Shown here in pieces: positions 1 through 56,427 of a stretch of DNA of 56,427 bases. Below the pieces are notes generated by a model. That model was not told the DNA's origin. It worked only from the letters and a program-made list of their open reading frames with translations, and did not search any database. How positions within the stretch are numbered: the first letter of the stretch is position 1; every line of letters begins with the position of its first letter. The stretch spans positions 1-56,427 of the forward strand of contig NZEC01000015.1 in NCBI GenBank assembly GCA_002688925.1, written 5' to 3'. The position numbers and the translations under genes are program-made. The stretch is from an archaeon. Lineage in GTDB: Archaea > Nanobdellota > Nanobdellia > Woesearchaeales > GW2011-AR4.

Positions 1-203
1 CTGTGGCTCTAACCCAGAAGTAGATAATGTGCCATGCAGCTATAGATGTTCCACAGGCGAAAGAGTCGATCCTGAAACAAACCGGTGTGGACCATACCCT
101 TGAGGAACGTTATAACTTTGGAGGTAATATTAATGAACAGGAACAAACCTGTGAATGCCCTAATGGAGCACCGCAAAGTTTGAGCTCTGGTTGCCCAAGC
201 TAA
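1..203 (+). pseudogene. 3' tail of a secreted Cys-rich protein, apparent frameshift near base 100
   Basis: One frame enters from the window edge and reads a Cys-rich stretch with four cysteines (CGSNPEV, PCSYRC, NRCGPYP) up to a TGA at 101-103. The next frame continues with similar composition (QTCECPNGAPQ, SGCPS) and ends at TAA 201-203. The similar Cys/Pro/Gly-rich character on both sides suggests one protein broken by a single-base indel close to base 100, by mutation or by sequence error. The 5' part lies outside the window. Extracellular Cys-rich repeat proteins look like this, but no family can be named. Confidence 0.4.
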
Positions 204-218
204 ACATAGGTTCCGAAA

Positions 219-228
219 ATTTTAAATA
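219..228 (+). promoter_or_regulatory. TATA box of the small lipoprotein gene
   Basis: ATTTTAAATA lies about 45 bases before the ATG at 273. A Shine-Dalgarno-like GAGGT at 262-266 sits six bases before the start, so this gene has a short leader with a ribosome binding site. Confidence 0.5.
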
Positions 229-272
229 CTAACAATGAAATGGTTAAATTAAAAATATAAAGAGGTTGATTT

Positions 273-512
273 ATGTTGAAAAAAATTTTAATAGCTTTTT
301 CGCTGATAATGGCATTAATGCTCTTTGCCGGATGTAACCAGCAAGAAATGCAGGCTCCAGAGCAGACAACCGAAGAATTAGAGGAAACCGGAGAAGAAGC
401 AGTTGATGAAGTCGGAACAGGAATTTCAAGCATAGACGATGTTGATCAGGAACTGGGTGCAGATGAGCTTGAAGACCTTGATGATGTCCTTTCAGACATT
501 GAACAGATATGA
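273..512 (+). CDS. small acidic lipoprotein, unknown function
   Basis: This is a 79-residue protein with a Lys-Lys N-terminus, a hydrophobic segment (residues 5-19) and a lipobox-like LFAGC ending at Cys21, so it is probably lipidated and anchored outside the cell membrane. The mature part (about 58 residues) is very acidic, rich in Glu and Asp, with no recognisable domain. GAGGT at 262-266 supports the ATG. It stands alone between the broken Cys-rich gene and rtcA. Whether archaeal lipoprotein processing applies here is inference from the lipobox. Confidence 0.75.
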   Translation: MLKKILIAFSLIMALMLFAGCNQQEMQAPEQTTEELEETGEEAVDEVGTGISSIDDVDQELGADELEDLDDVLSDIEQI

Positions 513-553
513 TTTAACAATTTTTAAATAATAGTTCTTTTTCTTTTGTTTTT

Positions 554-1645
554 ATGATAGAACTGGATGGCAGCTACAAAGAGGGTGGAGGTCAGATCTT
601 AAGGACAGCATTAGCCCTATCAACATTAATGAATGAGCCGTTTGAAATAAGCGACATAAGGAAAAACAGGCCCCAGCCAGGATTAAAAAACCAGCACTTA
701 TTTTGCGTCAGGGCACTGGAAAAGTTATGCAGTGCAAAGATCGAAAATGCATTTTTAGGCTCAGATAATTTAAGATATTTTCCGGGAAAAATTAAAGGAA
801 AAAGAATTGATATCGACATACAGACTGCTGGCTCTATTTCCCTGTTTTTGCAGGCTGTTTTGCTGCCGTCAATGTTTGCAGATAAAGCAGTTAGATTCAA
901 TATTACTGGAGGTACTGATGTAAAATGGGCAGCTCCGATAAATTTTTTTATGGAAGCTTTTTTGCCGCAAATTAAAAAATATGTGGATATAGAATGCAGG
1001 CTCGTAAAAAGAGGATATTATCCGAAAGGTAATGGGAAAGTAGAATTGAAGATAAGTCCAAAATTCAAGATTTTTAGTTATGATAATTTCGATGAATTTT
1101 GCAATGATGTTAAAGAAAACACTGAAAGAATTGATTTGACAGGGCAAGGACACTTGATTCAGATAAAAGGAATTTCCCATGCATCCTCTTCTTTGCAAAA
1201 TGCTGAAGTTGCCGAAAGGCAGGCAAAAGCGGCAGAAATGGCTTTAAAGGAATTTAATTGCCCTGTGAATATACAGGCAGAATACAATGAAGCATTATCA
1301 ACTGGCTCCGGGATAACTCTCTGGGCTATATTTTCAAAAAATGAAAATGAGATTGATTTCAATAATCCAATAAGAGTTGCAGGAGATGCTTTAGGGGAAA
1401 AAGGAAAAAAAGCAGAAGATGTTGGAACTGAGGCAGCTAAAAATCTGGTTAAGAAAATTGAGAGCAGAGCGGCAGTGGATAAGCATCTTGCAGACCAGTT
1501 GATTCCTTTTATTGGTTTATTTGGTGGGAAGATTAAGGTATCTGAGATTAGCAATCATACAAGAACCAATATATATGCGACAGAGAAGTTTTTGGGCAAT
1601 AGCTTTATGATTGATGAGAAAAGGAAAGTTATTTCTAAGGAATGA
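554..1645 (+). CDS. rtcA: RNA 3'-terminal phosphate cyclase
   Basis: RtcA converts RNA 3'-phosphate ends to 2',3'-cyclic phosphates using ATP, through an enzyme-AMP intermediate. The N-terminus has the family signature GSYKEGGGQILRTALALS (residues 6-23) and the C-terminal region has the conserved His in SNHTRTNIYATEKFLG (around residue 336), the expected adenylated residue. At 363 residues it is slightly longer than the usual 340. No RtcB ligase gene is nearby. It is followed by the first copy of an 87-base repeat. Confidence 0.93.
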   Translation: MIELDGSYKEGGGQILRTALALSTLMNEPFEISDIRKNRPQPGLKNQHLFCVRALEKLCSAKIENAFLGSDNLRYFPGKIKGKRIDIDIQTAGSISLFLQAVLLPSMFADKAVRFNITGGTDVKWAAPINFFMEAFLPQIKKYVDIECRLVKRGYYPKGNGKVELKISPKFKIFSYDNFDEFCNDVKENTERIDLTGQGHLIQIKGISHASSSLQNAEVAERQAKAAEMALKEFNCPVNIQAEYNEALSTGSGITLWAIFSKNENEIDFNNPIRVAGDALGEKGKKAEDVGTEAAKNLVKKIESRAAVDKHLADQLIPFIGLFGGKIKVSEISNHTRTNIYATEKFLGNSFMIDEKRKVISKE

Positions 1646-1660
1646 TTTTGTTATATTATC

Positions 1661-1747
1661 AATTTCCGACATGTCAGAAACCAGCAGACTAATTGATTCG
1701 GTTTCTGAGCATGCTCGAAAATCTCCGATTTTCGACAAATTTAAATA
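1661..1747 (+). repeat. 87-base promoter-proximal hairpin repeat, copy A
   Basis: This copy shares about 93% identity and the same length with 29496-29582. It holds a 9-bp inverted repeat (TCAGAAACC 1674-1682 with GGTTTCTGA 1700-1708), a GCATGC palindrome (1709-1714), an 8-bp hairpin (CGAAAATC 1716-1723 with GATTTTCG 1727-1734) and ends in a TATA-like AAATTTAAATA. The ATG of the next gene follows 22 bases later, so the repeat appears to supply or carry that gene's core promoter. Its nature (operator, or small mobile element carrying a promoter) is not known. Confidence 0.85.
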
Positions 1748-1768
1748 AGAAAGGGAAAAACAGGAGTT

Positions 1769-2014
1769 ATGGCAAAAAAACAAGCTGCGAGCAAGGACGA
1801 GCAGATAGGGTTCCATAAGGGCTCATTAACAACTCTTGCCAAGGAAAGGGAAGAGATGCTTAAGATACTGCAGATAGTTGAGCAGCTTATGCAGATGCAT
1901 GTTAAATCATTGAAGGATTTGGGTGTTGACCTTGAACAGCAGGCAAAAAGCATCAAAAGCACAGGCTCTTCGAAGGGCAAGATAGATAAAAAACCTATAG
2001 AAGATTTATTGTAA
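1769..2014 (+). CDS. small helical protein, unknown function
   Basis: The protein has 81 residues with a Lys/Gln-rich N-terminus, a heptad-like helical stretch (about residues 15-60, EEMLKILQIVEQLMQ) and a low-complexity Ser/Lys linker before a short C-terminal segment. I recognise no family. Its TATA box is the end of repeat copy A, so transcription probably starts at or just before the ATG. A start at 1769 leaves almost no leader. DUF371 follows 18 bases downstream in the same direction. Confidence 0.8.
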   Translation: MAKKQAASKDEQIGFHKGSLTTLAKEREEMLKILQIVEQLMQMHVKSLKDLGVDLEQQAKSIKSTGSSKGKIDKKPIEDLL

Positions 2015-2032
2015 TTATTCTTTTTCCTTAAA

Positions 2033-2458
2033 ATGGAGTATTCATTTAACTGCTATGGGCATGAGAATGTTATTTCAAGGCATAAAACTACATTAGAATT
2101 CACCAAAGGCAAAAACCTGACTTTGAATGGGGATTGCATTGTCGGGGTTAATGCTGATTTTGATTTGCATAGTATTAAAAAATTCATAGCTTCAGTAAAA
2201 AGCAACAAAAAGATAAAAATAACAATCAAAAATAATGAAAAAGGGCTGAAAGAAGAGATTAAGGCTAAGATAAATCCTGATTTTGATTCTGATAGGGAGA
2301 TGGTGATAAGAAAGAGTGATTTTATTTCTAAAAGAACGCTAGCAATCAATGCTGACAAGAGCGCTTTTGAGCTTAATAAGAAATTAATTGAGTTTTTGAA
2401 AGGCAAGGAGAATAAGGTTGTTGTTACTTTAAGAATGGGTTGGATAAAATTGAAATAA
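2033..2458 (+). CDS. DUF371 family protein
   Basis: The protein has 141 residues with the pattern of the archaeal DUF371 family: F-x-C-Y-G-H-E-N-V near the N-terminus, then H-K-T-T-L-E-F-T-K and N-G-D-C-I-V-G-V-N-A-D (residues 33-43). The family is widespread in archaea and has no established function. It lies 18 bases after the small helical protein gene and may share its transcript. Confidence 0.85.
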   Translation: MEYSFNCYGHENVISRHKTTLEFTKGKNLTLNGDCIVGVNADFDLHSIKKFIASVKSNKKIKITIKNNEKGLKEEIKAKINPDFDSDREMVIRKSDFISKRTLAINADKSAFELNKKLIEFLKGKENKVVVTLRMGWIKLK

Positions 2459-2545
2459 AAACTGCTTAGCATTCTTAATTTACACCATAATATTTCTTTA
2501 ACAAAACCAAACAATTTATATATAAATATAAAACAATGAAATGAT

Positions 2546-3787
2546 ATGAAAAAGCTACTTTTAGAAGTCCTGGAAGATATAAAGCCGAGCAAGGATTATG
2601 AAAAAGATATTCTGGGCAATGCCAATAATATAATCAGCGCAATAAATAAAGGAATAAAAAATGCCAAGGCTGTTCTTGGAGGATCTGGTGCAAAAGGGAC
2701 ATGGCTAAAGACTTTTGATGTTGATATCTTTGTGAAATTTAATTATAATAAATTTTCGGATAAGAGTGATGAGCTTTCTAGTATCCTGGAAAAATTGCTG
2801 AAAAAAAAGTTTAAAATTGTTAAGCTACATGGATCCAGGGAATACTTCCAGATAAGGCAGGGAAAATTTACCTTTGAGATAGTTCCAATACTGGACATTA
2901 AAAAGGCAGAACAGGCAAAGAACATAACCGATGTCAGCCCTTTGCATTCGGATTTTGTCAGGAAGCATAAGAAGCTTGCTAATGAGATAAGGCTTGCAAA
3001 GCAGTTCTTTAAAGCAGGGAAAGTGTATGGGGCTGAAAGCTATATCAGGGGATTTTCAGGCTATGTTTGCGAGATACTTACTGTTAATTACGGCTCATTT
3101 TTGAATTTGATTAAATCAGCTTCAAAATGGAAGGAAAAAACAGTCATTGATGTGATGAAATATTACGAGGGGCAAAATGTTTTTAATGCGATAAACAAGT
3201 CAAAATTGTTAAGCCCATTGGTAGTCATTGACCCTGTGCAGAAAGACAGGAATGCTGCGGCTGCCCTTGATCATGAGAAATTCGATATAATAAGGAGAAG
3301 GTCAAAAGAGTTTTTGAAAAATCCTGTGAAAGAATTTTTTGAGGAAAAGGTATTATCAGAAAATGACATCAGGAAAAAGGCTGGAAAAAACAAGGCAATG
3401 ATATTAAAAGCATTTCCTTTAAAAAGAAAAGATGATGTTGCCGGGGCAAAGATGCTCAAGGCATTTCATTTCATTGAAAAAAATTTAATTTCGAGTGAAT
3501 TTAAAGTCATTGAAAGCGACATGCTGTGGCATGCTAAAACACGCTCTTTATTCTATTATATTGTTGAAAATAAAAATCTTTCAAAAGAAATAAAGATTAT
3601 GGGTCCTCCGATTAAATCTAAACATCATGCAGCAGCATTCAAAAAAATACACAAAAAAACTTTTGTGAAGAGCAAAAGGCTGTTTGCCATAGAAAAAAGA
3701 AAGTTTACTGAACCTAAGGGTTTGGTTAAACACTTGATTAAAAGATCTAATATTAAAGATAACATAAACAAAATTTTAATTTTATAA
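2546..3787 (+). CDS. cca: CCA-adding tRNA nucleotidyltransferase (archaeal class I)
   Basis: The enzyme adds the CCA 3' end to tRNAs without a nucleic acid template. The nucleotidyltransferase core is visible: GGSGAKGTWLKTFDVDIF (residues 45-62) with the metal-binding D58-x-D60, then FTFEIVPILDI as the likely third-acid strand. The remaining length (413 residues) fits the archaeal class I enzyme with central and tail domains. Both tRNA genes in this window lack an encoded CCA, which fits a need for it. A TATA-like TATATAAATATAAA precedes the ATG. A sugar nucleotidyltransferase gene begins one base after the stop. Confidence 0.92.
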   Translation: MKKLLLEVLEDIKPSKDYEKDILGNANNIISAINKGIKNAKAVLGGSGAKGTWLKTFDVDIFVKFNYNKFSDKSDELSSILEKLLKKKFKIVKLHGSREYFQIRQGKFTFEIVPILDIKKAEQAKNITDVSPLHSDFVRKHKKLANEIRLAKQFFKAGKVYGAESYIRGFSGYVCEILTVNYGSFLNLIKSASKWKEKTVIDVMKYYEGQNVFNAINKSKLLSPLVVIDPVQKDRNAAAALDHEKFDIIRRRSKEFLKNPVKEFFEEKVLSENDIRKKAGKNKAMILKAFPLKRKDDVAGAKMLKAFHFIEKNLISSEFKVIESDMLWHAKTRSLFYYIVENKNLSKEIKIMGPPIKSKHHAAAFKKIHKKTFVKSKRLFAIEKRKFTEPKGLVKHLIKRSNIKDNINKILIL

Positions 3788-3788
3788 A

Positions 3789-4820
3789 ATGCAGGCAGTT
3801 ATATTAGCAGCTGGGAAATCTACAAGAACATATCCTTTGACTATAACGGGGCCGAAGCCATTGCTCAAAGTTGCCAATAAAACATTGCTTGAGCATAATC
3901 TTGAAAATTTATTAGGGTTTGTCTCTGAAGTGATTATTGTAGTAGGATATAAAAAAGATATGATAAAAAAATATTTTGGAGATGATTACAAGGAGATAAA
4001 AATAACGTATGCAGAGCAGAAGCAGCAGCTTGGAACCGCAAATGCGCTTCTTGTGACAAAAAAGCAGATTAAATCGAGATTTATTCTTTTGATGGGAGAT
4101 GACATATATTCAAGGGAAGACATAAAAAAGTGCATAAAGCACAGATACTCTATTCTGACAACTCACGTAAAAGACCCTCAAAATTTTGGAGTTGTGGTTG
4201 AAAAAAATGGGATATTGGTTGATTTTGTGGAAAAGCCCGAGGTTTTTGTATCGGATAAAATAAGCACTGCATTTTATCTGCTTGATGAAAAAATATTTAG
4301 GTACATTGAAAAAATAAAAAAATCAGAAAGAGATGAGCTGGAGCTTCCTGATGCTATAAGACTGTTATCAAAACACGAAAAAATATGCTGCGTTGAAAGC
4401 AAAGGATGGCTTCCAATTGCCTATCCATGGGACTTGCTGAAAGCAGACAGGATATTGAGGAAAGGCAAGAATATTATTGGGAAAAATTCAAGAATAAACG
4501 GAACAATAAAAAACTCAACAATAGGAAAGAACTGCAAAATATCCGGAATAGTTAAAAACTCGATTATTATGGACAATACATCTATTGAAAAAGATTCTGT
4601 GATAGAAGATTCAATAATCGGGGAACATGCAGTCTTTAATGGAAAGATAAAGTCAAAAGACAATGCTTATTCAATTGTAAATGGTAAAAAAATAAAAGTA
4701 GGTAGGTTGGGAGCAATAATTGCTGACAATGTGAGGGCAAAGAATGCTGACATAAAGCCAGGATGTAAGATATGGCCAAATAAAAGAATAAAAGGAGAGA
4801 TAAAAAATGACATTGCTTAA
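3789..4820 (+). CDS. NTP-dependent sugar-1-phosphate nucleotidyltransferase with left-handed beta-helix tail
   Basis: This enzyme makes an NDP-sugar from a sugar-1-phosphate and an NTP. The N-terminus has the signature LAAGKSTRTYPLT and PKPLLKVANK; LMGDD (around residue 98) is the metal-binding strand. The last 110 residues hold imperfect hexapeptide repeats (IIGKNSRING, STIGKNCKISG, SIIGEHAVFNG), predicting a left-handed beta-helix as in GlmU-like archaeal proteins. The substrate (glucose or N-acetylglucosamine phosphate) cannot be told from sequence. The gene overlaps the next one by 14 bases. Confidence 0.88.
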   Translation: MQAVILAAGKSTRTYPLTITGPKPLLKVANKTLLEHNLENLLGFVSEVIIVVGYKKDMIKKYFGDDYKEIKITYAEQKQQLGTANALLVTKKQIKSRFILLMGDDIYSREDIKKCIKHRYSILTTHVKDPQNFGVVVEKNGILVDFVEKPEVFVSDKISTAFYLLDEKIFRYIEKIKKSERDELELPDAIRLLSKHEKICCVESKGWLPIAYPWDLLKADRILRKGKNIIGKNSRINGTIKNSTIGKNCKISGIVKNSIIMDNTSIEKDSVIEDSIIGEHAVFNGKIKSKDNAYSIVNGKKIKVGRLGAIIADNVRAKNADIKPGCKIWPNKRIKGEIKNDIA

Positions 4821-5286
4821 TGAGATTCTTTTGATAATTGCAATCACTTTCCTGCCTTTCTTGGAGTTAAGGGCTTCTATCCCTTATGGAATTCTAGTTC
4901 TTAATATGCATTGGATTGCTGTTTTTGCCATTGCAGCAATAACAAATATTATTTTAGGGCCCATTGTTTATTTTTTTGTTGATAAAATCATACATATTTT
5001 TTTGAGAGTAAAATTTATTGATAAGGTATATCAAAAATATGTGGAAAGGACACAAAAAAAGATACATAAGTACGTGGGAAAATATGGGGAAGCGGCAATC
5101 GCTGTTTTTATTGGAATTCCTTTGCCTGGCTCAGGCTCGTATTCAGGCGCATTAGCAGCCTATTTAATCGGCTTGGGCTATAAAAAATTTATTATTGCAA
5201 ACATTATTGGTGTTTTGATAGCTGGAATTTTGGTGACAGCAATCACCCTAACAGGAGTCAATACATTTAATTTCTTCATAAAATAA
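4807..5286 (+). CDS. small multidrug-export family membrane protein (PF06695/COG2426)
   Basis: The protein has 159 residues with about four membrane segments. It shows the family motifs LPFLELRASIPYGI (residues 16-29) and GIPLPGSGSYSGALAAYLIGL (around 103-123, near the second half). The family is annotated as putative small multidrug export, but the transport activity is poorly established. It overlaps the nucleotidyltransferase and is followed by a PAP2 gene after six bases, in a run of envelope or lipid genes. Confidence 0.82.
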   Translation: MTLLNEILLIIAITFLPFLELRASIPYGILVLNMHWIAVFAIAAITNIILGPIVYFFVDKIIHIFLRVKFIDKVYQKYVERTQKKIHKYVGKYGEAAIAVFIGIPLPGSGSYSGALAAYLIGLGYKKFIIANIIGVLIAGILVTAITLTGVNTFNFFIK

Positions 5287-5292
5287 CCCAGA

Positions 5293-5862
5293 ATGAAAAA
5301 TAAAAATAAGGCAGCATTTATTGTAGGATTGATATTGTTTTTAATTTCTTTGGCTTTAGATAAATATTCTGCCCATTTTGTTTCCATAATAAAAAATCCT
5401 TTTTTTGATTCAATTTTTGGCTGGTTTACCAGTTTTGTTAATGTTTTTGTTATATTGATTTTTGTGACTACAATTTTTTTATGGGAGGAGAAAAAGAGGG
5501 AGTGGATATTTCCATTGTGGCTTTCGTTTCTTTTTTCTATAGCTGTATCTTTTATCTTGAAATTAATAATAGCGAGACCCAGGCCAACTGAATTGCTTTA
5601 TCCTGTGATTAATACATTGAGCTTTTCCTTTCCGAGCATGCATGCTATGGTTTCTTTTGCAGCAGTTCCCATTCTTATTATGGAGTTTCCAAGGCTAAGA
5701 TGGTTCTGGATTGCATTTGCATTTTTAGTTGCATTCAGCAGGATTTACTTTAACTATCATTTTTTAAGCGATGCTGTATTTGGAGTATTTTTTGGATATT
5801 TTATTGGATTATTGATTATATTTATTGAGAAGAAATACAGGCCTTTCAAATTTTTGATGTAA
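5293..5862 (+). CDS. PAP2-family membrane phosphatase
   Basis: The protein has 189 residues and about six membrane segments, carrying the three PAP2 catalytic motifs: KLIIARPRP (K-x6-R-P), PSMHAM (P-S-x-H) and SRIYFNYHFLSD (S-R-x5-H-x3-D). The family removes phosphate from lipid phosphates such as undecaprenyl, dolichyl or isoprenoid pyrophosphates. Neighbouring genes include a dolichol-kinase-family protein, so a role in polyprenyl phosphate turnover is a reasonable inference. Confidence 0.88.
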   Translation: MKNKNKAAFIVGLILFLISLALDKYSAHFVSIIKNPFFDSIFGWFTSFVNVFVILIFVTTIFLWEEKKREWIFPLWLSFLFSIAVSFILKLIIARPRPTELLYPVINTLSFSFPSMHAMVSFAAVPILIMEFPRLRWFWIAFAFLVAFSRIYFNYHFLSDAVFGVFFGYFIGLLIIFIEKKYRPFKFLM

Positions 5863-5907
5863 ATTTCAATTATAAAAAATAATCATTAATAAATGGGTTG
5901 ATTTATT

Positions 5908-6504
5908 ATGTCTGTACTAAGCGGCACTGAGATTAAAAGGAAAATCATGCACATGCTATTTGGTATTATAGTGGTTATTCTTCTTTATTTCGGGTTAATT
6001 GGAAAAATGCATATATTCTTTTTGATAATAATCGGCATTTTTGTGTCTTTTCTAAGCAAAAAATACAAGATTCCAATTGTGTATTGGATTATGCAGCATA
6101 TTGAAAGGAATAGTGATATGAAAAGCTTTCCAGGCAGAGGGTGGATTTTTTACCTTATTGGTATTTTTTTGGTGTTGAATTTTTTTCCTTTGGATATTGC
6201 AATGGCTGCTATACTTGTCCTTGCTTTTGCAGACTCTGCAAGCCATCTTGTGGGTATAAGGTTTGGAAAGATAAAGCACCCTTTTGTAAGCACAAAGTTC
6301 ATTGAAGGGTGGTTTGCAGGGCTGATTGCCGGATTTTTAGCAGCTTTGGCTTTTGTCCCTTGGCATGAGGCTCTTGCAGGATCATTTTTCGCAATGCTTG
6401 TTGAAGGCATAGAAATTAAATTGGGAGTGGATGAAGTTGATGATAATATTTTGATTCCTGTTGTTGCTGCTATTGCTATTTGGGGTGTTAGGACACTATT
6501 CTAA
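5908..6504 (+). CDS. CTP-dependent dolichol/diacylglycerol kinase-family membrane protein
   Basis: The protein has 198 residues and mainly hydrophobic segments, with the family signatures EIKRKIMHM (N-terminal), LAFADSASHLVGIRFGK (around residue 107), KFIEGWFAG, and DEVDDNILIPVVAA near the C-terminus. These match the SEC59/phosphatidate cytidylyltransferase-like group that phosphorylates polyprenols or related lipids. A second divergent member is at 26003-26596. Its position after a PAP2 phosphatase suggests a lipid phosphorylation/dephosphorylation pair. Confidence 0.78.
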   Translation: MSVLSGTEIKRKIMHMLFGIIVVILLYFGLIGKMHIFFLIIIGIFVSFLSKKYKIPIVYWIMQHIERNSDMKSFPGRGWIFYLIGIFLVLNFFPLDIAMAAILVLAFADSASHLVGIRFGKIKHPFVSTKFIEGWFAGLIAGFLAALAFVPWHEALAGSFFAMLVEGIEIKLGVDEVDDNILIPVVAAIAIWGVRTLF

Positions 6505-6558
6505 ACCCCAACCTTTATAAATTTCCATGGCTTTCTCATATGCTTTTGAGAGGTTAAG

Positions 6559-7485
6559 ATGATAACAAAAGAATTGACTAAAATATTGCTGGATAAAAAA
6601 GACCCTTTTAATGATATTATCGGGCAGGAGAAGATTAAGAAGTCTGTTAAATCTGCGCTATTGGCAGACAGGCATATTATTTTTGTTGGAGCGCCCGGAA
6701 TAGGAAAGACTACTTTGGCCAGGAATATCAAAGAATTAATGGGAAAAGATGCTCCTTTTGTAAGAGTGCAAGGCAGTCCTGACTTAACAGTTGAGGATTT
6801 ATTAGGAGATATTGACCCTATTAAGGCATTGAAGTACGGGCCTTTGAGCATAGAGGCTTTTACAAAAGGGAAGATATTCAAGGCTCACAAAGGAATATTG
6901 TTTTTTGATGAATTAAACAGGTGCCCGGAAAAAGTACAAAATAGCTTATTGCAGGTTCTTGAGGAAAAAAAGGCAACAATAGGTAGCTATGACGTTGATT
7001 TTGATGTTGATTTCATATTTATAGGGACAATGAATCCAGAGGATTCTTCAACAGAAAAGCTTTCTGATGTTCTATTGGACAGGTTTGACTTTGTGTATAT
7101 GGAGTATCCTGAAACTATTGATTTTGAAAAAGAGATTGTAAAGGCTAAGGGCAAAAATATTGCAGATGTGCCTGAAAACTTTCTTAACTTGATGATCCAT
7201 TTTATAAGATTGCTGAGGGAAGATAAAAACCTGGAGAAAAAGCCTTCTGTTAGGGCATCTTTAGGGCTGTATGAACGGTCACAGTCTAATGCATTATTGC
7301 ATGGAAGGAAAAAGATTATTTTTGATGACATAAAGGATGTTATTGTTTCTGTTTTGTCGCATAGGATCAGGCTAAAGCCTTCAGTTAAATATTTGCAGAG
7401 CCCTGAAGATTATATCAAGCACCAGTTTGAGAAGAATATTGTGGATAGTGATGTTTTAGAGGAAAAGAAGGGTGATTTACTTTGA
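6559..7485 (+). CDS. MoxR-type AAA+ ATPase
   Basis: The protein has 308 residues. Walker A is GAPGIGKT (44-51), Walker B is GILFFDELNR (around 111-120), and sensor 1 is FIGTMNPED. The C-terminal lid domain follows. MoxR ATPases work as chaperone-like partners of VWA proteins, and the next gene is a VWA protein overlapping by 14 bases, so the two are very probably translationally coupled and act together. A GAGG Shine-Dalgarno precedes the ATG. The client is unknown. Confidence 0.9.
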   Translation: MITKELTKILLDKKDPFNDIIGQEKIKKSVKSALLADRHIIFVGAPGIGKTTLARNIKELMGKDAPFVRVQGSPDLTVEDLLGDIDPIKALKYGPLSIEAFTKGKIFKAHKGILFFDELNRCPEKVQNSLLQVLEEKKATIGSYDVDFDVDFIFIGTMNPEDSSTEKLSDVLLDRFDFVYMEYPETIDFEKEIVKAKGKNIADVPENFLNLMIHFIRLLREDKNLEKKPSVRASLGLYERSQSNALLHGRKKIIFDDIKDVIVSVLSHRIRLKPSVKYLQSPEDYIKHQFEKNIVDSDVLEEKKGDLL

Positions 7486-8659
7486 CAGCGAGCAGAATAT
7501 TGAAGAACAAGAGAAGATAGAGGAAGCTTCCGGGAAACTTTCCCCCCAGAAAGAGGAAAATAAGCTGATGCGCTCTGTCCTGGAAAATGACAAGGAAACA
7601 ATAGAGCAGGGGAAATTGATATCTGATTCTATAAACCAGGGTTTGAGTTCTTTTACTCCAGATATGATGTTTGAGCAGCTTGTCAAGAATTATAGTTTAG
7701 CTAAGCAGATTTTCGGGCCTTCTTTGCTGAAGCTTGCTTCAGGATATAATCCGGATTATATTAAAAAGAATATCAATATTCCCGAGTTCAGGAAAGAGCT
7801 GAAGTTCAGGATAGAAAAAAATGTAGATGCACTTAAGGAAAAAGGCTTATTTGAAAGGGATGGCACAATAAGCGAGAAAGGTGTTGAATTGGCATCATTA
7901 GTTATGTATTTTGAGGAATTGGATAAAATAATCCCAAAGGGAATTTTAGGAGAAAGAATACATAAAAAATCATCTATTTATGGCAGTAAGGAGGAATTCC
8001 GCAATTACAGGAAAGGAGACAGGTACAGGGACATAGCGATAAAAAAATCAGCAAAGTTGGCATTAAGGAGAGGCCATAAAAGCCTTGAGGCTGATGATTT
8101 GATTTCTTTTGAGAGGCAGAGCAAAGGGAAGTGCCATATTGTTTATGCTTTGGATGCTTCAGGGAGCATGAAGGGCAAGAAGATAGATGCCTGCAAAAAG
8201 GCAGGAATTGCCTTAGCATATAAGGCAATAGATGAAAAGGATAAAGTTGGGTTGATTGTTTTTGGCTCTGAAATTCAGACAATTGTTGAGCCTACAAGTG
8301 ATTTTGCTTTTTTGTTGAAAAAGATAACAAGTGCAAGGGCATCAAAGCAGACTGATTTAACAGCAACTTTAAGAAAATCTATTGAGCTCTTTCCTCACCA
8401 AGGTATTACAAAGCATTTAATCTTAATTACAGATGCCCTGCCAACCATTGGAGATGATCCGGAAAAATCAACATTGAAAGAAGCATCTTTGGCAAGGAAC
8501 AAAGGAATCACAATATCATTGATTGGGATTAATCTTGATGAGAAAGGAAAAAAACTGGCTGAGAGAATTGTTGAGATAGGTGATGGAAAGCTTTATGTTG
8601 TCAATAATGCAGATAATGTGGATGAGATTGTTCTGGAAGATTATTATGGGGTTGTTTGA
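7472..8659 (+). CDS. VWA-domain protein, partner of the MoxR ATPase
   Basis: The protein has 395 residues and probably starts with GTG at 7472, just after GAAGG. The N-terminal half is helical and charged. The C-terminal half is a von Willebrand factor A domain with the metal-dependent adhesion motif D-A-S-G-S (around residue 228), a downstream T in KQTDLTATL and ITDALPT. The layout resembles the D subunit of magnesium chelatase-like MoxR/VWA pairs. No signal peptide or membrane segment is seen, so it is expected in the cytoplasm. Confidence 0.87.
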   Translation: MIYFDSEQNIEEQEKIEEASGKLSPQKEENKLMRSVLENDKETIEQGKLISDSINQGLSSFTPDMMFEQLVKNYSLAKQIFGPSLLKLASGYNPDYIKKNINIPEFRKELKFRIEKNVDALKEKGLFERDGTISEKGVELASLVMYFEELDKIIPKGILGERIHKKSSIYGSKEEFRNYRKGDRYRDIAIKKSAKLALRRGHKSLEADDLISFERQSKGKCHIVYALDASGSMKGKKIDACKKAGIALAYKAIDEKDKVGLIVFGSEIQTIVEPTSDFAFLLKKITSARASKQTDLTATLRKSIELFPHQGITKHLILITDALPTIGDDPEKSTLKEASLARNKGITISLIGINLDEKGKKLAERIVEIGDGKLYVVNNADNVDEIVLEDYYGVV

Positions 8660-8687
8660 AGATAAAAAAATATTAATTTTAGATGCA

Positions 8688-9152
8688 CTAATCCTTCGAT
8701 TGTAATTTTTTTTGGGATTTGCATATAAGTGTAGTCTTTACCAATGGTCCATACTTTTCTTTAAACGTACTTTCAGTATACATCCTGAAATTATCAATTT
8801 TACCTTCCAGGACTACTTTACTTTCTTTATCTATCCCTGTTATTTCCGAAAAACGAGTTGGAATTCCGATCCTTCCTTCATTACTTATTTTTATTCGGTA
8901 ATAGTCTGCAGAGTTATCCTGGTTGATACTATCAACAAATTCAAAATAGGGTATTTCCAATTTATCCTCTCCAGCCTTAGTTTCATATTTTATAGTGTAT
9001 AATAATGCAATCTGAGGTTTATTAGGTTTACCTTGGCGATTAGAAAGTGATTGAATATAGTCGGGTGGTAAGTATATTCTATTTCCATCAATATTTCTTT
9101 CATACCTCCCGGTGAATTCTGTAATTAGCTTATCTTCAATAGATTCATCCAT
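8688..9152 (-). CDS. AbrB/MraZ-like two-repeat protein, possible DNA-binding regulator
   Basis: The protein has 154 residues. Two short beta-rich repeats resemble the swapped-hairpin barrel of MraZ/AbrB proteins: GNRIYLPPDYIQSL (around residue 22) and EGRIGIPTRFSEITGIDKES (around residue 92), the second followed by KVVLEGKIDNFRMYTES. The pattern G-R-I-x-I-P, a turn, then hydrophobic-V-V-L-x-G is typical. The similarity is by motif only and no search was run. It stands alone, convergent with the VWA gene and divergent from the metallophosphoesterase. Confidence 0.7.
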   Translation of the reverse strand: MDESIEDKLITEFTGRYERNIDGNRIYLPPDYIQSLSNRQGKPNKPQIALLYTIKYETKAGEDKLEIPYFEFVDSINQDNSADYYRIKISNEGRIGIPTRFSEITGIDKESKVVLEGKIDNFRMYTESTFKEKYGPLVKTTLICKSQKKLQSKD

Positions 9153-9253
9153 TAAAAACGTGATAATTTTGCTATTTTATAAACCTTTCCATTTTTTACT
9201 ATCTTGAAGTAATCACACATACATTTATATTAATCAAAAAAACCAAAGATACC

Positions 9254-9856
9254 ATGAAAATACTGGCATTTACGGACCTGCATTTATCATCTCCTGCTTT
9301 TAAGAAGATAAAATCCAAGGTCAAAAAACAGGATCCTGAGCTGATTGTATGCGCAGGGGACATTTCTATACTTGAGCAGAATATGGATTTTATACTGAAT
9401 AAATTAAGTAAGTTAAAGAAAAAAGTCCTTATTATTCATGGAAATCATGAAACTGCAAGTGTTTTAAATAAACTATGCCAGAAATATGATAACCTTTTCT
9501 TTATACATAAAAAATGCTATAAGCATGAAAACTATATTTTACTTGGGTATGGTGGGGGGGGCTTTTCCCTAACAGACCCTGATTTCTACAAGACGGGGGA
9601 AAAATTCCATGAAATTATAAAAAAGAATAATGATAAGAAGATAATCTTTGTAACGCATGCGCCACCTTATAATACAAATCTAGACTTAATGGTAGGAAGC
9701 CACTATGGCAACAAGACATTAAAGAATTTTATCTTAAAGAATAAGGTAGATTTGTGTGTCTGCGGACACCTACATGAGAATTTCGGAAAAGAAGATAAGG
9801 TAAAAGGTACATTAGTGATTAATCCGGGGCCTTATGGGAAGGTTTTGAGGTTGTGA
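9254..9856 (+). CDS. calcineurin-like metallophosphoesterase
   Basis: The protein has 200 residues with all metal-binding motifs of the superfamily in order: D-L-H near residue 7, GD (35-36), GNHE (around 69), TH-AP (around 136) and GHLH (around 172). This suggests a phosphodiesterase or phosphatase of the YfcE/Icc-like type. The substrate cannot be read from sequence. A TATA-like ACATTTATATTAATC lies about 25 bases before the start. Confidence 0.88.
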   Translation: MKILAFTDLHLSSPAFKKIKSKVKKQDPELIVCAGDISILEQNMDFILNKLSKLKKKVLIIHGNHETASVLNKLCQKYDNLFFIHKKCYKHENYILLGYGGGGFSLTDPDFYKTGEKFHEIIKKNNDKKIIFVTHAPPYNTNLDLMVGSHYGNKTLKNFILKNKVDLCVCGHLHENFGKEDKVKGTLVINPGPYGKVLRL

Positions 9857-9904
9857 ATTTATAGTTTATTACTTTCCATAAGAATCTGTTTATAAATATT
9901 ATTA

Positions 9905-10873
9905 TTACAATCCGCTAAAATCCATCTTCCTGCCTTTGAAGTCTTTCCTAACTAATAGGGCTACTCTGCTTTCCTTTTTTTCATCTATTACTTTGTAAGA
10001 TGATTTTTTTTCGATTTTCTTTGCAAATTCCATTATCTCATGATGGGTGGGCATGTTCTCAATCATTAAACGTTCTCTACTATGGCCTACCCAGACATAG
10101 CCTTTGCATTCTACAAACATTGGCTTGTATTTGTCTATCAGATTTGCATATAGTTCCGGCTTTATCATATTGATTCCTTTTACTAAAGTAAGCCTTATTG
10201 TAGTTCTCTTAAATTTAGGCAGCATTGATAGGCTTTTATGCAGCTTTTCCCATGAATCCCCAGCTATTGGATTTGCGGTTTTTTGATAGATTTCTTTGTT
10301 GGGACCGTAAACACTGATATATAACTGGGTTGGCTGGTGCTTGATGAGTTTTTTAACCATACCTGGAATTGTCCCGTTTGTGACTAAAAAAGATGTGAGG
10401 CCTTTCTTTTTTAGATAATCAATCATTTCAGGCAGCTTGGGATACATTGTAGGTTCCCCAGTCAGGCTTATTGCAAAATGCAAGGGCTTTTCCATCTCCT
10501 TCAGCCTTTTTTCAACTGCGTTTTTGTTGCCTTTGAATCCCTGCAGATATTCTATGTGGGCTTTTATGGACTCGTCTACAATAAGCTTAGGATCATCTAC
10601 TTGACCTTGCCACTTTGGCCATGTATAATCAATATTGCGCCAGCAGAAGACACATTTATGGTCGCAATAAAATGTTGGAGACATCTGCACGCATCTCCAG
10701 CTCTCTATTCCATAAAATGTGTTTTTGTAGCAGACATCTTTTCCTGTCAGGGATTTTTTGCAATACTCGCATATCTTGACAGCAGAATGGTTTCCTACTA
10801 AACGATAGCCTTCCTTGTATCTTTTTTTATTCTTAAGGTCTTTCTCTTCTTTGATTTGTTTTGAAGCTTTCAT
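9905..10873 (-). CDS. taw1: tRNA 4-demethylwyosine synthase, radical SAM
   Basis: Taw1/TYW1 condenses pyruvate carbons with N1-methylguanosine 37 of tRNA-Phe to make the tricyclic wyosine core. The radical SAM motif C-x3-C-x2-C is in TFYCDHKCVFCWRN (around residue 70), and further cysteines near the N-terminus (ICEYCKKS, GKDVCYK, WRCVQ) fit the second iron-sulfur cluster of this family. GEPTMYP and the downstream VKGINM region also match. The length of 322 residues is normal. Its promoter region faces palindromic repeat copy 1. Confidence 0.92.
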   Translation of the reverse strand: MKASKQIKEEKDLKNKKRYKEGYRLVGNHSAVKICEYCKKSLTGKDVCYKNTFYGIESWRCVQMSPTFYCDHKCVFCWRNIDYTWPKWQGQVDDPKLIVDESIKAHIEYLQGFKGNKNAVEKRLKEMEKPLHFAISLTGEPTMYPKLPEMIDYLKKKGLTSFLVTNGTIPGMVKKLIKHQPTQLYISVYGPNKEIYQKTANPIAGDSWEKLHKSLSMLPKFKRTTIRLTLVKGINMIKPELYANLIDKYKPMFVECKGYVWVGHSRERLMIENMPTHHEIMEFAKKIEKKSSYKVIDEKKESRVALLVRKDFKGRKMDFSGL

Positions 10874-10912
10874 TTTGTAGTGTTTTGTATTTTAGGTTTT
10901 GTTGAAAAAATC

Positions 10913-11035
10913 CAGTTCGTGCTTATGCGGGGCCTTAGCACTCTTCTCAACTTCGCATTGCTTTGCAATGCTCAGGTCGTATAACACATCCTGCGGAGCT
11001 ATATCCATTGGCAATTTACGCATAAGCACAAACTG
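10913..11035. repeat. palindromic intergenic element, copy 1 (MITE-like or structured RNA)
   Basis: A 17-base inverted repeat with one mismatch bounds the element (10913-10929 and 11019-11035, core GTGCTTATGCG). Inside are a 7-bp hairpin GCATTGC-TTT-GCAATGC and segments that match, in reverse orientation, the element at 26656-26777. The block from 10919 to 10957 is identical in both copies. It sits between divergent taw1 and a hypothetical gene. It has no reading frame of note. It is either a small non-autonomous transposable element or a structured RNA or regulatory element. Confidence 0.8.
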
Positions 11036-11093
11036 TTGCAATAGTCGATTTTAATATAACTTTTTGATAATAACAATACTTGGCTAATATCCA

Positions 11094-11105
11094 AAGATAT
11101 TTAAA
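11094..11105 (+). promoter_or_regulatory. TATA box of the gene starting at 11128
   Basis: GATATTTAAACT lies about 25-30 bases before ATG 11128. This decides the start: an upstream TTG at 11080 in the same frame would precede the transcript, so the message is probably leaderless. Confidence 0.55.
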
Positions 11106-11127
11106 CTTTTATCCCAACAGGAAGAAT

Positions 11128-11631
11128 ATGGAATTGAAAGATGCATTGAAAAGATTAGAAAAGAGTGATGAGTTTAAAAATTGGTATAAAAAGAACCCGG
11201 ATAATTTCTTTTCTTATGCATTTACCCTTCTTGAAGATAAAAAAGAGAATCCTTGGCAGCTGGGATATTATCATGAGTCGACAAATAAAGTGGTTACATT
11301 TACGGTTAATGATGATTCCATAGAGACGGAAAAAGAAGAGGAAGTATTTAAAAAACCTGATATGAAGGTAAAAAAAGTGGATATTGAAAAAGTAAAGATT
11401 CCATTCAAAGATATATTGAAAATAATAGAAGAATTCAGGAAGAAAGAATATTCTAAAGAGCTTGTGAACAAGACAATGGTAATACTGCAGAATCTTGGAA
11501 GCCATGGCATAATCTGGAATATAACCTATGTGACGCATGCCTTCAATACATTAAATATCAAGGTAAATGCAGAAAGCGGTAAGATAATGAAGCATAGCCT
11601 GGATTCAATAATGAGTTTTGTTAAAAAATAG
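11128..11631 (+). CDS. hypothetical protein with PepSY-like C-terminus
   Basis: The protein has 167 residues from ATG 11128. It has no signal peptide or membrane segment. The N-terminal half contains a helix-rich charged region and a beta pair around GYYHESTNKVVTF; the C-terminal half (IIWNITYVTHAFNTLNIKVNAESGKIM) resembles a PepSY-type strand-helix unit, where the phrase W-N-I-T-Y and N-A-x-S-G-K-I are suggestive. Similarity is weak and no function should be assigned. The gene lies downstream of palindromic repeat copy 1. Confidence 0.75.
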   Translation: MELKDALKRLEKSDEFKNWYKKNPDNFFSYAFTLLEDKKENPWQLGYYHESTNKVVTFTVNDDSIETEKEEEVFKKPDMKVKKVDIEKVKIPFKDILKIIEEFRKKEYSKELVNKTMVILQNLGSHGIIWNITYVTHAFNTLNIKVNAESGKIMKHSLDSIMSFVKK

Positions 11632-11740
11632 GCTTGAGACTGGTAAAAAGCAATATAGCATTTATAATCATCCAAAATTTACTGCATTCACTATAAACCA
11701 ATAACCCGATTATAAACTATATTTTCCATTCCAACATAAT

Positions 11741-11750
11741 TTATATATAA
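11741..11750 (+). promoter_or_regulatory. TATA box of dut
   Basis: TTATATATAA lies 32 bases before the dut ATG at 11782, the usual archaeal spacing for a transcript starting just before the start codon. Confidence 0.6.
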
Positions 11751-11781
11751 GCTTCATAATGAAAATATTGTTTCTTATAAA

Positions 11782-12216
11782 ATGGCAATAACAATAAAGA
11801 TGCAAAAGGTTTCTGATGTTCCAATGCCAAACTATGCTCATAAAGGGGATTCCGGGGTTGACCTTTATTCTGCAGAAGATGTTGTTTTAAAACCAATGGA
11901 AAGGAAACTGATTCCTACTGGATTAAAGATGGCCATACCTTATGGCTATGAAGGCCAGGTAAGGCCTAAATCCGGTTTAGCGTTGAATCATGGGATAGGT
12001 CATGCCAATTCTGTTGGAACAATAGACAGCGGTTACAGGGGCGAAATAAAAGTTCCTGTGATTAATCTCAGCAGTGAATCTTATAAGATTGAGAAAGGGA
12101 AGAAAATTGGGCAGATGATATTTGCAAAAGTGGAAGAAGCAAGTTTTGAAGAAGTTGAAGATTTAGGGCAGACAACAAGGAATGAAAACGGATTTGGGAG
12201 TACAGGACTTAATTAA
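11782..12216 (+). CDS. dut: dUTP diphosphatase
   Basis: The trimeric dUTPase hydrolyses dUTP to dUMP, keeping uracil out of DNA and feeding dTMP synthesis. All five family motifs are present: DSGVDLYSA, RPKSGLALNHG, GTIDSGYRGEIKV with the catalytic Asp, KIGQMIFAKV and the C-terminal ENGFGSTG. It has 144 residues, the normal length. A thymidylate kinase gene lies 550 bases away on the other strand, so dTTP synthesis functions cluster here. Confidence 0.95.
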   Translation: MAITIKMQKVSDVPMPNYAHKGDSGVDLYSAEDVVLKPMERKLIPTGLKMAIPYGYEGQVRPKSGLALNHGIGHANSVGTIDSGYRGEIKVPVINLSSESYKIEKGKKIGQMIFAKVEEASFEEVEDLGQTTRNENGFGSTGLN

Positions 12217-12239
12217 CTTAAATAAAAGAGGTGTGTTAA

Positions 12240-12341
12240 ATGAGTAAACCTAGTATAAGCTTTAAGACAATAATGAAGAATAAGACGCTGGATGACTTTA
12301 AAGAGGAGGAAAAAGATGTTGAGGAAGAAGAGGGAGAATAG
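12240..12341 (+). CDS. 33-residue acidic microprotein
   Basis: A short frame starts at ATG 12240 after AGAGGTG, a good ribosome binding site, and encodes MSKPSISFKTIMKNK followed by a strongly acidic tail (EEEKDVEEEEGE) to TAG 12339-12341. It begins 23 bases after the dut stop and may be in the same transcript. Its small size makes coding status uncertain, but the binding site and the charge pattern favour translation. Function unknown. Confidence 0.5.
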   Translation: MSKPSISFKTIMKNKTLDDFKEEEKDVEEEEGE

Positions 12342-12374
12342 ATTTTTACTTTAAAGTAGTGAACCATCGAAAGG

Positions 12375-12386
12375 TTTAAATACTAT
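12375..12386 (+). promoter_or_regulatory. TATA box of the gene starting at 12416
   Basis: GTTTAAATACTA is centred about 35 bases before the ATG at 12416 and follows the acidic microprotein stop, so the membrane protein gene probably has its own promoter. Confidence 0.5.
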
Positions 12387-12415
12387 ATTTTAATTCTTGT
12401 ATATTGTGGTTTTGA

Positions 12416-12766
12416 ATGCGACTCTTTAATGCTAAGAAAGGGGAAGCTGTTTTAGCTGTAATATTGATAATAATTATCATAGTAATCTTTTTAGGCTGGC
12501 TGGTAAATGTTGGCACAAAAGAATGCAGGTCTAATTCTGAGTGCAGAAGCGATAATTACTGCGGTAGTGATTTTACATGCCACCAAATCCCGGTTATTGA
12601 GAAAACAATAGTAAAGAATAACCTGATTGTGCCTTCTCTGATCATTGGCCTGGCAATTGTAATAGCGGCTATAGTGTTGAAATCAGGAAAATTCCGATTT
12701 GGAAAAAAATCCCAAGAACAAGGTTATGAGCAAAAGCACATCAAAAGCTTCCAAAAAATGCCTTAA
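12416..12766 (+). CDS. two-span membrane protein with Cys-rich loop
   Basis: The protein has 116 residues with one hydrophobic segment at about 10-30 (preceded by AKKGE, resembling a type IV prepilin cleavage region), an external loop with four cysteines (ECRSNSECRSDNYCG and TCHQIP) and a second membrane segment at about 72-90, then a basic tail. The Cys spacing resembles small disulfide-knotted modules. I recognise no family. The 3' end overlaps the end of tmk by four bases on the opposite strand. Confidence 0.72.
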   Translation: MRLFNAKKGEAVLAVILIIIIIVIFLGWLVNVGTKECRSNSECRSDNYCGSDFTCHQIPVIEKTIVKNNLIVPSLIIGLAIVIAAIVLKSGKFRFGKKSQEQGYEQKHIKSFQKMP

Positions 12767-13383
12767 AGAAGCTTGATGATTTCTTTTTTTATCTCTTCAA
12801 AAACTTCATTTATTTCTTTAGAAGCATCTATTATTTTAATGTTATCCTCTAACAATTTCGGCAGTTCCAAAAACTTTTTTCTCAGGCTGTTCATAAACTC
12901 AATTTGCTCAAATTTTTCCTTCTGCCTGTGCTTTATTCTTTCTAATGCAGTTTCCGGATTTAAATCCATTATAAAAACGATATTTGGTTTTAGAAAATTT
13001 TTGTTTTTCTGAATAAGCATATTTATATCAAGGCCTTGGGTTGCCTGAAAGGCAATTGTTGAATAATAATAGCGGTCGCATAATACAATATTTATCTCGC
13101 TGTTGTTTGATTTTTCCAAAAACGGCATGATAATATTTTTTAGATGATCTTCCCTGTCTTTTATGAACAAGTCGAGAAGCTTATCTGCATTTTGTTTTGG
13201 GTCTTTTTCATTGGCTAAAATTTCCCTTATCTCATTTCCATAAGTCCCGTTTGTAGGCTCCCTTGTAGTCAAGATACGGTATTTCTTGTTTTTTGAGAAC
13301 AGATAATTGTGCAGAAGCTTCACTAATTCGCTCTTTCCAGAGCCATCCATTCCATCCAGAACTATAAAAATTCCATTAGCCAT
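12763..13383 (-). CDS. tmk: thymidylate kinase
   Basis: The enzyme phosphorylates dTMP to dTDP. The P-loop is LDGMDGSGKS (residues 8-17), the DR(Y) motif is CDRYYYSTIAFQ (around 98), and a lid region with basic residues (RIKHRQKEKFEQ) follows. It has 206 residues, the normal length. It lies opposite dut and converges on a small membrane protein gene. Confidence 0.93.
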   Translation of the reverse strand: MANGIFIVLDGMDGSGKSELVKLLHNYLFSKNKKYRILTTREPTNGTYGNEIREILANEKDPKQNADKLLDLFIKDREDHLKNIIMPFLEKSNNSEINIVLCDRYYYSTIAFQATQGLDINMLIQKNKNFLKPNIVFIMDLNPETALERIKHRQKEKFEQIEFMNSLRKKFLELPKLLEDNIKIIDASKEINEVFEEIKKEIIKLL

Positions 13384-13468
13384 AGAATAAAAGAAAGGTG
13401 CGTGATTTATTAAGTTTGTGGAAAGGTGGTCAATTCAGATTAAGTGTAAAAATAGGAAATTCAGATAA

Positions 13469-13555
13469 AAAAGAAAATTAGGCCTAGCTATTGCTGTTGC
13501 GGTCGTTGTTTTTTCGCTTGCTAATTTAGGAACAAATGGTTTGGGGTTATCTTGA
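13469..13555 (+). pseudogene. possible remnant of a secreted protein start
   Basis: In the 289-base gap between tmk and gyrA, one frame reads KRKLGLAIAVAVVVFSLANLG, which looks exactly like a signal peptide, then stops at TGA 13553-13555. No start codon precedes it (TAA at 13466-13468). It could be the residue of a lost secreted or pilin-like gene, or chance. The rest of the gap shows nothing else I can support. Confidence 0.22.
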
Positions 13556-13672
13556 ATCTTACGCTGACATTCATGCTTTATTCTATAATACTATCAGCTA
13601 TAGTCTTGAGGTTTAGCAATCGATTCATTAGTGGAGTAAAATAGAATTAAGATATTCTAAAAAATAAAGTTA

Positions 13673-16144
13673 TTAATCAGCCTCCTTGATTATCTTCGCA
13701 ACACTAACTAATTTATCTAAATCGTTTAATCTCATTAATCTAACTCCCTGTGTTGTTCTTCCTATCACTGATATCTGGGAAGCCTGTATTCTGATTGTTA
13801 TCCCGTTTTTAGAGATTAGCATAATCTCGTCATCATTGCTTACAGAGTTTATAGAAACTACACTACCGTTTCTTTCAGAGCAGATAATGTTTCTTACTCC
13901 TGAACCTCCCCTGCTAATCAGCCTGTATTCCTCTATTTTTGTCCTTTTTCCGTATCCGTTTTCTGTGACAGTAAGCAGGGTTTTGTTGTTTGTTGCCTCA
14001 ACCATCCCGATAACTTTATCGTTTTCTGAAAGTCTTATCCCTCTTACTCCCCGAGATGACCTTCCCGTTGACCTTACATCTTTTTCATTAAACCTGACTG
14101 CTATGCCGTTTTTAGTTGCCAGGATTATTTCCTTGTTTCCATCTGTCTTTCTGACATTAATCAAGCTGTCGTTTTCATCTAGTGTGATTGCAGCAATGCC
14201 TCCTTTTCTTGGGTTGCTGTATGCAGAAAGGTCTGTTTTCTTTATTGTTCCGTTCTTTGTTGCCATGATTAAATAGCCGGAATCAAAATTCTTAACAGGA
14301 ACATATGCAGTTACCTTTTCATCATTCTGCAAGCTTACTAAATTGATTATGGCCTTGCCTCTTGCCTGCCTTGAAGCTTCAGGTATGTTATAGACTTTTT
14401 GCCAGTGCACTTTTCCCTTATTTGTGAAAAGCAGTATGTATGAATGAGTGGATGCGATGAATATGTCTCTGACAAAATCCTCTTCTTTTGTTGTTGTTGC
14501 AATTAGTCCTTTTCCGCCTCTTTTTTGCTGCTTGTAAGCCTGTAATAGCTGTCTTTTTATGTATCCTGAATGGGTTATTGTAATGACGCAATTGCTTTCT
14601 TCAATCATATCCTCCATCTCAAAATTGTTTGCTTCTGATTCCACTATTTCTGTTCTCCTTCCATCTTTGTAGTTTTCATTCAGCTCAATAAACTCTTTTT
14701 TTATTATATCAAGTATTTTTTGAGGGGACTGCAGTATTGCTTTTAGGTCTTCTATTAGCTTTAAAAGATTTTTAAGTTCTTGCCTTACTTTCTCCTGCTC
14801 TAAGGATGTTAACCTTTGCAATCTCATTTCCAGGATTGCAGTGCTTTGGTCTGCTGTCAGGCTAAAATTTTTTATTAAGCTGTTCTTAGCATCTTCTACT
14901 GACTTGCTTTCCTTAACCAGCTTAATTGTTTTATCCAGATTGTTCAATGCTATGATCAATCCTTCAAGAATGTGGGCTCTGCTTTGCGCCTTATGCAGTT
15001 CAAATAAAGTTCTTTTCCTTATAATTTCCTTTCTGTGTTCTATATGACTGCCTATCATCTGGCTTAAGTTCAGAAGTTTTGGAACATTATTCACTAATGC
15101 TACCATTGCAATTCCAAATGTTACCTGCAGCCTTGAATGCTTGTAGAGCTGGTTTAATATTACATCTGAATTTGCATCTTTTTTTAATTCAATTATTATC
15201 CTTATGCCCTTCCTATTAGACTCATCTCTTATGTCGCTAATTCCGTTTATTTTTTTGTCTCTTACTAAATCAGCTATCTGGCTTATCATCTCTGACTTAT
15301 TTACCATGTAAGGTATTTCAGTGATAATTATTCTTTGCCTGTCCTTTACATTCTCTATTTCTGCTTTTGCCCTTACTATTGCTTTTCCCCTGCCTGTCTT
15401 ATATGCGCTTATTATGCCTTCCCTGCCGCAGATAGCTGCTCCGGTAGGGAAGTCAGGGCCTTTTATATGCTGCATTAATTCTTCGATAGAAATATTGGGA
15501 TTGTCAATCTGGCTTATTGTTGCACTTATTACTTCAGCCATGTTATGCGGAGGAATATTAGTTGCCATCCCAACAGCAATTCCTGATGAGCCGTTAACAA
15601 GCAGGTTTGGGACTTTTGACGGCAAGACTGAAGGCTCTTGTGATGAACTATCAAAATTAGGATTAAATTTTACTGTTTTTTTCTCTATGTCCTGCAGCAT
15701 TTCTTCTGCAAGTTTTGTTAGCCTGGCTTCACTATATCGCATAGCAGCTGCATTATCCCCATCTATACTCCCAAAGTTTCCCTGTCCATCAACTAATGGG
15801 TATCTTAAAGAGAAGTCTTGCGCCATCCTGACTAATGAGTCATATATAGCGGAATCCCCATGAGGATGGAATTCTGCCATAACACGTCCAACTATAAACG
15901 CAGATTTTCTAAATGGCTTATTATGAAATAGCCCTGCATGGTGCATTGCATACAAAATCCTTCTGTGAACAGGCTTTAACCCATCTCTGGCATCAGGCAA
16001 TGCCCTTCCAACAATAACAGACATAGAATAATCTATGTAGGATTGCTTCATCTCATCTTCAATAACACGCTGAATTACAACAGTTCCAGAGCTAGTTTCC
16101 TGCTCTTTTTCTTTCCCTAGATTATTGTCGTTTTTTTCATCCAT
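13673..16144 (-). CDS. gyrA: DNA gyrase subunit A
   Basis: GyrA is the DNA-breaking subunit of gyrase, which introduces negative supercoils together with GyrB. The catalytic Tyr137 sits in AAAMRYSEARL. The quinolone region reads HPHGDSAIYDSLVRMAQ with Ser98 and Asp102 where sensitive bacterial enzymes have Ser and Asp. The C-terminal part contains a GyrA box, QKRGGKG (around residue 540), which separates gyrase from topoisomerase IV, followed by six blade-like repeats. It has 823 residues, a bacterial length. The gene is of bacterial origin, as in other archaea that carry gyrase. No gyrB is in the window. A TATA-like CTTATAAACC lies about 55 bases before the ATG. Confidence 0.96.
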   Translation of the reverse strand: MDEKNDNNLGKEKEQETSSGTVVIQRVIEDEMKQSYIDYSMSVIVGRALPDARDGLKPVHRRILYAMHHAGLFHNKPFRKSAFIVGRVMAEFHPHGDSAIYDSLVRMAQDFSLRYPLVDGQGNFGSIDGDNAAAMRYSEARLTKLAEEMLQDIEKKTVKFNPNFDSSSQEPSVLPSKVPNLLVNGSSGIAVGMATNIPPHNMAEVISATISQIDNPNISIEELMQHIKGPDFPTGAAICGREGIISAYKTGRGKAIVRAKAEIENVKDRQRIIITEIPYMVNKSEMISQIADLVRDKKINGISDIRDESNRKGIRIIIELKKDANSDVILNQLYKHSRLQVTFGIAMVALVNNVPKLLNLSQMIGSHIEHRKEIIRKRTLFELHKAQSRAHILEGLIIALNNLDKTIKLVKESKSVEDAKNSLIKNFSLTADQSTAILEMRLQRLTSLEQEKVRQELKNLLKLIEDLKAILQSPQKILDIIKKEFIELNENYKDGRRTEIVESEANNFEMEDMIEESNCVITITHSGYIKRQLLQAYKQQKRGGKGLIATTTKEEDFVRDIFIASTHSYILLFTNKGKVHWQKVYNIPEASRQARGKAIINLVSLQNDEKVTAYVPVKNFDSGYLIMATKNGTIKKTDLSAYSNPRKGGIAAITLDENDSLINVRKTDGNKEIILATKNGIAVRFNEKDVRSTGRSSRGVRGIRLSENDKVIGMVEATNNKTLLTVTENGYGKRTKIEEYRLISRGGSGVRNIICSERNGSVVSINSVSNDDEIMLISKNGITIRIQASQISVIGRTTQGVRLMRLNDLDKLVSVAKIIKEAD

Positions 16145-16305
16145 TTTTTACACAGAAAAAGGCATACTTGCCGTCGATAAATGGTATATTTTCAGGTTTA
16201 TAAGGGTTGCTATTTTAGAGTATTTTTTTCTATATAGAAATTAAATAGTATTTATTGTGATAATTTAAGATAATTTTGACATGAAAATAATTTAGAAAAG
16301 CAAGG

Positions 16306-16449
16306 TTATAATTTTTTAAGAGTTGATTTTCTTACACTCATGCTAAATCCGCAATAAACGCACCTCTTCTTGTTTTTTTCAGAAATGGGCTTTGAAGTCT
16401 GGTATTTCATATTATTTTTGCATTTTGGGCATCTTAAAAGAAACATCAT
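16306..16449 (-). CDS. zinc-ribbon protein
   Basis: A small basic protein begins MMFLLRCPKCKNNMKYQ and ends near CVYCGFSMSVRKS, giving a CxxC-x(n)-CxxC zinc ribbon with four cysteines. The frame is open upstream to 16500, but the extra residues are only Lys/Arg/Asn-rich, and a start at 16449 or 16446 fits better; it still overlaps scarcely or not with scpB, which ends at 16463. The gene follows scpB on the same strand and may bind nucleic acid. Function unknown. Confidence 0.65.
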   Translation of the reverse strand: MMFLLRCPKCKNNMKYQTSKPISEKNKKRCVYCGFSMSVRKSTLKKL

Positions 16450-16462
16450 TTTCTTGATTGTT

Positions 16463-17545
16463 TTATTGTTTTTCTTCCTCTTTTTTCTCATCGCTTTCAT
16501 TTTCTTCCATTGAAGCCTCTAAAAGGTCTTTTGGCTCTTTTGGATTGTTTTCTGGCTCATCTTTATTTTTATCATTATCTTTATCGCTTTTTTCTTCAGG
16601 TTTATTGTCCTCTTCATCCTTTTCGGATTCCGGATGCATTATCTTGTTGACTTTTTCGTCAATTATCTTTTTTGTTTCTTCATCTGTTTCAATGCTTTTG
16701 CCTTCGAATTTTGGTTTTTCTGTTTGTTCTTCAGCTGGCTCTTTTTCTTCTTCTTTTATTTCCTCTATCCTTTCCCTGTCTTTTTCCAATTGTTCTTCAG
16801 AAGGCTCATTGACAATTTCAAGATTTCCTAACTGTTCTTTTTCCACAACAACTTCCGGGGCTTGTTCTGAATCTTCGCTATTATTCTCTTTTGCTTCAGT
16901 GTTTTCATAAGTTTCTAATGCGGTTTCTTTACCTTCACTATCCAGCAGATCTATTTCTTCTTTTATTTTCTCGTCTTTTTGCTTTTCTTCTTCTGCTTTT
17001 TCTCTCTGGTCCTGCTTGATTGCCTCTATTTCTGATTCCTTTTCCTTAATTGCATTTGCAATGCTCTCAAAATCCTGGAATTGCTCTTTTAATTTCTCTT
17101 CAGGAAGGTTAAAATACTCAAAGAATCTCTGTGTCAGTTTTATTAGATTAGTTCTTCCATGCTTCTGCCTGCTTATATAGCCCATCTCTTCAAGCTCTTT
17201 TAGATGGTCATATGCCTTGTTTGTCCTTATCTTTATGAGGTCTGACTGCTTGATTGGATACTTAAATGCAATAACTGCAAGGGTTTCCATCATTGTCTTA
17301 CTTAGCTCTGTTTCTGTAACTATCTTCTGCACAATCGGAAGGTATTGCTCGCGAACAGTTAATTTCCAAGAACTGCCTTCATTGGCAAGCATCATACTGG
17401 AATTTTTCTCATCATACTCTTTTTTTAATTCTACCAAGGTGTTTTGTATTTCCTCTGGTTTTGAATTAGAGAGTTTAGAAAGCTCATCAATACTCATCTT
17501 TCTTCCAGAAGAAAACAGCAGGGCCTCTAATTTATTTTTAAGCAT
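16463..17545 (-). CDS. scpB: SMC-Scp complex subunit ScpB
   Basis: ScpB is a winged-helix protein that works with ScpA and SMC in chromosome compaction and segregation. Residues 1-140 match the family: KLEALLFSSGRKMSIDELS, then METLAVIAFKYPIKQSDLIKIR and the second winged helix LEEMGYISRQKHGRTNLIKLTQRFFEYFNL. The remaining 200 residues are a long, acidic, Glu/Lys-rich low-complexity tail, unusual for a protein that is normally about 180-200 residues. It lies between gyrA and a hypothetical gene on the same strand. Confidence 0.88.
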   Translation of the reverse strand: MLKNKLEALLFSSGRKMSIDELSKLSNSKPEEIQNTLVELKKEYDEKNSSMMLANEGSSWKLTVREQYLPIVQKIVTETELSKTMMETLAVIAFKYPIKQSDLIKIRTNKAYDHLKELEEMGYISRQKHGRTNLIKLTQRFFEYFNLPEEKLKEQFQDFESIANAIKEKESEIEAIKQDQREKAEEEKQKDEKIKEEIDLLDSEGKETALETYENTEAKENNSEDSEQAPEVVVEKEQLGNLEIVNEPSEEQLEKDRERIEEIKEEEKEPAEEQTEKPKFEGKSIETDEETKKIIDEKVNKIMHPESEKDEEDNKPEEKSDKDNDKNKDEPENNPKEPKDLLEASMEENESDEKKEEEKQ

Positions 17546-17581
17546 ATTTCTCCTCTTTTATAGATTTTTATGTTAAAAATT

Positions 17582-18169
17582 TTATTCTCTTACCAGGGTA
17601 TAAGTTCCATTATCTTCGCTTATTTTTTTCTCTTTCAATAAATCATCTAAAAACATCTGCAATTCTTCCCCTTTTATTCCTGTAATTTTTGAGATTGTTT
17701 CTTTGCCAATATTTCCAGATACAAGGGATATTAGTATGGAGTTCTTTACAGCAGCGCTCATGTTTTTCTTTAAAAAATCATTCTCATTTTTCAGCTTCTT
17801 GACTATCATGTCAACATCATGCAGTCTTGCCTGGAGATTATTGATAAAGTCTTCAATTGTGGATTTTTTCATGTTAAGCTCTTCTGGCTTTGAAATTTCT
17901 ATTGAAGAAGGCATATAATCAAAGCAGAAAGCTATTAGTTTTGGTATTCCTTTTGCAACCAGGTCTATTTCGGCAAATGCTGCCCATAACTTTTCTTTTT
18001 CTTCTGCATCTGCAAATTCCGTGTTCATCACTATAAGCTCAGAGTCGGTTTTTATCTTGTCCACATAACCTTTTAATGACTTTTCCACGTGCTCCTTTGG
18101 CTTTCCAAGTACCTCTATTATAACTTTGCACCTTATGTGTGTCTTATCTGCTTGTTTTTGTTCCGGCAT
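17582..18169 (-). CDS. hypothetical protein with coiled coil and winged-helix-like C-terminus
   Basis: The protein has 195 residues from ATG 18169. A start at the TTG further upstream (18190) is unlikely because a TATA box (TTTTTAAAT) lies about 25 bases before 18169. The N-terminal part (about residues 10-100) is a mixed alpha/beta domain beginning THIRCKVIIEVLGKPKEHVEKSL; a coiled coil follows (LQARLHDVDMIVKKLKNENDFL) and the last 60 residues look like a winged helix (SKITGIKGEELQMFLDDLLKEKKI). The position directly upstream of scpB suggests a chromosome-related role. I recognise no named family. Confidence 0.75.
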   Translation of the reverse strand: MPEQKQADKTHIRCKVIIEVLGKPKEHVEKSLKGYVDKIKTDSELIVMNTEFADAEEKEKLWAAFAEIDLVAKGIPKLIAFCFDYMPSSIEISKPEELNMKKSTIEDFINNLQARLHDVDMIVKKLKNENDFLKKNMSAAVKNSILISLVSGNIGKETISKITGIKGEELQMFLDDLLKEKKISEDNGTYTLVRE

Positions 18170-18270
18170 AACTCTCAAGAATATACTCAAATTTAAAAAG
18201 GTTTTTAAAAATTATTTTATTTTCCATTAATAAAGAAAATTTTTTATATAAGCTGTTAATATTTAAAATT

Positions 18271-18909
18271 ATGGCAAATATCGTGCATTGGCTATTGCCC
18301 AAAGAGGAGAAGTTCTTTCACATGCTTAAAAAGCAGTCCTTTAATGTTGTCAAGGGTGCAAATGAGTTCAAAGGGTTAGTTGAAAATTACAATAAGCTTT
18401 CTTACCCTAAGAAAAAAGCTCTTGTAAAGGAGATAAAGCAGATAGAAAGCAATGGTGACAGCCTTACTCATGAAATAATTAAATCGCTTGACAGGACCTT
18501 CATAACTCCCATTGACAAAGAGGATATTCACAGGCTCACTATGTTATTGGATGACGTCATTGACCTTATTTATGCAACTTCTGAGAGACTGATAATTTTT
18601 AAAATAAAAAAAATTGATAAATTTATTATAGATTTCACTAAAATTATTTTGGAAATTGTAAAAAGGATAGATAATGGGATTCTTGATGTAAGAAAGCTGA
18701 AAAATATGAATAATTTTTATATTCAAGTTCATACACTTGAAAATAAAGGTGATGAAATATATTACAATGCTCTTGAAAAATTATTTGAAAATAAAAATAC
18801 TATTGAAATTATAAAAATTAAGGAAATTTACGAGTATTTGGAAAACATAATTGACAAGTGCGAAGATATAGCAAATGTAATAGAAAGCATAGTGGTTAAG
18901 CATGCCTGA
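18271..18909 (+). CDS. DUF47/PhoU-like phosphate transport accessory protein
   Basis: The protein has 212 residues, all helical, with the family pattern LLPKEEKFFHMLKKQS near the N-terminus, then EIKQIESNGDSLTHEIIKSLDRTFITPIDKEDIH and a second half with HTLENKGDEIYYNAL and EIYEYLENIIDKCEDIANVIESIVVKHA. These helical bundles bind metal through E/D-rich motifs. The gene overlaps the Pit transporter gene by eight bases, the usual pairing, and probably regulates it. Confidence 0.9.
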   Translation: MANIVHWLLPKEEKFFHMLKKQSFNVVKGANEFKGLVENYNKLSYPKKKALVKEIKQIESNGDSLTHEIIKSLDRTFITPIDKEDIHRLTMLLDDVIDLIYATSERLIIFKIKKIDKFIIDFTKIILEIVKRIDNGILDVRKLKNMNNFYIQVHTLENKGDEIYYNALEKLFENKNTIEIIKIKEIYEYLENIIDKCEDIANVIESIVVKHA

Positions 18910-19900
18910 AATTTTTACTTTGGTGGTTATTACTGTAATAGTTGCCTTAATCTTTGATTTTGGCAACGGCCTGAATGATGCTGCAAATGCCATTGCAACA
19001 GTAGTTGCAACCAGGGCTCTTCCATTATGGGGTGCTGTTTTATTAGCTGCGGTTGGAAACTTTGCTGGAGTTTTTATTTTTGGAGTTGCCGTTGCAACAA
19101 CAGTGGCAAAGGGCCTTGTTGACCCTTCAATTGTTAATGTATATGTTATTCTTGGAGGTTTAACCGGTGCAATATTGTGGGTTTATTTTGCAACTTACTA
19201 TGGAATCCCTGTTTCTGCCTCCCATTCATTGATTGGGGGCTTTGTTGGAGCTGCACTTGTTGCAGCCGGCCTTTCCTCTTTAAAACTTATGGGCATATCA
19301 AAGGTCTTGATATTTATTATTGTAGCTCCTTTGCTTGGCATGATTGGCGGATTTTTATTTTTTGCAGTAATAATGTGGATGTTCAGGAAAACTAAACCTC
19401 AGAAAGTAAACAAATGGTTCAGGAAACTGCAGTTAATTACAGCTTCAACTTATAGCATAACTCACGGTGCAAATGATGCGCAAAAAACAATGGGGCTTAT
19501 TGCAATCTTATTGTTCAGTTCTGGTCATTTAAAGGGGGAATTTTTTATTCCGTATTGGGTGGTTATCACTTCTTATACGGTGATTGCTTTAGGAACTTTA
19601 GCCGGAGGCTGGAGAGTAATAAAAACCATAGGGATAAAGCTTACAAAAATAAGGCCTGTACATGGATTTTGCGCATCAGGCGCAGGCTCTGTTGTTTTGG
19701 CTTTTACAAGCATAGCAGGTATTCCAGTAAGCACAACACATGTTATGGCAGGCTCAATAATGGGTGTAGGATCTGTAAGAAGATTTTCAGCAGTCAGGTG
19801 GAAATTAGCCAGGGGCATGGTATGGGCATGGATCTTAACAATACCTGCTGCTGCAATTGTTTCTGGAGCTAGTTATTTTGTGATTAGTTTGGTTATTTAG
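18902..19900 (+). CDS. pit: inorganic phosphate transporter, Pit family
   Basis: This permease takes up phosphate, often as a metal-phosphate complex, with protons or sodium. It has 332 residues, about ten membrane segments and two repeats with the family motifs GNGLNDAANAIATVVATRAL (residues 20-39) and THGANDAQKTMGLIA (around 191-205), plus PVSASHSLIGG and PVSTTHVMAGS. It is translationally coupled to the DUF47 gene. The stop lies 11 bases from the end of the convergent surface protein gene. Confidence 0.94.
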   Translation: MPEIFTLVVITVIVALIFDFGNGLNDAANAIATVVATRALPLWGAVLLAAVGNFAGVFIFGVAVATTVAKGLVDPSIVNVYVILGGLTGAILWVYFATYYGIPVSASHSLIGGFVGAALVAAGLSSLKLMGISKVLIFIIVAPLLGMIGGFLFFAVIMWMFRKTKPQKVNKWFRKLQLITASTYSITHGANDAQKTMGLIAILLFSSGHLKGEFFIPYWVVITSYTVIALGTLAGGWRVIKTIGIKLTKIRPVHGFCASGAGSVVLAFTSIAGIPVSTTHVMAGSIMGVGSVRRFSAVRWKLARGMVWAWILTIPAAAIVSGASYFVISLVI

Positions 19901-19911
19901 ATGGTTCTTAT

Positions 19912-21684
19912 CTATCTCCTGCAAATTAAGACAATATTAAGCAAAACAGATAATGCTATCAAGAATACCGGAATAAGACTTTTTGCTTTTTCGGTGCTTG
20001 ATTCATAGACAATGCCGTAATTAAGAATAGTATTTTTGTTCTCTTCCACAATATTTTCTTCTGTAATAGTTTTTTTGATTTCATTATTACTTGAATCCGG
20101 ATTATTTTTTATTTTATTGTTCACAACAATGTCTTTTGTTATTTCATTGCTTGTTTTCTGGTTATCCTTGTTAATCAATACTTTTAATTTATAGTTTCCC
20201 GGATCAGCTTTTTCAACCATGTTGGAAAGCTCAACTATTTCCATTGAATTCCGCTCTAAAACAAATTCTTTCATATTATCTTCCCTTTCTCCGGAATATG
20301 ATTTTGAGCCCCTATAGGCATAACTCCATAGCTTGATGTTCATATCCTTGTTGTTGTTGTTGTCAAGCATTACTCTTGTATTGAATTCTTTTCCTACCTC
20401 AATATTATTGCTAAAGTCCATCAATTCAAATTCAAAATTCTTTAAGGATGATTTTTTTTCTTTTACAATATTAACTTCACATATTGAATCTGTCAAATCA
20501 GCAATTTCAATCTCTTCCTGGTCTTCAGAATCCAGCCCGGAAACTTTTATTGTATAATCATCATTGTCGTATTTTTCATTGCAGTTGGGCTTTATTTGTA
20601 TAGGTAAAGTCAAAGAATAATTTGTGTACTTTAATTCCAGATTTGTTTTTGACTGCTTGCTTAATTTACTGCCTTTATTGTCTTCTATCCATGCAGCTAT
20701 GCTTTCCTTGTTTGTATTTCCCTTGTATGCATTAAGCCTTATTCTTATTATCTGGCCGAACTTTGCCTCTTTATCATTTCCTAGATCGTACACTTTTGTG
20801 ATATCAATTGAAGATTTTTCCTGCAATGGCTTTCCTTTTATTGTGATAATCCTGCTGTCAACATCATTGCTCGAATCTGTATCATCGCACCATACTGTTA
20901 TGTTTGATTCTATGATATATGATTTTCCTTCATCTAGATTTGGAGTATATTCTGATGATGTTCTTTGCCTTGTTATTGATTTGTTTGTAAATGGCTTGTA
21001 TTCCTTGATGATTTTTCCATTTAAATCTTCGATATCTGCCCTTAAAGTGAAATTTGTTGATGTTCCTTCTGCCTTAGATGCTCTTACCTTAAAATAGAAT
21101 TCAGATGAATTGTTGAATACTGTTTTTGGCAGGATAAGTTCAGATTGGTAATCACATCCATATTCTAATATAATGCTGCCATTGTTGCTGAATCCCGGAG
21201 TCGGATCTGATTTGTGCAATGAGCCATTAACATAAGCCCAGCTTAAATCTTCACTTGTTTTGTTATAGGTTCTTTTATCAACAAGGTTATTGTTGTAAAG
21301 GTATATTGTTTCTCCACTGTTACTTAATCCATATCCACCAATTGAGGAATCATCAATATATAACCTTACAGCGTTATTGCTTACATTGAAATTGTTATAG
21401 ACTCTGGTTGCTTCATCAGTTATTATAGCATATCCAAAAGCAGGAATAATGGTGCCTTCTTCATTGTATAATCCGCCTTCAATTGTATCGTTGTCATTAT
21501 CATCCCCAATAATCCAGCCGCTTACATTTATTTCTGCTGAATCGTCATTATACAGCTCTATCCATTCGTTGAGGCTCTCATCCGCTATTGTATCTGCCAT
21601 TATTTCATTGATAATAAGTGCTTCAGAATTCAGAGTTAATATAATAGATATCAATAAAAAGATTAATATTAACAAAACTTTCAT
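19912..21684 (-). CDS. secreted lamin-tail-domain surface protein with C-terminal anchor
   Basis: The protein has 590 residues with an N-terminal signal peptide (residues 1-23), then a lamin-tail domain (about 24-150) recognisable from LIINEIMADTIADESLNEWIELYN, GWIIGDDND, GYAIITDEATRVYNN and GLSNSGETIYLYNN. The middle holds several Ig-like or CARDB-like beta domains, and a single membrane helix near the C-terminus (PVFLIALSVLLNIVLIC) is followed by RR, so it is anchored outside with a short cytoplasmic tail. It contains many Asn-x-Ser/Thr sites. The archaeal LTD role is not established; adhesion or cell-wall structure is inference. Confidence 0.85.
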   Translation of the reverse strand: MKVLLILIFLLISIILTLNSEALIINEIMADTIADESLNEWIELYNDDSAEINVSGWIIGDDNDNDTIEGGLYNEEGTIIPAFGYAIITDEATRVYNNFNVSNNAVRLYIDDSSIGGYGLSNSGETIYLYNNNLVDKRTYNKTSEDLSWAYVNGSLHKSDPTPGFSNNGSIILEYGCDYQSELILPKTVFNNSSEFYFKVRASKAEGTSTNFTLRADIEDLNGKIIKEYKPFTNKSITRQRTSSEYTPNLDEGKSYIIESNITVWCDDTDSSNDVDSRIITIKGKPLQEKSSIDITKVYDLGNDKEAKFGQIIRIRLNAYKGNTNKESIAAWIEDNKGSKLSKQSKTNLELKYTNYSLTLPIQIKPNCNEKYDNDDYTIKVSGLDSEDQEEIEIADLTDSICEVNIVKEKKSSLKNFEFELMDFSNNIEVGKEFNTRVMLDNNNNKDMNIKLWSYAYRGSKSYSGEREDNMKEFVLERNSMEIVELSNMVEKADPGNYKLKVLINKDNQKTSNEITKDIVVNNKIKNNPDSSNNEIKKTITEENIVEENKNTILNYGIVYESSTEKAKSLIPVFLIALSVLLNIVLICRR

Positions 21685-21813
21685 TTTTAGCGTATTTCCG
21701 GGATTTTAGCTATAAATGCCGATTAATGTTAAAAATACTTAATCACCATTTTGAAATGATGATAAAAGTTTAATAAGTAAATGTTTTTAATTGTTTTGGA
21801 AGGGGTGAAGTAT

Positions 21814-22446
21814 TTGGGGTTTTTAAAGTTCTTAAAACGAGATAAGAAAGATAATCTTAGTTCTGAGTTTGAAAATCTTGATATGCCTCCTGCTCCTCCT
21901 GATATGGGTGAAGATTTTGGAAAGCTTCCTGAGCTGCCCGAACTTCCTGAATTAGATAGTCCTCCTGATGTGCTGGCAAAGCCTGAAGATGTTCCGGAAA
22001 AAGCTCCAATAGAAGAAGAGAAAATGCCTGCAGAGATGCCAAAGCTTCCTGAATTACCGAAAATGAGCGATGATATAGAAGCTCCAAAACCAACATTCAG
22101 CGAGCAAATGCCAAAGTCTGAAGTTAAAGTTCCTGAAATTCTAAAGATAAAGCCAGAAATAACGCCCTATGAAAGGTTGGAAAAGGCTGCTGTCCGGGAG
22201 GAAAGAGAGGTATTAACGCATAAAGAGGCAAAGGGTCCTGTTTTTATCAGGGTGGAAAGGTTCAGGAATGTTTTGAACGGCATAAGCACGATAAAAAGCA
22301 ATTTAAAGGCTGCTGACAGGTCATTATTGAATTTGAACGAGATTGACGAGAGCAGGGAAAAAGAATTTGAAAAATGGAAAAATGCGATTGCAGATATGCA
22401 GAAAAAATTTATTTTTATTGATAAAACATTATTCAAGGAGGGATAA
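21814..22446 (+). CDS. coiled-coil protein 1 of a three-gene cassette
   Basis: The probable start is TTG 21814, behind GGGGTGA, because the TATA box (AAGTTTAATAAG at 21766-21777) would put transcription after the ATG at 21781. The protein (about 210 residues) begins LGFLKFLKRDKK, then has a Pro/Glu-rich linker (about residues 20-110: PPAPPDMGEDF, KLPELPELPELD) and a C-terminal helical domain of about 70 residues starting GPVFIRVERFRNVLNGI and ending DKTLFKEG. That domain is clearly related to the whole of the next protein. No known family or membrane segment is seen. Confidence 0.78.
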   Translation: MGFLKFLKRDKKDNLSSEFENLDMPPAPPDMGEDFGKLPELPELPELDSPPDVLAKPEDVPEKAPIEEEKMPAEMPKLPELPKMSDDIEAPKPTFSEQMPKSEVKVPEILKIKPEITPYERLEKAAVREEREVLTHKEAKGPVFIRVERFRNVLNGISTIKSNLKAADRSLLNLNEIDESREKEFEKWKNAIADMQKKFIFIDKTLFKEG

Positions 22447-22448
22447 GA

Positions 22449-22691
22449 ATGGCAGGATATAAATCAGAGGCTCCGGTCTTTGTCAAGATGGAGGATTATA
22501 AGGATATTTTAGATATATTGGGATTAATAAAAGACAGGCTGGATGAGGCAAAAAGGACTTTAGATGATATCAACGAACTGAAAAATAATGAAGATTCTGA
22601 GATTAAGATGTGGAACTCCACATTAGATGATATAGGGAGAAAGATAGAGGATATTGACAAGACTCTGTTCGAGCCAGAGAGCACATACTAA
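22449..22691 (+). CDS. coiled-coil protein 2 of a three-gene cassette
   Basis: An 80-residue helical protein. Nearly its full length aligns with the C-terminal domain of the preceding protein: APVFVKMEDYKDILDILGLI against GPVFIRVERFRNVLNGISTI, then RTLDDINEL against RSLLNLNEI, W-x-x-x-x-x-D in the middle and IDKTLFEPE against IDKTLFKEG at the end. It starts two bases after the previous stop, with GGAGGG as binding site, and is followed two bases later by the third gene. The pair probably forms homo- or hetero-oligomers through this helical hairpin. Confidence 0.8.
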   Translation: MAGYKSEAPVFVKMEDYKDILDILGLIKDRLDEAKRTLDDINELKNNEDSEIKMWNSTLDDIGRKIEDIDKTLFEPESTY

Positions 22692-22693
22692 CA

Positions 22694-23071
22694 ATGGCAA
22701 AAGAAAGCAAAGATATGTTTTTTGTTGAAGTAAGGGACCCAAATGAGGTCAGGAGGAATATTTTGGAATCCATGAAAGGCATAATTGAAAGCCTGCAGAG
22801 ATTTGAAAAATTTAAAGTAATGAGAAAAGATAAAATAGATAAGATAAACGGGCTGAGAAAAACTGTTAAAGAGCTCAATAAGCTCACTTCGAATTTAAAA
22901 GGTTCATTGCCTGAATCAAACCTAAGGCTGAGAGCGAGCAAATCTCCGGAAAAAAAGAAAACGAGCAAAGATAAGCACAAGGCAGAGGGAAAAAAAGAGT
23001 CGGAAACAGAGATTCAGAAACTTGAATCCCAGTTAAGCCAGATAGAAGGTAAATTGACTGGTTTGAGGTAA
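22694..23071 (+). CDS. coiled-coil protein 3 of a three-gene cassette
   Basis: The protein has 125 residues. The first 70 (FFVEVRDPNEVRRNILESMK onward) share the strand-turn-helix layout of proteins 1 and 2 but with weaker similarity. A Lys/Glu-rich low-complexity stretch (EKKKTSKDKHKAEGKK) then leads to a short amphipathic helix (EIQKLESQLSQIEGKLTGL). The gene lies two bases after gene 2. The cassette is followed by tRNA-Leu. Function unknown. Confidence 0.8.
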   Translation: MAKESKDMFFVEVRDPNEVRRNILESMKGIIESLQRFEKFKVMRKDKIDKINGLRKTVKELNKLTSNLKGSLPESNLRLRASKSPEKKKTSKDKHKAEGKKESETEIQKLESQLSQIEGKLTGLR

Positions 23072-23095
23072 AAGTCTTATTTCTTTACATTTAGC

Positions 23096-23110
23096 AATAT
23101 ATTTAAATTA
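23096..23110 (+). promoter_or_regulatory. TATA box of tRNA-Leu
   Basis: AATATATTTAAATTA is centred about 31 bases before the first base of the tRNA at 23134, the normal archaeal distance, and overlaps nothing else. Confidence 0.65.
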
Positions 23111-23133
23111 AGTATTAATTCTTTTGTTAATAT

Positions 23134-23292
23134 GCGGAGGTGCCGGAGTGGCCAAACGGGATAGAGTTTACCGTTAAAGGCGCTAAACATCCAAACTCAA
23201 ATTAGTTGAGTAACGAGGCTTTTTGGCCGATGAAGTACTAGGAGCCATCTATTGGCTTAGTGCCTACCCAGGTTCGAATCCTGGCCTCCGCA
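23134..23292 (+). tRNA. class II tRNA, probably Leu, with about 75-base insertion in the anticodon loop
   Basis: Acceptor stem 23134-23140 pairs with 23285-23291 (GCGGAGG and CCTCCGC) with discriminator A at 23292; no CCA is encoded. The D stem is 23143-23145 with 23157-23159, with a Leu-type D loop (AGTGGCCAAA). The anticodon stem ATAGA (23161-23165) pairs perfectly with TCTAT (23248-23252), leaving 82 bases where 7 are expected. The long variable arm (GGC TTAGT GCC, 23254-23264) and T arm (23268-23284, loop TTCGAAT) are intact. A long variable arm plus discriminator A indicates Leu. The splice sites and anticodon cannot be fixed: no single excision leaving a 7-base loop gives a Leu or Ser anticodon. 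Confidence 0.78.
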
Positions 23293-23334
23293 TTTTTAAT
23301 AATATATTTAAATAGCACTGTTTCTTAAAGATTA

Positions 23335-24663
23335 ATGATTGATATTTACGCAGTTGGCGGCTATACTGAGGTAGGAAAGAACTGTACAGCGATAAAGATT
23401 GATGACGAAGTCATAGTTATAGATTTGGGGCTTGCGCTTGAGAATTACATTAAGCTTACTGAAGACGCTGATATTATAAAGATAAGCCCGGAAAAATTAA
23501 TGGATGCTGGAGCTGTTCCAGATATTTCTGTTTTGAATAAGATAAAAAATAAGGTAAAGGCAATTGTGATAAGCCATGCTCATCTTGACCATATGGGGGC
23601 TGTTCCATATATTGCAAGCCAGTTTAAAGCTCCTGTGATATGTACTCCGTTTACTGCTGAAGTTATAAGAAGCATCTTGAAGGATGATAAGATTAAGCTT
23701 GATAATGAAATAAAAGTATTAAATTCAAATTCTTCAATTAAGATTTCTGAAAATATAAAAATTGAGTTTATACATATAACCCATTCTGTGCCTCAAACAG
23801 TTTTGATTGCAATTCATACCAAGTATGGGATCATTATGTATGCGAATGACTTCAAGCTTGACTTAAGGCCCACATTAGGAAAAATTCCAAATTTTAAAAG
23901 GATTGAGGAGCTTGCAAATGAAGGGATTTATGCGCTAATAGTTGAATCTACCTATGCGAAGGATGCTAAAAAAATGCCTTCTGAAAGTGTGGCAAAAGAA
24001 ATGTTAAGAGATGTTTTATTGGGAATTGACAATAAAGATAATGTTATAATAGCCACAACTTTTTCATCTCATTTAGCAAGATTAAAATCAATCATAGAGT
24101 TTGGCAAAAAGCTGAACAGGAAAATTATTTTTCTTGGAAGATCATTGGCAAAGTATACTCGTGCAGGGGAAAATGTTGGAATAATACACTTTTCTAAAAA
24201 AATTGAAATTGTAAAATACAGCAAGCAGATCAGAAAAAGGCTGAATAAGATTGAAGAGGATAGGGGGAAATACCTTTTAGTTGTTACAGGGCATCAAGGA
24301 GAGCATAATTCTGTCTTGTATAAGATTGCAAGAGGAGAGTTTAAGTTTAAATTAAAGCCTGAAGATAATATGATATTCTCATGCACAACAATACCTACAC
24401 CTACAAACATAGCAAACAGGGAAGCATTGGAAAATGAGCTAAAATTATCAGGAATAAGAATTTTTAAGGATATACACCAGTCCGGGCATGCTGCAAAAGA
24501 GGACTTGAGGGATTTTATCAACCTTGTAAAGCCAAAAAACATCATTCCTGCACATGGTGATAAGGAAATGAAGAATGCATTAGTGGATTTGACTGTTGAG
24601 ATGGGATACAAGACAGATAAAAATGTGTTTTTAGTGAAAGATGGGCATAAGATAAGCTTGTAA
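23335..24663 (+). CDS. rnj: ribonuclease J-type metallo-beta-lactamase/beta-CASP nuclease
   Basis: The protein has 442 residues. The metallo-beta-lactamase metal motif SHAHLDHMGAVPYIA (around residue 80) and later THSVPQT, the beta-CASP region with ATTFSSHLARLKSI and the C-terminal TGHQGEHNSVL and IPAHGDKEMK are all visible. Archaeal members are 5'-3' exonucleases and endonucleases that degrade and mature RNA. The gene lies directly after tRNA-Leu with its own spacing of about 42 bases. Confidence 0.9.
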   Translation: MIDIYAVGGYTEVGKNCTAIKIDDEVIVIDLGLALENYIKLTEDADIIKISPEKLMDAGAVPDISVLNKIKNKVKAIVISHAHLDHMGAVPYIASQFKAPVICTPFTAEVIRSILKDDKIKLDNEIKVLNSNSSIKISENIKIEFIHITHSVPQTVLIAIHTKYGIIMYANDFKLDLRPTLGKIPNFKRIEELANEGIYALIVESTYAKDAKKMPSESVAKEMLRDVLLGIDNKDNVIIATTFSSHLARLKSIIEFGKKLNRKIIFLGRSLAKYTRAGENVGIIHFSKKIEIVKYSKQIRKRLNKIEEDRGKYLLVVTGHQGEHNSVLYKIARGEFKFKLKPEDNMIFSCTTIPTPTNIANREALENELKLSGIRIFKDIHQSGHAAKEDLRDFINLVKPKNIIPAHGDKEMKNALVDLTVEMGYKTDKNVFLVKDGHKISL

Positions 24664-24728
24664 AAGGATATGTTTCTAATTAGTACAGCTAACTCTTAAA
24701 TCCTATATAAAAGCCTAAAACACAAAAG

Positions 24729-24739
24729 ATATATAAATA
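24729..24739 (+). promoter_or_regulatory. TATA box of the sliding clamp gene
   Basis: ATATATAAATA lies about 35 bases before ATG 24771 and is followed by GGGGGA before that start, which supports 24771 instead of the in-frame TTG at 24759. Confidence 0.65.
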
Positions 24740-24770
24740 AATAGGCATTTTCTAGCTTTTGGGGGAACCT

Positions 24771-25517
24771 ATGAAACTTACTCTTGCAGAGCCAAAATAC
24801 CTAAAGGAAAGCATATCAATCATTTCTGAGCTAGTTAATGAAGCAAGGTTTAAAGTGACTAAGGAAGGTATTGAACTGGTTGCAATGGACCCTGCCAATG
24901 TTGCTTTGGTCATTTTCAAGCTTCTAAGCAGTTCTTTTACAGAATATGATATCAAAAAAGATGTTGAAATTGCAATAAATTTAAGCAATTTAAAACAGGT
25001 AATGAGAAGGGCAAAGCCAAATGATATGCTTACTCTTGAATTAGACCCTGAAAATAAGTTAAGGTTACAATTAAAGGGAGATAATACAAGAACATTTAAC
25101 CTTCCAATAATAGAGCTTGATGAGAAAGAGCAGAAAATACCTGATTTAAAGTTTCCTATCAATATAAAAACTCAATCTTTGGTATTGAACGAGGCTGTTG
25201 AAGATGTTGATGTTGTTGCTGAATCTGTAACTTTTATGGCAGAGGCGAAGAAATTTACGATACTTGCAGAAGGTGACCTAAGCCAGGCTGAAATTGAGAT
25301 AAAGGAGAATGACAGCACAAAGATAAAAGCTGATGGAGATGGAAAAGTAAAAGCAAAGTACAGCATTGAGTACCTTAAAAAGATGATAAACGGCAGCAAA
25401 ATTGCAGATGATGTTTCTATATCCTTTAACAATGATTACCCATTGAAGATAGAATACAAGACAGTCGATAAGGTAATGCTGAGCTTTATTCTAGCGCCAA
25501 GGGTTGAGAATGATTGA
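24771..25517 (+). CDS. pcn: DNA polymerase sliding clamp PCNA
   Basis: PCNA is the ring-shaped processivity factor for replication and repair. ATG 24771 gives MKLTLAEPKYLKESISII and 248 residues, the normal size. Family features include ELVNEARFKVTKEGIELVAMDPANVALV (residues 20-48), the interdomain connector around LIELDEKEQKIPDL, and the C-terminal LSFILAPRVEND. A single gene implies a homotrimer. Confidence 0.94.
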   Translation: MKLTLAEPKYLKESISIISELVNEARFKVTKEGIELVAMDPANVALVIFKLLSSSFTEYDIKKDVEIAINLSNLKQVMRRAKPNDMLTLELDPENKLRLQLKGDNTRTFNLPIIELDEKEQKIPDLKFPINIKTQSLVLNEAVEDVDVVAESVTFMAEAKKFTILAEGDLSQAEIEIKENDSTKIKADGDGKVKAKYSIEYLKKMINGSKIADDVSISFNNDYPLKIEYKTVDKVMLSFILAPRVEND

Positions 25518-25554
25518 GCATAAATTTTATAAACGATTATTCTAATTTTATCTT

Positions 25555-26034
25555 ATGGCTGATGTTAATTCTTACTTAGTTGGCTGGAGCATAAGGTTTC
25601 TGGAGAATAAGGATCACATTAAAAAAGAGATAGTAAAGGTAAAGAAAAATTCCGAAGGGTTTGATTTTGCAGTGCATTACAAAGACAAGGTAAAATATTT
25701 TATTGTGGGAACAGTTTTGAAAAGTGATTTATTTGGCAAGATAAAAAATGAATTGAACATTAGCCTGATTACTTTAAACAATATATCAAATATTAAGTTT
25801 GTTATAGATAACTGGAAAAAATTAAGTGATTTTAAGCTTTTGAGCATATACTTCATAAATCCATTCTCTAACTCGGATAAGGTCTGGGTAATATGCCCTT
25901 ACATACACAACATGGTATGCGATAATATAGCTTTAGAACTTGGGCTGAAATCCATGGGTGAGATGGTAGTGGCTATAGATGTGGATGGATTAAACAAAAA
26001 AATTAAAATGCTAAAAGAAGAATCTGACCAATAA
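25555..26034 (+). CDS. hypothetical protein downstream of pcn
   Basis: The protein has 159 residues with no signal peptide or membrane segment. It has an alpha/beta pattern: NSYLVGWSIRFLENKDHIKKEI, then FDFAVHYKDKVKYFIVGTVL, a helix-strand pair with NLKSVWVICPYIHNM-like strand (KVWVICPYIHNMVCDNIALE) and a C-terminal VVAIDVDGLNKKI. The layout recalls a restriction-endonuclease-like or Rossmann-type fold but I cannot name a family. Its own promoter (TTTTATAAACG) is present. The end overlaps the convergent kinase-family gene by about 32 bases. Confidence 0.72.
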   Translation: MADVNSYLVGWSIRFLENKDHIKKEIVKVKKNSEGFDFAVHYKDKVKYFIVGTVLKSDLFGKIKNELNISLITLNNISNIKFVIDNWKKLSDFKLLSIYFINPFSNSDKVWVICPYIHNMVCDNIALELGLKSMGEMVVAIDVDGLNKKIKMLKEESDQ

Positions 26035-26596
26035 ACCCACTGGCTATTGGCACTACTAAGTTATCATCCAATTCGTCAACTAGAGTTTCTGTAATTGTTG
26101 CGACAAAAGCCATGATTATTGGGATGTATATGTTGATTGAAAAGAACAGGCTTATTATTAATGCCACTATAAAATTTGTTATTAATTCCGCTGCAAATCC
26201 GACAACTGTTTTGTTCTTGAAAAGTATTGTGTTGCCGTACTTTTTTCCTGCAATTGCGGCTGACATGTCTCCAAAAGTTGTCATTAATAAGGCTGCAAGG
26301 GCAATAGCGGTGTCAAAAACCGCAAGGGCCACTATTGCAGATAAAAGGAAAAATATTACTCCATAAACTCGATACTGCTCTTTCGGCCTTATGAACTGGT
26401 GGAAAAACGGGAGCTTGAAATTGAGCTCTAATCTGAAGTATTCTAAAATCAGGAATATTAATAATAAAACCACTAAAAAAAGAAGGGCTGCCTGCTGTCC
26501 TGCCTGGTTTTTTATTGCAAAAAAAAGCGCAAGAACTATTAAGATTGTGATGTGTATTGTTTTCCTGCTTAGTTCATTAACAAATTCCCAACTCAT
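26003..26596 (-). CDS. second dolichol-kinase-family membrane protein
   Basis: The protein has 197 residues and six or seven membrane segments, with the SEC59-like motifs ELSRKTIHI (N-terminal), TTFGDMSAAIAGKKYGNT (around residue 106), NKTVVGFAAE and DELDDNLVVPIASG near the C-terminus. It is a distant paralogue of 5908-6504. It probably phosphorylates a polyprenol, dolichol or geranylgeraniol with CTP. Its promoter region contains palindromic repeat copy 2. Confidence 0.8.
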   Translation of the reverse strand: MSWEFVNELSRKTIHITILIVLALFFAIKNQAGQQAALLFLVVLLLIFLILEYFRLELNFKLPFFHQFIRPKEQYRVYGVIFFLLSAIVALAVFDTAIALAALLMTTFGDMSAAIAGKKYGNTILFKNKTVVGFAAELITNFIVALIISLFFSINIYIPIIMAFVATITETLVDELDDNLVVPIASGFIGQILLLAF

Positions 26597-26655
26597 ATGC
26601 TATTATTAATAAAACACCATTTATATAGTTTTCTTAAAGTAAGGAGTTAGTATAG

Positions 26656-26777
26656 AAGTCAGTGCTTATGTGTAAATTGCCAATGGATTAATTCCCAAAA
26701 GGTTGTGATAAACGACCTGAGCATACGCAGTATGCGAAGTTGAGAAGAGTGCTAAGGCCCCGCATAAGCACTGACTT
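26656..26777. repeat. palindromic intergenic element, copy 2, inverted relative to copy 1
   Basis: The ends AAGTCAGTGCTTATG (26656-26670) and GCATAAGCACTGACTT (26762-26777) are inverted repeats. Read on the minus strand it aligns with copy 1 at 10913-11035, including an identical 39-base block (26733-26771 on this strand) and a second block around CCATTGGCAATTTAC. The internal hairpin is GCATAC-GCA-GTATGC, a different sequence from copy 1 with the same pairing. It lies between divergent genes, 25 bases before a TATA box of the following small gene. Confidence 0.8.
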
Positions 26778-26799
26778 ATACAATAAACCCCAAAAACCA

Positions 26800-26812
26800 A
26801 AATATATTTAAA
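26800..26812 (+). promoter_or_regulatory. TATA box of the small membrane protein gene
   Basis: AAATATATTTAAA is centred about 28 bases before the ATG at 26835, so the message is probably leaderless. Confidence 0.55.
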
Positions 26813-26834
26813 CCCCAGAAAAAAATATTGGTTT

Positions 26835-27050
26835 ATGCGGAAAGAGGGTATTATAGAGAATTTTATTGTGACGATAATAGCTTCATTAATTCTAGTTGTG
26901 ATGGGAGTGATTTACTTCATTGCCACACTAGTTATTATAAAATTCAGTTCCGGCCTATTTGGCTATGCTCCGGATGAGAACTGGATTGTATTGGCCTCGG
27001 CTATCATTGTGGCAGGAATTATGATTGGTTCTGCGATAAAGAATAACTAA
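26835..27050 (+). CDS. small two-span membrane protein, unknown function
   Basis: The protein has 71 residues: a short charged start (MRKEGIIENF), one membrane helix (about 11-36) and a second (about 49-67), ending KNN. The stop at 27048-27050 lies three bases before the end of tRNA-Gly on the opposite strand. No family recognised. Confidence 0.65.
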   Translation: MRKEGIIENFIVTIIASLILVVMGVIYFIATLVIIKFSSGLFGYAPDENWIVLASAIIVAGIMIGSAIKNN

Positions 27051-27052
27051 TA

Positions 27053-27160
27053 TACGGCAGCCGGGATTTTCAAGCCATAAATTTCTTCTGAATTTAACAG
27101 CGTTTGAACCCGGATAGCAAGCTTGGGAAGCTCGAATCATAGCCATTAGATTACTGCCGT
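27053..27160 (-). tRNA. tRNA-Gly(CCC) with a 36-base intron in the T loop
   Basis: On the minus strand the acceptor stem is ACGGCAG/CTGCCGT with discriminator A (27053) and no encoded CCA. The D arm has A14, A15, G18-G19 and A21 in place. The anticodon stem CGAGC/GCTTG encloses loop TTCCCAA, anticodon CCC (27125-27127). The T stem CCGGG/CCCGG flanks a 43-base stretch instead of seven. Removing 27067-27102 leaves TTCAAAT, a perfect T loop. The junction folds as bulge-helix-bulge: T stem, then TTCAA with TTGAA, then an intron stem GCTGTTAAATT with AATTTATGGC. The A-U first acceptor pair is unusual for Gly. Confidence 0.85.
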
Positions 27161-27243
27161 ATATTAAACCAAGAGTACTTTATGTTTTAATAATTTATTA
27201 CTAAAATCGCAAACTATTAAAATGTCTGTGTAATTTTAAGATT

Positions 27244-28248
27244 ATGGTTATTATAAGCCAAAATCCTATTGATAATGTCATAATTGGAGTGATAGCTACT
27301 TTTTTTCTTGTTTTTGTTGCGGACAAGGTAATTGAAAAAGCGATAAAGCTAAGCAACAATCTGGGGATTTCTCAGATTTTCATAGGACTTACTGTGATTT
27401 CCATAGGCACCAGCCTGCCAGAAATAACAACGCATGTTGTTGCAAGCCTCGATATTGTAAGGGGCAATATAGACCCTTTCATAGCATCCGCAACTGTTTT
27501 GGGAACTAACATCGGCTCGGATATAGTACAGCAGAATTTAATTATAGGTATTGTTGGCTTATTAGGGGTGATACATGTATCAAAAAGTTTCCTAAGAAGA
27601 GATTTCCTTATTATGATACTTTCTGCTGCTCTGCTGCTTTTGTTTGCGCTGGATAAGGAAATAAGCAGGATAGAAGGAGCAGTATTGTTTTTCGGCTATA
27701 TTCTTTACCTGTGGTTTTTGGGATTGGGAGAGAGAAAGAAGCACAATGTCCGCAAAAAAGCAAATTTAGAAAGAATGGATAAAAAAGATATATGGAAAGA
27801 CCTTGCTTATATTGGCATAGGGATTGTTATTATTGTTGCCAGCGCGGAATATATTCTGCGTATTGCAGAGTTTTTTGTTGAGAGATATCATATCGGTGGC
27901 TCGTTGATAGGAATTTTAACCATTGGAATAGCAACTGCACTTCCGGAATTGACAACTTCAATAACAGCGATACTCAGGGGAGCTTCATCGATTTCAATAG
28001 GGACTTTAGTCGGAAGCAACATAACCAATCCGATGTTTGCCCTGGGCTTGGGAGCGATGATTTCTTCTTATGAAGTTCCGAGGCCAATAATTGTTTTTGA
28101 CCTTCCTGTCAAGATAATAACTGCAATTATCATCATGTGGTTTTTGTGGAAAAACAAGATGCTGACAAAAAAAACAGCTATAGCTATGATTACAATGTAT
28201 GTAGCTTATATCTTAGTAAGAATGAGATATTTTCCTGTAGATACTTAA
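27244..28248 (+). CDS. calcium/sodium antiporter, CaCA superfamily
   Basis: The protein has 334 residues and about ten membrane segments with the two inverted alpha repeats of the CaCA superfamily: VISIGTSLPEITTHVVASL (around residue 50-68, with the ion-binding Glu) and IGIATALPELTTSITAILRG (around 238-257). A polar loop with GLGERKKHN separates the halves. It exchanges calcium for sodium or protons. The gene follows tRNA-Gly on the opposite strand and converges on a PRC-barrel gene. Confidence 0.9.
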   Translation: MVIISQNPIDNVIIGVIATFFLVFVADKVIEKAIKLSNNLGISQIFIGLTVISIGTSLPEITTHVVASLDIVRGNIDPFIASATVLGTNIGSDIVQQNLIIGIVGLLGVIHVSKSFLRRDFLIMILSAALLLLFALDKEISRIEGAVLFFGYILYLWFLGLGERKKHNVRKKANLERMDKKDIWKDLAYIGIGIVIIVASAEYILRIAEFFVERYHIGGSLIGILTIGIATALPELTTSITAILRGASSISIGTLVGSNITNPMFALGLGAMISSYEVPRPIIVFDLPVKIITAIIIMWFLWKNKMLTKKTAIAMITMYVAYILVRMRYFPVDT

Positions 28249-28257
28249 AATAAAAAT

Positions 28258-28530
28258 TTATTCCTTTTCATCTTCTTCAGAATAAGAAGGAATAGCAGCC
28301 TTGCTTATTATCATTATGTCTCCAATAGACTTTACGAGCTGATGAGGAACAATAACGCCTTTTGCAGAGCCGAGAACCTTGTTAAGGAAAGATGTTTTAG
28401 TTGCTCTTACACGCCACCCAAAAACCTTATTTTGAGTAATAATTGATTCTTCAACATCCCCAAAATACTCTCCAGTATCGGTAAAAACCCTCATATCAAA
28501 AGTTTCAGATATTTTTTTCATCTTAAGCAT
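28258..28530 (-). CDS. PRC-barrel domain protein
   Basis: The protein has 90 residues. MRVFTDTGEYFGDVEESIITQNKVFGWRVRA and the GVIVPHQLVKSIGDIMIISKAAI segment match the small beta-barrel fold of PRC domains, found in archaea as single-domain proteins; a link to RNA processing or cell division proteins of the CdvA kind is known for some. GGTGGTG lies just before the ATG as a strong binding site. No partner gene is adjacent. Confidence 0.8.
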   Translation of the reverse strand: MLKMKKISETFDMRVFTDTGEYFGDVEESIITQNKVFGWRVRATKTSFLNKVLGSAKGVIVPHQLVKSIGDIMIISKAAIPSYSEEDEKE

Positions 28531-28635
28531 AAAGCACCACCTGTATTATTTTTATATTCACTAAAGAGTGCAAGTATTTAAAATCTTCGTTTTCATTTAG
28601 GAAGTTTTTTAAAAATTCAGAATATCTCCTGAAGT

Positions 28636-29322
28636 ATGAAGTATGGAAATCTGACTATAATTGGCACGTCCCACATAGCGAAACAGAGCCTGGATGATGT
28701 GACAAAAGAGATAGAAGAAGGCAAGCCGGATATAGTAGCTCTAGAATTAGACAAGAGAAGGTTTTATGGGCTGTTTCGCAGACCAGGGAAGATAAGGATT
28801 TATGACATTAAAAGGATCGGCATCAAGGGATTTATTTTTTCTTTGATTGGTGCATGGGCTGAAAAGAAATTAGGGAAGATAGTGGGAGTCAGCCCTGGCT
28901 CTGAGATGAAAAAAGCTGCTGAGCTTGCAAAAAAGAATAAAATGAAGATAGCATTGGTTGACCAAGATATAGAGATTACATTGAAAAGGTTCTCAAAAGC
29001 ATTAACATGGAAAGAGAAATGGAACTTTGTTGCTGATATAGCAAAAGCAGTGGTTTTTAGGAAAAAGGTCGTAGAGTTTGACCTGACCAAAGTCCCGAGC
29101 AAAAAAGTCATAAAGAAACTTGTTAATAAAGTCAAGGACAGGTATCCTAATATCTATAAAGTCCTGATAGAAGAGAGAAATTATGTTATGGCTCAGAATA
29201 TAAAGAATGTTATGGCTCAGAATCCTGACAAGAAAATATTGGCCATTATCGGAGCAGGGCATGAAGATGATATTTTAGAACTGATAAAAAGTTCATCCAG
29301 ATGGAATTATATTTTAAAATAA
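28636..29322 (+). CDS. TraB/PrgY-domain protein
   Basis: The protein has 228 residues. It has the family motifs LTIIGTSHIAKQSLDDV (residues 6-22), DIVALELDKRRFYGLF (33-48) and the C-terminal ILAIIGAGHEDDILELI. The family may act on signalling peptides or be a peptidase-like enzyme; conserved H and E residues suggest metal binding. Archaeal members often carry C-terminal membrane segments, absent here. The function is uncertain. Confidence 0.85.
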   Translation: MKYGNLTIIGTSHIAKQSLDDVTKEIEEGKPDIVALELDKRRFYGLFRRPGKIRIYDIKRIGIKGFIFSLIGAWAEKKLGKIVGVSPGSEMKKAAELAKKNKMKIALVDQDIEITLKRFSKALTWKEKWNFVADIAKAVVFRKKVVEFDLTKVPSKKVIKKLVNKVKDRYPNIYKVLIEERNYVMAQNIKNVMAQNPDKKILAIIGAGHEDDILELIKSSSRWNYILK

Positions 29323-29452
29323 ATCGGTTTTAAACGGCATAATTAAAGTTGAAGAAGAAAAACAATTTAATCCATCAGAAATATCAAAAATCCAACCATA
29401 TGGTGCGACTATTGATTCTACAGTTAATAGAGAATTATTTCCAAATAATTAA
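29318..29452 (+). pseudogene. possible gene remnant without a start codon
   Basis: An open frame of 44 codons after the TraB gene reads, among others, VEEEKQFNPSEISKIQPYGA and TVNRELFPNN before TAA 29450-29452. It contains no ATG, GTG or TTG at a sensible place. The sequence looks protein-like, so it may be the C-terminal end of a lost gene. It lies just upstream of repeat copy B. Confidence 0.25.
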
Positions 29453-29495
29453 GTAAAATTGGGTTGGATTTCTCCCATTAATTGCAACTGTTGGA

Positions 29496-29582
29496 AATTT
29501 CCGATATGTCAGAAACCAACAGACTAATTGATTCGGTTTCTGAGCATGCTCGAAAATCGGAGATTTTCGACATATTTAAATA
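29496..29582 (+). repeat. 87-base promoter-proximal hairpin repeat, copy B
   Basis: This copy is collinear with 1661-1747 over 87 bases. The 9-bp inverted repeat (TCAGAAACC with GGTTTCTGA), GCATGC and the 8-bp hairpin CGAAAATC-GGA-GATTTTCG are kept. The three-base loop is GGA where copy A has TCC, its exact reverse complement. It ends ATATTTAAATA, a TATA box 25 bases before the ATG at 29607. Confidence 0.85.
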
Positions 29583-29606
29583 CAATATTTATTAAAAATT
29601 GTATTA

Positions 29607-30362
29607 ATGGGAGAAATAGTTGATTTACTGGATAAATTAAAGAGGTATTTTAAGTTTACGCCATTAGAGTTAAGAGGGTTGTCTATTGCAATCCTGGTAA
29701 TGGCTTTTATCATTTCTTTCAGGGAGTGGGGTTCAGGAAGTAATTTCAATTTTACGATCGGATTGTTTAATTTCTTTAATGCTGTTTTGATAGTTGCCTT
29801 GTCTGTTTTAGTGCACATTTCCATACAAAGGATATGGGCTTTGGCTACCGGCTATAGGCTGGAATGGAGGATGTGGGGCTTCGGATTGGTGTTTGGAGTG
29901 ATAATTGCTTTTTTGACTAATGGCTTGTTTTGGCTGATACTTCCTGGGGGAATTATGGTGCACCATCTTGCAGGGCACAGGCTTGGATGGGTCAGGTATG
30001 GGATAAATTACTGGGCTCTGGGATTGATTGCGCTCGGAGGTCCTTTAGCCAGCATATCGCTTGCTATTTTGTTTAAGGCAGTAAGCGGAGTTGTGTTTAA
30101 TGCGCTGATTCAGAAAGTCATTATTTTTAATATTGCGTATGCTGTTTTTAGCTTGATACCAATACCCCCATTAGATGGAAGCAGAACCTTATACGGCAGC
30201 AGGATGCTTTATGCCTTTTCAACAGCAGGAATTGTAGCTGCTGCAATACTGATAAATTTAAATATTGGAGTGTGGGTAGCTGTAGTAACATCTGTTTTCG
30301 TCGGAATACTGCTTTGGCTTTTGTATTATATGTTTTTTGAGCATAAAGCATGGAGTTTGTAA
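29607..30362 (+). CDS. site-2-protease (M50) homologue lacking the HExxH motif
   Basis: The protein has 251 residues and about six membrane segments in the order of archaeal M50 intramembrane proteases. The second catalytic region is clear: IPIPPLDGSRTLY (about 184-196), matching the family N/P-x-x-DG motif. The first, normally HExxH, reads VHISIQRIWALATGY with H70 and Q74, so the catalytic Glu and second His are missing. A downstream MVHHLAGHRLG (118-128) carries other histidines. It may be an inactive homologue or use different ligands. Its promoter is the end of repeat copy B. Confidence 0.8.
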   Translation: MGEIVDLLDKLKRYFKFTPLELRGLSIAILVMAFIISFREWGSGSNFNFTIGLFNFFNAVLIVALSVLVHISIQRIWALATGYRLEWRMWGFGLVFGVIIAFLTNGLFWLILPGGIMVHHLAGHRLGWVRYGINYWALGLIALGGPLASISLAILFKAVSGVVFNALIQKVIIFNIAYAVFSLIPIPPLDGSRTLYGSRMLYAFSTAGIVAAAILINLNIGVWVAVVTSVFVGILLWLLYYMFFEHKAWSL

Positions 30363-30364
30363 AG

Positions 30365-30691
30365 ATGACTGAGTTTTTTTTCAAGAACTGGGCAGAATTT
30401 TTCTTTTTTGTACTTATGATTGTAGGATTTATTGTCTCTATATTTGCGCCGAGCGCTTTTATCAGCTACATAGTTATTTTTTTGAGCGGATTTATTGGGG
30501 GAAGATTATTATATGATAGAAAACAAAAGCTTCAATTCCCGTATTATATCATTATTGCAGGATTTTTGGTTGGATATGTTATAGGGGTGTATTACGGCAG
30601 CAGGCAGGTTGTTATTATATTGTTTATTCTGGGAGTTTTGTTAAGCTATCACCTGCATAATAAGGAGATTATAAGGGATGTTCTTTATTAA
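30365..30691 (+). CDS. small membrane protein, unknown function
   Basis: The protein has 108 residues from ATG 30365, which is preceded by GGAG at a good distance; an alternative in-frame ATG at 30350 lies inside the previous gene. It has three or four membrane segments (about 13-30, 38-55, 63-80, 85-98) with a short basic loop DRKQKLQFP. It follows the M50 homologue with two bases between and may be cotranscribed and work with it. No family recognised. Confidence 0.72.
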   Translation: MTEFFFKNWAEFFFFVLMIVGFIVSIFAPSAFISYIVIFLSGFIGGRLLYDRKQKLQFPYYIIIAGFLVGYVIGVYYGSRQVVIILFILGVLLSYHLHNKEIIRDVLY

Positions 30692-30769
30692 GTTGATTTT
30701 TTCCTTATTTTTTATTATTTAATTTTTTTATATTGGAGATTTTTTGTTAATTGTATTTTAAATGGAAAC

Positions 30770-30779
30770 CAATATAAAA
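30770..30779 (+). promoter_or_regulatory. TATA box of the Hef-like gene
   Basis: CAATATAAAA lies 24-33 bases before ATG 30803 and supports that start over the TTG at 30797. Confidence 0.55.
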
Positions 30780-30802
30780 CCCAAAATATTACTCTATTGA
30801 AT

Positions 30803-33025
30803 ATGGCTAGTATCCAAAACTTCACTCCAAGGCTGTATCAGGAAACGATAATGGCTTCCTGCGCTAAAAGTAATTGTCTGATTATACTTCCTACTGGCCT
30901 TGGAAAGACTAAAACTGCTATTTTAGCTGCTGCCCAGAGATTGAATTCTTACCCAAAATCAAAGATATTGTTTTTGACTGTTACCAAGCCGTTAGCTGAA
31001 CAGATATGCAATGAAGTTAAAGAGTGCATTGATATTGATGAGGGCAAGATAGTCTTGTTTACCGGAACTGTAAGCCCTAAAAAAAGAGAAGAGTTGTGGA
31101 AAAATGCAGTTGTTATAGTGAGCACGCCGCAATGTGTTGAGAATGACATAATAAATAACAGGATTAATCTAGAAGAGGTATCTTTAATCATTGCGGATGA
31201 AGCGCATAATGCTGTGAAGAATTATTCTTATACCTGGGTTACAAAGCAGTACCATAAAAAATCTAAATATCCTAGAATAATTGGATTGACAGCGAGTCCT
31301 GGCTCTGATCTTGAAAAAATACAGGAAGTCTGCAAGAACCTGTATATTGAAGAGATTGAGATAAGGACTGACAATGACCCTGATGTAAAGCCTTATGTGC
31401 ATGAGATTGACATTAAGTGGATTGAAGTTGAATTATCTCCAATGTTTCTGGAGATAAAAAAATATCTGCAGGGCTTTTTGAATGACAGGCTTGAAAAATT
31501 AAAAAAATGGGGAGTTTTGAGAAGAACTGACTTAAAATATGTCAGCAAAACAGATTTATTAAGGCTGCAGGCAGAGTTAAGAGGAAAGGCTTCAAGCTCT
31601 GGAAAGAATTTTGTTATATGGACTGCTATTTCAGTCCTGGCTGAGATCATGAAAGTTTCGCATGGGCTTGAGCTTTTAGAGACACAAGGGGTAATTCCAT
31701 TGTACAGGTACATGGAAAGGCTGCAGCAGGATTCTGCAAATACAAAAGTCAAGGCAGTCAAAAATATTGTCAAGGACTTAAATTTCAGGTCTGCTTTTAT
31801 CAAGACTGCAAAATTATATGAGGGAAGTGTGGAGCATCCAAAGCTTATTGAGCTACAGAAAATTATTGAGAAGGAAATAAAAGAAAAAGACAAAAAGATA
31901 ATTGTATTCAATCAATACAGGGACAGCGCAAATGATATTGTTAGTAAATTAAACAAGATTGAGGATGTCAATGCAAAGCTGTTTGTTGGGCAATTGAAGA
32001 AAGGTGAGACTGGATTGAGCCAGAAAGAGCAGAAAGCAGTTTTAGATGATTTTAGGGAAGGTATGTTTAATATTTTGGTTGCAACTTCAATTGCTGAGCA
32101 GGGGCTTGATATTCCTGCAGTTGATACTGTTATTTTCTTCGAGCCAATACCTTCAGCAATAAGGCAGATTCAAAGAAGAGGCAGGACAGGCAGGCATGGA
32201 GAAGGAAAGGTTATTGTTTTAATGACAAAAAATACTATGGATGAAGGGTATAGATGGTCTGCCCACCATAAAGAAAAAAGAATGTACAGGAATTTAGAGA
32301 GTCTAAAAAGCAAGATGGGATTTTTTTTGAATTCCAATAAAGATGAAAAAATAACTAAATTTGTGAAAGAGGATAAGATAAAGATTTTTGCTGATTTTCG
32401 TGAAAAAGGATCTGGAGTTATAAAAGAGCTCATAGAACAGGATGTTGAGATAAAATTAGAGGCTCTGCCAAATGCAGATTATATCTTAAGCTCAAGAGTT
32501 GGAGTTGAGGTAAAAACAACAGAGGATTTTGTCCAGAGCATAATTGACGGAAGATTATTGCAGCAGATAAAAAATCTGAGGAATAATTTTGAGAAGCCTT
32601 TGCTGATTATTGAAGGCACTGAAGATATTTACTCTATAAGGAATGTGCATGCAAATGCTATAAGGGGAATGTTAGCTGCAATTGCTATAAGTTATGGCAT
32701 CCCATTATTATATACTAAGAATTTCAAAGATACTGCTTTGTTGCTTAATGTAATAGCAAAAAGGGAGCAGGATGGAACCGGAAAAGATTTTTCACTACAT
32801 CCACAGAAAAAAGCCTTTAGTATAAAGGAGCAGCAGGAATATATTGTAAGTGCATTGCCTGGAGTTGGCATGGCATTGGCACGGCCTTTGCTCAAGCACT
32901 TTAAGAGTGTTAAAAACGTGATTAATGCCGAGCAAAAAGAACTAGAGAAAGTGGAGAAAATCGGCAAGAAAAAAGCTGAAAGAATAAAGGAGATTTTGGA
33001 TAGGGAGTATCAGACATTAGATTAG
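30803..33025 (+). CDS. hef: Hef/FANCM-like helicase with ERCC4-type nuclease domain
   Basis: The protein has 740 residues. A superfamily 2 helicase core comes first: Walker A LPTGLGKTKTAI (around 28), DEAH box ADEAHNAV (around 131), TASPGS, and motif VI QRRGRTGRHGEGK (around 455). An ERCC4 nuclease domain follows (about 525-660; IFADFREKGSGVIKELIE, VEVKTTEDFVQSIIDGRLL, FEKPLLIIEGTED), then a helix-hairpin-helix pair (LPGVGMALARPLLKHF, VEKIGKKKAERIKEIL). Hef processes stalled forks and branched DNA. The usual nuclease core ERK is EVK here and GDY is ADY, so cleavage may be altered. Confidence 0.93.
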   Translation: MASIQNFTPRLYQETIMASCAKSNCLIILPTGLGKTKTAILAAAQRLNSYPKSKILFLTVTKPLAEQICNEVKECIDIDEGKIVLFTGTVSPKKREELWKNAVVIVSTPQCVENDIINNRINLEEVSLIIADEAHNAVKNYSYTWVTKQYHKKSKYPRIIGLTASPGSDLEKIQEVCKNLYIEEIEIRTDNDPDVKPYVHEIDIKWIEVELSPMFLEIKKYLQGFLNDRLEKLKKWGVLRRTDLKYVSKTDLLRLQAELRGKASSSGKNFVIWTAISVLAEIMKVSHGLELLETQGVIPLYRYMERLQQDSANTKVKAVKNIVKDLNFRSAFIKTAKLYEGSVEHPKLIELQKIIEKEIKEKDKKIIVFNQYRDSANDIVSKLNKIEDVNAKLFVGQLKKGETGLSQKEQKAVLDDFREGMFNILVATSIAEQGLDIPAVDTVIFFEPIPSAIRQIQRRGRTGRHGEGKVIVLMTKNTMDEGYRWSAHHKEKRMYRNLESLKSKMGFFLNSNKDEKITKFVKEDKIKIFADFREKGSGVIKELIEQDVEIKLEALPNADYILSSRVGVEVKTTEDFVQSIIDGRLLQQIKNLRNNFEKPLLIIEGTEDIYSIRNVHANAIRGMLAAIAISYGIPLLYTKNFKDTALLLNVIAKREQDGTGKDFSLHPQKKAFSIKEQQEYIVSALPGVGMALARPLLKHFKSVKNVINAEQKELEKVEKIGKKKAERIKEILDREYQTLD

Positions 33026-33033
33026 GGAAAAAA

Positions 33034-33876
33034 TCAAAACTTCATATTTCTTAATTTTTGTATTCTTAGGTTCATTGGAGGATGAGTAGATAATAATTTT
33101 AAAAAAGCCCCTCCGCGCAATGGAGAAACTATAAACATATGCGCTGTTGCCTGATTGACATTTCTCATTGGGTGGTTTTTTGCTCCTGCTTCTAATTTTT
33201 CCAGTGCACTTGCTAATCCTGATGAGCTTTGCATTATCCTGGCTCCTGTTGCATCTGCAAGATATTCCCTGCTTCTGGAAATTGCTAATTGTATGATTGT
33301 TGCTACAAGTGGAGTTATAATTGCCAGAACTAAAAGACTGACTATATTGCCGCTATCCCTGCCTCTGCCGCCAAATATAGCTGCCCATCTAGCCATGAAT
33401 GCAACATAGGAGATAACTCCTGCTATTGTTGCTGCAATAGATGAGATTAGGATATCCCTATTTCCGACATGAGCGATTTCATGGGCCATTACTCCTTTTA
33501 ATTCATCATCATTTAAAGCTCTAAGAATTCCTGCAGTGGCTGCTACAGCTGCATGTTTTGGATTTCTTCCAGTTGCAAAGGCATTCAATCCATCACTCGG
33601 AAGAATATAAACCTTAGGCATAGGTATCTTGGATTTTTCAGAAACTTCTTTTACAATCTTGTATAGTCTCGGGTTTTCAGATTCATTAATTTGTTTAGCA
33701 CGATACATCCTCAAAACAATCTTATCAGAAAACCAGTAACTGCCTAAATTCATTATAATTGCAAATATTAATGCGAATGTGAGTCCGGAAGCACCTCCAA
33801 CTAGTTGGCCTACAAATAATAATACTCCTGTTAATGCTCCCAATAATACTACTGTTTTTAATTGATTTACAACCAT
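33034..33876 (-). CDS. htpX: HtpX-type membrane zinc metalloprotease (M48)
   Basis: The protein has 280 residues. Membrane segments lie at about 8-45 and 140-190. The zinc motif is MAHEIAHVGNRD (around 129-140) and the third ligand Glu is in SREYLADATGARI (around 210). HtpX degrades misfolded membrane proteins. The gene converges on hef with eight bases between. It lies near another membrane protease homologue (M50). Confidence 0.93.
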   Translation of the reverse strand: MVVNQLKTVVLLGALTGVLLFVGQLVGGASGLTFALIFAIIMNLGSYWFSDKIVLRMYRAKQINESENPRLYKIVKEVSEKSKIPMPKVYILPSDGLNAFATGRNPKHAAVAATAGILRALNDDELKGVMAHEIAHVGNRDILISSIAATIAGVISYVAFMARWAAIFGGRGRDSGNIVSLLVLAIITPLVATIIQLAISRSREYLADATGARIMQSSSGLASALEKLEAGAKNHPMRNVNQATAHMFIVSPLRGGAFLKLLSTHPPMNLRIQKLRNMKF

Positions 33877-34056
33877 AAAACCACCTTAATAATAAGAAAA
33901 GTATTGTTTTCTATTATAAAAACTTAATGTTTAAGTTTAATATTGATTTTGAAATTGGTGATTTGATGTTGTTATTGTAGATAATTTATTTCACTACTCT
34001 TAAATAATATATTTTTAGTAAAGTTTATAAATCCATAAGTATTTTTGATTAAAATC

Positions 34057-34533
34057 ATGAAATCTGATGCATATGTTAATAAATCTGGTAAAGATAAAAT
34101 ACTAGTGGATATTGTTGGAAAGAGTGATATTAAAAATGAAATTCATAGACAATATGGTGATTTAGTGCATGAATGTAAAATTAAGGGAATGCCAAGATAT
34201 GAAGACAGAGAAATAAGTTATAGTGATAAAATTCTTCACAGAAAAATTAATGGCACAATTGATTTTATATTTAATGATGAAAAAGTTAGAATTTCTAAAG
34301 AAGATTTTGGTTCTCGCGAATTTCATGGCGATATGAATAAACTTACTCACAAAGTTAGATATTTAGTTGAGCCATATGATGAAAAAAATATTAATGGTTA
34401 TATAAGAGTAAAAACTACAGATAATGATGAAAAAATTACTTTAAAAGTATTTGACATGCTTAGAGGTGATAAATCAAAATTACCAGCTGAGGTTAATGAG
34501 ATTATAGATAGAATAAATTCTATTAAAGTATAA
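34057..34533 (+). CDS. hypothetical protein, AT-rich
   Basis: The protein has 158 residues from ATG 34057, after a TATA box GTTTATAAATCC 25-35 bases upstream. It is soluble and rich in Lys, Asp and Ile. No domain is recognised; the middle contains repeated short beta segments (EISYSDKILHRKINGTIDFIF, GYIRVKTTDNDEKITLKVF). Base composition is more AT-rich than the genes around it, which may mean recent acquisition or weak selection. Confidence concerns coding status only. Confidence 0.7.
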   Translation: MKSDAYVNKSGKDKILVDIVGKSDIKNEIHRQYGDLVHECKIKGMPRYEDREISYSDKILHRKINGTIDFIFNDEKVRISKEDFGSREFHGDMNKLTHKVRYLVEPYDEKNINGYIRVKTTDNDEKITLKVFDMLRGDKSKLPAEVNEIIDRINSIKV

Positions 34534-34611
34534 TAAGTTTAGAAAATATGGAGTATTATGATTTTACTTTTTCTCGCAATAATTAAATAGAGTAAATGTT
34601 TCCCTCTTTTT

Positions 34612-35967
34612 ATGATTCCGTTAAATGTAACCTTAAGCCATTACAAAAGAAGAGACATCCAGGAAGAGATGATTCTAGCTGCCAAAAACAGGGAAGTTGC
34701 AGTTAGGTTCAATGATAGGTTTGGCTCGAGGCCTGATGTGCTAAATAATCCTGCTGATATTCTGGAATTGGCAAAGCAAAAAGCGACTTCTTTTCACGTG
34801 TCAGAAGAGATCTGGAGCAATCCCCTGCAATTGAGTCCCAATATGAAGAAGAATGATATAAATTCATTAAGGGTTGGATGGGATTTAGTTCTGGATATAG
34901 ATTGCAGCTTTTTTGAATATTCCAGGATTGCAGCAGATTTAGTTATAAAAGCATTAAGGTTCAATGACGTTAAGTCTATTTCATGCAAGTTTTCAGGCAA
35001 CAAGGGCTTTCATATTGGGATTCCTTTTGAGGCTTTTCCTAAAACAATAGGAAATGAGAAAACAAGCAGCATGTTTCCTGATGCTGCAAGAAAGGTTGCA
35101 TTTTACATAACTGAGCTGATAAAAAGGCAATTAGGGAAGAAAATCATGGAATTAGAAGGGGATTTTTCAAAAGTAGCAGAGAAAACTAAGGTTGATTCAA
35201 AAAAAATAATCTATTATGAAAAAAATGAGTTTAATGACAGGATTGCAGCGTTAAATGCAGAGCCGTTCCTCAATATAGACACTATTCTTATCTCATCAAG
35301 GCATCTTTTTAGGATGGCGTATTCTCTTCATGAAAAATCCGGATTAGTTTCAGTTCCATTAGACCCTGATAAGGTTATGGACTTTGAAAAAGCTCATGCT
35401 GAGCCGAAAAATCTTAAAATTTCAAAATTCAGGTTTTTGGACAGTGAGAATATTGTTAAAGGAAATGCTTCCAAGTTATTAATGCAGGCGCTTGATTTTT
35501 CTTCTGTCAAGGAGCAGGAAGTTAGAGTGGAGCCAAGAAAAGATTTTGAGATAAAAGACGCTATGCCTGAAGATTTTTTTCCACCTTGCATTAAATTGAT
35601 AAGTAATGGTTTGAATGACGGAAGAAAAAGAGCTTTGTTTATTTTGGTTAACTTTTTAACAAGCGTTGGGTGGGATTATGAGCAGATTGAGGTTTACCTC
35701 AGAAAATGGAATAAGAAAAATTTAGAGTCATTGAGGGAAAACCTTTTGGTTGGGCAGGTAAGATACCATAAATCCCAAAAAAAGAAGATATTGCCACCTA
35801 ATTGCAATAATAATATGTATTATGTTGATTTAGGGGTTTGTAAAAAAGACAATCTCTGCCTGAAGATAAAAAATCCTGTAAGCTATGCTATAAGGAAAAC
35901 ATTTTATCTGAATAAAGAGGCTGGGAAGATGCAGAAAAAAGAAGCTAAGGGAAAGAAAAGAGAGTAA
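34612..35967 (+). CDS. priS: fused DNA primase, PriS catalytic domain plus PriL iron-sulfur domain
   Basis: Residues 1-300 are the catalytic small subunit: metal Asp pair D95-I-D97 (VLDIDCSFF), SGNKGFH (128-134) with the conserved His, and the third motif ISSRHLFRMAYSLHEKSG (around 228-245). Residues 320-430 match the C-terminal iron-sulfur domain of the large subunit PriL: DFFPPC326, ILPPNC398, GVC410, NLC416, followed by IKNPVSYAIRK. A separate PriL N-terminal part is missing. The single-chain layout is known from Nanoarchaeum. It makes RNA or DNA primers for replication. The end is Lys-rich. Confidence 0.92.
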   Translation: MIPLNVTLSHYKRRDIQEEMILAAKNREVAVRFNDRFGSRPDVLNNPADILELAKQKATSFHVSEEIWSNPLQLSPNMKKNDINSLRVGWDLVLDIDCSFFEYSRIAADLVIKALRFNDVKSISCKFSGNKGFHIGIPFEAFPKTIGNEKTSSMFPDAARKVAFYITELIKRQLGKKIMELEGDFSKVAEKTKVDSKKIIYYEKNEFNDRIAALNAEPFLNIDTILISSRHLFRMAYSLHEKSGLVSVPLDPDKVMDFEKAHAEPKNLKISKFRFLDSENIVKGNASKLLMQALDFSSVKEQEVRVEPRKDFEIKDAMPEDFFPPCIKLISNGLNDGRKRALFILVNFLTSVGWDYEQIEVYLRKWNKKNLESLRENLLVGQVRYHKSQKKKILPPNCNNNMYYVDLGVCKKDNLCLKIKNPVSYAIRKTFYLNKEAGKMQKKEAKGKKRE

Positions 35968-36048
35968 TAAAGGGGAAAGAAAAGGCTGTTAAGAAATAGG
36001 AAAGTTATTCGTTATTCTGGCTGAATTTTAAGGGATTCCATAGCAACC

Positions 36049-36058
36049 TTTATAAATA
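36049..36058 (+). promoter_or_regulatory. TATA box of the ribosomal protein operon
   Basis: TTTATAAATA at 36049-36058 is the strongest promoter-like match upstream of L3. The transcript would start near 36081 and carry a leader of about 160 bases before the ATG at 36242. Confidence 0.6.
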
Positions 36059-36079
36059 CCCATTTGTTTCCAGATACTT

Positions 36080-36241
36080 CCTTCGGGATAAAGACAGCCT
36101 GAAAAGATGTCCTTTTCAGTACAGTTCGATAAAAGACTGGTTTCTATAAAAGGACTTCAATAAAAGGCTATTTTTGATTGCTAAAACAAACCAGATATTT
36201 GTATCTGTCCGTGTTTGAGGTGATTACCGCAAAAAACAAAG
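36080..36241 (+). promoter_or_regulatory. long leader of the ribosomal operon with two hairpins
   Basis: The leader contains a hairpin of 8 base pairs (CTGAAAAG 36099-36106 with CTTTTCAG 36112-36119, loop ATGTC) and one of 6 base pairs (CAGATA 36192-36197, loop TTTG, TATCTG 36202-36207). Between them three near repeats of ATAAAAG(G)ACT/GCT occur. Such a leader could bind a ribosomal protein to control translation, but no known motif is recognised. The start codon region has GAGGTGA. Confidence 0.45.
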
Positions 36242-37219
36242 ATGCCAACAATAAGAAGACCAAGAAAAGGAAGTTTGCAGTTTTGGCCGAGAAGAAGGTC
36301 AAAGAGAGTTTTTGCTAGAGTGCGGTCCTGGACAAAGATAAAAGATGCTAAGCCTTTGGGATTTGCGGGCTATAAGGTTGGCATGACTCATCTGATAATT
36401 ACCGATGATAGGAAGACTTCAACGACAAAAGGAATGGGGATTTTTTGTCCTGCCACAATCATTGAATGTCCCCCATTAAAAACTGCTTCTATAAAATTTT
36501 ACAAAAACACAACAAACGGCCTTAAGGTTGCTTCTGAAACGCTTGCTGAAAATCTTGATAAAGAGCTTGGCAAGAAGATAGCAATTCCAAAGAAATCCGA
36601 TAAAAAGAAAGATGAAAAAGAGAAAGATTTTGATTTTATAAGATTACTTGTTTATACTCAGCCAAAATTAACAGGCATCGGCAAGAAGAAGCCAGAGCTT
36701 TTTGAAATTGGGCTAGGAGGAAATAAAGAAGATCAAGTAAAGTATGCAAACGAAAAGCTTGGAAAAGAAATAATAATTTCTGAGGTGTTTAAAGAAGGGC
36801 AGCAGCTTGATGTGCATGCTGTTACCAAGGGAAAAGGAATGCAGGGTCCTGTTAAGAGGTTTGGTATCTCTTTGAAGAACCATAAGTCTGAGAAGGGCAG
36901 GAGAACTCCCGGAAGCCTGGGTGGATGGATAGCCCAGGGCCATATAATGTGGAGGAATGCAAAGGCCGGAAAGATGGGATACCACCCAAGGACAGAATAT
37001 AATAAATGGCTTTTGAAAATAGGGGAAGGAAAAGATGTAAATGTAAAAGGAGGATTGAAGCATTATGGTGTTGTTAAAAACACATACATTCTTGTCAAAG
37101 GATCTATCATAGGAACTGAAAAAAGGCTGATAAGGATAAATGAGCCTTCAAGGCCAAATAAAATTTTGCCAAATACAGCTCCAACAATACAAAATATAAA
37201 TTTAGTAAAGGCTGCTTAA
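36242..37219 (+). CDS. rpl3: 50S ribosomal protein L3
   Basis: uL3 organises the peptidyl transferase region. It has 325 residues with archaeal features: MPTIRRPRKGSLQFWPRRRS at the start, FAGYKVGMTHL, and GPVKRFGISLKNHKSEKGRRTPG, WHPRTEYNKW-like YHPRTEYNKWLLKIG. It opens the operon. Confidence 0.96.
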   Translation: MPTIRRPRKGSLQFWPRRRSKRVFARVRSWTKIKDAKPLGFAGYKVGMTHLIITDDRKTSTTKGMGIFCPATIIECPPLKTASIKFYKNTTNGLKVASETLAENLDKELGKKIAIPKKSDKKKDEKEKDFDFIRLLVYTQPKLTGIGKKKPELFEIGLGGNKEDQVKYANEKLGKEIIISEVFKEGQQLDVHAVTKGKGMQGPVKRFGISLKNHKSEKGRRTPGSLGGWIAQGHIMWRNAKAGKMGYHPRTEYNKWLLKIGEGKDVNVKGGLKHYGVVKNTYILVKGSIIGTEKRLIRINEPSRPNKILPNTAPTIQNINLVKAA

Positions 37220-37220
37220 A

Positions 37221-38027
37221 ATGAAATTAAATATTTTAGACACTTCAAAAAATAAAGTAGGGGAAATAAACCTGCCTAAACAGTTTGATGAAAGCGTAAG
37301 GCCGGATTTAGTTAAGAGGGCAGTGCTTGCAATTCAGAGCGATAAAAGGCAGCCTTATGGCGCGATGAAAAAAGCAGGGATGAGGGCATCTGCAAATCTT
37401 TCAAAAAGAAGGAAAAAATATAGGGGAATGTACGGTTTTGGAATATCAAGGACACCAAGAAAAATTTTAAGCAGAAGAGGGACAAGAATGCACTGGGTTG
37501 GTGCAATTTCGCCCAATACTGTCAGCGGAAGAAAAGCACATCCTCCAAAAGCAGAAAAAACACTTCATAAAAAAATCAACAAAAAAGAAAGAAGAAAAGC
37601 CATTAGAATATGTATAGCGGCTACTGTTATTAATGATTTAGTAAAAGACAGGGGGCATGCAATACCTGAAAGCTATCCTTTTGCCCTGGACAAAAAATTT
37701 GAAGACATAAGCAAGACAAAAGATGTAGTGGCAGTTTTAAAGGGATTTGGGCTTGAAAAAGAATTAAACAGAACTAGTAAAAAAACAGTTAGGGCAGGAA
37801 AAGGCAAAGCAAGAGGAAGGAAATACAAGGCAAAAAAAGGGCCTTTAATAGTTGTTTCGAAAAAATGCAGCATAGTAAAGGCTGCGGGCAATGTACCTGG
37901 AATTGATGTTGCTGACGTTAAATCACTAAATGCTGAGCTGCTTGCTCCGGGAGCAGTTCTGGGAAGATTGACCTTATGGACAAAATCGGCAATTGAAGCG
38001 CTGACAGAAAAAAAATTGTTTGAATGA
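37221..38027 (+). CDS. rpl4: 50S ribosomal protein L4
   Basis: uL4 has 268 residues with archaeal features: VRPDLVKRAVLAIQSDKRQPYG, RTPRKILSRRGTRMHWVG, and GKARGRKYKAKKGPLIVV. It follows L3 with one base between. Its long loop reaches the exit tunnel. Bacterial L4 controls its operon by binding the leader, so L4 is one candidate ligand for the leader upstream. Confidence 0.95.
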   Translation: MKLNILDTSKNKVGEINLPKQFDESVRPDLVKRAVLAIQSDKRQPYGAMKKAGMRASANLSKRRKKYRGMYGFGISRTPRKILSRRGTRMHWVGAISPNTVSGRKAHPPKAEKTLHKKINKKERRKAIRICIAATVINDLVKDRGHAIPESYPFALDKKFEDISKTKDVVAVLKGFGLEKELNRTSKKTVRAGKGKARGRKYKAKKGPLIVVSKKCSIVKAAGNVPGIDVADVKSLNAELLAPGAVLGRLTLWTKSAIEALTEKKLFE

Positions 38028-38287
38028 AAATGGACCCATATAAAATTGTTAAATATCCGTTATCAACGGAAAAGTCAATAAGGCTTATGGAGAGCCAGAA
38101 CAAATTAGTATTCATAGTAGATATAGATGCTGATAAGAAAATGGTAAGAAGCGCAATAGAAAAGATGTTCAAGGTTAAAGTTGAAAATGTAAAGGTGCAT
38201 GTGCAAAAAGGAAAGAAAAGAGCTTATATTAAATTTTCAGACAATAATCCGGCTATTGATATAGCAACCCAGCTAGGGCTAATGTAG
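38024..38287 (+). CDS. rpl23: 50S ribosomal protein L23
   Basis: uL23 has 87 residues; KIVKYPLSTEKSIRLMESQNKL and VENVKVHVQKGKKRAYIKF are the family signature. It sits at the exit tunnel and docks signal recognition particle. The start overlaps the end of L4 by four bases (ATGA), so the two are coupled. Confidence 0.94.
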   Translation: MKMDPYKIVKYPLSTEKSIRLMESQNKLVFIVDIDADKKMVRSAIEKMFKVKVENVKVHVQKGKKRAYIKFSDNNPAIDIATQLGLM

Positions 38288-38295
38288 GTGAAAAA

Positions 38296-39012
38296 ATGGG
38301 AAAAAACTTGATACAACAGGCAAGAGGAAAAGGAAGCCCAAGATACAGGGCGCCAAGTTTTAGGTACAAAGGACAAAGCAAATACGCAAAATATGAAAAA
38401 TCAGGCCTTACTGGAAAAATAACTGACTTAATACACTGCCAGGGGCATAGCAGCCCTCTTGCGCAGATAAGATATGATAATGGCAGCACTATATTGATGC
38501 ATGCGCCTGAAGGAGTAAAAATTGGAGATAATGTGGAGATGGGAGATAATATTGATGCTAAAAAAGGCAATGTAATGCCGTTAAAAAATATACCTGAAGG
38601 CATGGCTATCTATAATATTGAGCTGTTTCCTGGAGACGGAGGAAAATTTGTCAGGGCTTCTGGTGGTTTTGCAAAAATAGTCACAAAGATGCAGAATATG
38701 ATTGTAGTGGAGCTTCCATCCTCAAAAAGAAAGAAATTTTTGCCTGACTGCAGGGCTACAATAGGGGTTATTGCAGGTTCAGGAAGAAAAGAAAAGCCAT
38801 TTTTAAAAGCCGGGACAAGGTATTATGCTATGAAAGCTAAAAATAAGTTATGGCCTCAGGTTTCCGGAACATCAATGAACTCTGTTGACCATCCTTTTGG
38901 AGGTTCAAGTTCAGCAGTAAAAGGTGGCCCAACAGTGGCTTCAAGAAACGCTCCTCCTGGGGCTAAAGTGGGAAAAATTTCCCCTAATAGAACGGGGAGA
39001 AAGAAAAGATAA
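38296..39012 (+). CDS. rpl2: 50S ribosomal protein L2
   Basis: uL2 has 238 residues, beginning MGKNLIQQARGKGSP and containing GTSMNSVDHPFGG with the conserved Asp-His pair important for subunit joining, then ASRNAPPGAKVG and the basic end. The GGTGAAAAA just before the ATG is a good binding site. Confidence 0.95.
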   Translation: MGKNLIQQARGKGSPRYRAPSFRYKGQSKYAKYEKSGLTGKITDLIHCQGHSSPLAQIRYDNGSTILMHAPEGVKIGDNVEMGDNIDAKKGNVMPLKNIPEGMAIYNIELFPGDGGKFVRASGGFAKIVTKMQNMIVVELPSSKRKKFLPDCRATIGVIAGSGRKEKPFLKAGTRYYAMKAKNKLWPQVSGTSMNSVDHPFGGSSSAVKGGPTVASRNAPPGAKVGKISPNRTGRKKR

Positions 39013-39018
39013 TGAAAA

Positions 39019-39402
39019 ATGGCTAAGAAAGAATTTGTTTTTCGCGGTAAAAGTCTAGAAGAGTTGAAAGGCTTAAGCTTAAACGAGCTTGCAAGCTTGC
39101 TGCCTGCAAGACAAAGAAGGACATTGAAACGAGAACTTGGTGAGCAGCATAAAATTTTGCTTAAAAAAATAAAAAACAATGAAGCTAATATTGAGACTCA
39201 CTGCAGAGACATGATAATATTACCGGAGATGGTTGGAAAGACAATAAAAGTGCACAATGGCAAGACATTTTTGCCAGTTTCCATAGTTGGAGATATGATC
39301 GGGCATTATCTTGGGGAGTTTGTTTTGACAAGAAACAGAGTCCAGCATTCAGCTCCGGGAATAGGAGCTACAAAATCCAGCGGAGCATTATCAGTCAAAT
39401 AA
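39019..39402 (+). CDS. rps19: 30S ribosomal protein S19
   Basis: uS19 has 127 residues: [19 protein letters not shown], then [39 protein letters not shown]-type archaeal core ([22 protein letters not shown]). It sits in the head of the small subunit near the A site. Confidence 0.94.
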
Positions 39403-39418
39403 ACAAAGTAAGGTTAAG

Positions 39419-39970
39419 ATGGGACACAAATATTCATTAAAAGATTACAATAAAGAGAACATGGCCAGGGCTATTGGAGTGTCTTTGCCGATTTCATCTA
39501 AACAGAGTATAGAGATATGCAATTTTATAAGGGAGAAAGATGTTAATTTTGCCAAAAAATTTTTGGATGAAGTTATTAAAGATAAAAAAGCCGTGCCATT
39601 TAAAAGATTTAATGCTGATGTTGGCCATAAAAAAGGAATGGCAGCTGGAAGGTATCCTAAAAAAGCATCAATGGAGTTTTTGAGCCTGCTAAACCAGGTT
39701 GAGGCCAATGCACAATTTAAGGGATTGAATACAGCCAATTTGATTATTGCGCATATAAACTCGAATAAAGCTGCAAAAACTGCACGATATGGAAGGCAAA
39801 GAAGCAGGAACGCAAAAAGGACAAATGTGGAAATTGTAGTTTTGGAAAAAGCTGAAAGCAAGCCAGATGCAAAGAAAAAGGCAGTGAAAAAAGAAACTGC
39901 TGCAAAAAAAACTAAAGAAAGTGCTAACGAGAAAAGCAAGGGTTCAAACCCTGGCAACGATAAAAAATGA
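39419..39970 (+). CDS. rpl22: 50S ribosomal protein L22
   Basis: uL22 has 183 residues: YSLKDYNKENMARAIGVSLPIS at the start, then VPFKRFNADVGHKKGMAAGRYPKKAS and NAKRTNVEIVVLEKA. The last 35 residues are a Lys/Glu/Ala-rich low-complexity tail not needed for the fold. Confidence 0.94.
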   Translation: MGHKYSLKDYNKENMARAIGVSLPISSKQSIEICNFIREKDVNFAKKFLDEVIKDKKAVPFKRFNADVGHKKGMAAGRYPKKASMEFLSLLNQVEANAQFKGLNTANLIIAHINSNKAAKTARYGRQRSRNAKRTNVEIVVLEKAESKPDAKKKAVKKETAAKKTKESANEKSKGSNPGNDKK

Positions 39971-40716
39971 TAGAAAGAAAATTCGTATCGCAAAAAATTA
40001 AGGAGCATAAGATACAGGAATACATATCTGAAAACCTGAAAAATGTCGGCCATAGCCATACAAGGATGCTAAAGACTCCTCTTGGAGAAAAGATTGTTAT
40101 TTATGCTTCAAGGCCAGGACTTATTGTGGGAAGAAAAGGCCAGAATATAAAGGACTTGACAAAGACCTTAAAGAGCAGGTTTGAACTTGAAAATCCTCAG
40201 ATAGAGATAAGTGAGGTTGAGGGCATTAATCTGGATGCGAGCATAGTTGCTGAAAGGATTACCGGATCACTGGAAAGATTTGGCGGTGAAAAATTCAAGG
40301 CTGTAGGACATAAGACCATGGAAGCTGTCATGAATTCTGGGGCTTTAGGTGTTGAGATAATAGTGAGCGGCAAAATACCAAGCAGCAGGGCAAAATCATG
40401 GAGATTTTACTCAGGCTATCTTAAAAAATGCGGAGACATATCAATAGTTGGCGTTAGCAAAGCGCACGCGCAGGCAAAGCTTAAGACAGGAGTTGTAGGC
40501 ATTAAGGTAAGCATAATGCCTCCGGGAACAAAGCTGCCGGATAAAGTCGAGCTTAATGAAGAAAAGGAAGAAAATATAGAAGAGATTAAGGAAGAGGAAG
40601 CAAAGGATGTTAAGAAAGGCGGTGAAGAAAAAGAAGTTAAAGAAGAGCCAAAAAAAGCTGAGAAAGATCCTAATGAAAAAAGCAAAAAAAAGCGAGTGAA
40701 GAAAGATGAAAGCTAG
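39967..40716 (+). CDS. rps3: 30S ribosomal protein S3
   Basis: uS3 has 249 residues with the KH domain (IVIYASRPGLIVGRKGQNIKDLTK, around 42-65) and the C-terminal SSRAKSWRFYSGYLKK. The final 60 residues are Lys/Glu-rich low complexity. The start overlaps L22 by four bases. Confidence 0.94.
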   Translation: MIERKFVSQKIKEHKIQEYISENLKNVGHSHTRMLKTPLGEKIVIYASRPGLIVGRKGQNIKDLTKTLKSRFELENPQIEISEVEGINLDASIVAERITGSLERFGGEKFKAVGHKTMEAVMNSGALGVEIIVSGKIPSSRAKSWRFYSGYLKKCGDISIVGVSKAHAQAKLKTGVVGIKVSIMPPGTKLPDKVELNEEKEENIEEIKEEEAKDVKKGGEEKEVKEEPKKAEKDPNEKSKKKRVKKDES

Positions 40717-40954
40717 AGAAGTAAGAGGAATGGAAAAGAATATGTTTAACGAGAAAATCCTTGAGCTTAAAAAAGAATTAGTCAAGGTGAACGCTCAGAT
40801 AGTGATAGGTGCTGCTTTGAAGAATCCAGGCCAAGCCAGAAAAATAAAGAAAACCCTGGCAAAGATACTGACAATAGAAAAAGAAAAAGCCAACAAAAAA
40901 CCAACTAAAGTTTCAAAAGATTTGAAAAAACCAGAGGTAGGTAAAAAAGCATGA
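40706..40954 (+). CDS. rpl29: 50S ribosomal protein L29
   Basis: uL29 has 82 residues: MKAREVRGMEKNMFNEKILELKKELVKVNAQIVIGAALKNPGQARKIKKTLAKI is the typical two-helix core. The last 25 residues are a Lys-rich tail. The start overlaps S3 by 11 bases. Confidence 0.92.
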   Translation: MKAREVRGMEKNMFNEKILELKKELVKVNAQIVIGAALKNPGQARKIKKTLAKILTIEKEKANKKPTKVSKDLKKPEVGKKA

Positions 40955-41259
40955 GTGAAATTTGTGTAAAGTGCGGTTTGGTGAAAGAGCTATGCGTCTG
41001 TGAAACCATAGCTAAAGAGAGCCAGCTGATAAAAGTCTTCACAGAGGCCAAGAAATTCAGAAAAATATATACGATAATTGAGGGCATAGACCAAAAAGAG
41101 ATTGATATGAAGGATTTGGCTAAAAAATTGAAAGCCCAATTCGCGTGCGGCGGTACTGTAAAGGAAGGAAAAGTAGAGCTGCAAGGCAACCATAAAAACA
41201 AGGTAAAAGATGTATTAGTAAAGCTCGGTTTTTCACCGGATGCTATAGAAGTAAGATAA
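40951..41259 (+). CDS. translation initiation factor eIF1/SUI1
   Basis: The protein has 102 residues. A zinc-binding N-terminus (ICVKCGLVKELCVCE) precedes the SUI1 domain (KIYTIIEGIDQKEIDMKDLAKKLKAQFACGGTVKEG, GNHKNKVKDVLVKLGF). It checks start-codon selection on the small subunit. It overlaps L29 by four bases. The RNase P protein gene often found next to it in archaea is absent here. Confidence 0.93.
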   Translation: MSEICVKCGLVKELCVCETIAKESQLIKVFTEAKKFRKIYTIIEGIDQKEIDMKDLAKKLKAQFACGGTVKEGKVELQGNHKNKVKDVLVKLGFSPDAIEVR

Positions 41260-41265
41260 GATAAA

Positions 41266-41697
41266 ATGACTGCAGAAAAAATAAGCGGGAAAGAGAACAA
41301 GGATAAAGGCAAATGTGAAGACAGCAATTGTCCTGTTCATGGCAGATTAAAATGCAGAGGCAGGTCATTTACAGGCACTGTAATCTCTACCAGGATGCAA
41401 AAGACTGCAGTAGTGGAATGGGAAAGGAGGAATTATCTAAGAAAATATGAAAGGTTTGAAAAAAGAAGAAGCAAGGTAATGGCGCATAATACTGTATGTA
41501 TAAATGCGAAGGAGGGGGATATTGTTAAGATTATGGAGTGTAGGCCATTAAGCAAGTCCAAGAATTTTGTGATTGTGGAAGTTTTAGGTAAGGAGAGGCT
41601 GTTTAAGGAAAGAATGGAAGCAGAGGAAGAGTCAAAAGTTAAAAAAGATGATAAAAAAAGCGATGATAAAAAAGTTGAGAGTGAAGAGGCAGAATAA
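41266..41697 (+). CDS. rps17: 30S ribosomal protein S17
   Basis: uS17 has 143 residues: the core is LKCRGRSFTGTVISTRMQKTAVVEWERRNYLRKYERFEKRRSKVMAHN, then DIVKIMECRPLSKSKNF. Both ends are extended by charged low-complexity sequence (NKDKGKCEDSNC and a Lys/Asp/Glu tail). Confidence 0.94.
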   Translation: MTAEKISGKENKDKGKCEDSNCPVHGRLKCRGRSFTGTVISTRMQKTAVVEWERRNYLRKYERFEKRRSKVMAHNTVCINAKEGDIVKIMECRPLSKSKNFVIVEVLGKERLFKERMEAEEESKVKKDDKKSDDKKVESEEAE

Positions 41698-41699
41698 AA

Positions 41700-42101
41700 A
41701 TGCAGGCATTAAAATCAAAAATAACCAAAGCGCTTCCCATAGGGAGTGAAGTTGAAACGTGCGATAATTCAGGAGCAAAAATAGTCAAGATATTCACAGT
41801 TGTCGGAAGCAAGACTACTAAAGGAAGGGTTCCGTCAGCGGGTGTTGCTGACCTGGTTATGGCTTCTGTAAGAAGGGGCAGGCCGGATATGAGAAAGCAG
41901 GTTGTTCATGCTATTATTGTTAGGCAAAAAAAAGAATATAAGAGAACTGACGGATCGAGGATAAAGTTTGAGGATAATGCAGTGGTTGTCTTAAAGGATG
42001 AAAAGGGAAACCCGAAAGGTACAATGTTCAAGGGCGCCATAGCCAAAGAAGTGTGTGAAAGATGGCCGGCTGTCGCTAAAATAGCCAGCATTGTTGTCTA
42101 A
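41700..42101 (+). CDS. rpl14: 50S ribosomal protein L14
   Basis: uL14 has 133 residues: ALPIGSEVETCDNSGAKIVKI, VVGSKTTKGRVPSAGVADLV, and IRFEDNA-type region RIKFEDNAVVVLKDEKGNPKGTMFKGAIAKEVC. It is the standard archaeal form. Confidence 0.95.
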   Translation: MQALKSKITKALPIGSEVETCDNSGAKIVKIFTVVGSKTTKGRVPSAGVADLVMASVRRGRPDMRKQVVHAIIVRQKKEYKRTDGSRIKFEDNAVVVLKDEKGNPKGTMFKGAIAKEVCERWPAVAKIASIVV

Positions 42102-42132
42102 AATATTTTCAAAATAAGATTTATAGGATAAA

Positions 42133-42513
42133 ATGAAAACAAAATTTTCAAAATCATGGAATGGAAGCGTGCAGCCAAGGAAGCAGAGAAAATACAGGCA
42201 TAATGCTCCCCTTCATATCAGGCAAAAATTTGTCAATGTGCATCTATCAAAAGTGCTGCGGGAAAAATACAATAAAAGAAGTGTGAGCCTGAAAAAAGGG
42301 GATAGTGTTAAGATACTAAGAGGGCAGTTTAAGAATAAAACCGGGAAGGTTGATGAAGTCAATTTAAAAAAAACCAGGGTGTATGTTAATGGCATAGAAA
42401 TTGTCAAGAAAGACGGTACAAAAGCAAGATATCCTTTAAACCCGTCAAATTTAATGATTGCTGAAATTAATACAGATGATAAGATGAGACAAAAAAATTT
42501 AGAGAGGAAATAG
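42133..42513 (+). CDS. rpl24: 50S ribosomal protein L24
   Basis: uL24 has 126 residues: KFSKSWNGSVQPRKQRKYRHNAPLHIRQKFVNVHLSK is the archaeal N-terminal extension, followed by the KOW motif VKILRGQFKNKTGKVDEVNLKKTRVYV. It nucleates 50S assembly. Confidence 0.93.
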   Translation: MKTKFSKSWNGSVQPRKQRKYRHNAPLHIRQKFVNVHLSKVLREKYNKRSVSLKKGDSVKILRGQFKNKTGKVDEVNLKKTRVYVNGIEIVKKDGTKARYPLNPSNLMIAEINTDDKMRQKNLERK

Positions 42514-42514
42514 A

Positions 42515-43210
42515 ATGTCAAAGCACCTAAATAGGCATTTTGCCCCTAAAACATGGAAGATAAAGAGAAAGGGAATCAAGTACATTACAAAACCCAGTCC
42601 TGGTCCTCATAAAAAAAGTATATCTGTCCCATTAAATGTTGTGTTGAGGGATATCCTTGATTATGCGTCCAATAACAAGGAGTCTAGGCATATTCTGGAA
42701 ACAAAGAATGTCACTATTGACGGCATAAGAAGAAAAGATTACAGGTTTCCTGTTGGGCTGTTTGATGTCTTATCATTAAATGAGATTGATGAGCACTTTA
42801 GGATTATTTTGACTAAAATGGGCAAAATAGACCTGATTAAAGTAAGCAAGGATGAGAGCAGCATTAAGATATGCAAGATAACAGGGAAAAGCGTGGTTAA
42901 GGGAAAAATCCAATTAAACCTATATGATGGGAAAAGCAAACTTGTTACAGATAAAAGCTACAAAGTAGGAGATAGTATTTTGCTTTCCCTGGGTAAAGGC
43001 AAGAATGAGATAAAAAAACATGTTGGGCTTGGCAAGAATGTGTTAGTATACCTTACAGGCGGAAAGCATATTGGCCAGGTTGGAAAAGTCCAGGATATAA
43101 AGGGAAATAGGATTGTGTATAAGAGTGAAAATGGAGATGTAGTTGAGACATTAAAAGAGTATGCATTTCCTGTAGGCGAAGAAAAACCATTAATCACTTT
43201 ATCAAATTAA
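42515..43210 (+). CDS. rps4e: 30S ribosomal protein S4e
   Basis: eS4 is an archaeal/eukaryotic protein, 231 residues: MSKHLNRHFAPKTWKIKRKG, SVPLNVVLRDILDYASNNKE, a S4-like RNA-binding middle and a KOW motif near VLVYLTGGKHIGQVGKVQDIKGNRIVYKSENGD. The order L24, S4e, L5 is the archaeal order. Confidence 0.94.
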   Translation: MSKHLNRHFAPKTWKIKRKGIKYITKPSPGPHKKSISVPLNVVLRDILDYASNNKESRHILETKNVTIDGIRRKDYRFPVGLFDVLSLNEIDEHFRIILTKMGKIDLIKVSKDESSIKICKITGKSVVKGKIQLNLYDGKSKLVTDKSYKVGDSILLSLGKGKNEIKKHVGLGKNVLVYLTGGKHIGQVGKVQDIKGNRIVYKSENGDVVETLKEYAFPVGEEKPLITLSN

Positions 43211-43223
43211 TAGAGCAAATAAG

Positions 43224-43733
43224 ATGAACGCTATGAAACAGATAAGTGTAGAAAAAGTAACCTTGAACATTGGCGCTGGGAAAGACCAGGCTAGATTAGA
43301 GAAGGGAATAAAATTAATCAATAGTATAGCGGGCCATAATCCTGTCAGGACATTTGCAAAAAAAAGAATACAGGAATGGGGGCTAAGGCCTGGTTTGCCA
43401 ATAGGATGTAAATTAACCTTGAGAAAACAAAAAGCTTTGGAAATGATAAAACGGCTTTTAGAATCCAAAGACAATACTCTGAGGCCAAGTAATTTTGACA
43501 ATGAGGGAAATATATCATTTGGGATATCTGAGTATATCTATATCCCAGGAGTTAAGTATAATCCTGATATAGGGATCATGGGGCTGCAGGTTTGTGTTAC
43601 ACTGAAAAGAAGCGGATTCAGGGTAAAGTCAAGAGCCTTAAAAAAACATCATATTCCAAGAAGGCACAGGATAAAAAAAGAAGAATCAATAGATTTTATG
43701 AAAAATAATTTTGGTTTAAAGACAGGAGAATAA
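43224..43733 (+). CDS. rpl5: 50S ribosomal protein L5
   Basis: uL5 has 169 residues: [58 protein letters not shown], and [34 protein letters not shown]. It contacts 5S rRNA. No 5S rRNA gene is in the window. Confidence 0.95.
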
Positions 43734-43734
43734 A

Positions 43735-43965
43735 ATGACATACAGCAATCATAAAAAGGCGTTTAAGCAGCTTAAAGCTAAGCCGGTAAAGCTTAAGAAA
43801 TTTATAAAGCATAATTCATCTAAAAAAAGAAGTTGCGGGTTTTCCCAAAAAAGATGCGGAAGATGTGGAAGGATAAGGGGCCATATTAGCAGTTATGGGC
43901 TGCACTTATGCAGGCAGTGTTTCAGGGAAACGGCAGCAAATCTTGGGTTTAAGAAATATGGTTGA
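43735..43965 (+). CDS. rps14: 30S ribosomal protein S14, zinc-binding type
   Basis: uS14 has 76 residues, longer than the usual 50-60 because of a basic N-terminal extension. The zinc motif is [22 protein letters not shown] (four Cys), followed by [14 protein letters not shown]. It starts one base after the L5 stop. Confidence 0.93.
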
Positions 43966-43974
43966 GGTTAAAAA

Positions 43975-44367
43975 ATGTCATTAAATGATCCGTTAGCAAA
44001 TGCCTTATCGACAATTTTGAACGATACAAAGGTAGGAAGGAGTGAGAGTAAGATAAGGCCATCTTCGAAAATTATCAAGAAGGTGCTTGAAGTAATGAAA
44101 GACAATAGTTACATTGGCGCTTTTGAGGAGATTGAAGACGGCAAAGGGGGCTTAATAAAAGTAAACTTGCTTGGAAACATAAACAAATGCGGAGTTATTA
44201 AGCCGAGGTATAGTATTAAAAAAAATGAATTTGAAAGTTTTGAAGAGAGATATCTGCTTGCCAGGGATATGGGGATTTTGATTTTGTCAACCCCTCAAGG
44301 CATTATGATGCATAATGATGCTAAGAAGAAAAATGTTGGGGGCAGATTATTAGCTTATTGTTATTAA
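43975..44367 (+). CDS. rps8: 30S ribosomal protein S8
   Basis: uS8 has 130 residues: [49 protein letters not shown], and [29 protein letters not shown] at the end, the archaeal form. Confidence 0.95.
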
Positions 44368-44368
44368 A

Positions 44369-44932
44369 ATGGCAGAAGGAAAAACAAAACGCAAAGTATT
44401 GAGCAGCAAGATAACTATACCCAAGGGTGTAGAGGCAAAGTTAGATAAGGCTATATTGATTTTAAAGGGAGCTAAAGGAGAAGTAAAAAGAGATTTTTCA
44501 GACAAGAAAATAAGCATAAGTTATGCAGAAAATGAAATAATATTAAAAGCTGTTAAGTTTGACAAGGTAAGTAAAAAACTGATAAAATCATATGCTGCGC
44601 ATATCAAGAATATGATAGGCGGCAGTTTAGGGGGGCATAAATACACTTTGAAGATATGTTCCGGGCATTTTCCTATGAATGTTTCTACAAGCAATAATCA
44701 GCTTATTGTGAAAAATTTTTTAGGGGAAAAAATTCCAAGGACCCTTAATTTAAAAGAAGGGGCTGCAGTCAAAGTGGAGGGAGATTTAATTGTTGTGGAA
44801 AGTTCAAGCAAGGAAATTGCAGGGCAGGTAAGCGCGGATATAGAACAGCTTACAAAAAGAGCAGGATATGATGGAAGGGTTTTCCAGGATGGCTGCTATA
44901 TCATTTCCAAAGACGGAAAGGAGATAAAATAA
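44369..44932 (+). CDS. rpl6: 50S ribosomal protein L6
   Basis: uL6 has 187 residues: KITIPKGVEAKLDKAILILKGAKGEVKRDF, AAHIKNMIGGSLGGHKYTLKICSGHFPM and QLTKRAGYDGRVFQDGCYIISKDGKEI at the C-terminus. It sits near the sarcin-ricin loop. Confidence 0.94.
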   Translation: MAEGKTKRKVLSSKITIPKGVEAKLDKAILILKGAKGEVKRDFSDKKISISYAENEIILKAVKFDKVSKKLIKSYAAHIKNMIGGSLGGHKYTLKICSGHFPMNVSTSNNQLIVKNFLGEKIPRTLNLKEGAAVKVEGDLIVVESSSKEIAGQVSADIEQLTKRAGYDGRVFQDGCYIISKDGKEIK

Positions 44933-44944
44933 TACTATAATAAA

Positions 44945-45550
44945 ATGGCATTGATAAAAGAACTGCTGCAGATCAGGAAGCGGATTAAAAGCAAAAAGCC
45001 GGATTTTCTCAGGCAGGACCATCATAAAAAATCCAGGCTCAAGAAAAAATGGAGAAGGCCTAAAGGTCTGCAGTCAAAAGTAAGGCTAAAGCTGCATGGC
45101 AGGTTAAGAAAAGTGTCATCCGGATATAGAAGCCCAAGAGAAACAAGGTGCCTGCATAAGAACGGGTTAAATCAAAAAATTGTCAGGTCAGCAGGGGATT
45201 TGGAAAGCCTTGATCCCAAAAAAGACGGCATTGTTATTTCATCCGCATTAGGAGATAAAAAAAGAATTGTTATAATAAAAAAGGCAAAAAGTTCTGGATT
45301 TGATATCCTCAATATTAGGAATCCTGATGAGTTTGTAAAAAAAATTGAAGATAATATTCAAGCAAAAAAGAAATCCAAGCAAGAGAAGAAGAAAAAAGCC
45401 GAAGAAAAAAAGCAAAAACGATTGGCAGATAAGGTGAAGGAAAAAGAGGCTGAGAAAAGTAAGGATGATAAGAGCAAAACAGATGAGAAAGGAGAGAAAG
45501 ATGCAGAGAAAAAGGAGAAAGAAAAAATATTGACGCAGAGGGAGAGATAA
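44945..45550 (+). CDS. rpl32e: 50S ribosomal protein L32e
   Basis: eL32 has 201 residues, of which the last 60 are a Lys/Glu/Asp-rich low-complexity tail. The core is KPDFLRQDHHKKSRLKKKWRRPKGLQSKVRLKLHGRLRKVSSGYRSPRETRCLHKNGL, then VISSALGDKKRIVIIKKAKSSGFDILNI. Confidence 0.93.
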   Translation: MALIKELLQIRKRIKSKKPDFLRQDHHKKSRLKKKWRRPKGLQSKVRLKLHGRLRKVSSGYRSPRETRCLHKNGLNQKIVRSAGDLESLDPKKDGIVISSALGDKKRIVIIKKAKSSGFDILNIRNPDEFVKKIEDNIQAKKKSKQEKKKKAEEKKQKRLADKVKEKEAEKSKDDKSKTDEKGEKDAEKKEKEKILTQRER

Positions 45551-45551
45551 A

Positions 45552-46001
45552 ATGCAACTTAAAATACAAAAAAGGCTTGCTGCTCAGATCTTAAAATCTT
45601 CAGAAAAGAGTATCTGGCTTGACTCAAGCAGGCTGGATGAGATAAAAGAAGCTATAACAAAGGTTGACATAAAATCACTGATAAAAGACAAGGCTATCAA
45701 AGGCAAACAGAAAAAGGGAATTTCAAAATCAAGGATAAGGAAGAATAAAGAGCAGAAAAGGAAAGGAAGAAGGAGCGGAGCCGGATCAATAAAGGGCGGC
45801 AGAAATGCAAGGCTGGCGAAAAAAAGGAGATGGATTAACCGAATAAGAGTGCAAAGAGAATTTTTGCAAAATCTGAAAGGAAAGGATGTGATTAACAGTT
45901 CCTCTTACAGATCTCTTTACCTAAAAAGCAAAGGTGGTTTTTTCAGAAGCAAAAGGCACATTAAAGTGTATATGCAAGAACACAATATAATCAAAAAATG
46001 A
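45552..46001 (+). CDS. rpl19e: 50S ribosomal protein L19e
   Basis: eL19 has 149 residues: QLKIQKRLAAQILKSSEKSIWLDSSRLDEIKEAITKVDIKSLI, then KGRRSGAGSIKGGRNARLAKKRRWINRIRVQREFLQNLK, an all-helical archaeal/eukaryotic protein. Confidence 0.94.
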   Translation: MQLKIQKRLAAQILKSSEKSIWLDSSRLDEIKEAITKVDIKSLIKDKAIKGKQKKGISKSRIRKNKEQKRKGRRSGAGSIKGGRNARLAKKRRWINRIRVQREFLQNLKGKDVINSSSYRSLYLKSKGGFFRSKRHIKVYMQEHNIIKK

Positions 46002-46534
46002 AAAAAAGCAATACTTACACTGTGGAATTCAGGAGAAAACGGGAAGGAAATACAAATTACAGAAAGAGGCTAAAAATACTTTCCTCAAATAAGCCAAGAT
46101 TAGTTGTAAGAAAATCATTAAAAAATATGCAGGCTGCCATAGTGGATTATGATAAGAAAGGAGATAGAATAATAACATGTTCTCATTCAAGTAATCTGAA
46201 AAAGTTTGGATGGGCCCATAATACCGGGAATATGCCTGCAGCTTATCTTGTAGGATTTTTGCTGGGAAAAAGAGCAAAGAATGCGAAAATAGACAATGCT
46301 GTACTTGATATTGGGCTTCAGAAGTCTGTAAATGGCTCAAGAATCTATGCTGTGCTTAATGGTGTATTGGATGCCGGCTTGAAGATTCCGCACGATGAGA
46401 AAGTTTTGCCGAAAAAAGAGAGGATTGCAGGTGGACATATAACAAAATATGCAGCCCTATTAAAAAAAGATACAGCTGATATTGCTAAGAAATTTGAAGA
46501 GGTAAAAAATAATATTGATAAAAACGGGAAATAA
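45998..46534 (+). CDS. rpl18: 50S ribosomal protein L18
   Basis: uL18 has 178 residues: YTVEFRRKREGNTNYRKRLKILSSNKPRLVVRKSLKNMQ, WAHNTGNMPAAYLVGFLLGKRAKN and VLDAGLKIPHDEKVLPKKERIAGGHI. It binds 5S rRNA with L5. It overlaps L19e by four bases. Confidence 0.94.
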   Translation: MKKSNTYTVEFRRKREGNTNYRKRLKILSSNKPRLVVRKSLKNMQAAIVDYDKKGDRIITCSHSSNLKKFGWAHNTGNMPAAYLVGFLLGKRAKNAKIDNAVLDIGLQKSVNGSRIYAVLNGVLDAGLKIPHDEKVLPKKERIAGGHITKYAALLKKDTADIAKKFEEVKNNIDKNGK

Positions 46535-46538
46535 TAAA

Positions 46539-47420
46539 ATGACAGAAAAAGAAAAAGCTGAAGATGCTGCAGAAGCAAAAACAGCCGAAAAAAAACCTGA
46601 AGTGCAAGCTAAAGAAAAGCCGAAGGCAGAAGCTGAAGAGAAAAAGCCAGAAGCTGTGAATAAAGAAGATACTAGTTCAAAGGATATTAAAAAAAATGCC
46701 AAAAGTTCCGGAAGGTTCAGAGAATTTGACAAAGAAAGCTGGAAGCCAAAAACAGATTTAGGGGTAAAGGTCAAATCAGGAGAGATTAATAACATCAACC
46801 AGGTATTGGACAGCAAATTTAAAATTTTGGAGCAGGGGATAGTTGATGTGCTGCTGCCGAACTTAAGCTCAGATTTATTATTAGTAGGCCAGTCAAAAGG
46901 AAAATTTGGAGGCGGCCAAAGAAGAGTATTCAGGCAGACGCAAAAAAAGACGCAAGAAGGAAATAAGCCTAAATTCGGAACTTTTGCTATAGTTGGAAAT
47001 GAAGATGGGCTTGTTGGCATTGGATATGGCAAGAGTAAAGAGACTGTGCCTGCAAGAGAAAAAGCGATTAGAAATGCAAAACTGAATATTATAAGAGTTT
47101 TAAGGGGATGCGGCAGCTGGCAATGTGAGTGCAATAATCCCCATACAATCCCATTTGCTGTTGAAGGGAAATATGGCTCAGTAATAGTAAAGCTAATGCC
47201 TGCTCCGAGAGGAACGGGATTATGCATTGAAGGAGAGTGCAGCAAAATACTCAAGATTGCAGGAATAAAAGATGTATGGTCGCAGACTTTTGGCCAGACA
47301 AAGACAAAACTAAATTTGATTTATGCCTGTTTTGATGCAGTCAAAAAGCTAACTGAGATAAAAGTGCAGAAAGAAGCTGCTAAAAAATTAAGTATTATTA
47401 AAGAAGCTGTAAGTGATTGA
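46539..47420 (+). CDS. rps5: 30S ribosomal protein S5
   Basis: uS5 has 293 residues from ATG 46539, which follows the AATAAA seen before most starts in this operon; an in-frame TTG at 46515 lies inside L18. The first 75 residues are an Ala/Glu/Lys-rich low-complexity extension. The core is PNLSSDLLLVGQSKGKFGGGQRRVFRQTQKKTQEGNKPKFGTFAIVGNEDGLVGIGYGKSKE and LKLMPAPRGTGLCIEGECSKILKIAGIKDVWSQTFGQTKTKLNL-type archaeal second half (MPAPRGTGLCIEGEC). Confidence 0.94.
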   Translation: MTEKEKAEDAAEAKTAEKKPEVQAKEKPKAEAEEKKPEAVNKEDTSSKDIKKNAKSSGRFREFDKESWKPKTDLGVKVKSGEINNINQVLDSKFKILEQGIVDVLLPNLSSDLLLVGQSKGKFGGGQRRVFRQTQKKTQEGNKPKFGTFAIVGNEDGLVGIGYGKSKETVPAREKAIRNAKLNIIRVLRGCGSWQCECNNPHTIPFAVEGKYGSVIVKLMPAPRGTGLCIEGECSKILKIAGIKDVWSQTFGQTKTKLNLIYACFDAVKKLTEIKVQKEAAKKLSIIKEAVSD

Positions 47421-47421
47421 A

Positions 47422-47865
47422 ATGGAAACAAATAATGAAAAGATAGCCATTATCAGAGTAAGGGGAATTACTGGCATAAAGCATGATATCAGCAAGACTC
47501 TTAAGCAGATGCTGCTCCATAAAAAAAATTTTTGTGTTGTTGTGCCAAAAAATAAGTTCTATCTTGGGATGATTCAAAAAATCAAGGATTATGTCACATG
47601 GGGAGAAGTTGATGAGAAAGTGTATAATTCCCTTGTGGAGAAAAAAGGAGAGGTGTATACGAGAAGGCTGTCCGATAGACAGGGAAAAATAAAATATAAC
47701 AGGTTCATTGAGGTTAGTGGCAGGAAAATAAAAAAATATTTCAGGCTAAACAGCCCAAAAAAGGGATTTGGAAGAAAAGGGATAAAAGTTTCATTTGTTA
47801 AAGGCGGCGGCTTAGGATACAGGAAAGATAAGATTAACGAGCTGATTGGAAGGATGAATTATTAA
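47422..47865 (+). CDS. rpl30: 50S ribosomal protein L30
   Basis: uL30 has 147 residues from ATG 47422, right after the S5 stop: KIAIIRVRGITGIKHDISKTLKQMLLHKKNFCVVVP, then FGRKGIKVSFVKGGGLGYRKDKINELIGRMNY. It is the longer archaeal form. Confidence 0.94.
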   Translation: METNNEKIAIIRVRGITGIKHDISKTLKQMLLHKKNFCVVVPKNKFYLGMIQKIKDYVTWGEVDEKVYNSLVEKKGEVYTRRLSDRQGKIKYNRFIEVSGRKIKKYFRLNSPKKGFGRKGIKVSFVKGGGLGYRKDKINELIGRMNY

Positions 47866-47866
47866 A

Positions 47867-48316
47867 ATGATAAACAAAAGAAAGAAAAATGTAAGGCAGA
47901 GAGGCTCTATGACCCATGGCTGGGGCTCCAAGAAAAAGCATAGAGGTGCTGGGAATAGAGGTGGAAAGGGTTTAGCTGGAACTGGCAAAAGGTCTGACAA
48001 CAAAAAGCCGTCCATATGGAACAATAAGTATTTTGGAAAATATGGATTTAAGAGCAAATCAAGAAAAAATATTGTTGCGACAAACATACTATATTTAGAG
48101 CAAAATTTACCTGCTTTGAATTCAGAAAAATTAATAAGCAAAGAAAATGACTTTTATTCTGTTGATCTTGAAAAGATTGGCTTTAACAAGCTTTTAAGCA
48201 AAGGGAAAATCAGCAATAAGTACAGGATAAAAGTTCCCTATGCCTCTAAAAAGGCTATAGAAAAAATAAAAAAGGGCGGTGGAGAAGTTATTCTGCCAAA
48301 ACAGGATAAAGAATAA
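47867..48316 (+). CDS. rpl15: 50S ribosomal protein L15
   Basis: uL15 has 149 residues: RQRGSMTHGWGSKKKHRGAGNRGGKGLAGTGKRSDNKKPS in the first part and GEVILPKQDKE at the end. It is the last large-subunit gene before secY. Confidence 0.93.
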   Translation: MINKRKKNVRQRGSMTHGWGSKKKHRGAGNRGGKGLAGTGKRSDNKKPSIWNNKYFGKYGFKSKSRKNIVATNILYLEQNLPALNSEKLISKENDFYSVDLEKIGFNKLLSKGKISNKYRIKVPYASKKAIEKIKKGGGEVILPKQDKE

Positions 48317-48321
48317 TCAAA

Positions 48322-49737
48322 ATGTCCATCTGGAAAGCTATTTTAAATAACCTTCCTGAAGTAGAAGGGCCATCGCAAAAATTTCTTTCTTTTAAGGAAA
48401 AGCTAAAGTGGACTTTTGTCATATTGATGATATATTATTTTCTTGGGCTGCTGCCTTTATTTGGATTAGGTGTTAATGCACTTCAAAGATTTGAAACTTT
48501 ATCTATTATTTTAGGCGCAGAATTTGGAAGCCTGATAAGCCTGGGCATAGGCCCTATTGTGACAGCATCCATTGTCCTGCAGCTTCTTAACGGCTCAGGT
48601 ATTTTAAAGCTTGACCTTACAAGGCCGGAAGGCAAGAAAACGTTTCAGGGCCTGCAGAAATTACTTGCAATATTTTTCATAATATTTGAGGCAGCTATAT
48701 ATGTCCTGATGGGAGGCCTTGCACCGGCTACAGAATTTGCCGGGACAGCACTTTATTCGCAGCTGCAGCTGGTCCTTATTTTCCAGCTCTTTTTAGGCGG
48801 CGTTATGATTTTGTTCATGGATGAGGTTGTAAGCAAGTGGGGCTTTGGCTCTGGAATTGGGCTGTTTATAGTTGCCGGAGTGAGCAAGAGCATTTTTATA
48901 CAGGCTTTTAACTGGCTTCCAGGCCCTTCTGGATTAGCCGGAATTACATATTCTTCCGGTGCTGTTCCTGCTTTGTTTCAAAGCCTGACTGCAGGAGACC
49001 CAACCACGGCCGCCATCATGTTTGCAACTTTGGTTTCTACAGCTCTTGTTTTTGCAATTGCTGTTTATGCGCAGGCAATGAAAGTTGAGATTCCATTATC
49101 ATTCGGGATGGTGCGCGGTCATGGTGTAAGGTGGCCTCTGTCATTTTTTTACACAAGCGTTATTCCTGTCATACTTGTTTCTGCCCTTATAGCAAATTTC
49201 CAGCTTTTAGGGAGGTTTTTGCAGAATGCAGGAATTCCTTTTTTGGGCAGGTTTAGCGAGCTAAGCGGACAGCCAATTTCGGGTTTTGTTTACTGGCTTC
49301 AGGGCCCAAATCTTTTAAGGTCTGTTATCGAGCAGCATACTATTTTTATTGGATTTGCGCCATATTTGCAGTCTCTTGTTTATTTATCGTTCCTTATGCT
49401 CGGAGCAATGATATTCAGCATTTTTTGGATGCAGACAGCAGGAATGGATGCTAGAAGCCAGGCAAAGCAGATGATGTCATCAGGGCTGCAAATCCCTGGT
49501 TTTAGGAGAGATGAAAGGGTTCTGGAAAGGCTCCTGAACAGGTATATCTGGCCCTTAACAATTATGGGCGGCCTGGCAATTGGCTTTTTGGCAGGCATTG
49601 CAGACATAACAGGAACTTTAAGCTCAGGTACAGGTATACTGCTTGCAGTCATGATTGTTTACAAGCTGTATGAAGAAGTTTCAAAACAGCATATGATGGA
49701 CATGAATCCGATGATGAGAAAGTTTATGGGAGGATAA
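48322..49737 (+). CDS. secY: protein translocase subunit SecY
   Basis: SecY/Sec61 alpha forms the channel for secretion and membrane insertion. It has 471 residues, ten membrane segments, an N-terminal VEGPSQKFLSFKEKLKWTFVILMIYYFLG, IPLSFGMVRGHGVRWPLSFFYTSVIPVILVSALIANFQL and the C-terminal RDERVLERLLNRYIWPLTIMGGLAIGFLAGIADITGTLSSGTGILLAVMIVYKLYEE. It lies five bases after L15. Confidence 0.96.
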   Translation: MSIWKAILNNLPEVEGPSQKFLSFKEKLKWTFVILMIYYFLGLLPLFGLGVNALQRFETLSIILGAEFGSLISLGIGPIVTASIVLQLLNGSGILKLDLTRPEGKKTFQGLQKLLAIFFIIFEAAIYVLMGGLAPATEFAGTALYSQLQLVLIFQLFLGGVMILFMDEVVSKWGFGSGIGLFIVAGVSKSIFIQAFNWLPGPSGLAGITYSSGAVPALFQSLTAGDPTTAAIMFATLVSTALVFAIAVYAQAMKVEIPLSFGMVRGHGVRWPLSFFYTSVIPVILVSALIANFQLLGRFLQNAGIPFLGRFSELSGQPISGFVYWLQGPNLLRSVIEQHTIFIGFAPYLQSLVYLSFLMLGAMIFSIFWMQTAGMDARSQAKQMMSSGLQIPGFRRDERVLERLLNRYIWPLTIMGGLAIGFLAGIADITGTLSSGTGILLAVMIVYKLYEEVSKQHMMDMNPMMRKFMGG

Positions 49738-50487
49738 ATGGTTTTTGAAAGTATTTTAAATCCGATATTTGACCCCTTGCTTAGGTTGCCTACTCTTTGG
49801 GCTGTTATCATACTTTCTTTTCTTATCTCTGTGATAATAACTTTGGTTTACAAATACACTACTGACCAGAATCTGATGAAAGACCTAAAGGCAGAGATGA
49901 AAGAATTTCAAAAGGAAATCAAGGAATTAAAGCAGGACCCTACAAAGGCAATGCAGGTCCAGAAAAAGTCCATGCAGACAAATATGAAGTATATGATGCA
50001 TTCAATGAGAAGCACATTATACTCGATTATTCCAATAATAATTATTTTTAGCTGGATGACTGCAAATTTTGCATATGACCCGATAATTCCGGGACAGGAA
50101 TTCACTACAACGGTTTTGTTTGAGGAAAATGCTGATGGAATGATAGAGTTGAGCGTTCCTGAAGGAATGATTGTGGATGGTGGATTGAGTAAAGGAGTTG
50201 ATAGCAGTGATGTTAAGTGGGTTTTGAGTGGAGTTGAAGGGGAATATCTTCTTGAATATATCTTTGATGGGAAAAAATACACTAAAGATGTTTTGATTTC
50301 AACTGCTCATAAATACAAGAATCCAATCAAAAAAATAAAAAACAGCCCAATAAAAATGATTAAAATTGACAATACGCAAAAAAAGCTCCTTAACCTCTTT
50401 GGATGGAAATTAGGGTGGTTAGGAACATATATCATATTCTCTATAATATTCAGCATTCTTGTAAGAAAAGTGATTAAGGTTTATTAA
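49738..50487 (+). CDS. DUF106 membrane protein, archaeal YidC/EMC3-type insertase
   Basis: The protein has 249 residues. Membrane segments lie at about 15-37, 92-115 and near the C-terminus. Between the first two is a long coiled coil (YTTDQNLMKDLKAEMKEFQKEIKELKQDPTKAMQVQKKSMQTNMKYMMHSM), the hallmark of archaeal Oxa1/EMC3 relatives. A beta-rich external domain (about 115-195) is inserted before the last segment. It starts directly after the secY stop and probably acts with SecY in membrane protein insertion. Confidence 0.88.
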   Translation: MVFESILNPIFDPLLRLPTLWAVIILSFLISVIITLVYKYTTDQNLMKDLKAEMKEFQKEIKELKQDPTKAMQVQKKSMQTNMKYMMHSMRSTLYSIIPIIIIFSWMTANFAYDPIIPGQEFTTTVLFEENADGMIELSVPEGMIVDGGLSKGVDSSDVKWVLSGVEGEYLLEYIFDGKKYTKDVLISTAHKYKNPIKKIKNSPIKMIKIDNTQKKLLNLFGWKLGWLGTYIIFSIIFSILVRKVIKVY

Positions 50488-50506
50488 AGTCTGGGTTGAT
50501 TTATTG

Positions 50507-51004
50507 TTAGCAAATAGCAATTTTATCTGCTTTTACAGAATTTTTGGGGCATATTTCTATGGAATCTTCTATCTTTACTTTTGGTATGAACTGGACATGC
50601 TTTATGCTTCCATATTCGTCAAAATCATAACCTACTGACTTTTCTTTAATGTCTAAAAGAGTATTTTTCTTTATGGAAAATTCATTAAAGTCCAGTAGTT
50701 TTGTGCCTTTTTCACCTACAATCCATATTCCCATCCCATCAATGTCAATATTCCCTACATTGTCAATGATGGAGTTGATATAAGAATTTTTTCCTGATCC
50801 GGAATAGCATACCTGATAATTGGCTGTTTCCCTTATTTTTATGGCAACGCTTGCACATTCATCTCCTGGTTTTGAGATATCCAGATTTCTGCCCCAGTTC
50901 ATCACTACAGCCCCTAAAGCTATGGCAAAAGAAATTAGCAAAACAGTTGCTATCAATGGACTTACACCTCTTTTATTAAAAAAATTTCTTGTTTTTCTTG
51001 GCAT
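50507..51004 (-). CDS. archaeal type IV pilin-like protein
   Basis: ATG 51004 follows a TATA box GGTATATAAAG (51026-51036) by 22 bases, so an upstream TTG is not used. The 165-residue protein begins MPRKTRNFFNKRGVSPLIATVLLI, a class III signal sequence typical of archaeal pilins (G-V-S-P-L-I-A-T-V-L). The membrane helix is at about 14-35. The outer part is beta-rich with two Cys pairs (ECASVAIKIRET, YQVCYSGSGKN, EICPKNSVKADKIAIC). It is inserted between the ribosomal genes and L34e. Confidence 0.85.
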   Translation of the reverse strand: MPRKTRNFFNKRGVSPLIATVLLISFAIALGAVVMNWGRNLDISKPGDECASVAIKIRETANYQVCYSGSGKNSYINSIIDNVGNIDIDGMGIWIVGEKGTKLLDFNEFSIKKNTLLDIKEKSVGYDFDEYGSIKHVQFIPKVKIEDSIEICPKNSVKADKIAIC

Positions 51005-51025
51005 TCTTAAAATTAAGCTCAATTC

Positions 51026-51036
51026 GGTATATAAAG
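51026..51036 (-). promoter_or_regulatory. TATA box of the pilin-like gene
   Basis: Read on the minus strand CTTTATATACC lies 22-32 bases before ATG 51004 and determines that start. Confidence 0.6.
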
Positions 51037-51052
51037 ATTTCTAATAAAAAGC

Positions 51053-51062
51053 TTTATAAATA
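51053..51062 (+). promoter_or_regulatory. TATA box of the L34e gene
   Basis: TTTATAAATA is centred about 25 bases before ATG 51083, in the divergent gap shared with the pilin-like gene. L34e and possibly L14e therefore form a separate transcript from the main cluster. Confidence 0.6.
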
Positions 51063-51082
51063 TTTTACGTTTTCTACGATAT

Positions 51083-51352
51083 ATGGTAGAGCGATTTAAA
51101 AGGTCAAGAAGCTTGAGAAAAGTGAAGGTAAAGGTTCCTGGCGGGAGTACTGTAGTGCACTATAGGAGAAGGAAGCCAAAAGGGGCTAAATGCGGCAATT
51201 GCAGCGCTACACTTAAAGGAATACCCAGGGAAAGGCCCATTAAAATGACAAAGATGGCCAAGACAAAGAAGAGGCCGGAAAGGCCATACGGCGGCAATTT
51301 GTGCAGCAGATGCATGAGGTCTTTGATTGTGGAAAGGGTAAGAAGCCAATAA
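51083..51352 (+). CDS. rpl34e: 50S ribosomal protein L34e
   Basis: eL34 has 89 residues: VERFKRSRSLRKVKVKVPGGSTVVHYRRRKPKGAKCGNCSATLKGIPRERP and the second zinc half YGGNLCSRCMRSLIVERV. The two CxxC pairs are intact. Confidence 0.94.
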   Translation: MVERFKRSRSLRKVKVKVPGGSTVVHYRRRKPKGAKCGNCSATLKGIPRERPIKMTKMAKTKKRPERPYGGNLCSRCMRSLIVERVRSQ

Positions 51353-51455
51353 AAATACTCCAATTAAAAAAAATTCATTTAAAATAAAAACCCATTAATA
51401 AAAAATATCCAGTAAAAACGAAGAACAACAAAAAATACCATAATGAAAACAAAAT

Positions 51456-51498
51456 AATCACTTGAGCGGATGGTGACACTGCTCAAAATGAAGTGATT
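51456..51498 (+). promoter_or_regulatory. hairpin just upstream of the L14e binding site
   Basis: AATCACTT-GAGC (51456-51467) pairs with GCTC (51481-51484) and AAGTGATT (51491-51498), so the outer 8 bp and inner 4 bp form an interrupted stem with a GTGA-rich loop. The GGAGGG binding site of L14e starts at 51499, directly after it. It could be a terminator for L34e or a regulatory structure. Confidence 0.45.
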
Positions 51499-51508
51499 GG
51501 AGGGAAAA

Positions 51509-52021
51509 ATGATTGAAGTTGGAAGAATTTGCGTTAAGACTGCTGGCAGGGATGCCGGCCTGAAATGTGTTATTGTTGATGTTCTGAATGATAAGTTTGT
51601 TTTGATAGATGGCGAGACAAGAAGAAGGAAATGTAATGTTTTTCATCTGGAACCGTTAAAGGAAGTTGTTAAAATCAAAAAGAATGCTTCCCATGATGAT
51701 GTTAAGAAAGAGTTTGAAAAGCTGGGATTAAAGGTTAGGGAGACAAAGCCAAAACCAAAGAAAGAGAGGCAGGCAAAGAAGAGAAAGACTCCGGAGCAAT
51801 TAAGTGTGCAAAAGGAAGAGAAGAAAAAGCTAAGAGATATTTTCAAGCTTAAAAGCAAAGATGCAGTGAAGGATAAAGTCAAAGAGATGGAAAATAAATC
51901 CGGGAGTTTGGAAGAAAAAGCAGGATTGGTTGACAAAAGCAAGGAAATAAAAGCTGATAAAAAAGAGCCGCAGGAAGAAAAAGCTTCTAAACCTGCAAAG
52001 AAAAGCGATAAAAAGAAATAA
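51509..52021 (+). CDS. rpl14e: 50S ribosomal protein L14e
   Basis: ATG 51509 is preceded by GGAGGGAAAA. The protein has 170 residues: MIEVGRICVKTAGRDAGLKCVIVDVLNDKFVLIDGETRRRKCNVFHLEPL is the KOW-type core of eL14. The last 90 residues are a long Lys/Glu-rich tail containing LSVQKEEKKKLRDIFKLKSKD, unusual in length. An in-frame TTG at 51497 lies inside the hairpin and is not used. Confidence 0.92.
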   Translation: MIEVGRICVKTAGRDAGLKCVIVDVLNDKFVLIDGETRRRKCNVFHLEPLKEVVKIKKNASHDDVKKEFEKLGLKVRETKPKPKKERQAKKRKTPEQLSVQKEEKKKLRDIFKLKSKDAVKDKVKEMENKSGSLEEKAGLVDKSKEIKADKKEPQEEKASKPAKKSDKKK

Positions 52022-52046
52022 TTTTTTATCAGGAATTTTTATTATT

Positions 52047-53696
52047 TTATTTAGAGATGGTGTTAAATAATTCTGTCAGATTAAGTTCTAAGGCTGTTAC
52101 CGGCATTTCCAGTTCCCAGTTTGTGATTACTTGTGGTGATATTTCTCCGATGTATGCAACGTTTTTCCCGTTTACAATTACTCTGCCGACTCTTCCTGTG
52201 ATAAATGAATCATGCTCTGTTTCTGTTATTTCATATTTTAAATTTATGCTTCTGAATAAATAATCGAGGATTTGCCTTATTTCAGTATAATCTGTTTTTT
52301 CAGATGCTATAGCTATTGCAAGCCTTTCATCTTCTTCTATGTTTGTCTCAGATTTTGGATTTTTTTTGAAAATTGTTCCTATCGTGAATATTTTTTGGGG
52401 ATACTCATGATGCTTATTGCTGCTTAAGATTTCCATCAATGAAGGGATGTTCCATGCCTTTAAGATATTGTAATCAGAGGATATCGAGTTTTCCAGCTCT
52501 ATTAAAGAAAGGTTTGTGTTCATCATGCTGCATTGCTGCTCTTTGTTGCTTAAATGATAAGAGCATGTTTCTATTAATCCCATGCCGGATAATAAATCAG
52601 CTATTTTGTTTTTAAAAATTTCAAATTTATCTTCTGCTGAGATCGTAGAGAGGTTTGGGATTGAAGGAATGAAGTTTTCATATCCATATGCTATTGCAAT
52701 ATCTTCTATTAAATCGATTTGGTGCAGAATGTCTGTTCTGTAAGCAGGTATTAGCGCTTTTTTATTTTTGTAATCAAATCCCATACGCTCAAGCAGTGTT
52801 TTTATTTGGTTTTCTTTTAGGTCCAGTCCGAGAATTTTGTTTACATAGCCAATATCGACCTTCATTTCTTCAGGATTTAAATTTGGAGTGGTTATTGTTT
52901 TAGAAGGGTAAATTATGTCAAGACTGTATATTTGACCTCCCATATCTGCAAGCATTGTAACAATGATGTTCAATGCCTGTTTCACGTTCTCCAGATCTGT
53001 TCCAGTGCATTCGATGAATACTTCTTTAGTTGTCTCATCAACTTTTCCTGTATGATGGGAATTTGTATAAGGAAGCATGCACATTATATTCTCTTTTCCA
53101 TCAATAAAAAAAGGATATTTTTTCCAACCTTCTGCTACCCATTTGAATTCTCTTCCTTTAGGATGGAGCTCTTCTACTTTTACTGCTGATATTTCTTTTT
53201 CCAGTCCAAGAGGCCTGAATTTTACTTCATTTGGATCCTTGGCAGTATAGCGTATTGGAAAGTTGATATTGTTTAATGGGTATAGGCCATATGCAGATTT
53301 TTTCCTGTTTCTGCCATGAGTCAATGCAAGTTTTTCCTGTATTTGCATGATTTCACGAATCATCTCATCATTGAAATTCAGATTTTTTACAATTGCGCAT
53401 GTTGTATATGGCCTCATTGAAACTGATTTGTCTACTATAACTTTGTGTCCGCTTTTCTTTACATTATATTTTTTCAAGCCTGTTTTTACCCCGATGAAAG
53501 AAGAAAATGCGCGTGCAAAGCCTTCTTCGGAAAGCATGTCAGGCCGGTTTGGAAAGATTTCTACGACAATCTCGTTTTCATTTACATCTTCAAGGTCTGT
53601 TCCTAAATAGCTTATCCTATCCTTTAATTTTTCTAATGGCAGCTTTTTTCCTACAAGCTTTTCAAAGACCTTCTTGTTGATTTTTATAGTCGGCAT
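52047..53696 (-). CDS. pheT: phenylalanyl-tRNA synthetase beta subunit
   Basis: PheT pairs with PheS to charge tRNA-Phe. It has 549 residues, the archaeal length without bacterial extra domains. B1-type motif PTIKINKKVFEKLVGKKLP at the start, RPDMLSEEGFARAFSSFIG, the B3/4 region with YTNSHHTGKVDETTKEVFIECTG and the B5 domain LLERMGFDYKNKKALIPAYRTDILHQIDLIEDIAIAYGYENF are visible. It ends with the synthetase-like VGRVIVNGKNVAYIGEISPQVITNWELEMPVTALELNL. It lies one base after pheS on the minus strand. Confidence 0.95.
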   Translation of the reverse strand: MPTIKINKKVFEKLVGKKLPLEKLKDRISYLGTDLEDVNENEIVVEIFPNRPDMLSEEGFARAFSSFIGVKTGLKKYNVKKSGHKVIVDKSVSMRPYTTCAIVKNLNFNDEMIREIMQIQEKLALTHGRNRKKSAYGLYPLNNINFPIRYTAKDPNEVKFRPLGLEKEISAVKVEELHPKGREFKWVAEGWKKYPFFIDGKENIMCMLPYTNSHHTGKVDETTKEVFIECTGTDLENVKQALNIIVTMLADMGGQIYSLDIIYPSKTITTPNLNPEEMKVDIGYVNKILGLDLKENQIKTLLERMGFDYKNKKALIPAYRTDILHQIDLIEDIAIAYGYENFIPSIPNLSTISAEDKFEIFKNKIADLLSGMGLIETCSYHLSNKEQQCSMMNTNLSLIELENSISSDYNILKAWNIPSLMEILSSNKHHEYPQKIFTIGTIFKKNPKSETNIEEDERLAIAIASEKTDYTEIRQILDYLFRSINLKYEITETEHDSFITGRVGRVIVNGKNVAYIGEISPQVITNWELEMPVTALELNLTELFNTISK

Positions 53697-53697
53697 T

Positions 53698-55230
53698 TTA
53701 TTTCATCCAGTATTCCATTTCCCTTAACTGCTTCAGGTCATTTTTGTAGATATCCCTCATATCATTTATATCATAGTAATCCATCATCACCCTGTCAAAG
53801 CCAGGTCCCCATGCTAAAACAGGGATTTCTTCTCCCAACAATGCTTTTGTGACTTCGGGTCTTAAAATTCCTGCACCACCGAGCTCAATCCATTTTTTAT
53901 GTACGGGGTAGAATGCATCTATCTCTACTGATGGCTCTGTATATGCAAAATAAGCAGGCCTGAACCTTGCTTTTTCAAATCCCATCCTTCTGAAAAATTC
54001 TTTTAGGTAGCCAAGCAGGTGCCTGAAATTGGCATTTGGGTCAATGACAATGCCCTCTGTCTGGTTGAATTCAAATAAGTGCGACCAGTCAATTGCCTCG
54101 TTCCTAAAGCACCTTCCAACAGCAAAAAATTTAGAAGGGATTTCGGATTTTTTTAATCCTGCCAGTGTCCTTGCGCTTAGGTTTGTAGTGTGGGTTCTTA
54201 AGACATTTTTCATTGCCTCTTCATTCTTCCAGTTATACTGCCAGCCCTTGCTTCCTGTACTTCCTCCATTTTCGTGAGCGCTCTTGACTGCATTTACAAG
54301 TTTTTTTTCGGGCAGTTTTCCGTATTTCTGGTTTTTAATGAAAAAAGTGTCCTGCATTTCCCTTACTGGATGGTCTTGGGCTGTAAATAATGCATCAAAA
54401 ACCCAGAAAGAGCTCTCAACTATGGGGCCTGTCATCTCTTTAAAGCCCATGTCAAGCCATATCCTTTTTGAATATTGTATTGCCTGGCTGACAAAATGCC
54501 TTTTTCCCCCTGAAATGTTTGGAACGTTTATTGCCACATCATAGCTTCTTAATTTTTTGTTTTTCCATTCTCCGGACTGTATGATTGATGGAGTTAATCT
54601 GTCAATTATGTTCTTACTGTCTATTTTTTGGGCTGTTAATTTTTTTCCTATTTCTGTCAATTCTGCGTTTATTATTTTAATTATGTTTAATTTGACTATA
54701 TTTTTTCTTTTCTTTAGGCTTTCAAAAATTCGCTTTTCTTCATTATTTAATTCGAAAATACCTATAGGGAATTTCTTTTTGAGAAAATCTTCTTCTGGAA
54801 AACCTTTATTTAAGATGTTTTTTCCTGCATTAGTTATTGATATTAGAATTCCTCTTTCTTTTTTTATTTCAATTGCGCCTTTTGATTTTAAAATACCTAA
54901 ACTTATGCTCAATTCCTGTTTGCTTAAATTTGATCGTTTTCCTATCTCATCCAGGGTAATTGGCTTATTGGATAGTTGTAGGAATGTTTTTTCCGGAAGG
55001 CCTTTGTCCCTGTACTTTAGCCCATTCTCATCCAAATCTATCTTCTCTTGAAGTTTCTGCTTTACACTTATTATTTTCTTGTTCTGCAGCCACTGCAAAG
55101 CCCTCATTACTTCCACTTTCTGTAGCTTTGTTAATTCTGCAATTTTTTCGAATGATGATGTTTCCCTTAATATCGGCAAAACTTTCCTCTCTAAAGGATG
55201 CAATGCTGCGATTATTTTATCTACTTCCAT
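53698..55230 (-). CDS. pheS: phenylalanyl-tRNA synthetase alpha subunit
   Basis: PheS is the catalytic subunit. It has 510 residues. The N-terminal half (1-200) contains several small winged-helix domains of the archaeal type (FEKIAELTKLQKVEVMRALQWLQNKKI, LDEIGKRSNLSKQELSISLGILKSKGA). The class II synthetase core follows: HPVREMQDTFF, RTHTTNLSARTLAGL, FEFNQTEGIVID, and GAGILRPEVTKALLGEEIPVLAWGPGFDRVMM. TATA box TATATTTAAATAT (55251-55263) precedes the ATG. Confidence 0.95.
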   Translation of the reverse strand: MEVDKIIAALHPLERKVLPILRETSSFEKIAELTKLQKVEVMRALQWLQNKKIISVKQKLQEKIDLDENGLKYRDKGLPEKTFLQLSNKPITLDEIGKRSNLSKQELSISLGILKSKGAIEIKKERGILISITNAGKNILNKGFPEEDFLKKKFPIGIFELNNEEKRIFESLKKRKNIVKLNIIKIINAELTEIGKKLTAQKIDSKNIIDRLTPSIIQSGEWKNKKLRSYDVAINVPNISGGKRHFVSQAIQYSKRIWLDMGFKEMTGPIVESSFWVFDALFTAQDHPVREMQDTFFIKNQKYGKLPEKKLVNAVKSAHENGGSTGSKGWQYNWKNEEAMKNVLRTHTTNLSARTLAGLKKSEIPSKFFAVGRCFRNEAIDWSHLFEFNQTEGIVIDPNANFRHLLGYLKEFFRRMGFEKARFRPAYFAYTEPSVEIDAFYPVHKKWIELGGAGILRPEVTKALLGEEIPVLAWGPGFDRVMMDYYDINDMRDIYKNDLKQLREMEYWMK

Positions 55231-55250
55231 GTATGATTTAGAATTATGAA

Positions 55251-55263
55251 TATATTTAAATAT
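55251..55263 (-). promoter_or_regulatory. TATA box of pheS-pheT
   Basis: Minus-strand ATATTTAAATATA lies 21-33 bases before ATG 55230. The rest of the 239-base gap to the transaldolase gene shows no further features I can support. Confidence 0.6.
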
Positions 55264-55469
55264 TTGCTATTTCCAGTTATAATCCTATTCAATGATAAAA
55301 AGTGCTTGATAAGATGAATCAATATAAAAGATATGCTCCGGTATTATTGAGGTTTGGAATTGGACTTGTTTTTTGTGGTTTGGTTTAATTTGATGATTTC
55401 TGTTTAGATAGGAAACTAAGAAAAAAGTAGAATTAATAAGAAAGCTAAAAAAAATAAATTGCAAAAAAT

Positions 55470-56129
55470 CTATTTGTTTTTCAATTCTTTTTGAAGCGTA
55501 TCCCAGTCATCTAGGAATTGTTTTATTCCTTTGTCTGTCAGTGCGTGATTGAACATGCTTTCATAAACTTTGAATGGTATTGTGGCTATATCTGCTCCTA
55601 TAAGTGCTGCTTCCTTGACATGGGTTGTGCTTCGTATACTTGCTGCAAGTATCTTTGTTTTAAAGCCATAATTGTCATAAATTTCCTTTATTTCTTTAAC
55701 AAGATCCATGCCTTTTTCCCCTATATCATCTAATCTTCCAAGGAAAGGGCTTACAAAATAAGTTCCGGCTTTTGCTGCCAGTAAAGCCTGGTTTGCTGAG
55801 AATACCAATGTTGTGTTTACTTTGATTCCGTCTTTTGATAGGACCTTGCATGCTTTCATTCCTTCTGGTGTCATTGGTACCTTGATTACAATGTTTTTAT
55901 GCAGCTTTGCAAATTCTTTTCCTTCCTTAACCATACCTTCTGCATCCAAAGAGACGGGTTCTGCGCTTATGGGGCCATTGACTATTTTTGTTATTTCTTT
56001 TAGAGTTTTTACATAATCCTTACCTTCTTTCATTATTAATGTTGGGTTTGTTGTAACACCATCTAATGGTATTATGTCATTTGCAGTCTTTATTTCACTG
56101 ACCGAGGCAGTATCCAAAAAAATCTTCAT
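55470..56129 (-). CDS. transaldolase, short fructose-6-phosphate aldolase-like type
   Basis: The protein has 219 residues: [39 protein letters not shown] at the start, and the Schiff-base Lys in [17 protein letters not shown] (around residue 85). [11 protein letters not shown] and [12 protein letters not shown] complete the barrel. It acts in the non-oxidative pentose phosphate pathway. A transketolase gene lies upstream, and the two probably cooperate. Confidence 0.93.
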
Positions 56130-56191
56130 TTAATCCCCTCAACGCTTATTATTGTTTTTTTTACTTGGTTTAAATATTTTTTGAATGTTTT

Positions 56192-56427
56192 CTATTTTCT
56201 TTCAACAATTTCTTTAACTACACCAACAATACTAGCTGCATCCAAACCATACTTCTCATACAATTCAGCTGGCTTTCCGGATTCTCCGAACTTATCTTCC
56301 AGGCCAATCCTTTTCATAATACAAGGATAGTTTTCTGATAAAACTTCTGCAACTGCGCTTCCTAACCCTCCAATTATGTTGTGGTCTTCTGCTGTTAGCA
56401 CGCAGTTTGTTTTTTTTGCCAAGTCAA
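56192..56427 (-). CDS. transketolase C-terminal part, incomplete at the window edge
   Basis: The frame runs off the end of the window and covers the last 78 residues: LTAEDHNIIGGLGSAVAEVLSEN, KRIGLEDKFGESGKPAELYEKYGLDAASIVGVVKEIVERK, typical of the transketolase C-terminal domain as found in the split archaeal enzyme. The true start is outside. It precedes the transaldolase gene with about 62 bases between. Confidence 0.9.
   Translation of the reverse strand, partial: DLAKKTNCVLTAEDHNIIGGLGSAVAEVLSENYPCIMKRIGLEDKFGESGKPAELYEKYGLDAASIVGVVKEIVERK

Follow-up and report, generated by a model that had tools for sequence, protein, structure and literature searches.

Background

Among the described systems closest to the element studied here, single-strand Y1 transposases mobilise REPs, which are not known to leave 9-bp duplications, ERIC elements are about 120–130 bp long, and the yeast elements Ty1 and Ty3 aim their insertion at the upstream edge of promoters. 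Insertion sequences (IS) of the IS903 group, which belongs to the IS5 family, produce 9-bp duplications and carry inverted repeats of 15–27 bp (PMC3281130). In archaea, the Sulfolobus miniature inverted-repeat elements (MITEs) SM1–SM4 occur in 25–44 copies per genome (PMC10969869).

The element described here was noticed as a pair of palindromes in a 56,427-nt stretch of archaeal DNA (contig NZEC01000015.1, hereafter the window) from a Woesearchaeota-type genome of 0.86 Mb (the host genome, G000). The element family is real and well supported, and its members are non-autonomous elements (MITEs). The frame that makes it mobile belongs to a familiar type; what is unusual is the conserved folded passenger inside that frame and the spacing of the insertions to promoters.

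The two copies in the window

The two copies reported in the initial annotation, at 10913-11035 and 26656-26777 in opposite orientation, are both present, with the core of copy 1 at 10917-11031 on the minus strand and that of copy 2 at 26660-26773 on the plus strand. The longest block identical in both is 40 bases (ATGCGAAGTTGAGAAGAGTGCTAAGGCCCCGCATAAGCAC), rather than the 39 first given, and the second conserved block, on the ATTGGCAATTTACGCATAAGCAC side, is a 32-nt arm that is 91% complementary. The changes described for the terminal stem (CAGTT/AACTG to AAGTC/GACTT) and for the inner hairpin (GCATTGC/GCAATGC to GCATAC/GTATGC) are correct. The reported extent of about 120 bases describes the core but is incomplete for the element, whose eroded terminal repeats reach about 20 nt farther on each side.

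Folded singly, each copy outscores every one of 200 dinucleotide shuffles, whichever strand is taken (z −4.3 to −6.6). The folded core of copy 1 comprises a long terminal stem (P1), P2, a small hairpin (P3), a variable hairpin (P4) and invariant joining segments; it scores 128.5 bits with covariance model R1 (G000:C15:10917-11031, minus), copy 1 being part of the training set. Copy 2 has the same four helices with an altered form of the small hairpin.

In copy 2, an eroded terminal repeat flanks the core at either end: AAGGAGTTAGTATAGAAGT at 26641-26659 (5′; plus strand, 8/15 matches) and ACTTATACAATAAACCCC at 26774-26795 (3′; plus strand, 8/15), the latter pairing with the 5′ arm beside P1. 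In copy 1, the 3′-side repeat lies at 10893-10916 (minus strand; plus-strand letters AGGTTTTGTTGAAAAAATCCAGTT) and matches 9/15 positions in the repeat scan. The 5′-side arm at 11032-11050 (minus strand; plus-strand letters ACTGTTGCAATAGTC) reaches a best match of 7/15, close to the random value of 6.5, and we infer from the sequence that this arm is probably homologous to the terminal repeat. The 9-bp duplications of both window copies have decayed, none being left. Because no duplication is left and the ends are eroded, the window copies are judged to be old; they are old members of a Woesearchaeota miniature inverted-repeat family. The gene adjoining copy 1 (9905-10873, minus strand) encodes a wyosine-type radical SAM enzyme, and the gene adjoining copy 2 (26003-26596, minus strand) matches the cytidylyltransferase family.

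Copy number and distribution

A DNA search finds about 30 near-complete copies plus fragments in the host genome, and an iterated profile built on the fetched loci gives a consistent copy set. The further copies that the initial annotation had asked for thus exist, in the host genome as well as in relatives: DNA matches occur in six other genomes among 59 relatives, and one of these six, Candidatus Woesearchaeota NC_groundwater_553 (G010, JACPMQ01), holds at least 40 copies. The covariance-model search that it had proposed extends the range to five further families of the order, whose genomes hold diverged copies; in a sample of 371 phylum genomes, the model again gave hits in this order alone. 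The core pattern was present in none of the viral contigs searched, and the plasmids searched gave no match to the element.

The element had been said to resemble no nameable RNA family, and the Rfam models agree: at gathering cut-offs the window has no match, and in 13 loci with copies, searched at E up to 5, no credible match overlaps the element. Readings as a group I intron or as a 5S-like, SRP-like or K-turn RNA, which had been considered on sequence resemblance, were rejected for lack of Rfam support; in addition, relatives do not preserve CGAC/GTTG, the putative K-turn stem.

The folded core

The core is about 115 nt long and consists of four covarying helices and invariant joining segments. 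In a first set of 51 sequences, 97.4% of cells are paired and two-sided changes occur in 15 of 24 pairs, with a covariation score of 0.230, compared with 0.104 in shuffles and at most 0.059 with slid partners. In a second set of 16 sequences, all from other families, 94.7% of cells are paired, two-sided changes occur in 20 of 24 pairs, and the covariation score is 0.469, compared with 0.146 in shuffles. This second set is the stronger evidence, because the structure was derived from the first; the 16 sequences were not used in model building, though they were aligned by that model. The claim that the stems keep pairing through sequence change therefore holds well beyond the two window copies, covariation being far above chance in both sets. 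In other families, the terminal stem may differ wholly (e.g., GCGCTGGCATC/GATGCCAGCGC), and CGACCTGAG and GAAGTTGAGAGG are mostly kept despite this change. Covarying helices with conserved loops are the mark of a structured RNA, and they would look the same in a single-stranded DNA.

Terminal repeats, target-site duplications and the related insertion sequence

The extended copies start with GAGGTTGGTGCGAAA and end with its complement; they are small and non-coding, measure about 144–271 bp from end to end and so have the form of MITEs. Many better-kept copies show 9-bp direct repeats directly outside the terminal repeats, and at 11 loci these target-site duplications are exact or have one mismatch. 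An autonomous relative with the same ends is found in Nanoarchaeota archaeon B4T1B8 (G013, JADFLA01), where contigs break at an IS whose termini read GAGGTTGGTGCATAA and GAGGTTGGTGCGAAAATAAC; contig ends could be matched into 8 pairs by a common 9-bp duplication. The IS and the MITEs share ends of about 11–15 bp, a figure that refers to the shared part only, and a duplication of 9 bp. An open frame begins at one end of the IS, and the 161 residues known of this partial transposase give a weak match to the IS5-family model NF033579 (E 1.1e-6, 28 bits versus a cut-off of 140) and no Pfam match above cut-off. Among 288 genomes, all of them drafts, just one more has a distantly similar transposase, and one of the G013 type was not found in the host genome or in G010, both incomplete drafts. 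Repeats like such IS are often lost in assembly. An IS1 origin, suggested by the 9-bp duplication, was rejected on the absence of PF03400 (DDE_Tnp_IS1) in 35 relatives, and integron attC sites were likewise rejected, the copies being dispersed and bearing 9-bp duplications.

The matching IS ends and the exact 9-bp duplications on the MITEs point to a DDE-type IS as the most likely source of mobility. The initial annotation had offered a structured RNA or a mobile element recognised by its hairpin; the elements are indeed mobile and their stems covary, but the mobility most likely does not come from hairpin recognition. The same exact duplications, lying directly outside IS-matching terminal repeats, largely refute the view that the copies are a family of host non-coding RNA genes of non-mobile origin, with flanks that are palindromic by chance. 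Such a gene family would fit the covariation and the selection on the core, whereas the patchy distribution of the elements, with bursts in single genomes, also speaks against it, and we regard it as highly improbable.

Conservation of the core independent of the termini

The initial annotation had further held that a related transposase with matching terminal repeats and target-site duplications would make the element an ordinary MITE. The related IS, the matching terminal repeats and the 9-bp duplications have all been found; however, "ordinary MITE" is an inadequate label for the family, since conservation of the core does not depend on the termini. In the host genome, mismatches per 39 joining positions amount to 1.14 in 7 copies with intact termini and 1.12 in 17 copies with eroded termini. 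Both window copies have eroded termini, yet their joining segments are as conserved as elsewhere. Distant relatives carry the same core between other ends, e.g., GGGTTTGTTGAATAATT or GGACACTGT, or without clear ends, and in G010 most copies have an extra outer repeat, GTAACTGCTAACA.

If the family were nevertheless made of ordinary MITEs, the core would be a leftover between the ends, and its covariation would reflect functionless upkeep of a palindrome by template switching. The inverted repeats, the duplications and the related IS agree with this reading, as does the stem beside P1, which in the host genome is re-paired with many different sequences, as template-switch correction would give. 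However, the joining segments, which do not pair, have an identity of 0.96–0.99, compared with 0.55–0.64 in other unpaired stretches, and the same segments return in other families, where the stems and termini around them differ. Since palindrome upkeep does not keep unpaired loops, the invariant joining segments count against the ordinary MITE, which we consider improbable.

The termini are not tied to one core either. In relatives belonging to nine genera, a second core without sequence relation to the first is found between the ends GGTTGGTGCGAAA (L104:1502-1659, L105, L106, L107 and L182-L209). This second core has a conserved GACATTCCCCGTAAGGGACGTCCCCCTTGTC and compensatory stem changes, its stems being taken from the alignment and consensus fold without the pair-counting control used for the first core; it lies only partly inside the same termini, and one host-genome copy (C4:17210, L188) has other ends. 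At L220:1391-1612, a single pair of termini, flanked by an exact 9-bp duplication, holds two head-to-head cores. At L108, L109, L103 and the G018 copies L025 and L030, small palindromes (such as GTGAATTGTGAGCGAGTTCGC) are inserted at hairpin tips or stem ends, which would fit a preference for hairpins as targets. The window also contains a different repeat of about 87 nt, at 1661-1747 and 29496-29582 (93% identical); it has two internal inverted repeats (AGAAACC/GGTTTCT and TCGAAAATC/GATTTTCGA), ends in a TATA-like box (TTTAAATA) that immediately precedes a gene start, and is possibly another promoter-associated mobile element.

Insertion beside promoters

A TATA-like box lies 12–18 nt outside one edge in each of the 19 examined insertions that a duplication confirms (8 IS, 11 MITE). 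At the IS insertions, the 9-bp duplication is followed by about 6 nt, often ending in AACC, and then by TTTWWA or a near variant (8/8); seven of these boxes were caught by a regular expression, and the eighth, weaker one (TTTTTTAA / CCTTTTTTAACC) was scored by eye. The 11 MITE insertions, which come from several genomes, all have the box, compared with 11% of shuffled flanks (MITE set only). The binomial value for the MITE box spacing, 3e-11, is optimistic, as the motif set was picked after viewing the IS flanks and the insertions were taken as independent. When all copies in the host genome are counted, 13 of 35 have a box on one side versus 1.6 expected. Next to copy 2, the candidate TATA-like box of the small downstream gene (TATATTTAAA, 26803-26812, plus strand) lies just outside the element and was assigned by sequence and spacing class; that of the leftward gene (26619-26626, minus strand), assigned by sequence, lies about 14 nt outside.

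Start codons cluster about 60–75 nt from the core, and the gene context bears out the earlier remark that divergent genes flank both window copies. The promoter spacing accounts for both observations. The fixed spacing to a TATA-like box suggests promoter-guided transposition in archaea, of which a non-exhaustive search of the open literature gave no earlier description.

In the host genome, the left gene points leftward in 25 of the 33 copies for which both neighbours are called, and the skew in G010 is opposite. A fixed-strand regulatory RNA of the neighbouring genes was rejected on this disagreement between genomes.

Proposed model

We think it probable that the family is a promoter-targeting MITE with a selected folded core, a judgement that concerns the element and stands apart from the question of an RNA step. 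A transposase supplied in trans would have moved the elements, and it probably reads or follows the promoter region, so that one edge of the insertion is set 12–18 nt from the TATA-like box, upstream of the promoter. The core would be a passenger module acting in the form of a folded single strand. In the host genome, the copies have apparently stopped moving and the core would still be under selection; an unseen transposase might still accept the eroded termini, and the argument for selection would then be weaker. A fuller and more tentative proposal, to which we give somewhat less than an even chance, is that the core is an order-wide module of structured nucleic acid, carried in MITEs with unrelated termini and selected after its carriers die, in combination with a promoter-spaced transposition that probably follows TBP/TFB.

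RNA or single-stranded DNA

The likeliest role of the core, at about an even chance, is that of a structured RNA copied from the core strand and bound by protein. When P3 is left aside, the helices contain 13 GU versus 5 AC (p ~0.1), which leans weakly toward one strand; with P3 included the counts are 19 versus 15, and the long arms show no strand bias (56 to 46 and 25 to 34). Situated upstream of the promoters, the elements fall outside the neighbouring transcripts, and their orientation is inconsistent, which counts against their being part of those transcripts.

The same position, together with the unfixed gene orientation, would suit a core that acts as folded single-stranded DNA or a cruciform in the negatively supercoiled DNA ahead of a promoter, where, e.g., a protein of the host or of the element could recognise it. 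This is a sub-case of the promoter-targeting MITE with a selected core and is opposed to its RNA step only. GNA-type loops form very stable DNA mini-hairpins, and in P4, GNA with a closing C-G or T-A pair makes up 34 of 43 triloops, the hairpin being reduced to two base pairs, GC-GNA-GC, in 9 sequences. However, DNA energy parameters gave the shortest hairpins no extra stability. A DNA role comes next after the RNA and appears to us rather doubtful.

Comparison with known systems

The closest parallel is with MITEs of the IS5 family (IS903 group), which are likewise short and non-coding, with terminal inverted repeats, 9-bp duplications and an IS in a relative (PMC3281130). In the present family, by contrast, the core is conserved across the order inside different termini, and the insertions stand at a fixed spacing to TATA-like boxes. 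ERIC of enterobacteria is similar as an intergenic palindromic repeat with a conserved interior and tens to hundreds of copies (PMC10969869). Here, however, a transposase-bearing IS and duplications are known and four helices covary, and the likeness to ERIC drawn here is one of description. Sulfolobus SM1–SM4 are similar as archaeal MITEs mobilised by IS elements, and to our knowledge no covarying multi-helix core has been reported in them. REPINs and RAYT-mobilised REPs are also palindromic mobile intergenic repeats (PMC3116915). The analogy with Ty1 and Ty3 is one of outcome only, since those are retrotransposons that use Pol III factors.

If the fuller proposal above is true, the core would represent a structured RNA (or functional single-stranded DNA) of a new class, and its dispersal upstream of promoters would rewire regulation in reduced archaeal genomes. 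As the fold is kept while the sequence and the termini change, the role of the core for its carrier or its host becomes a testable question. Non-autonomous elements are usually held to carry interchangeable filler, whereas in this family the filler is the most conserved part.
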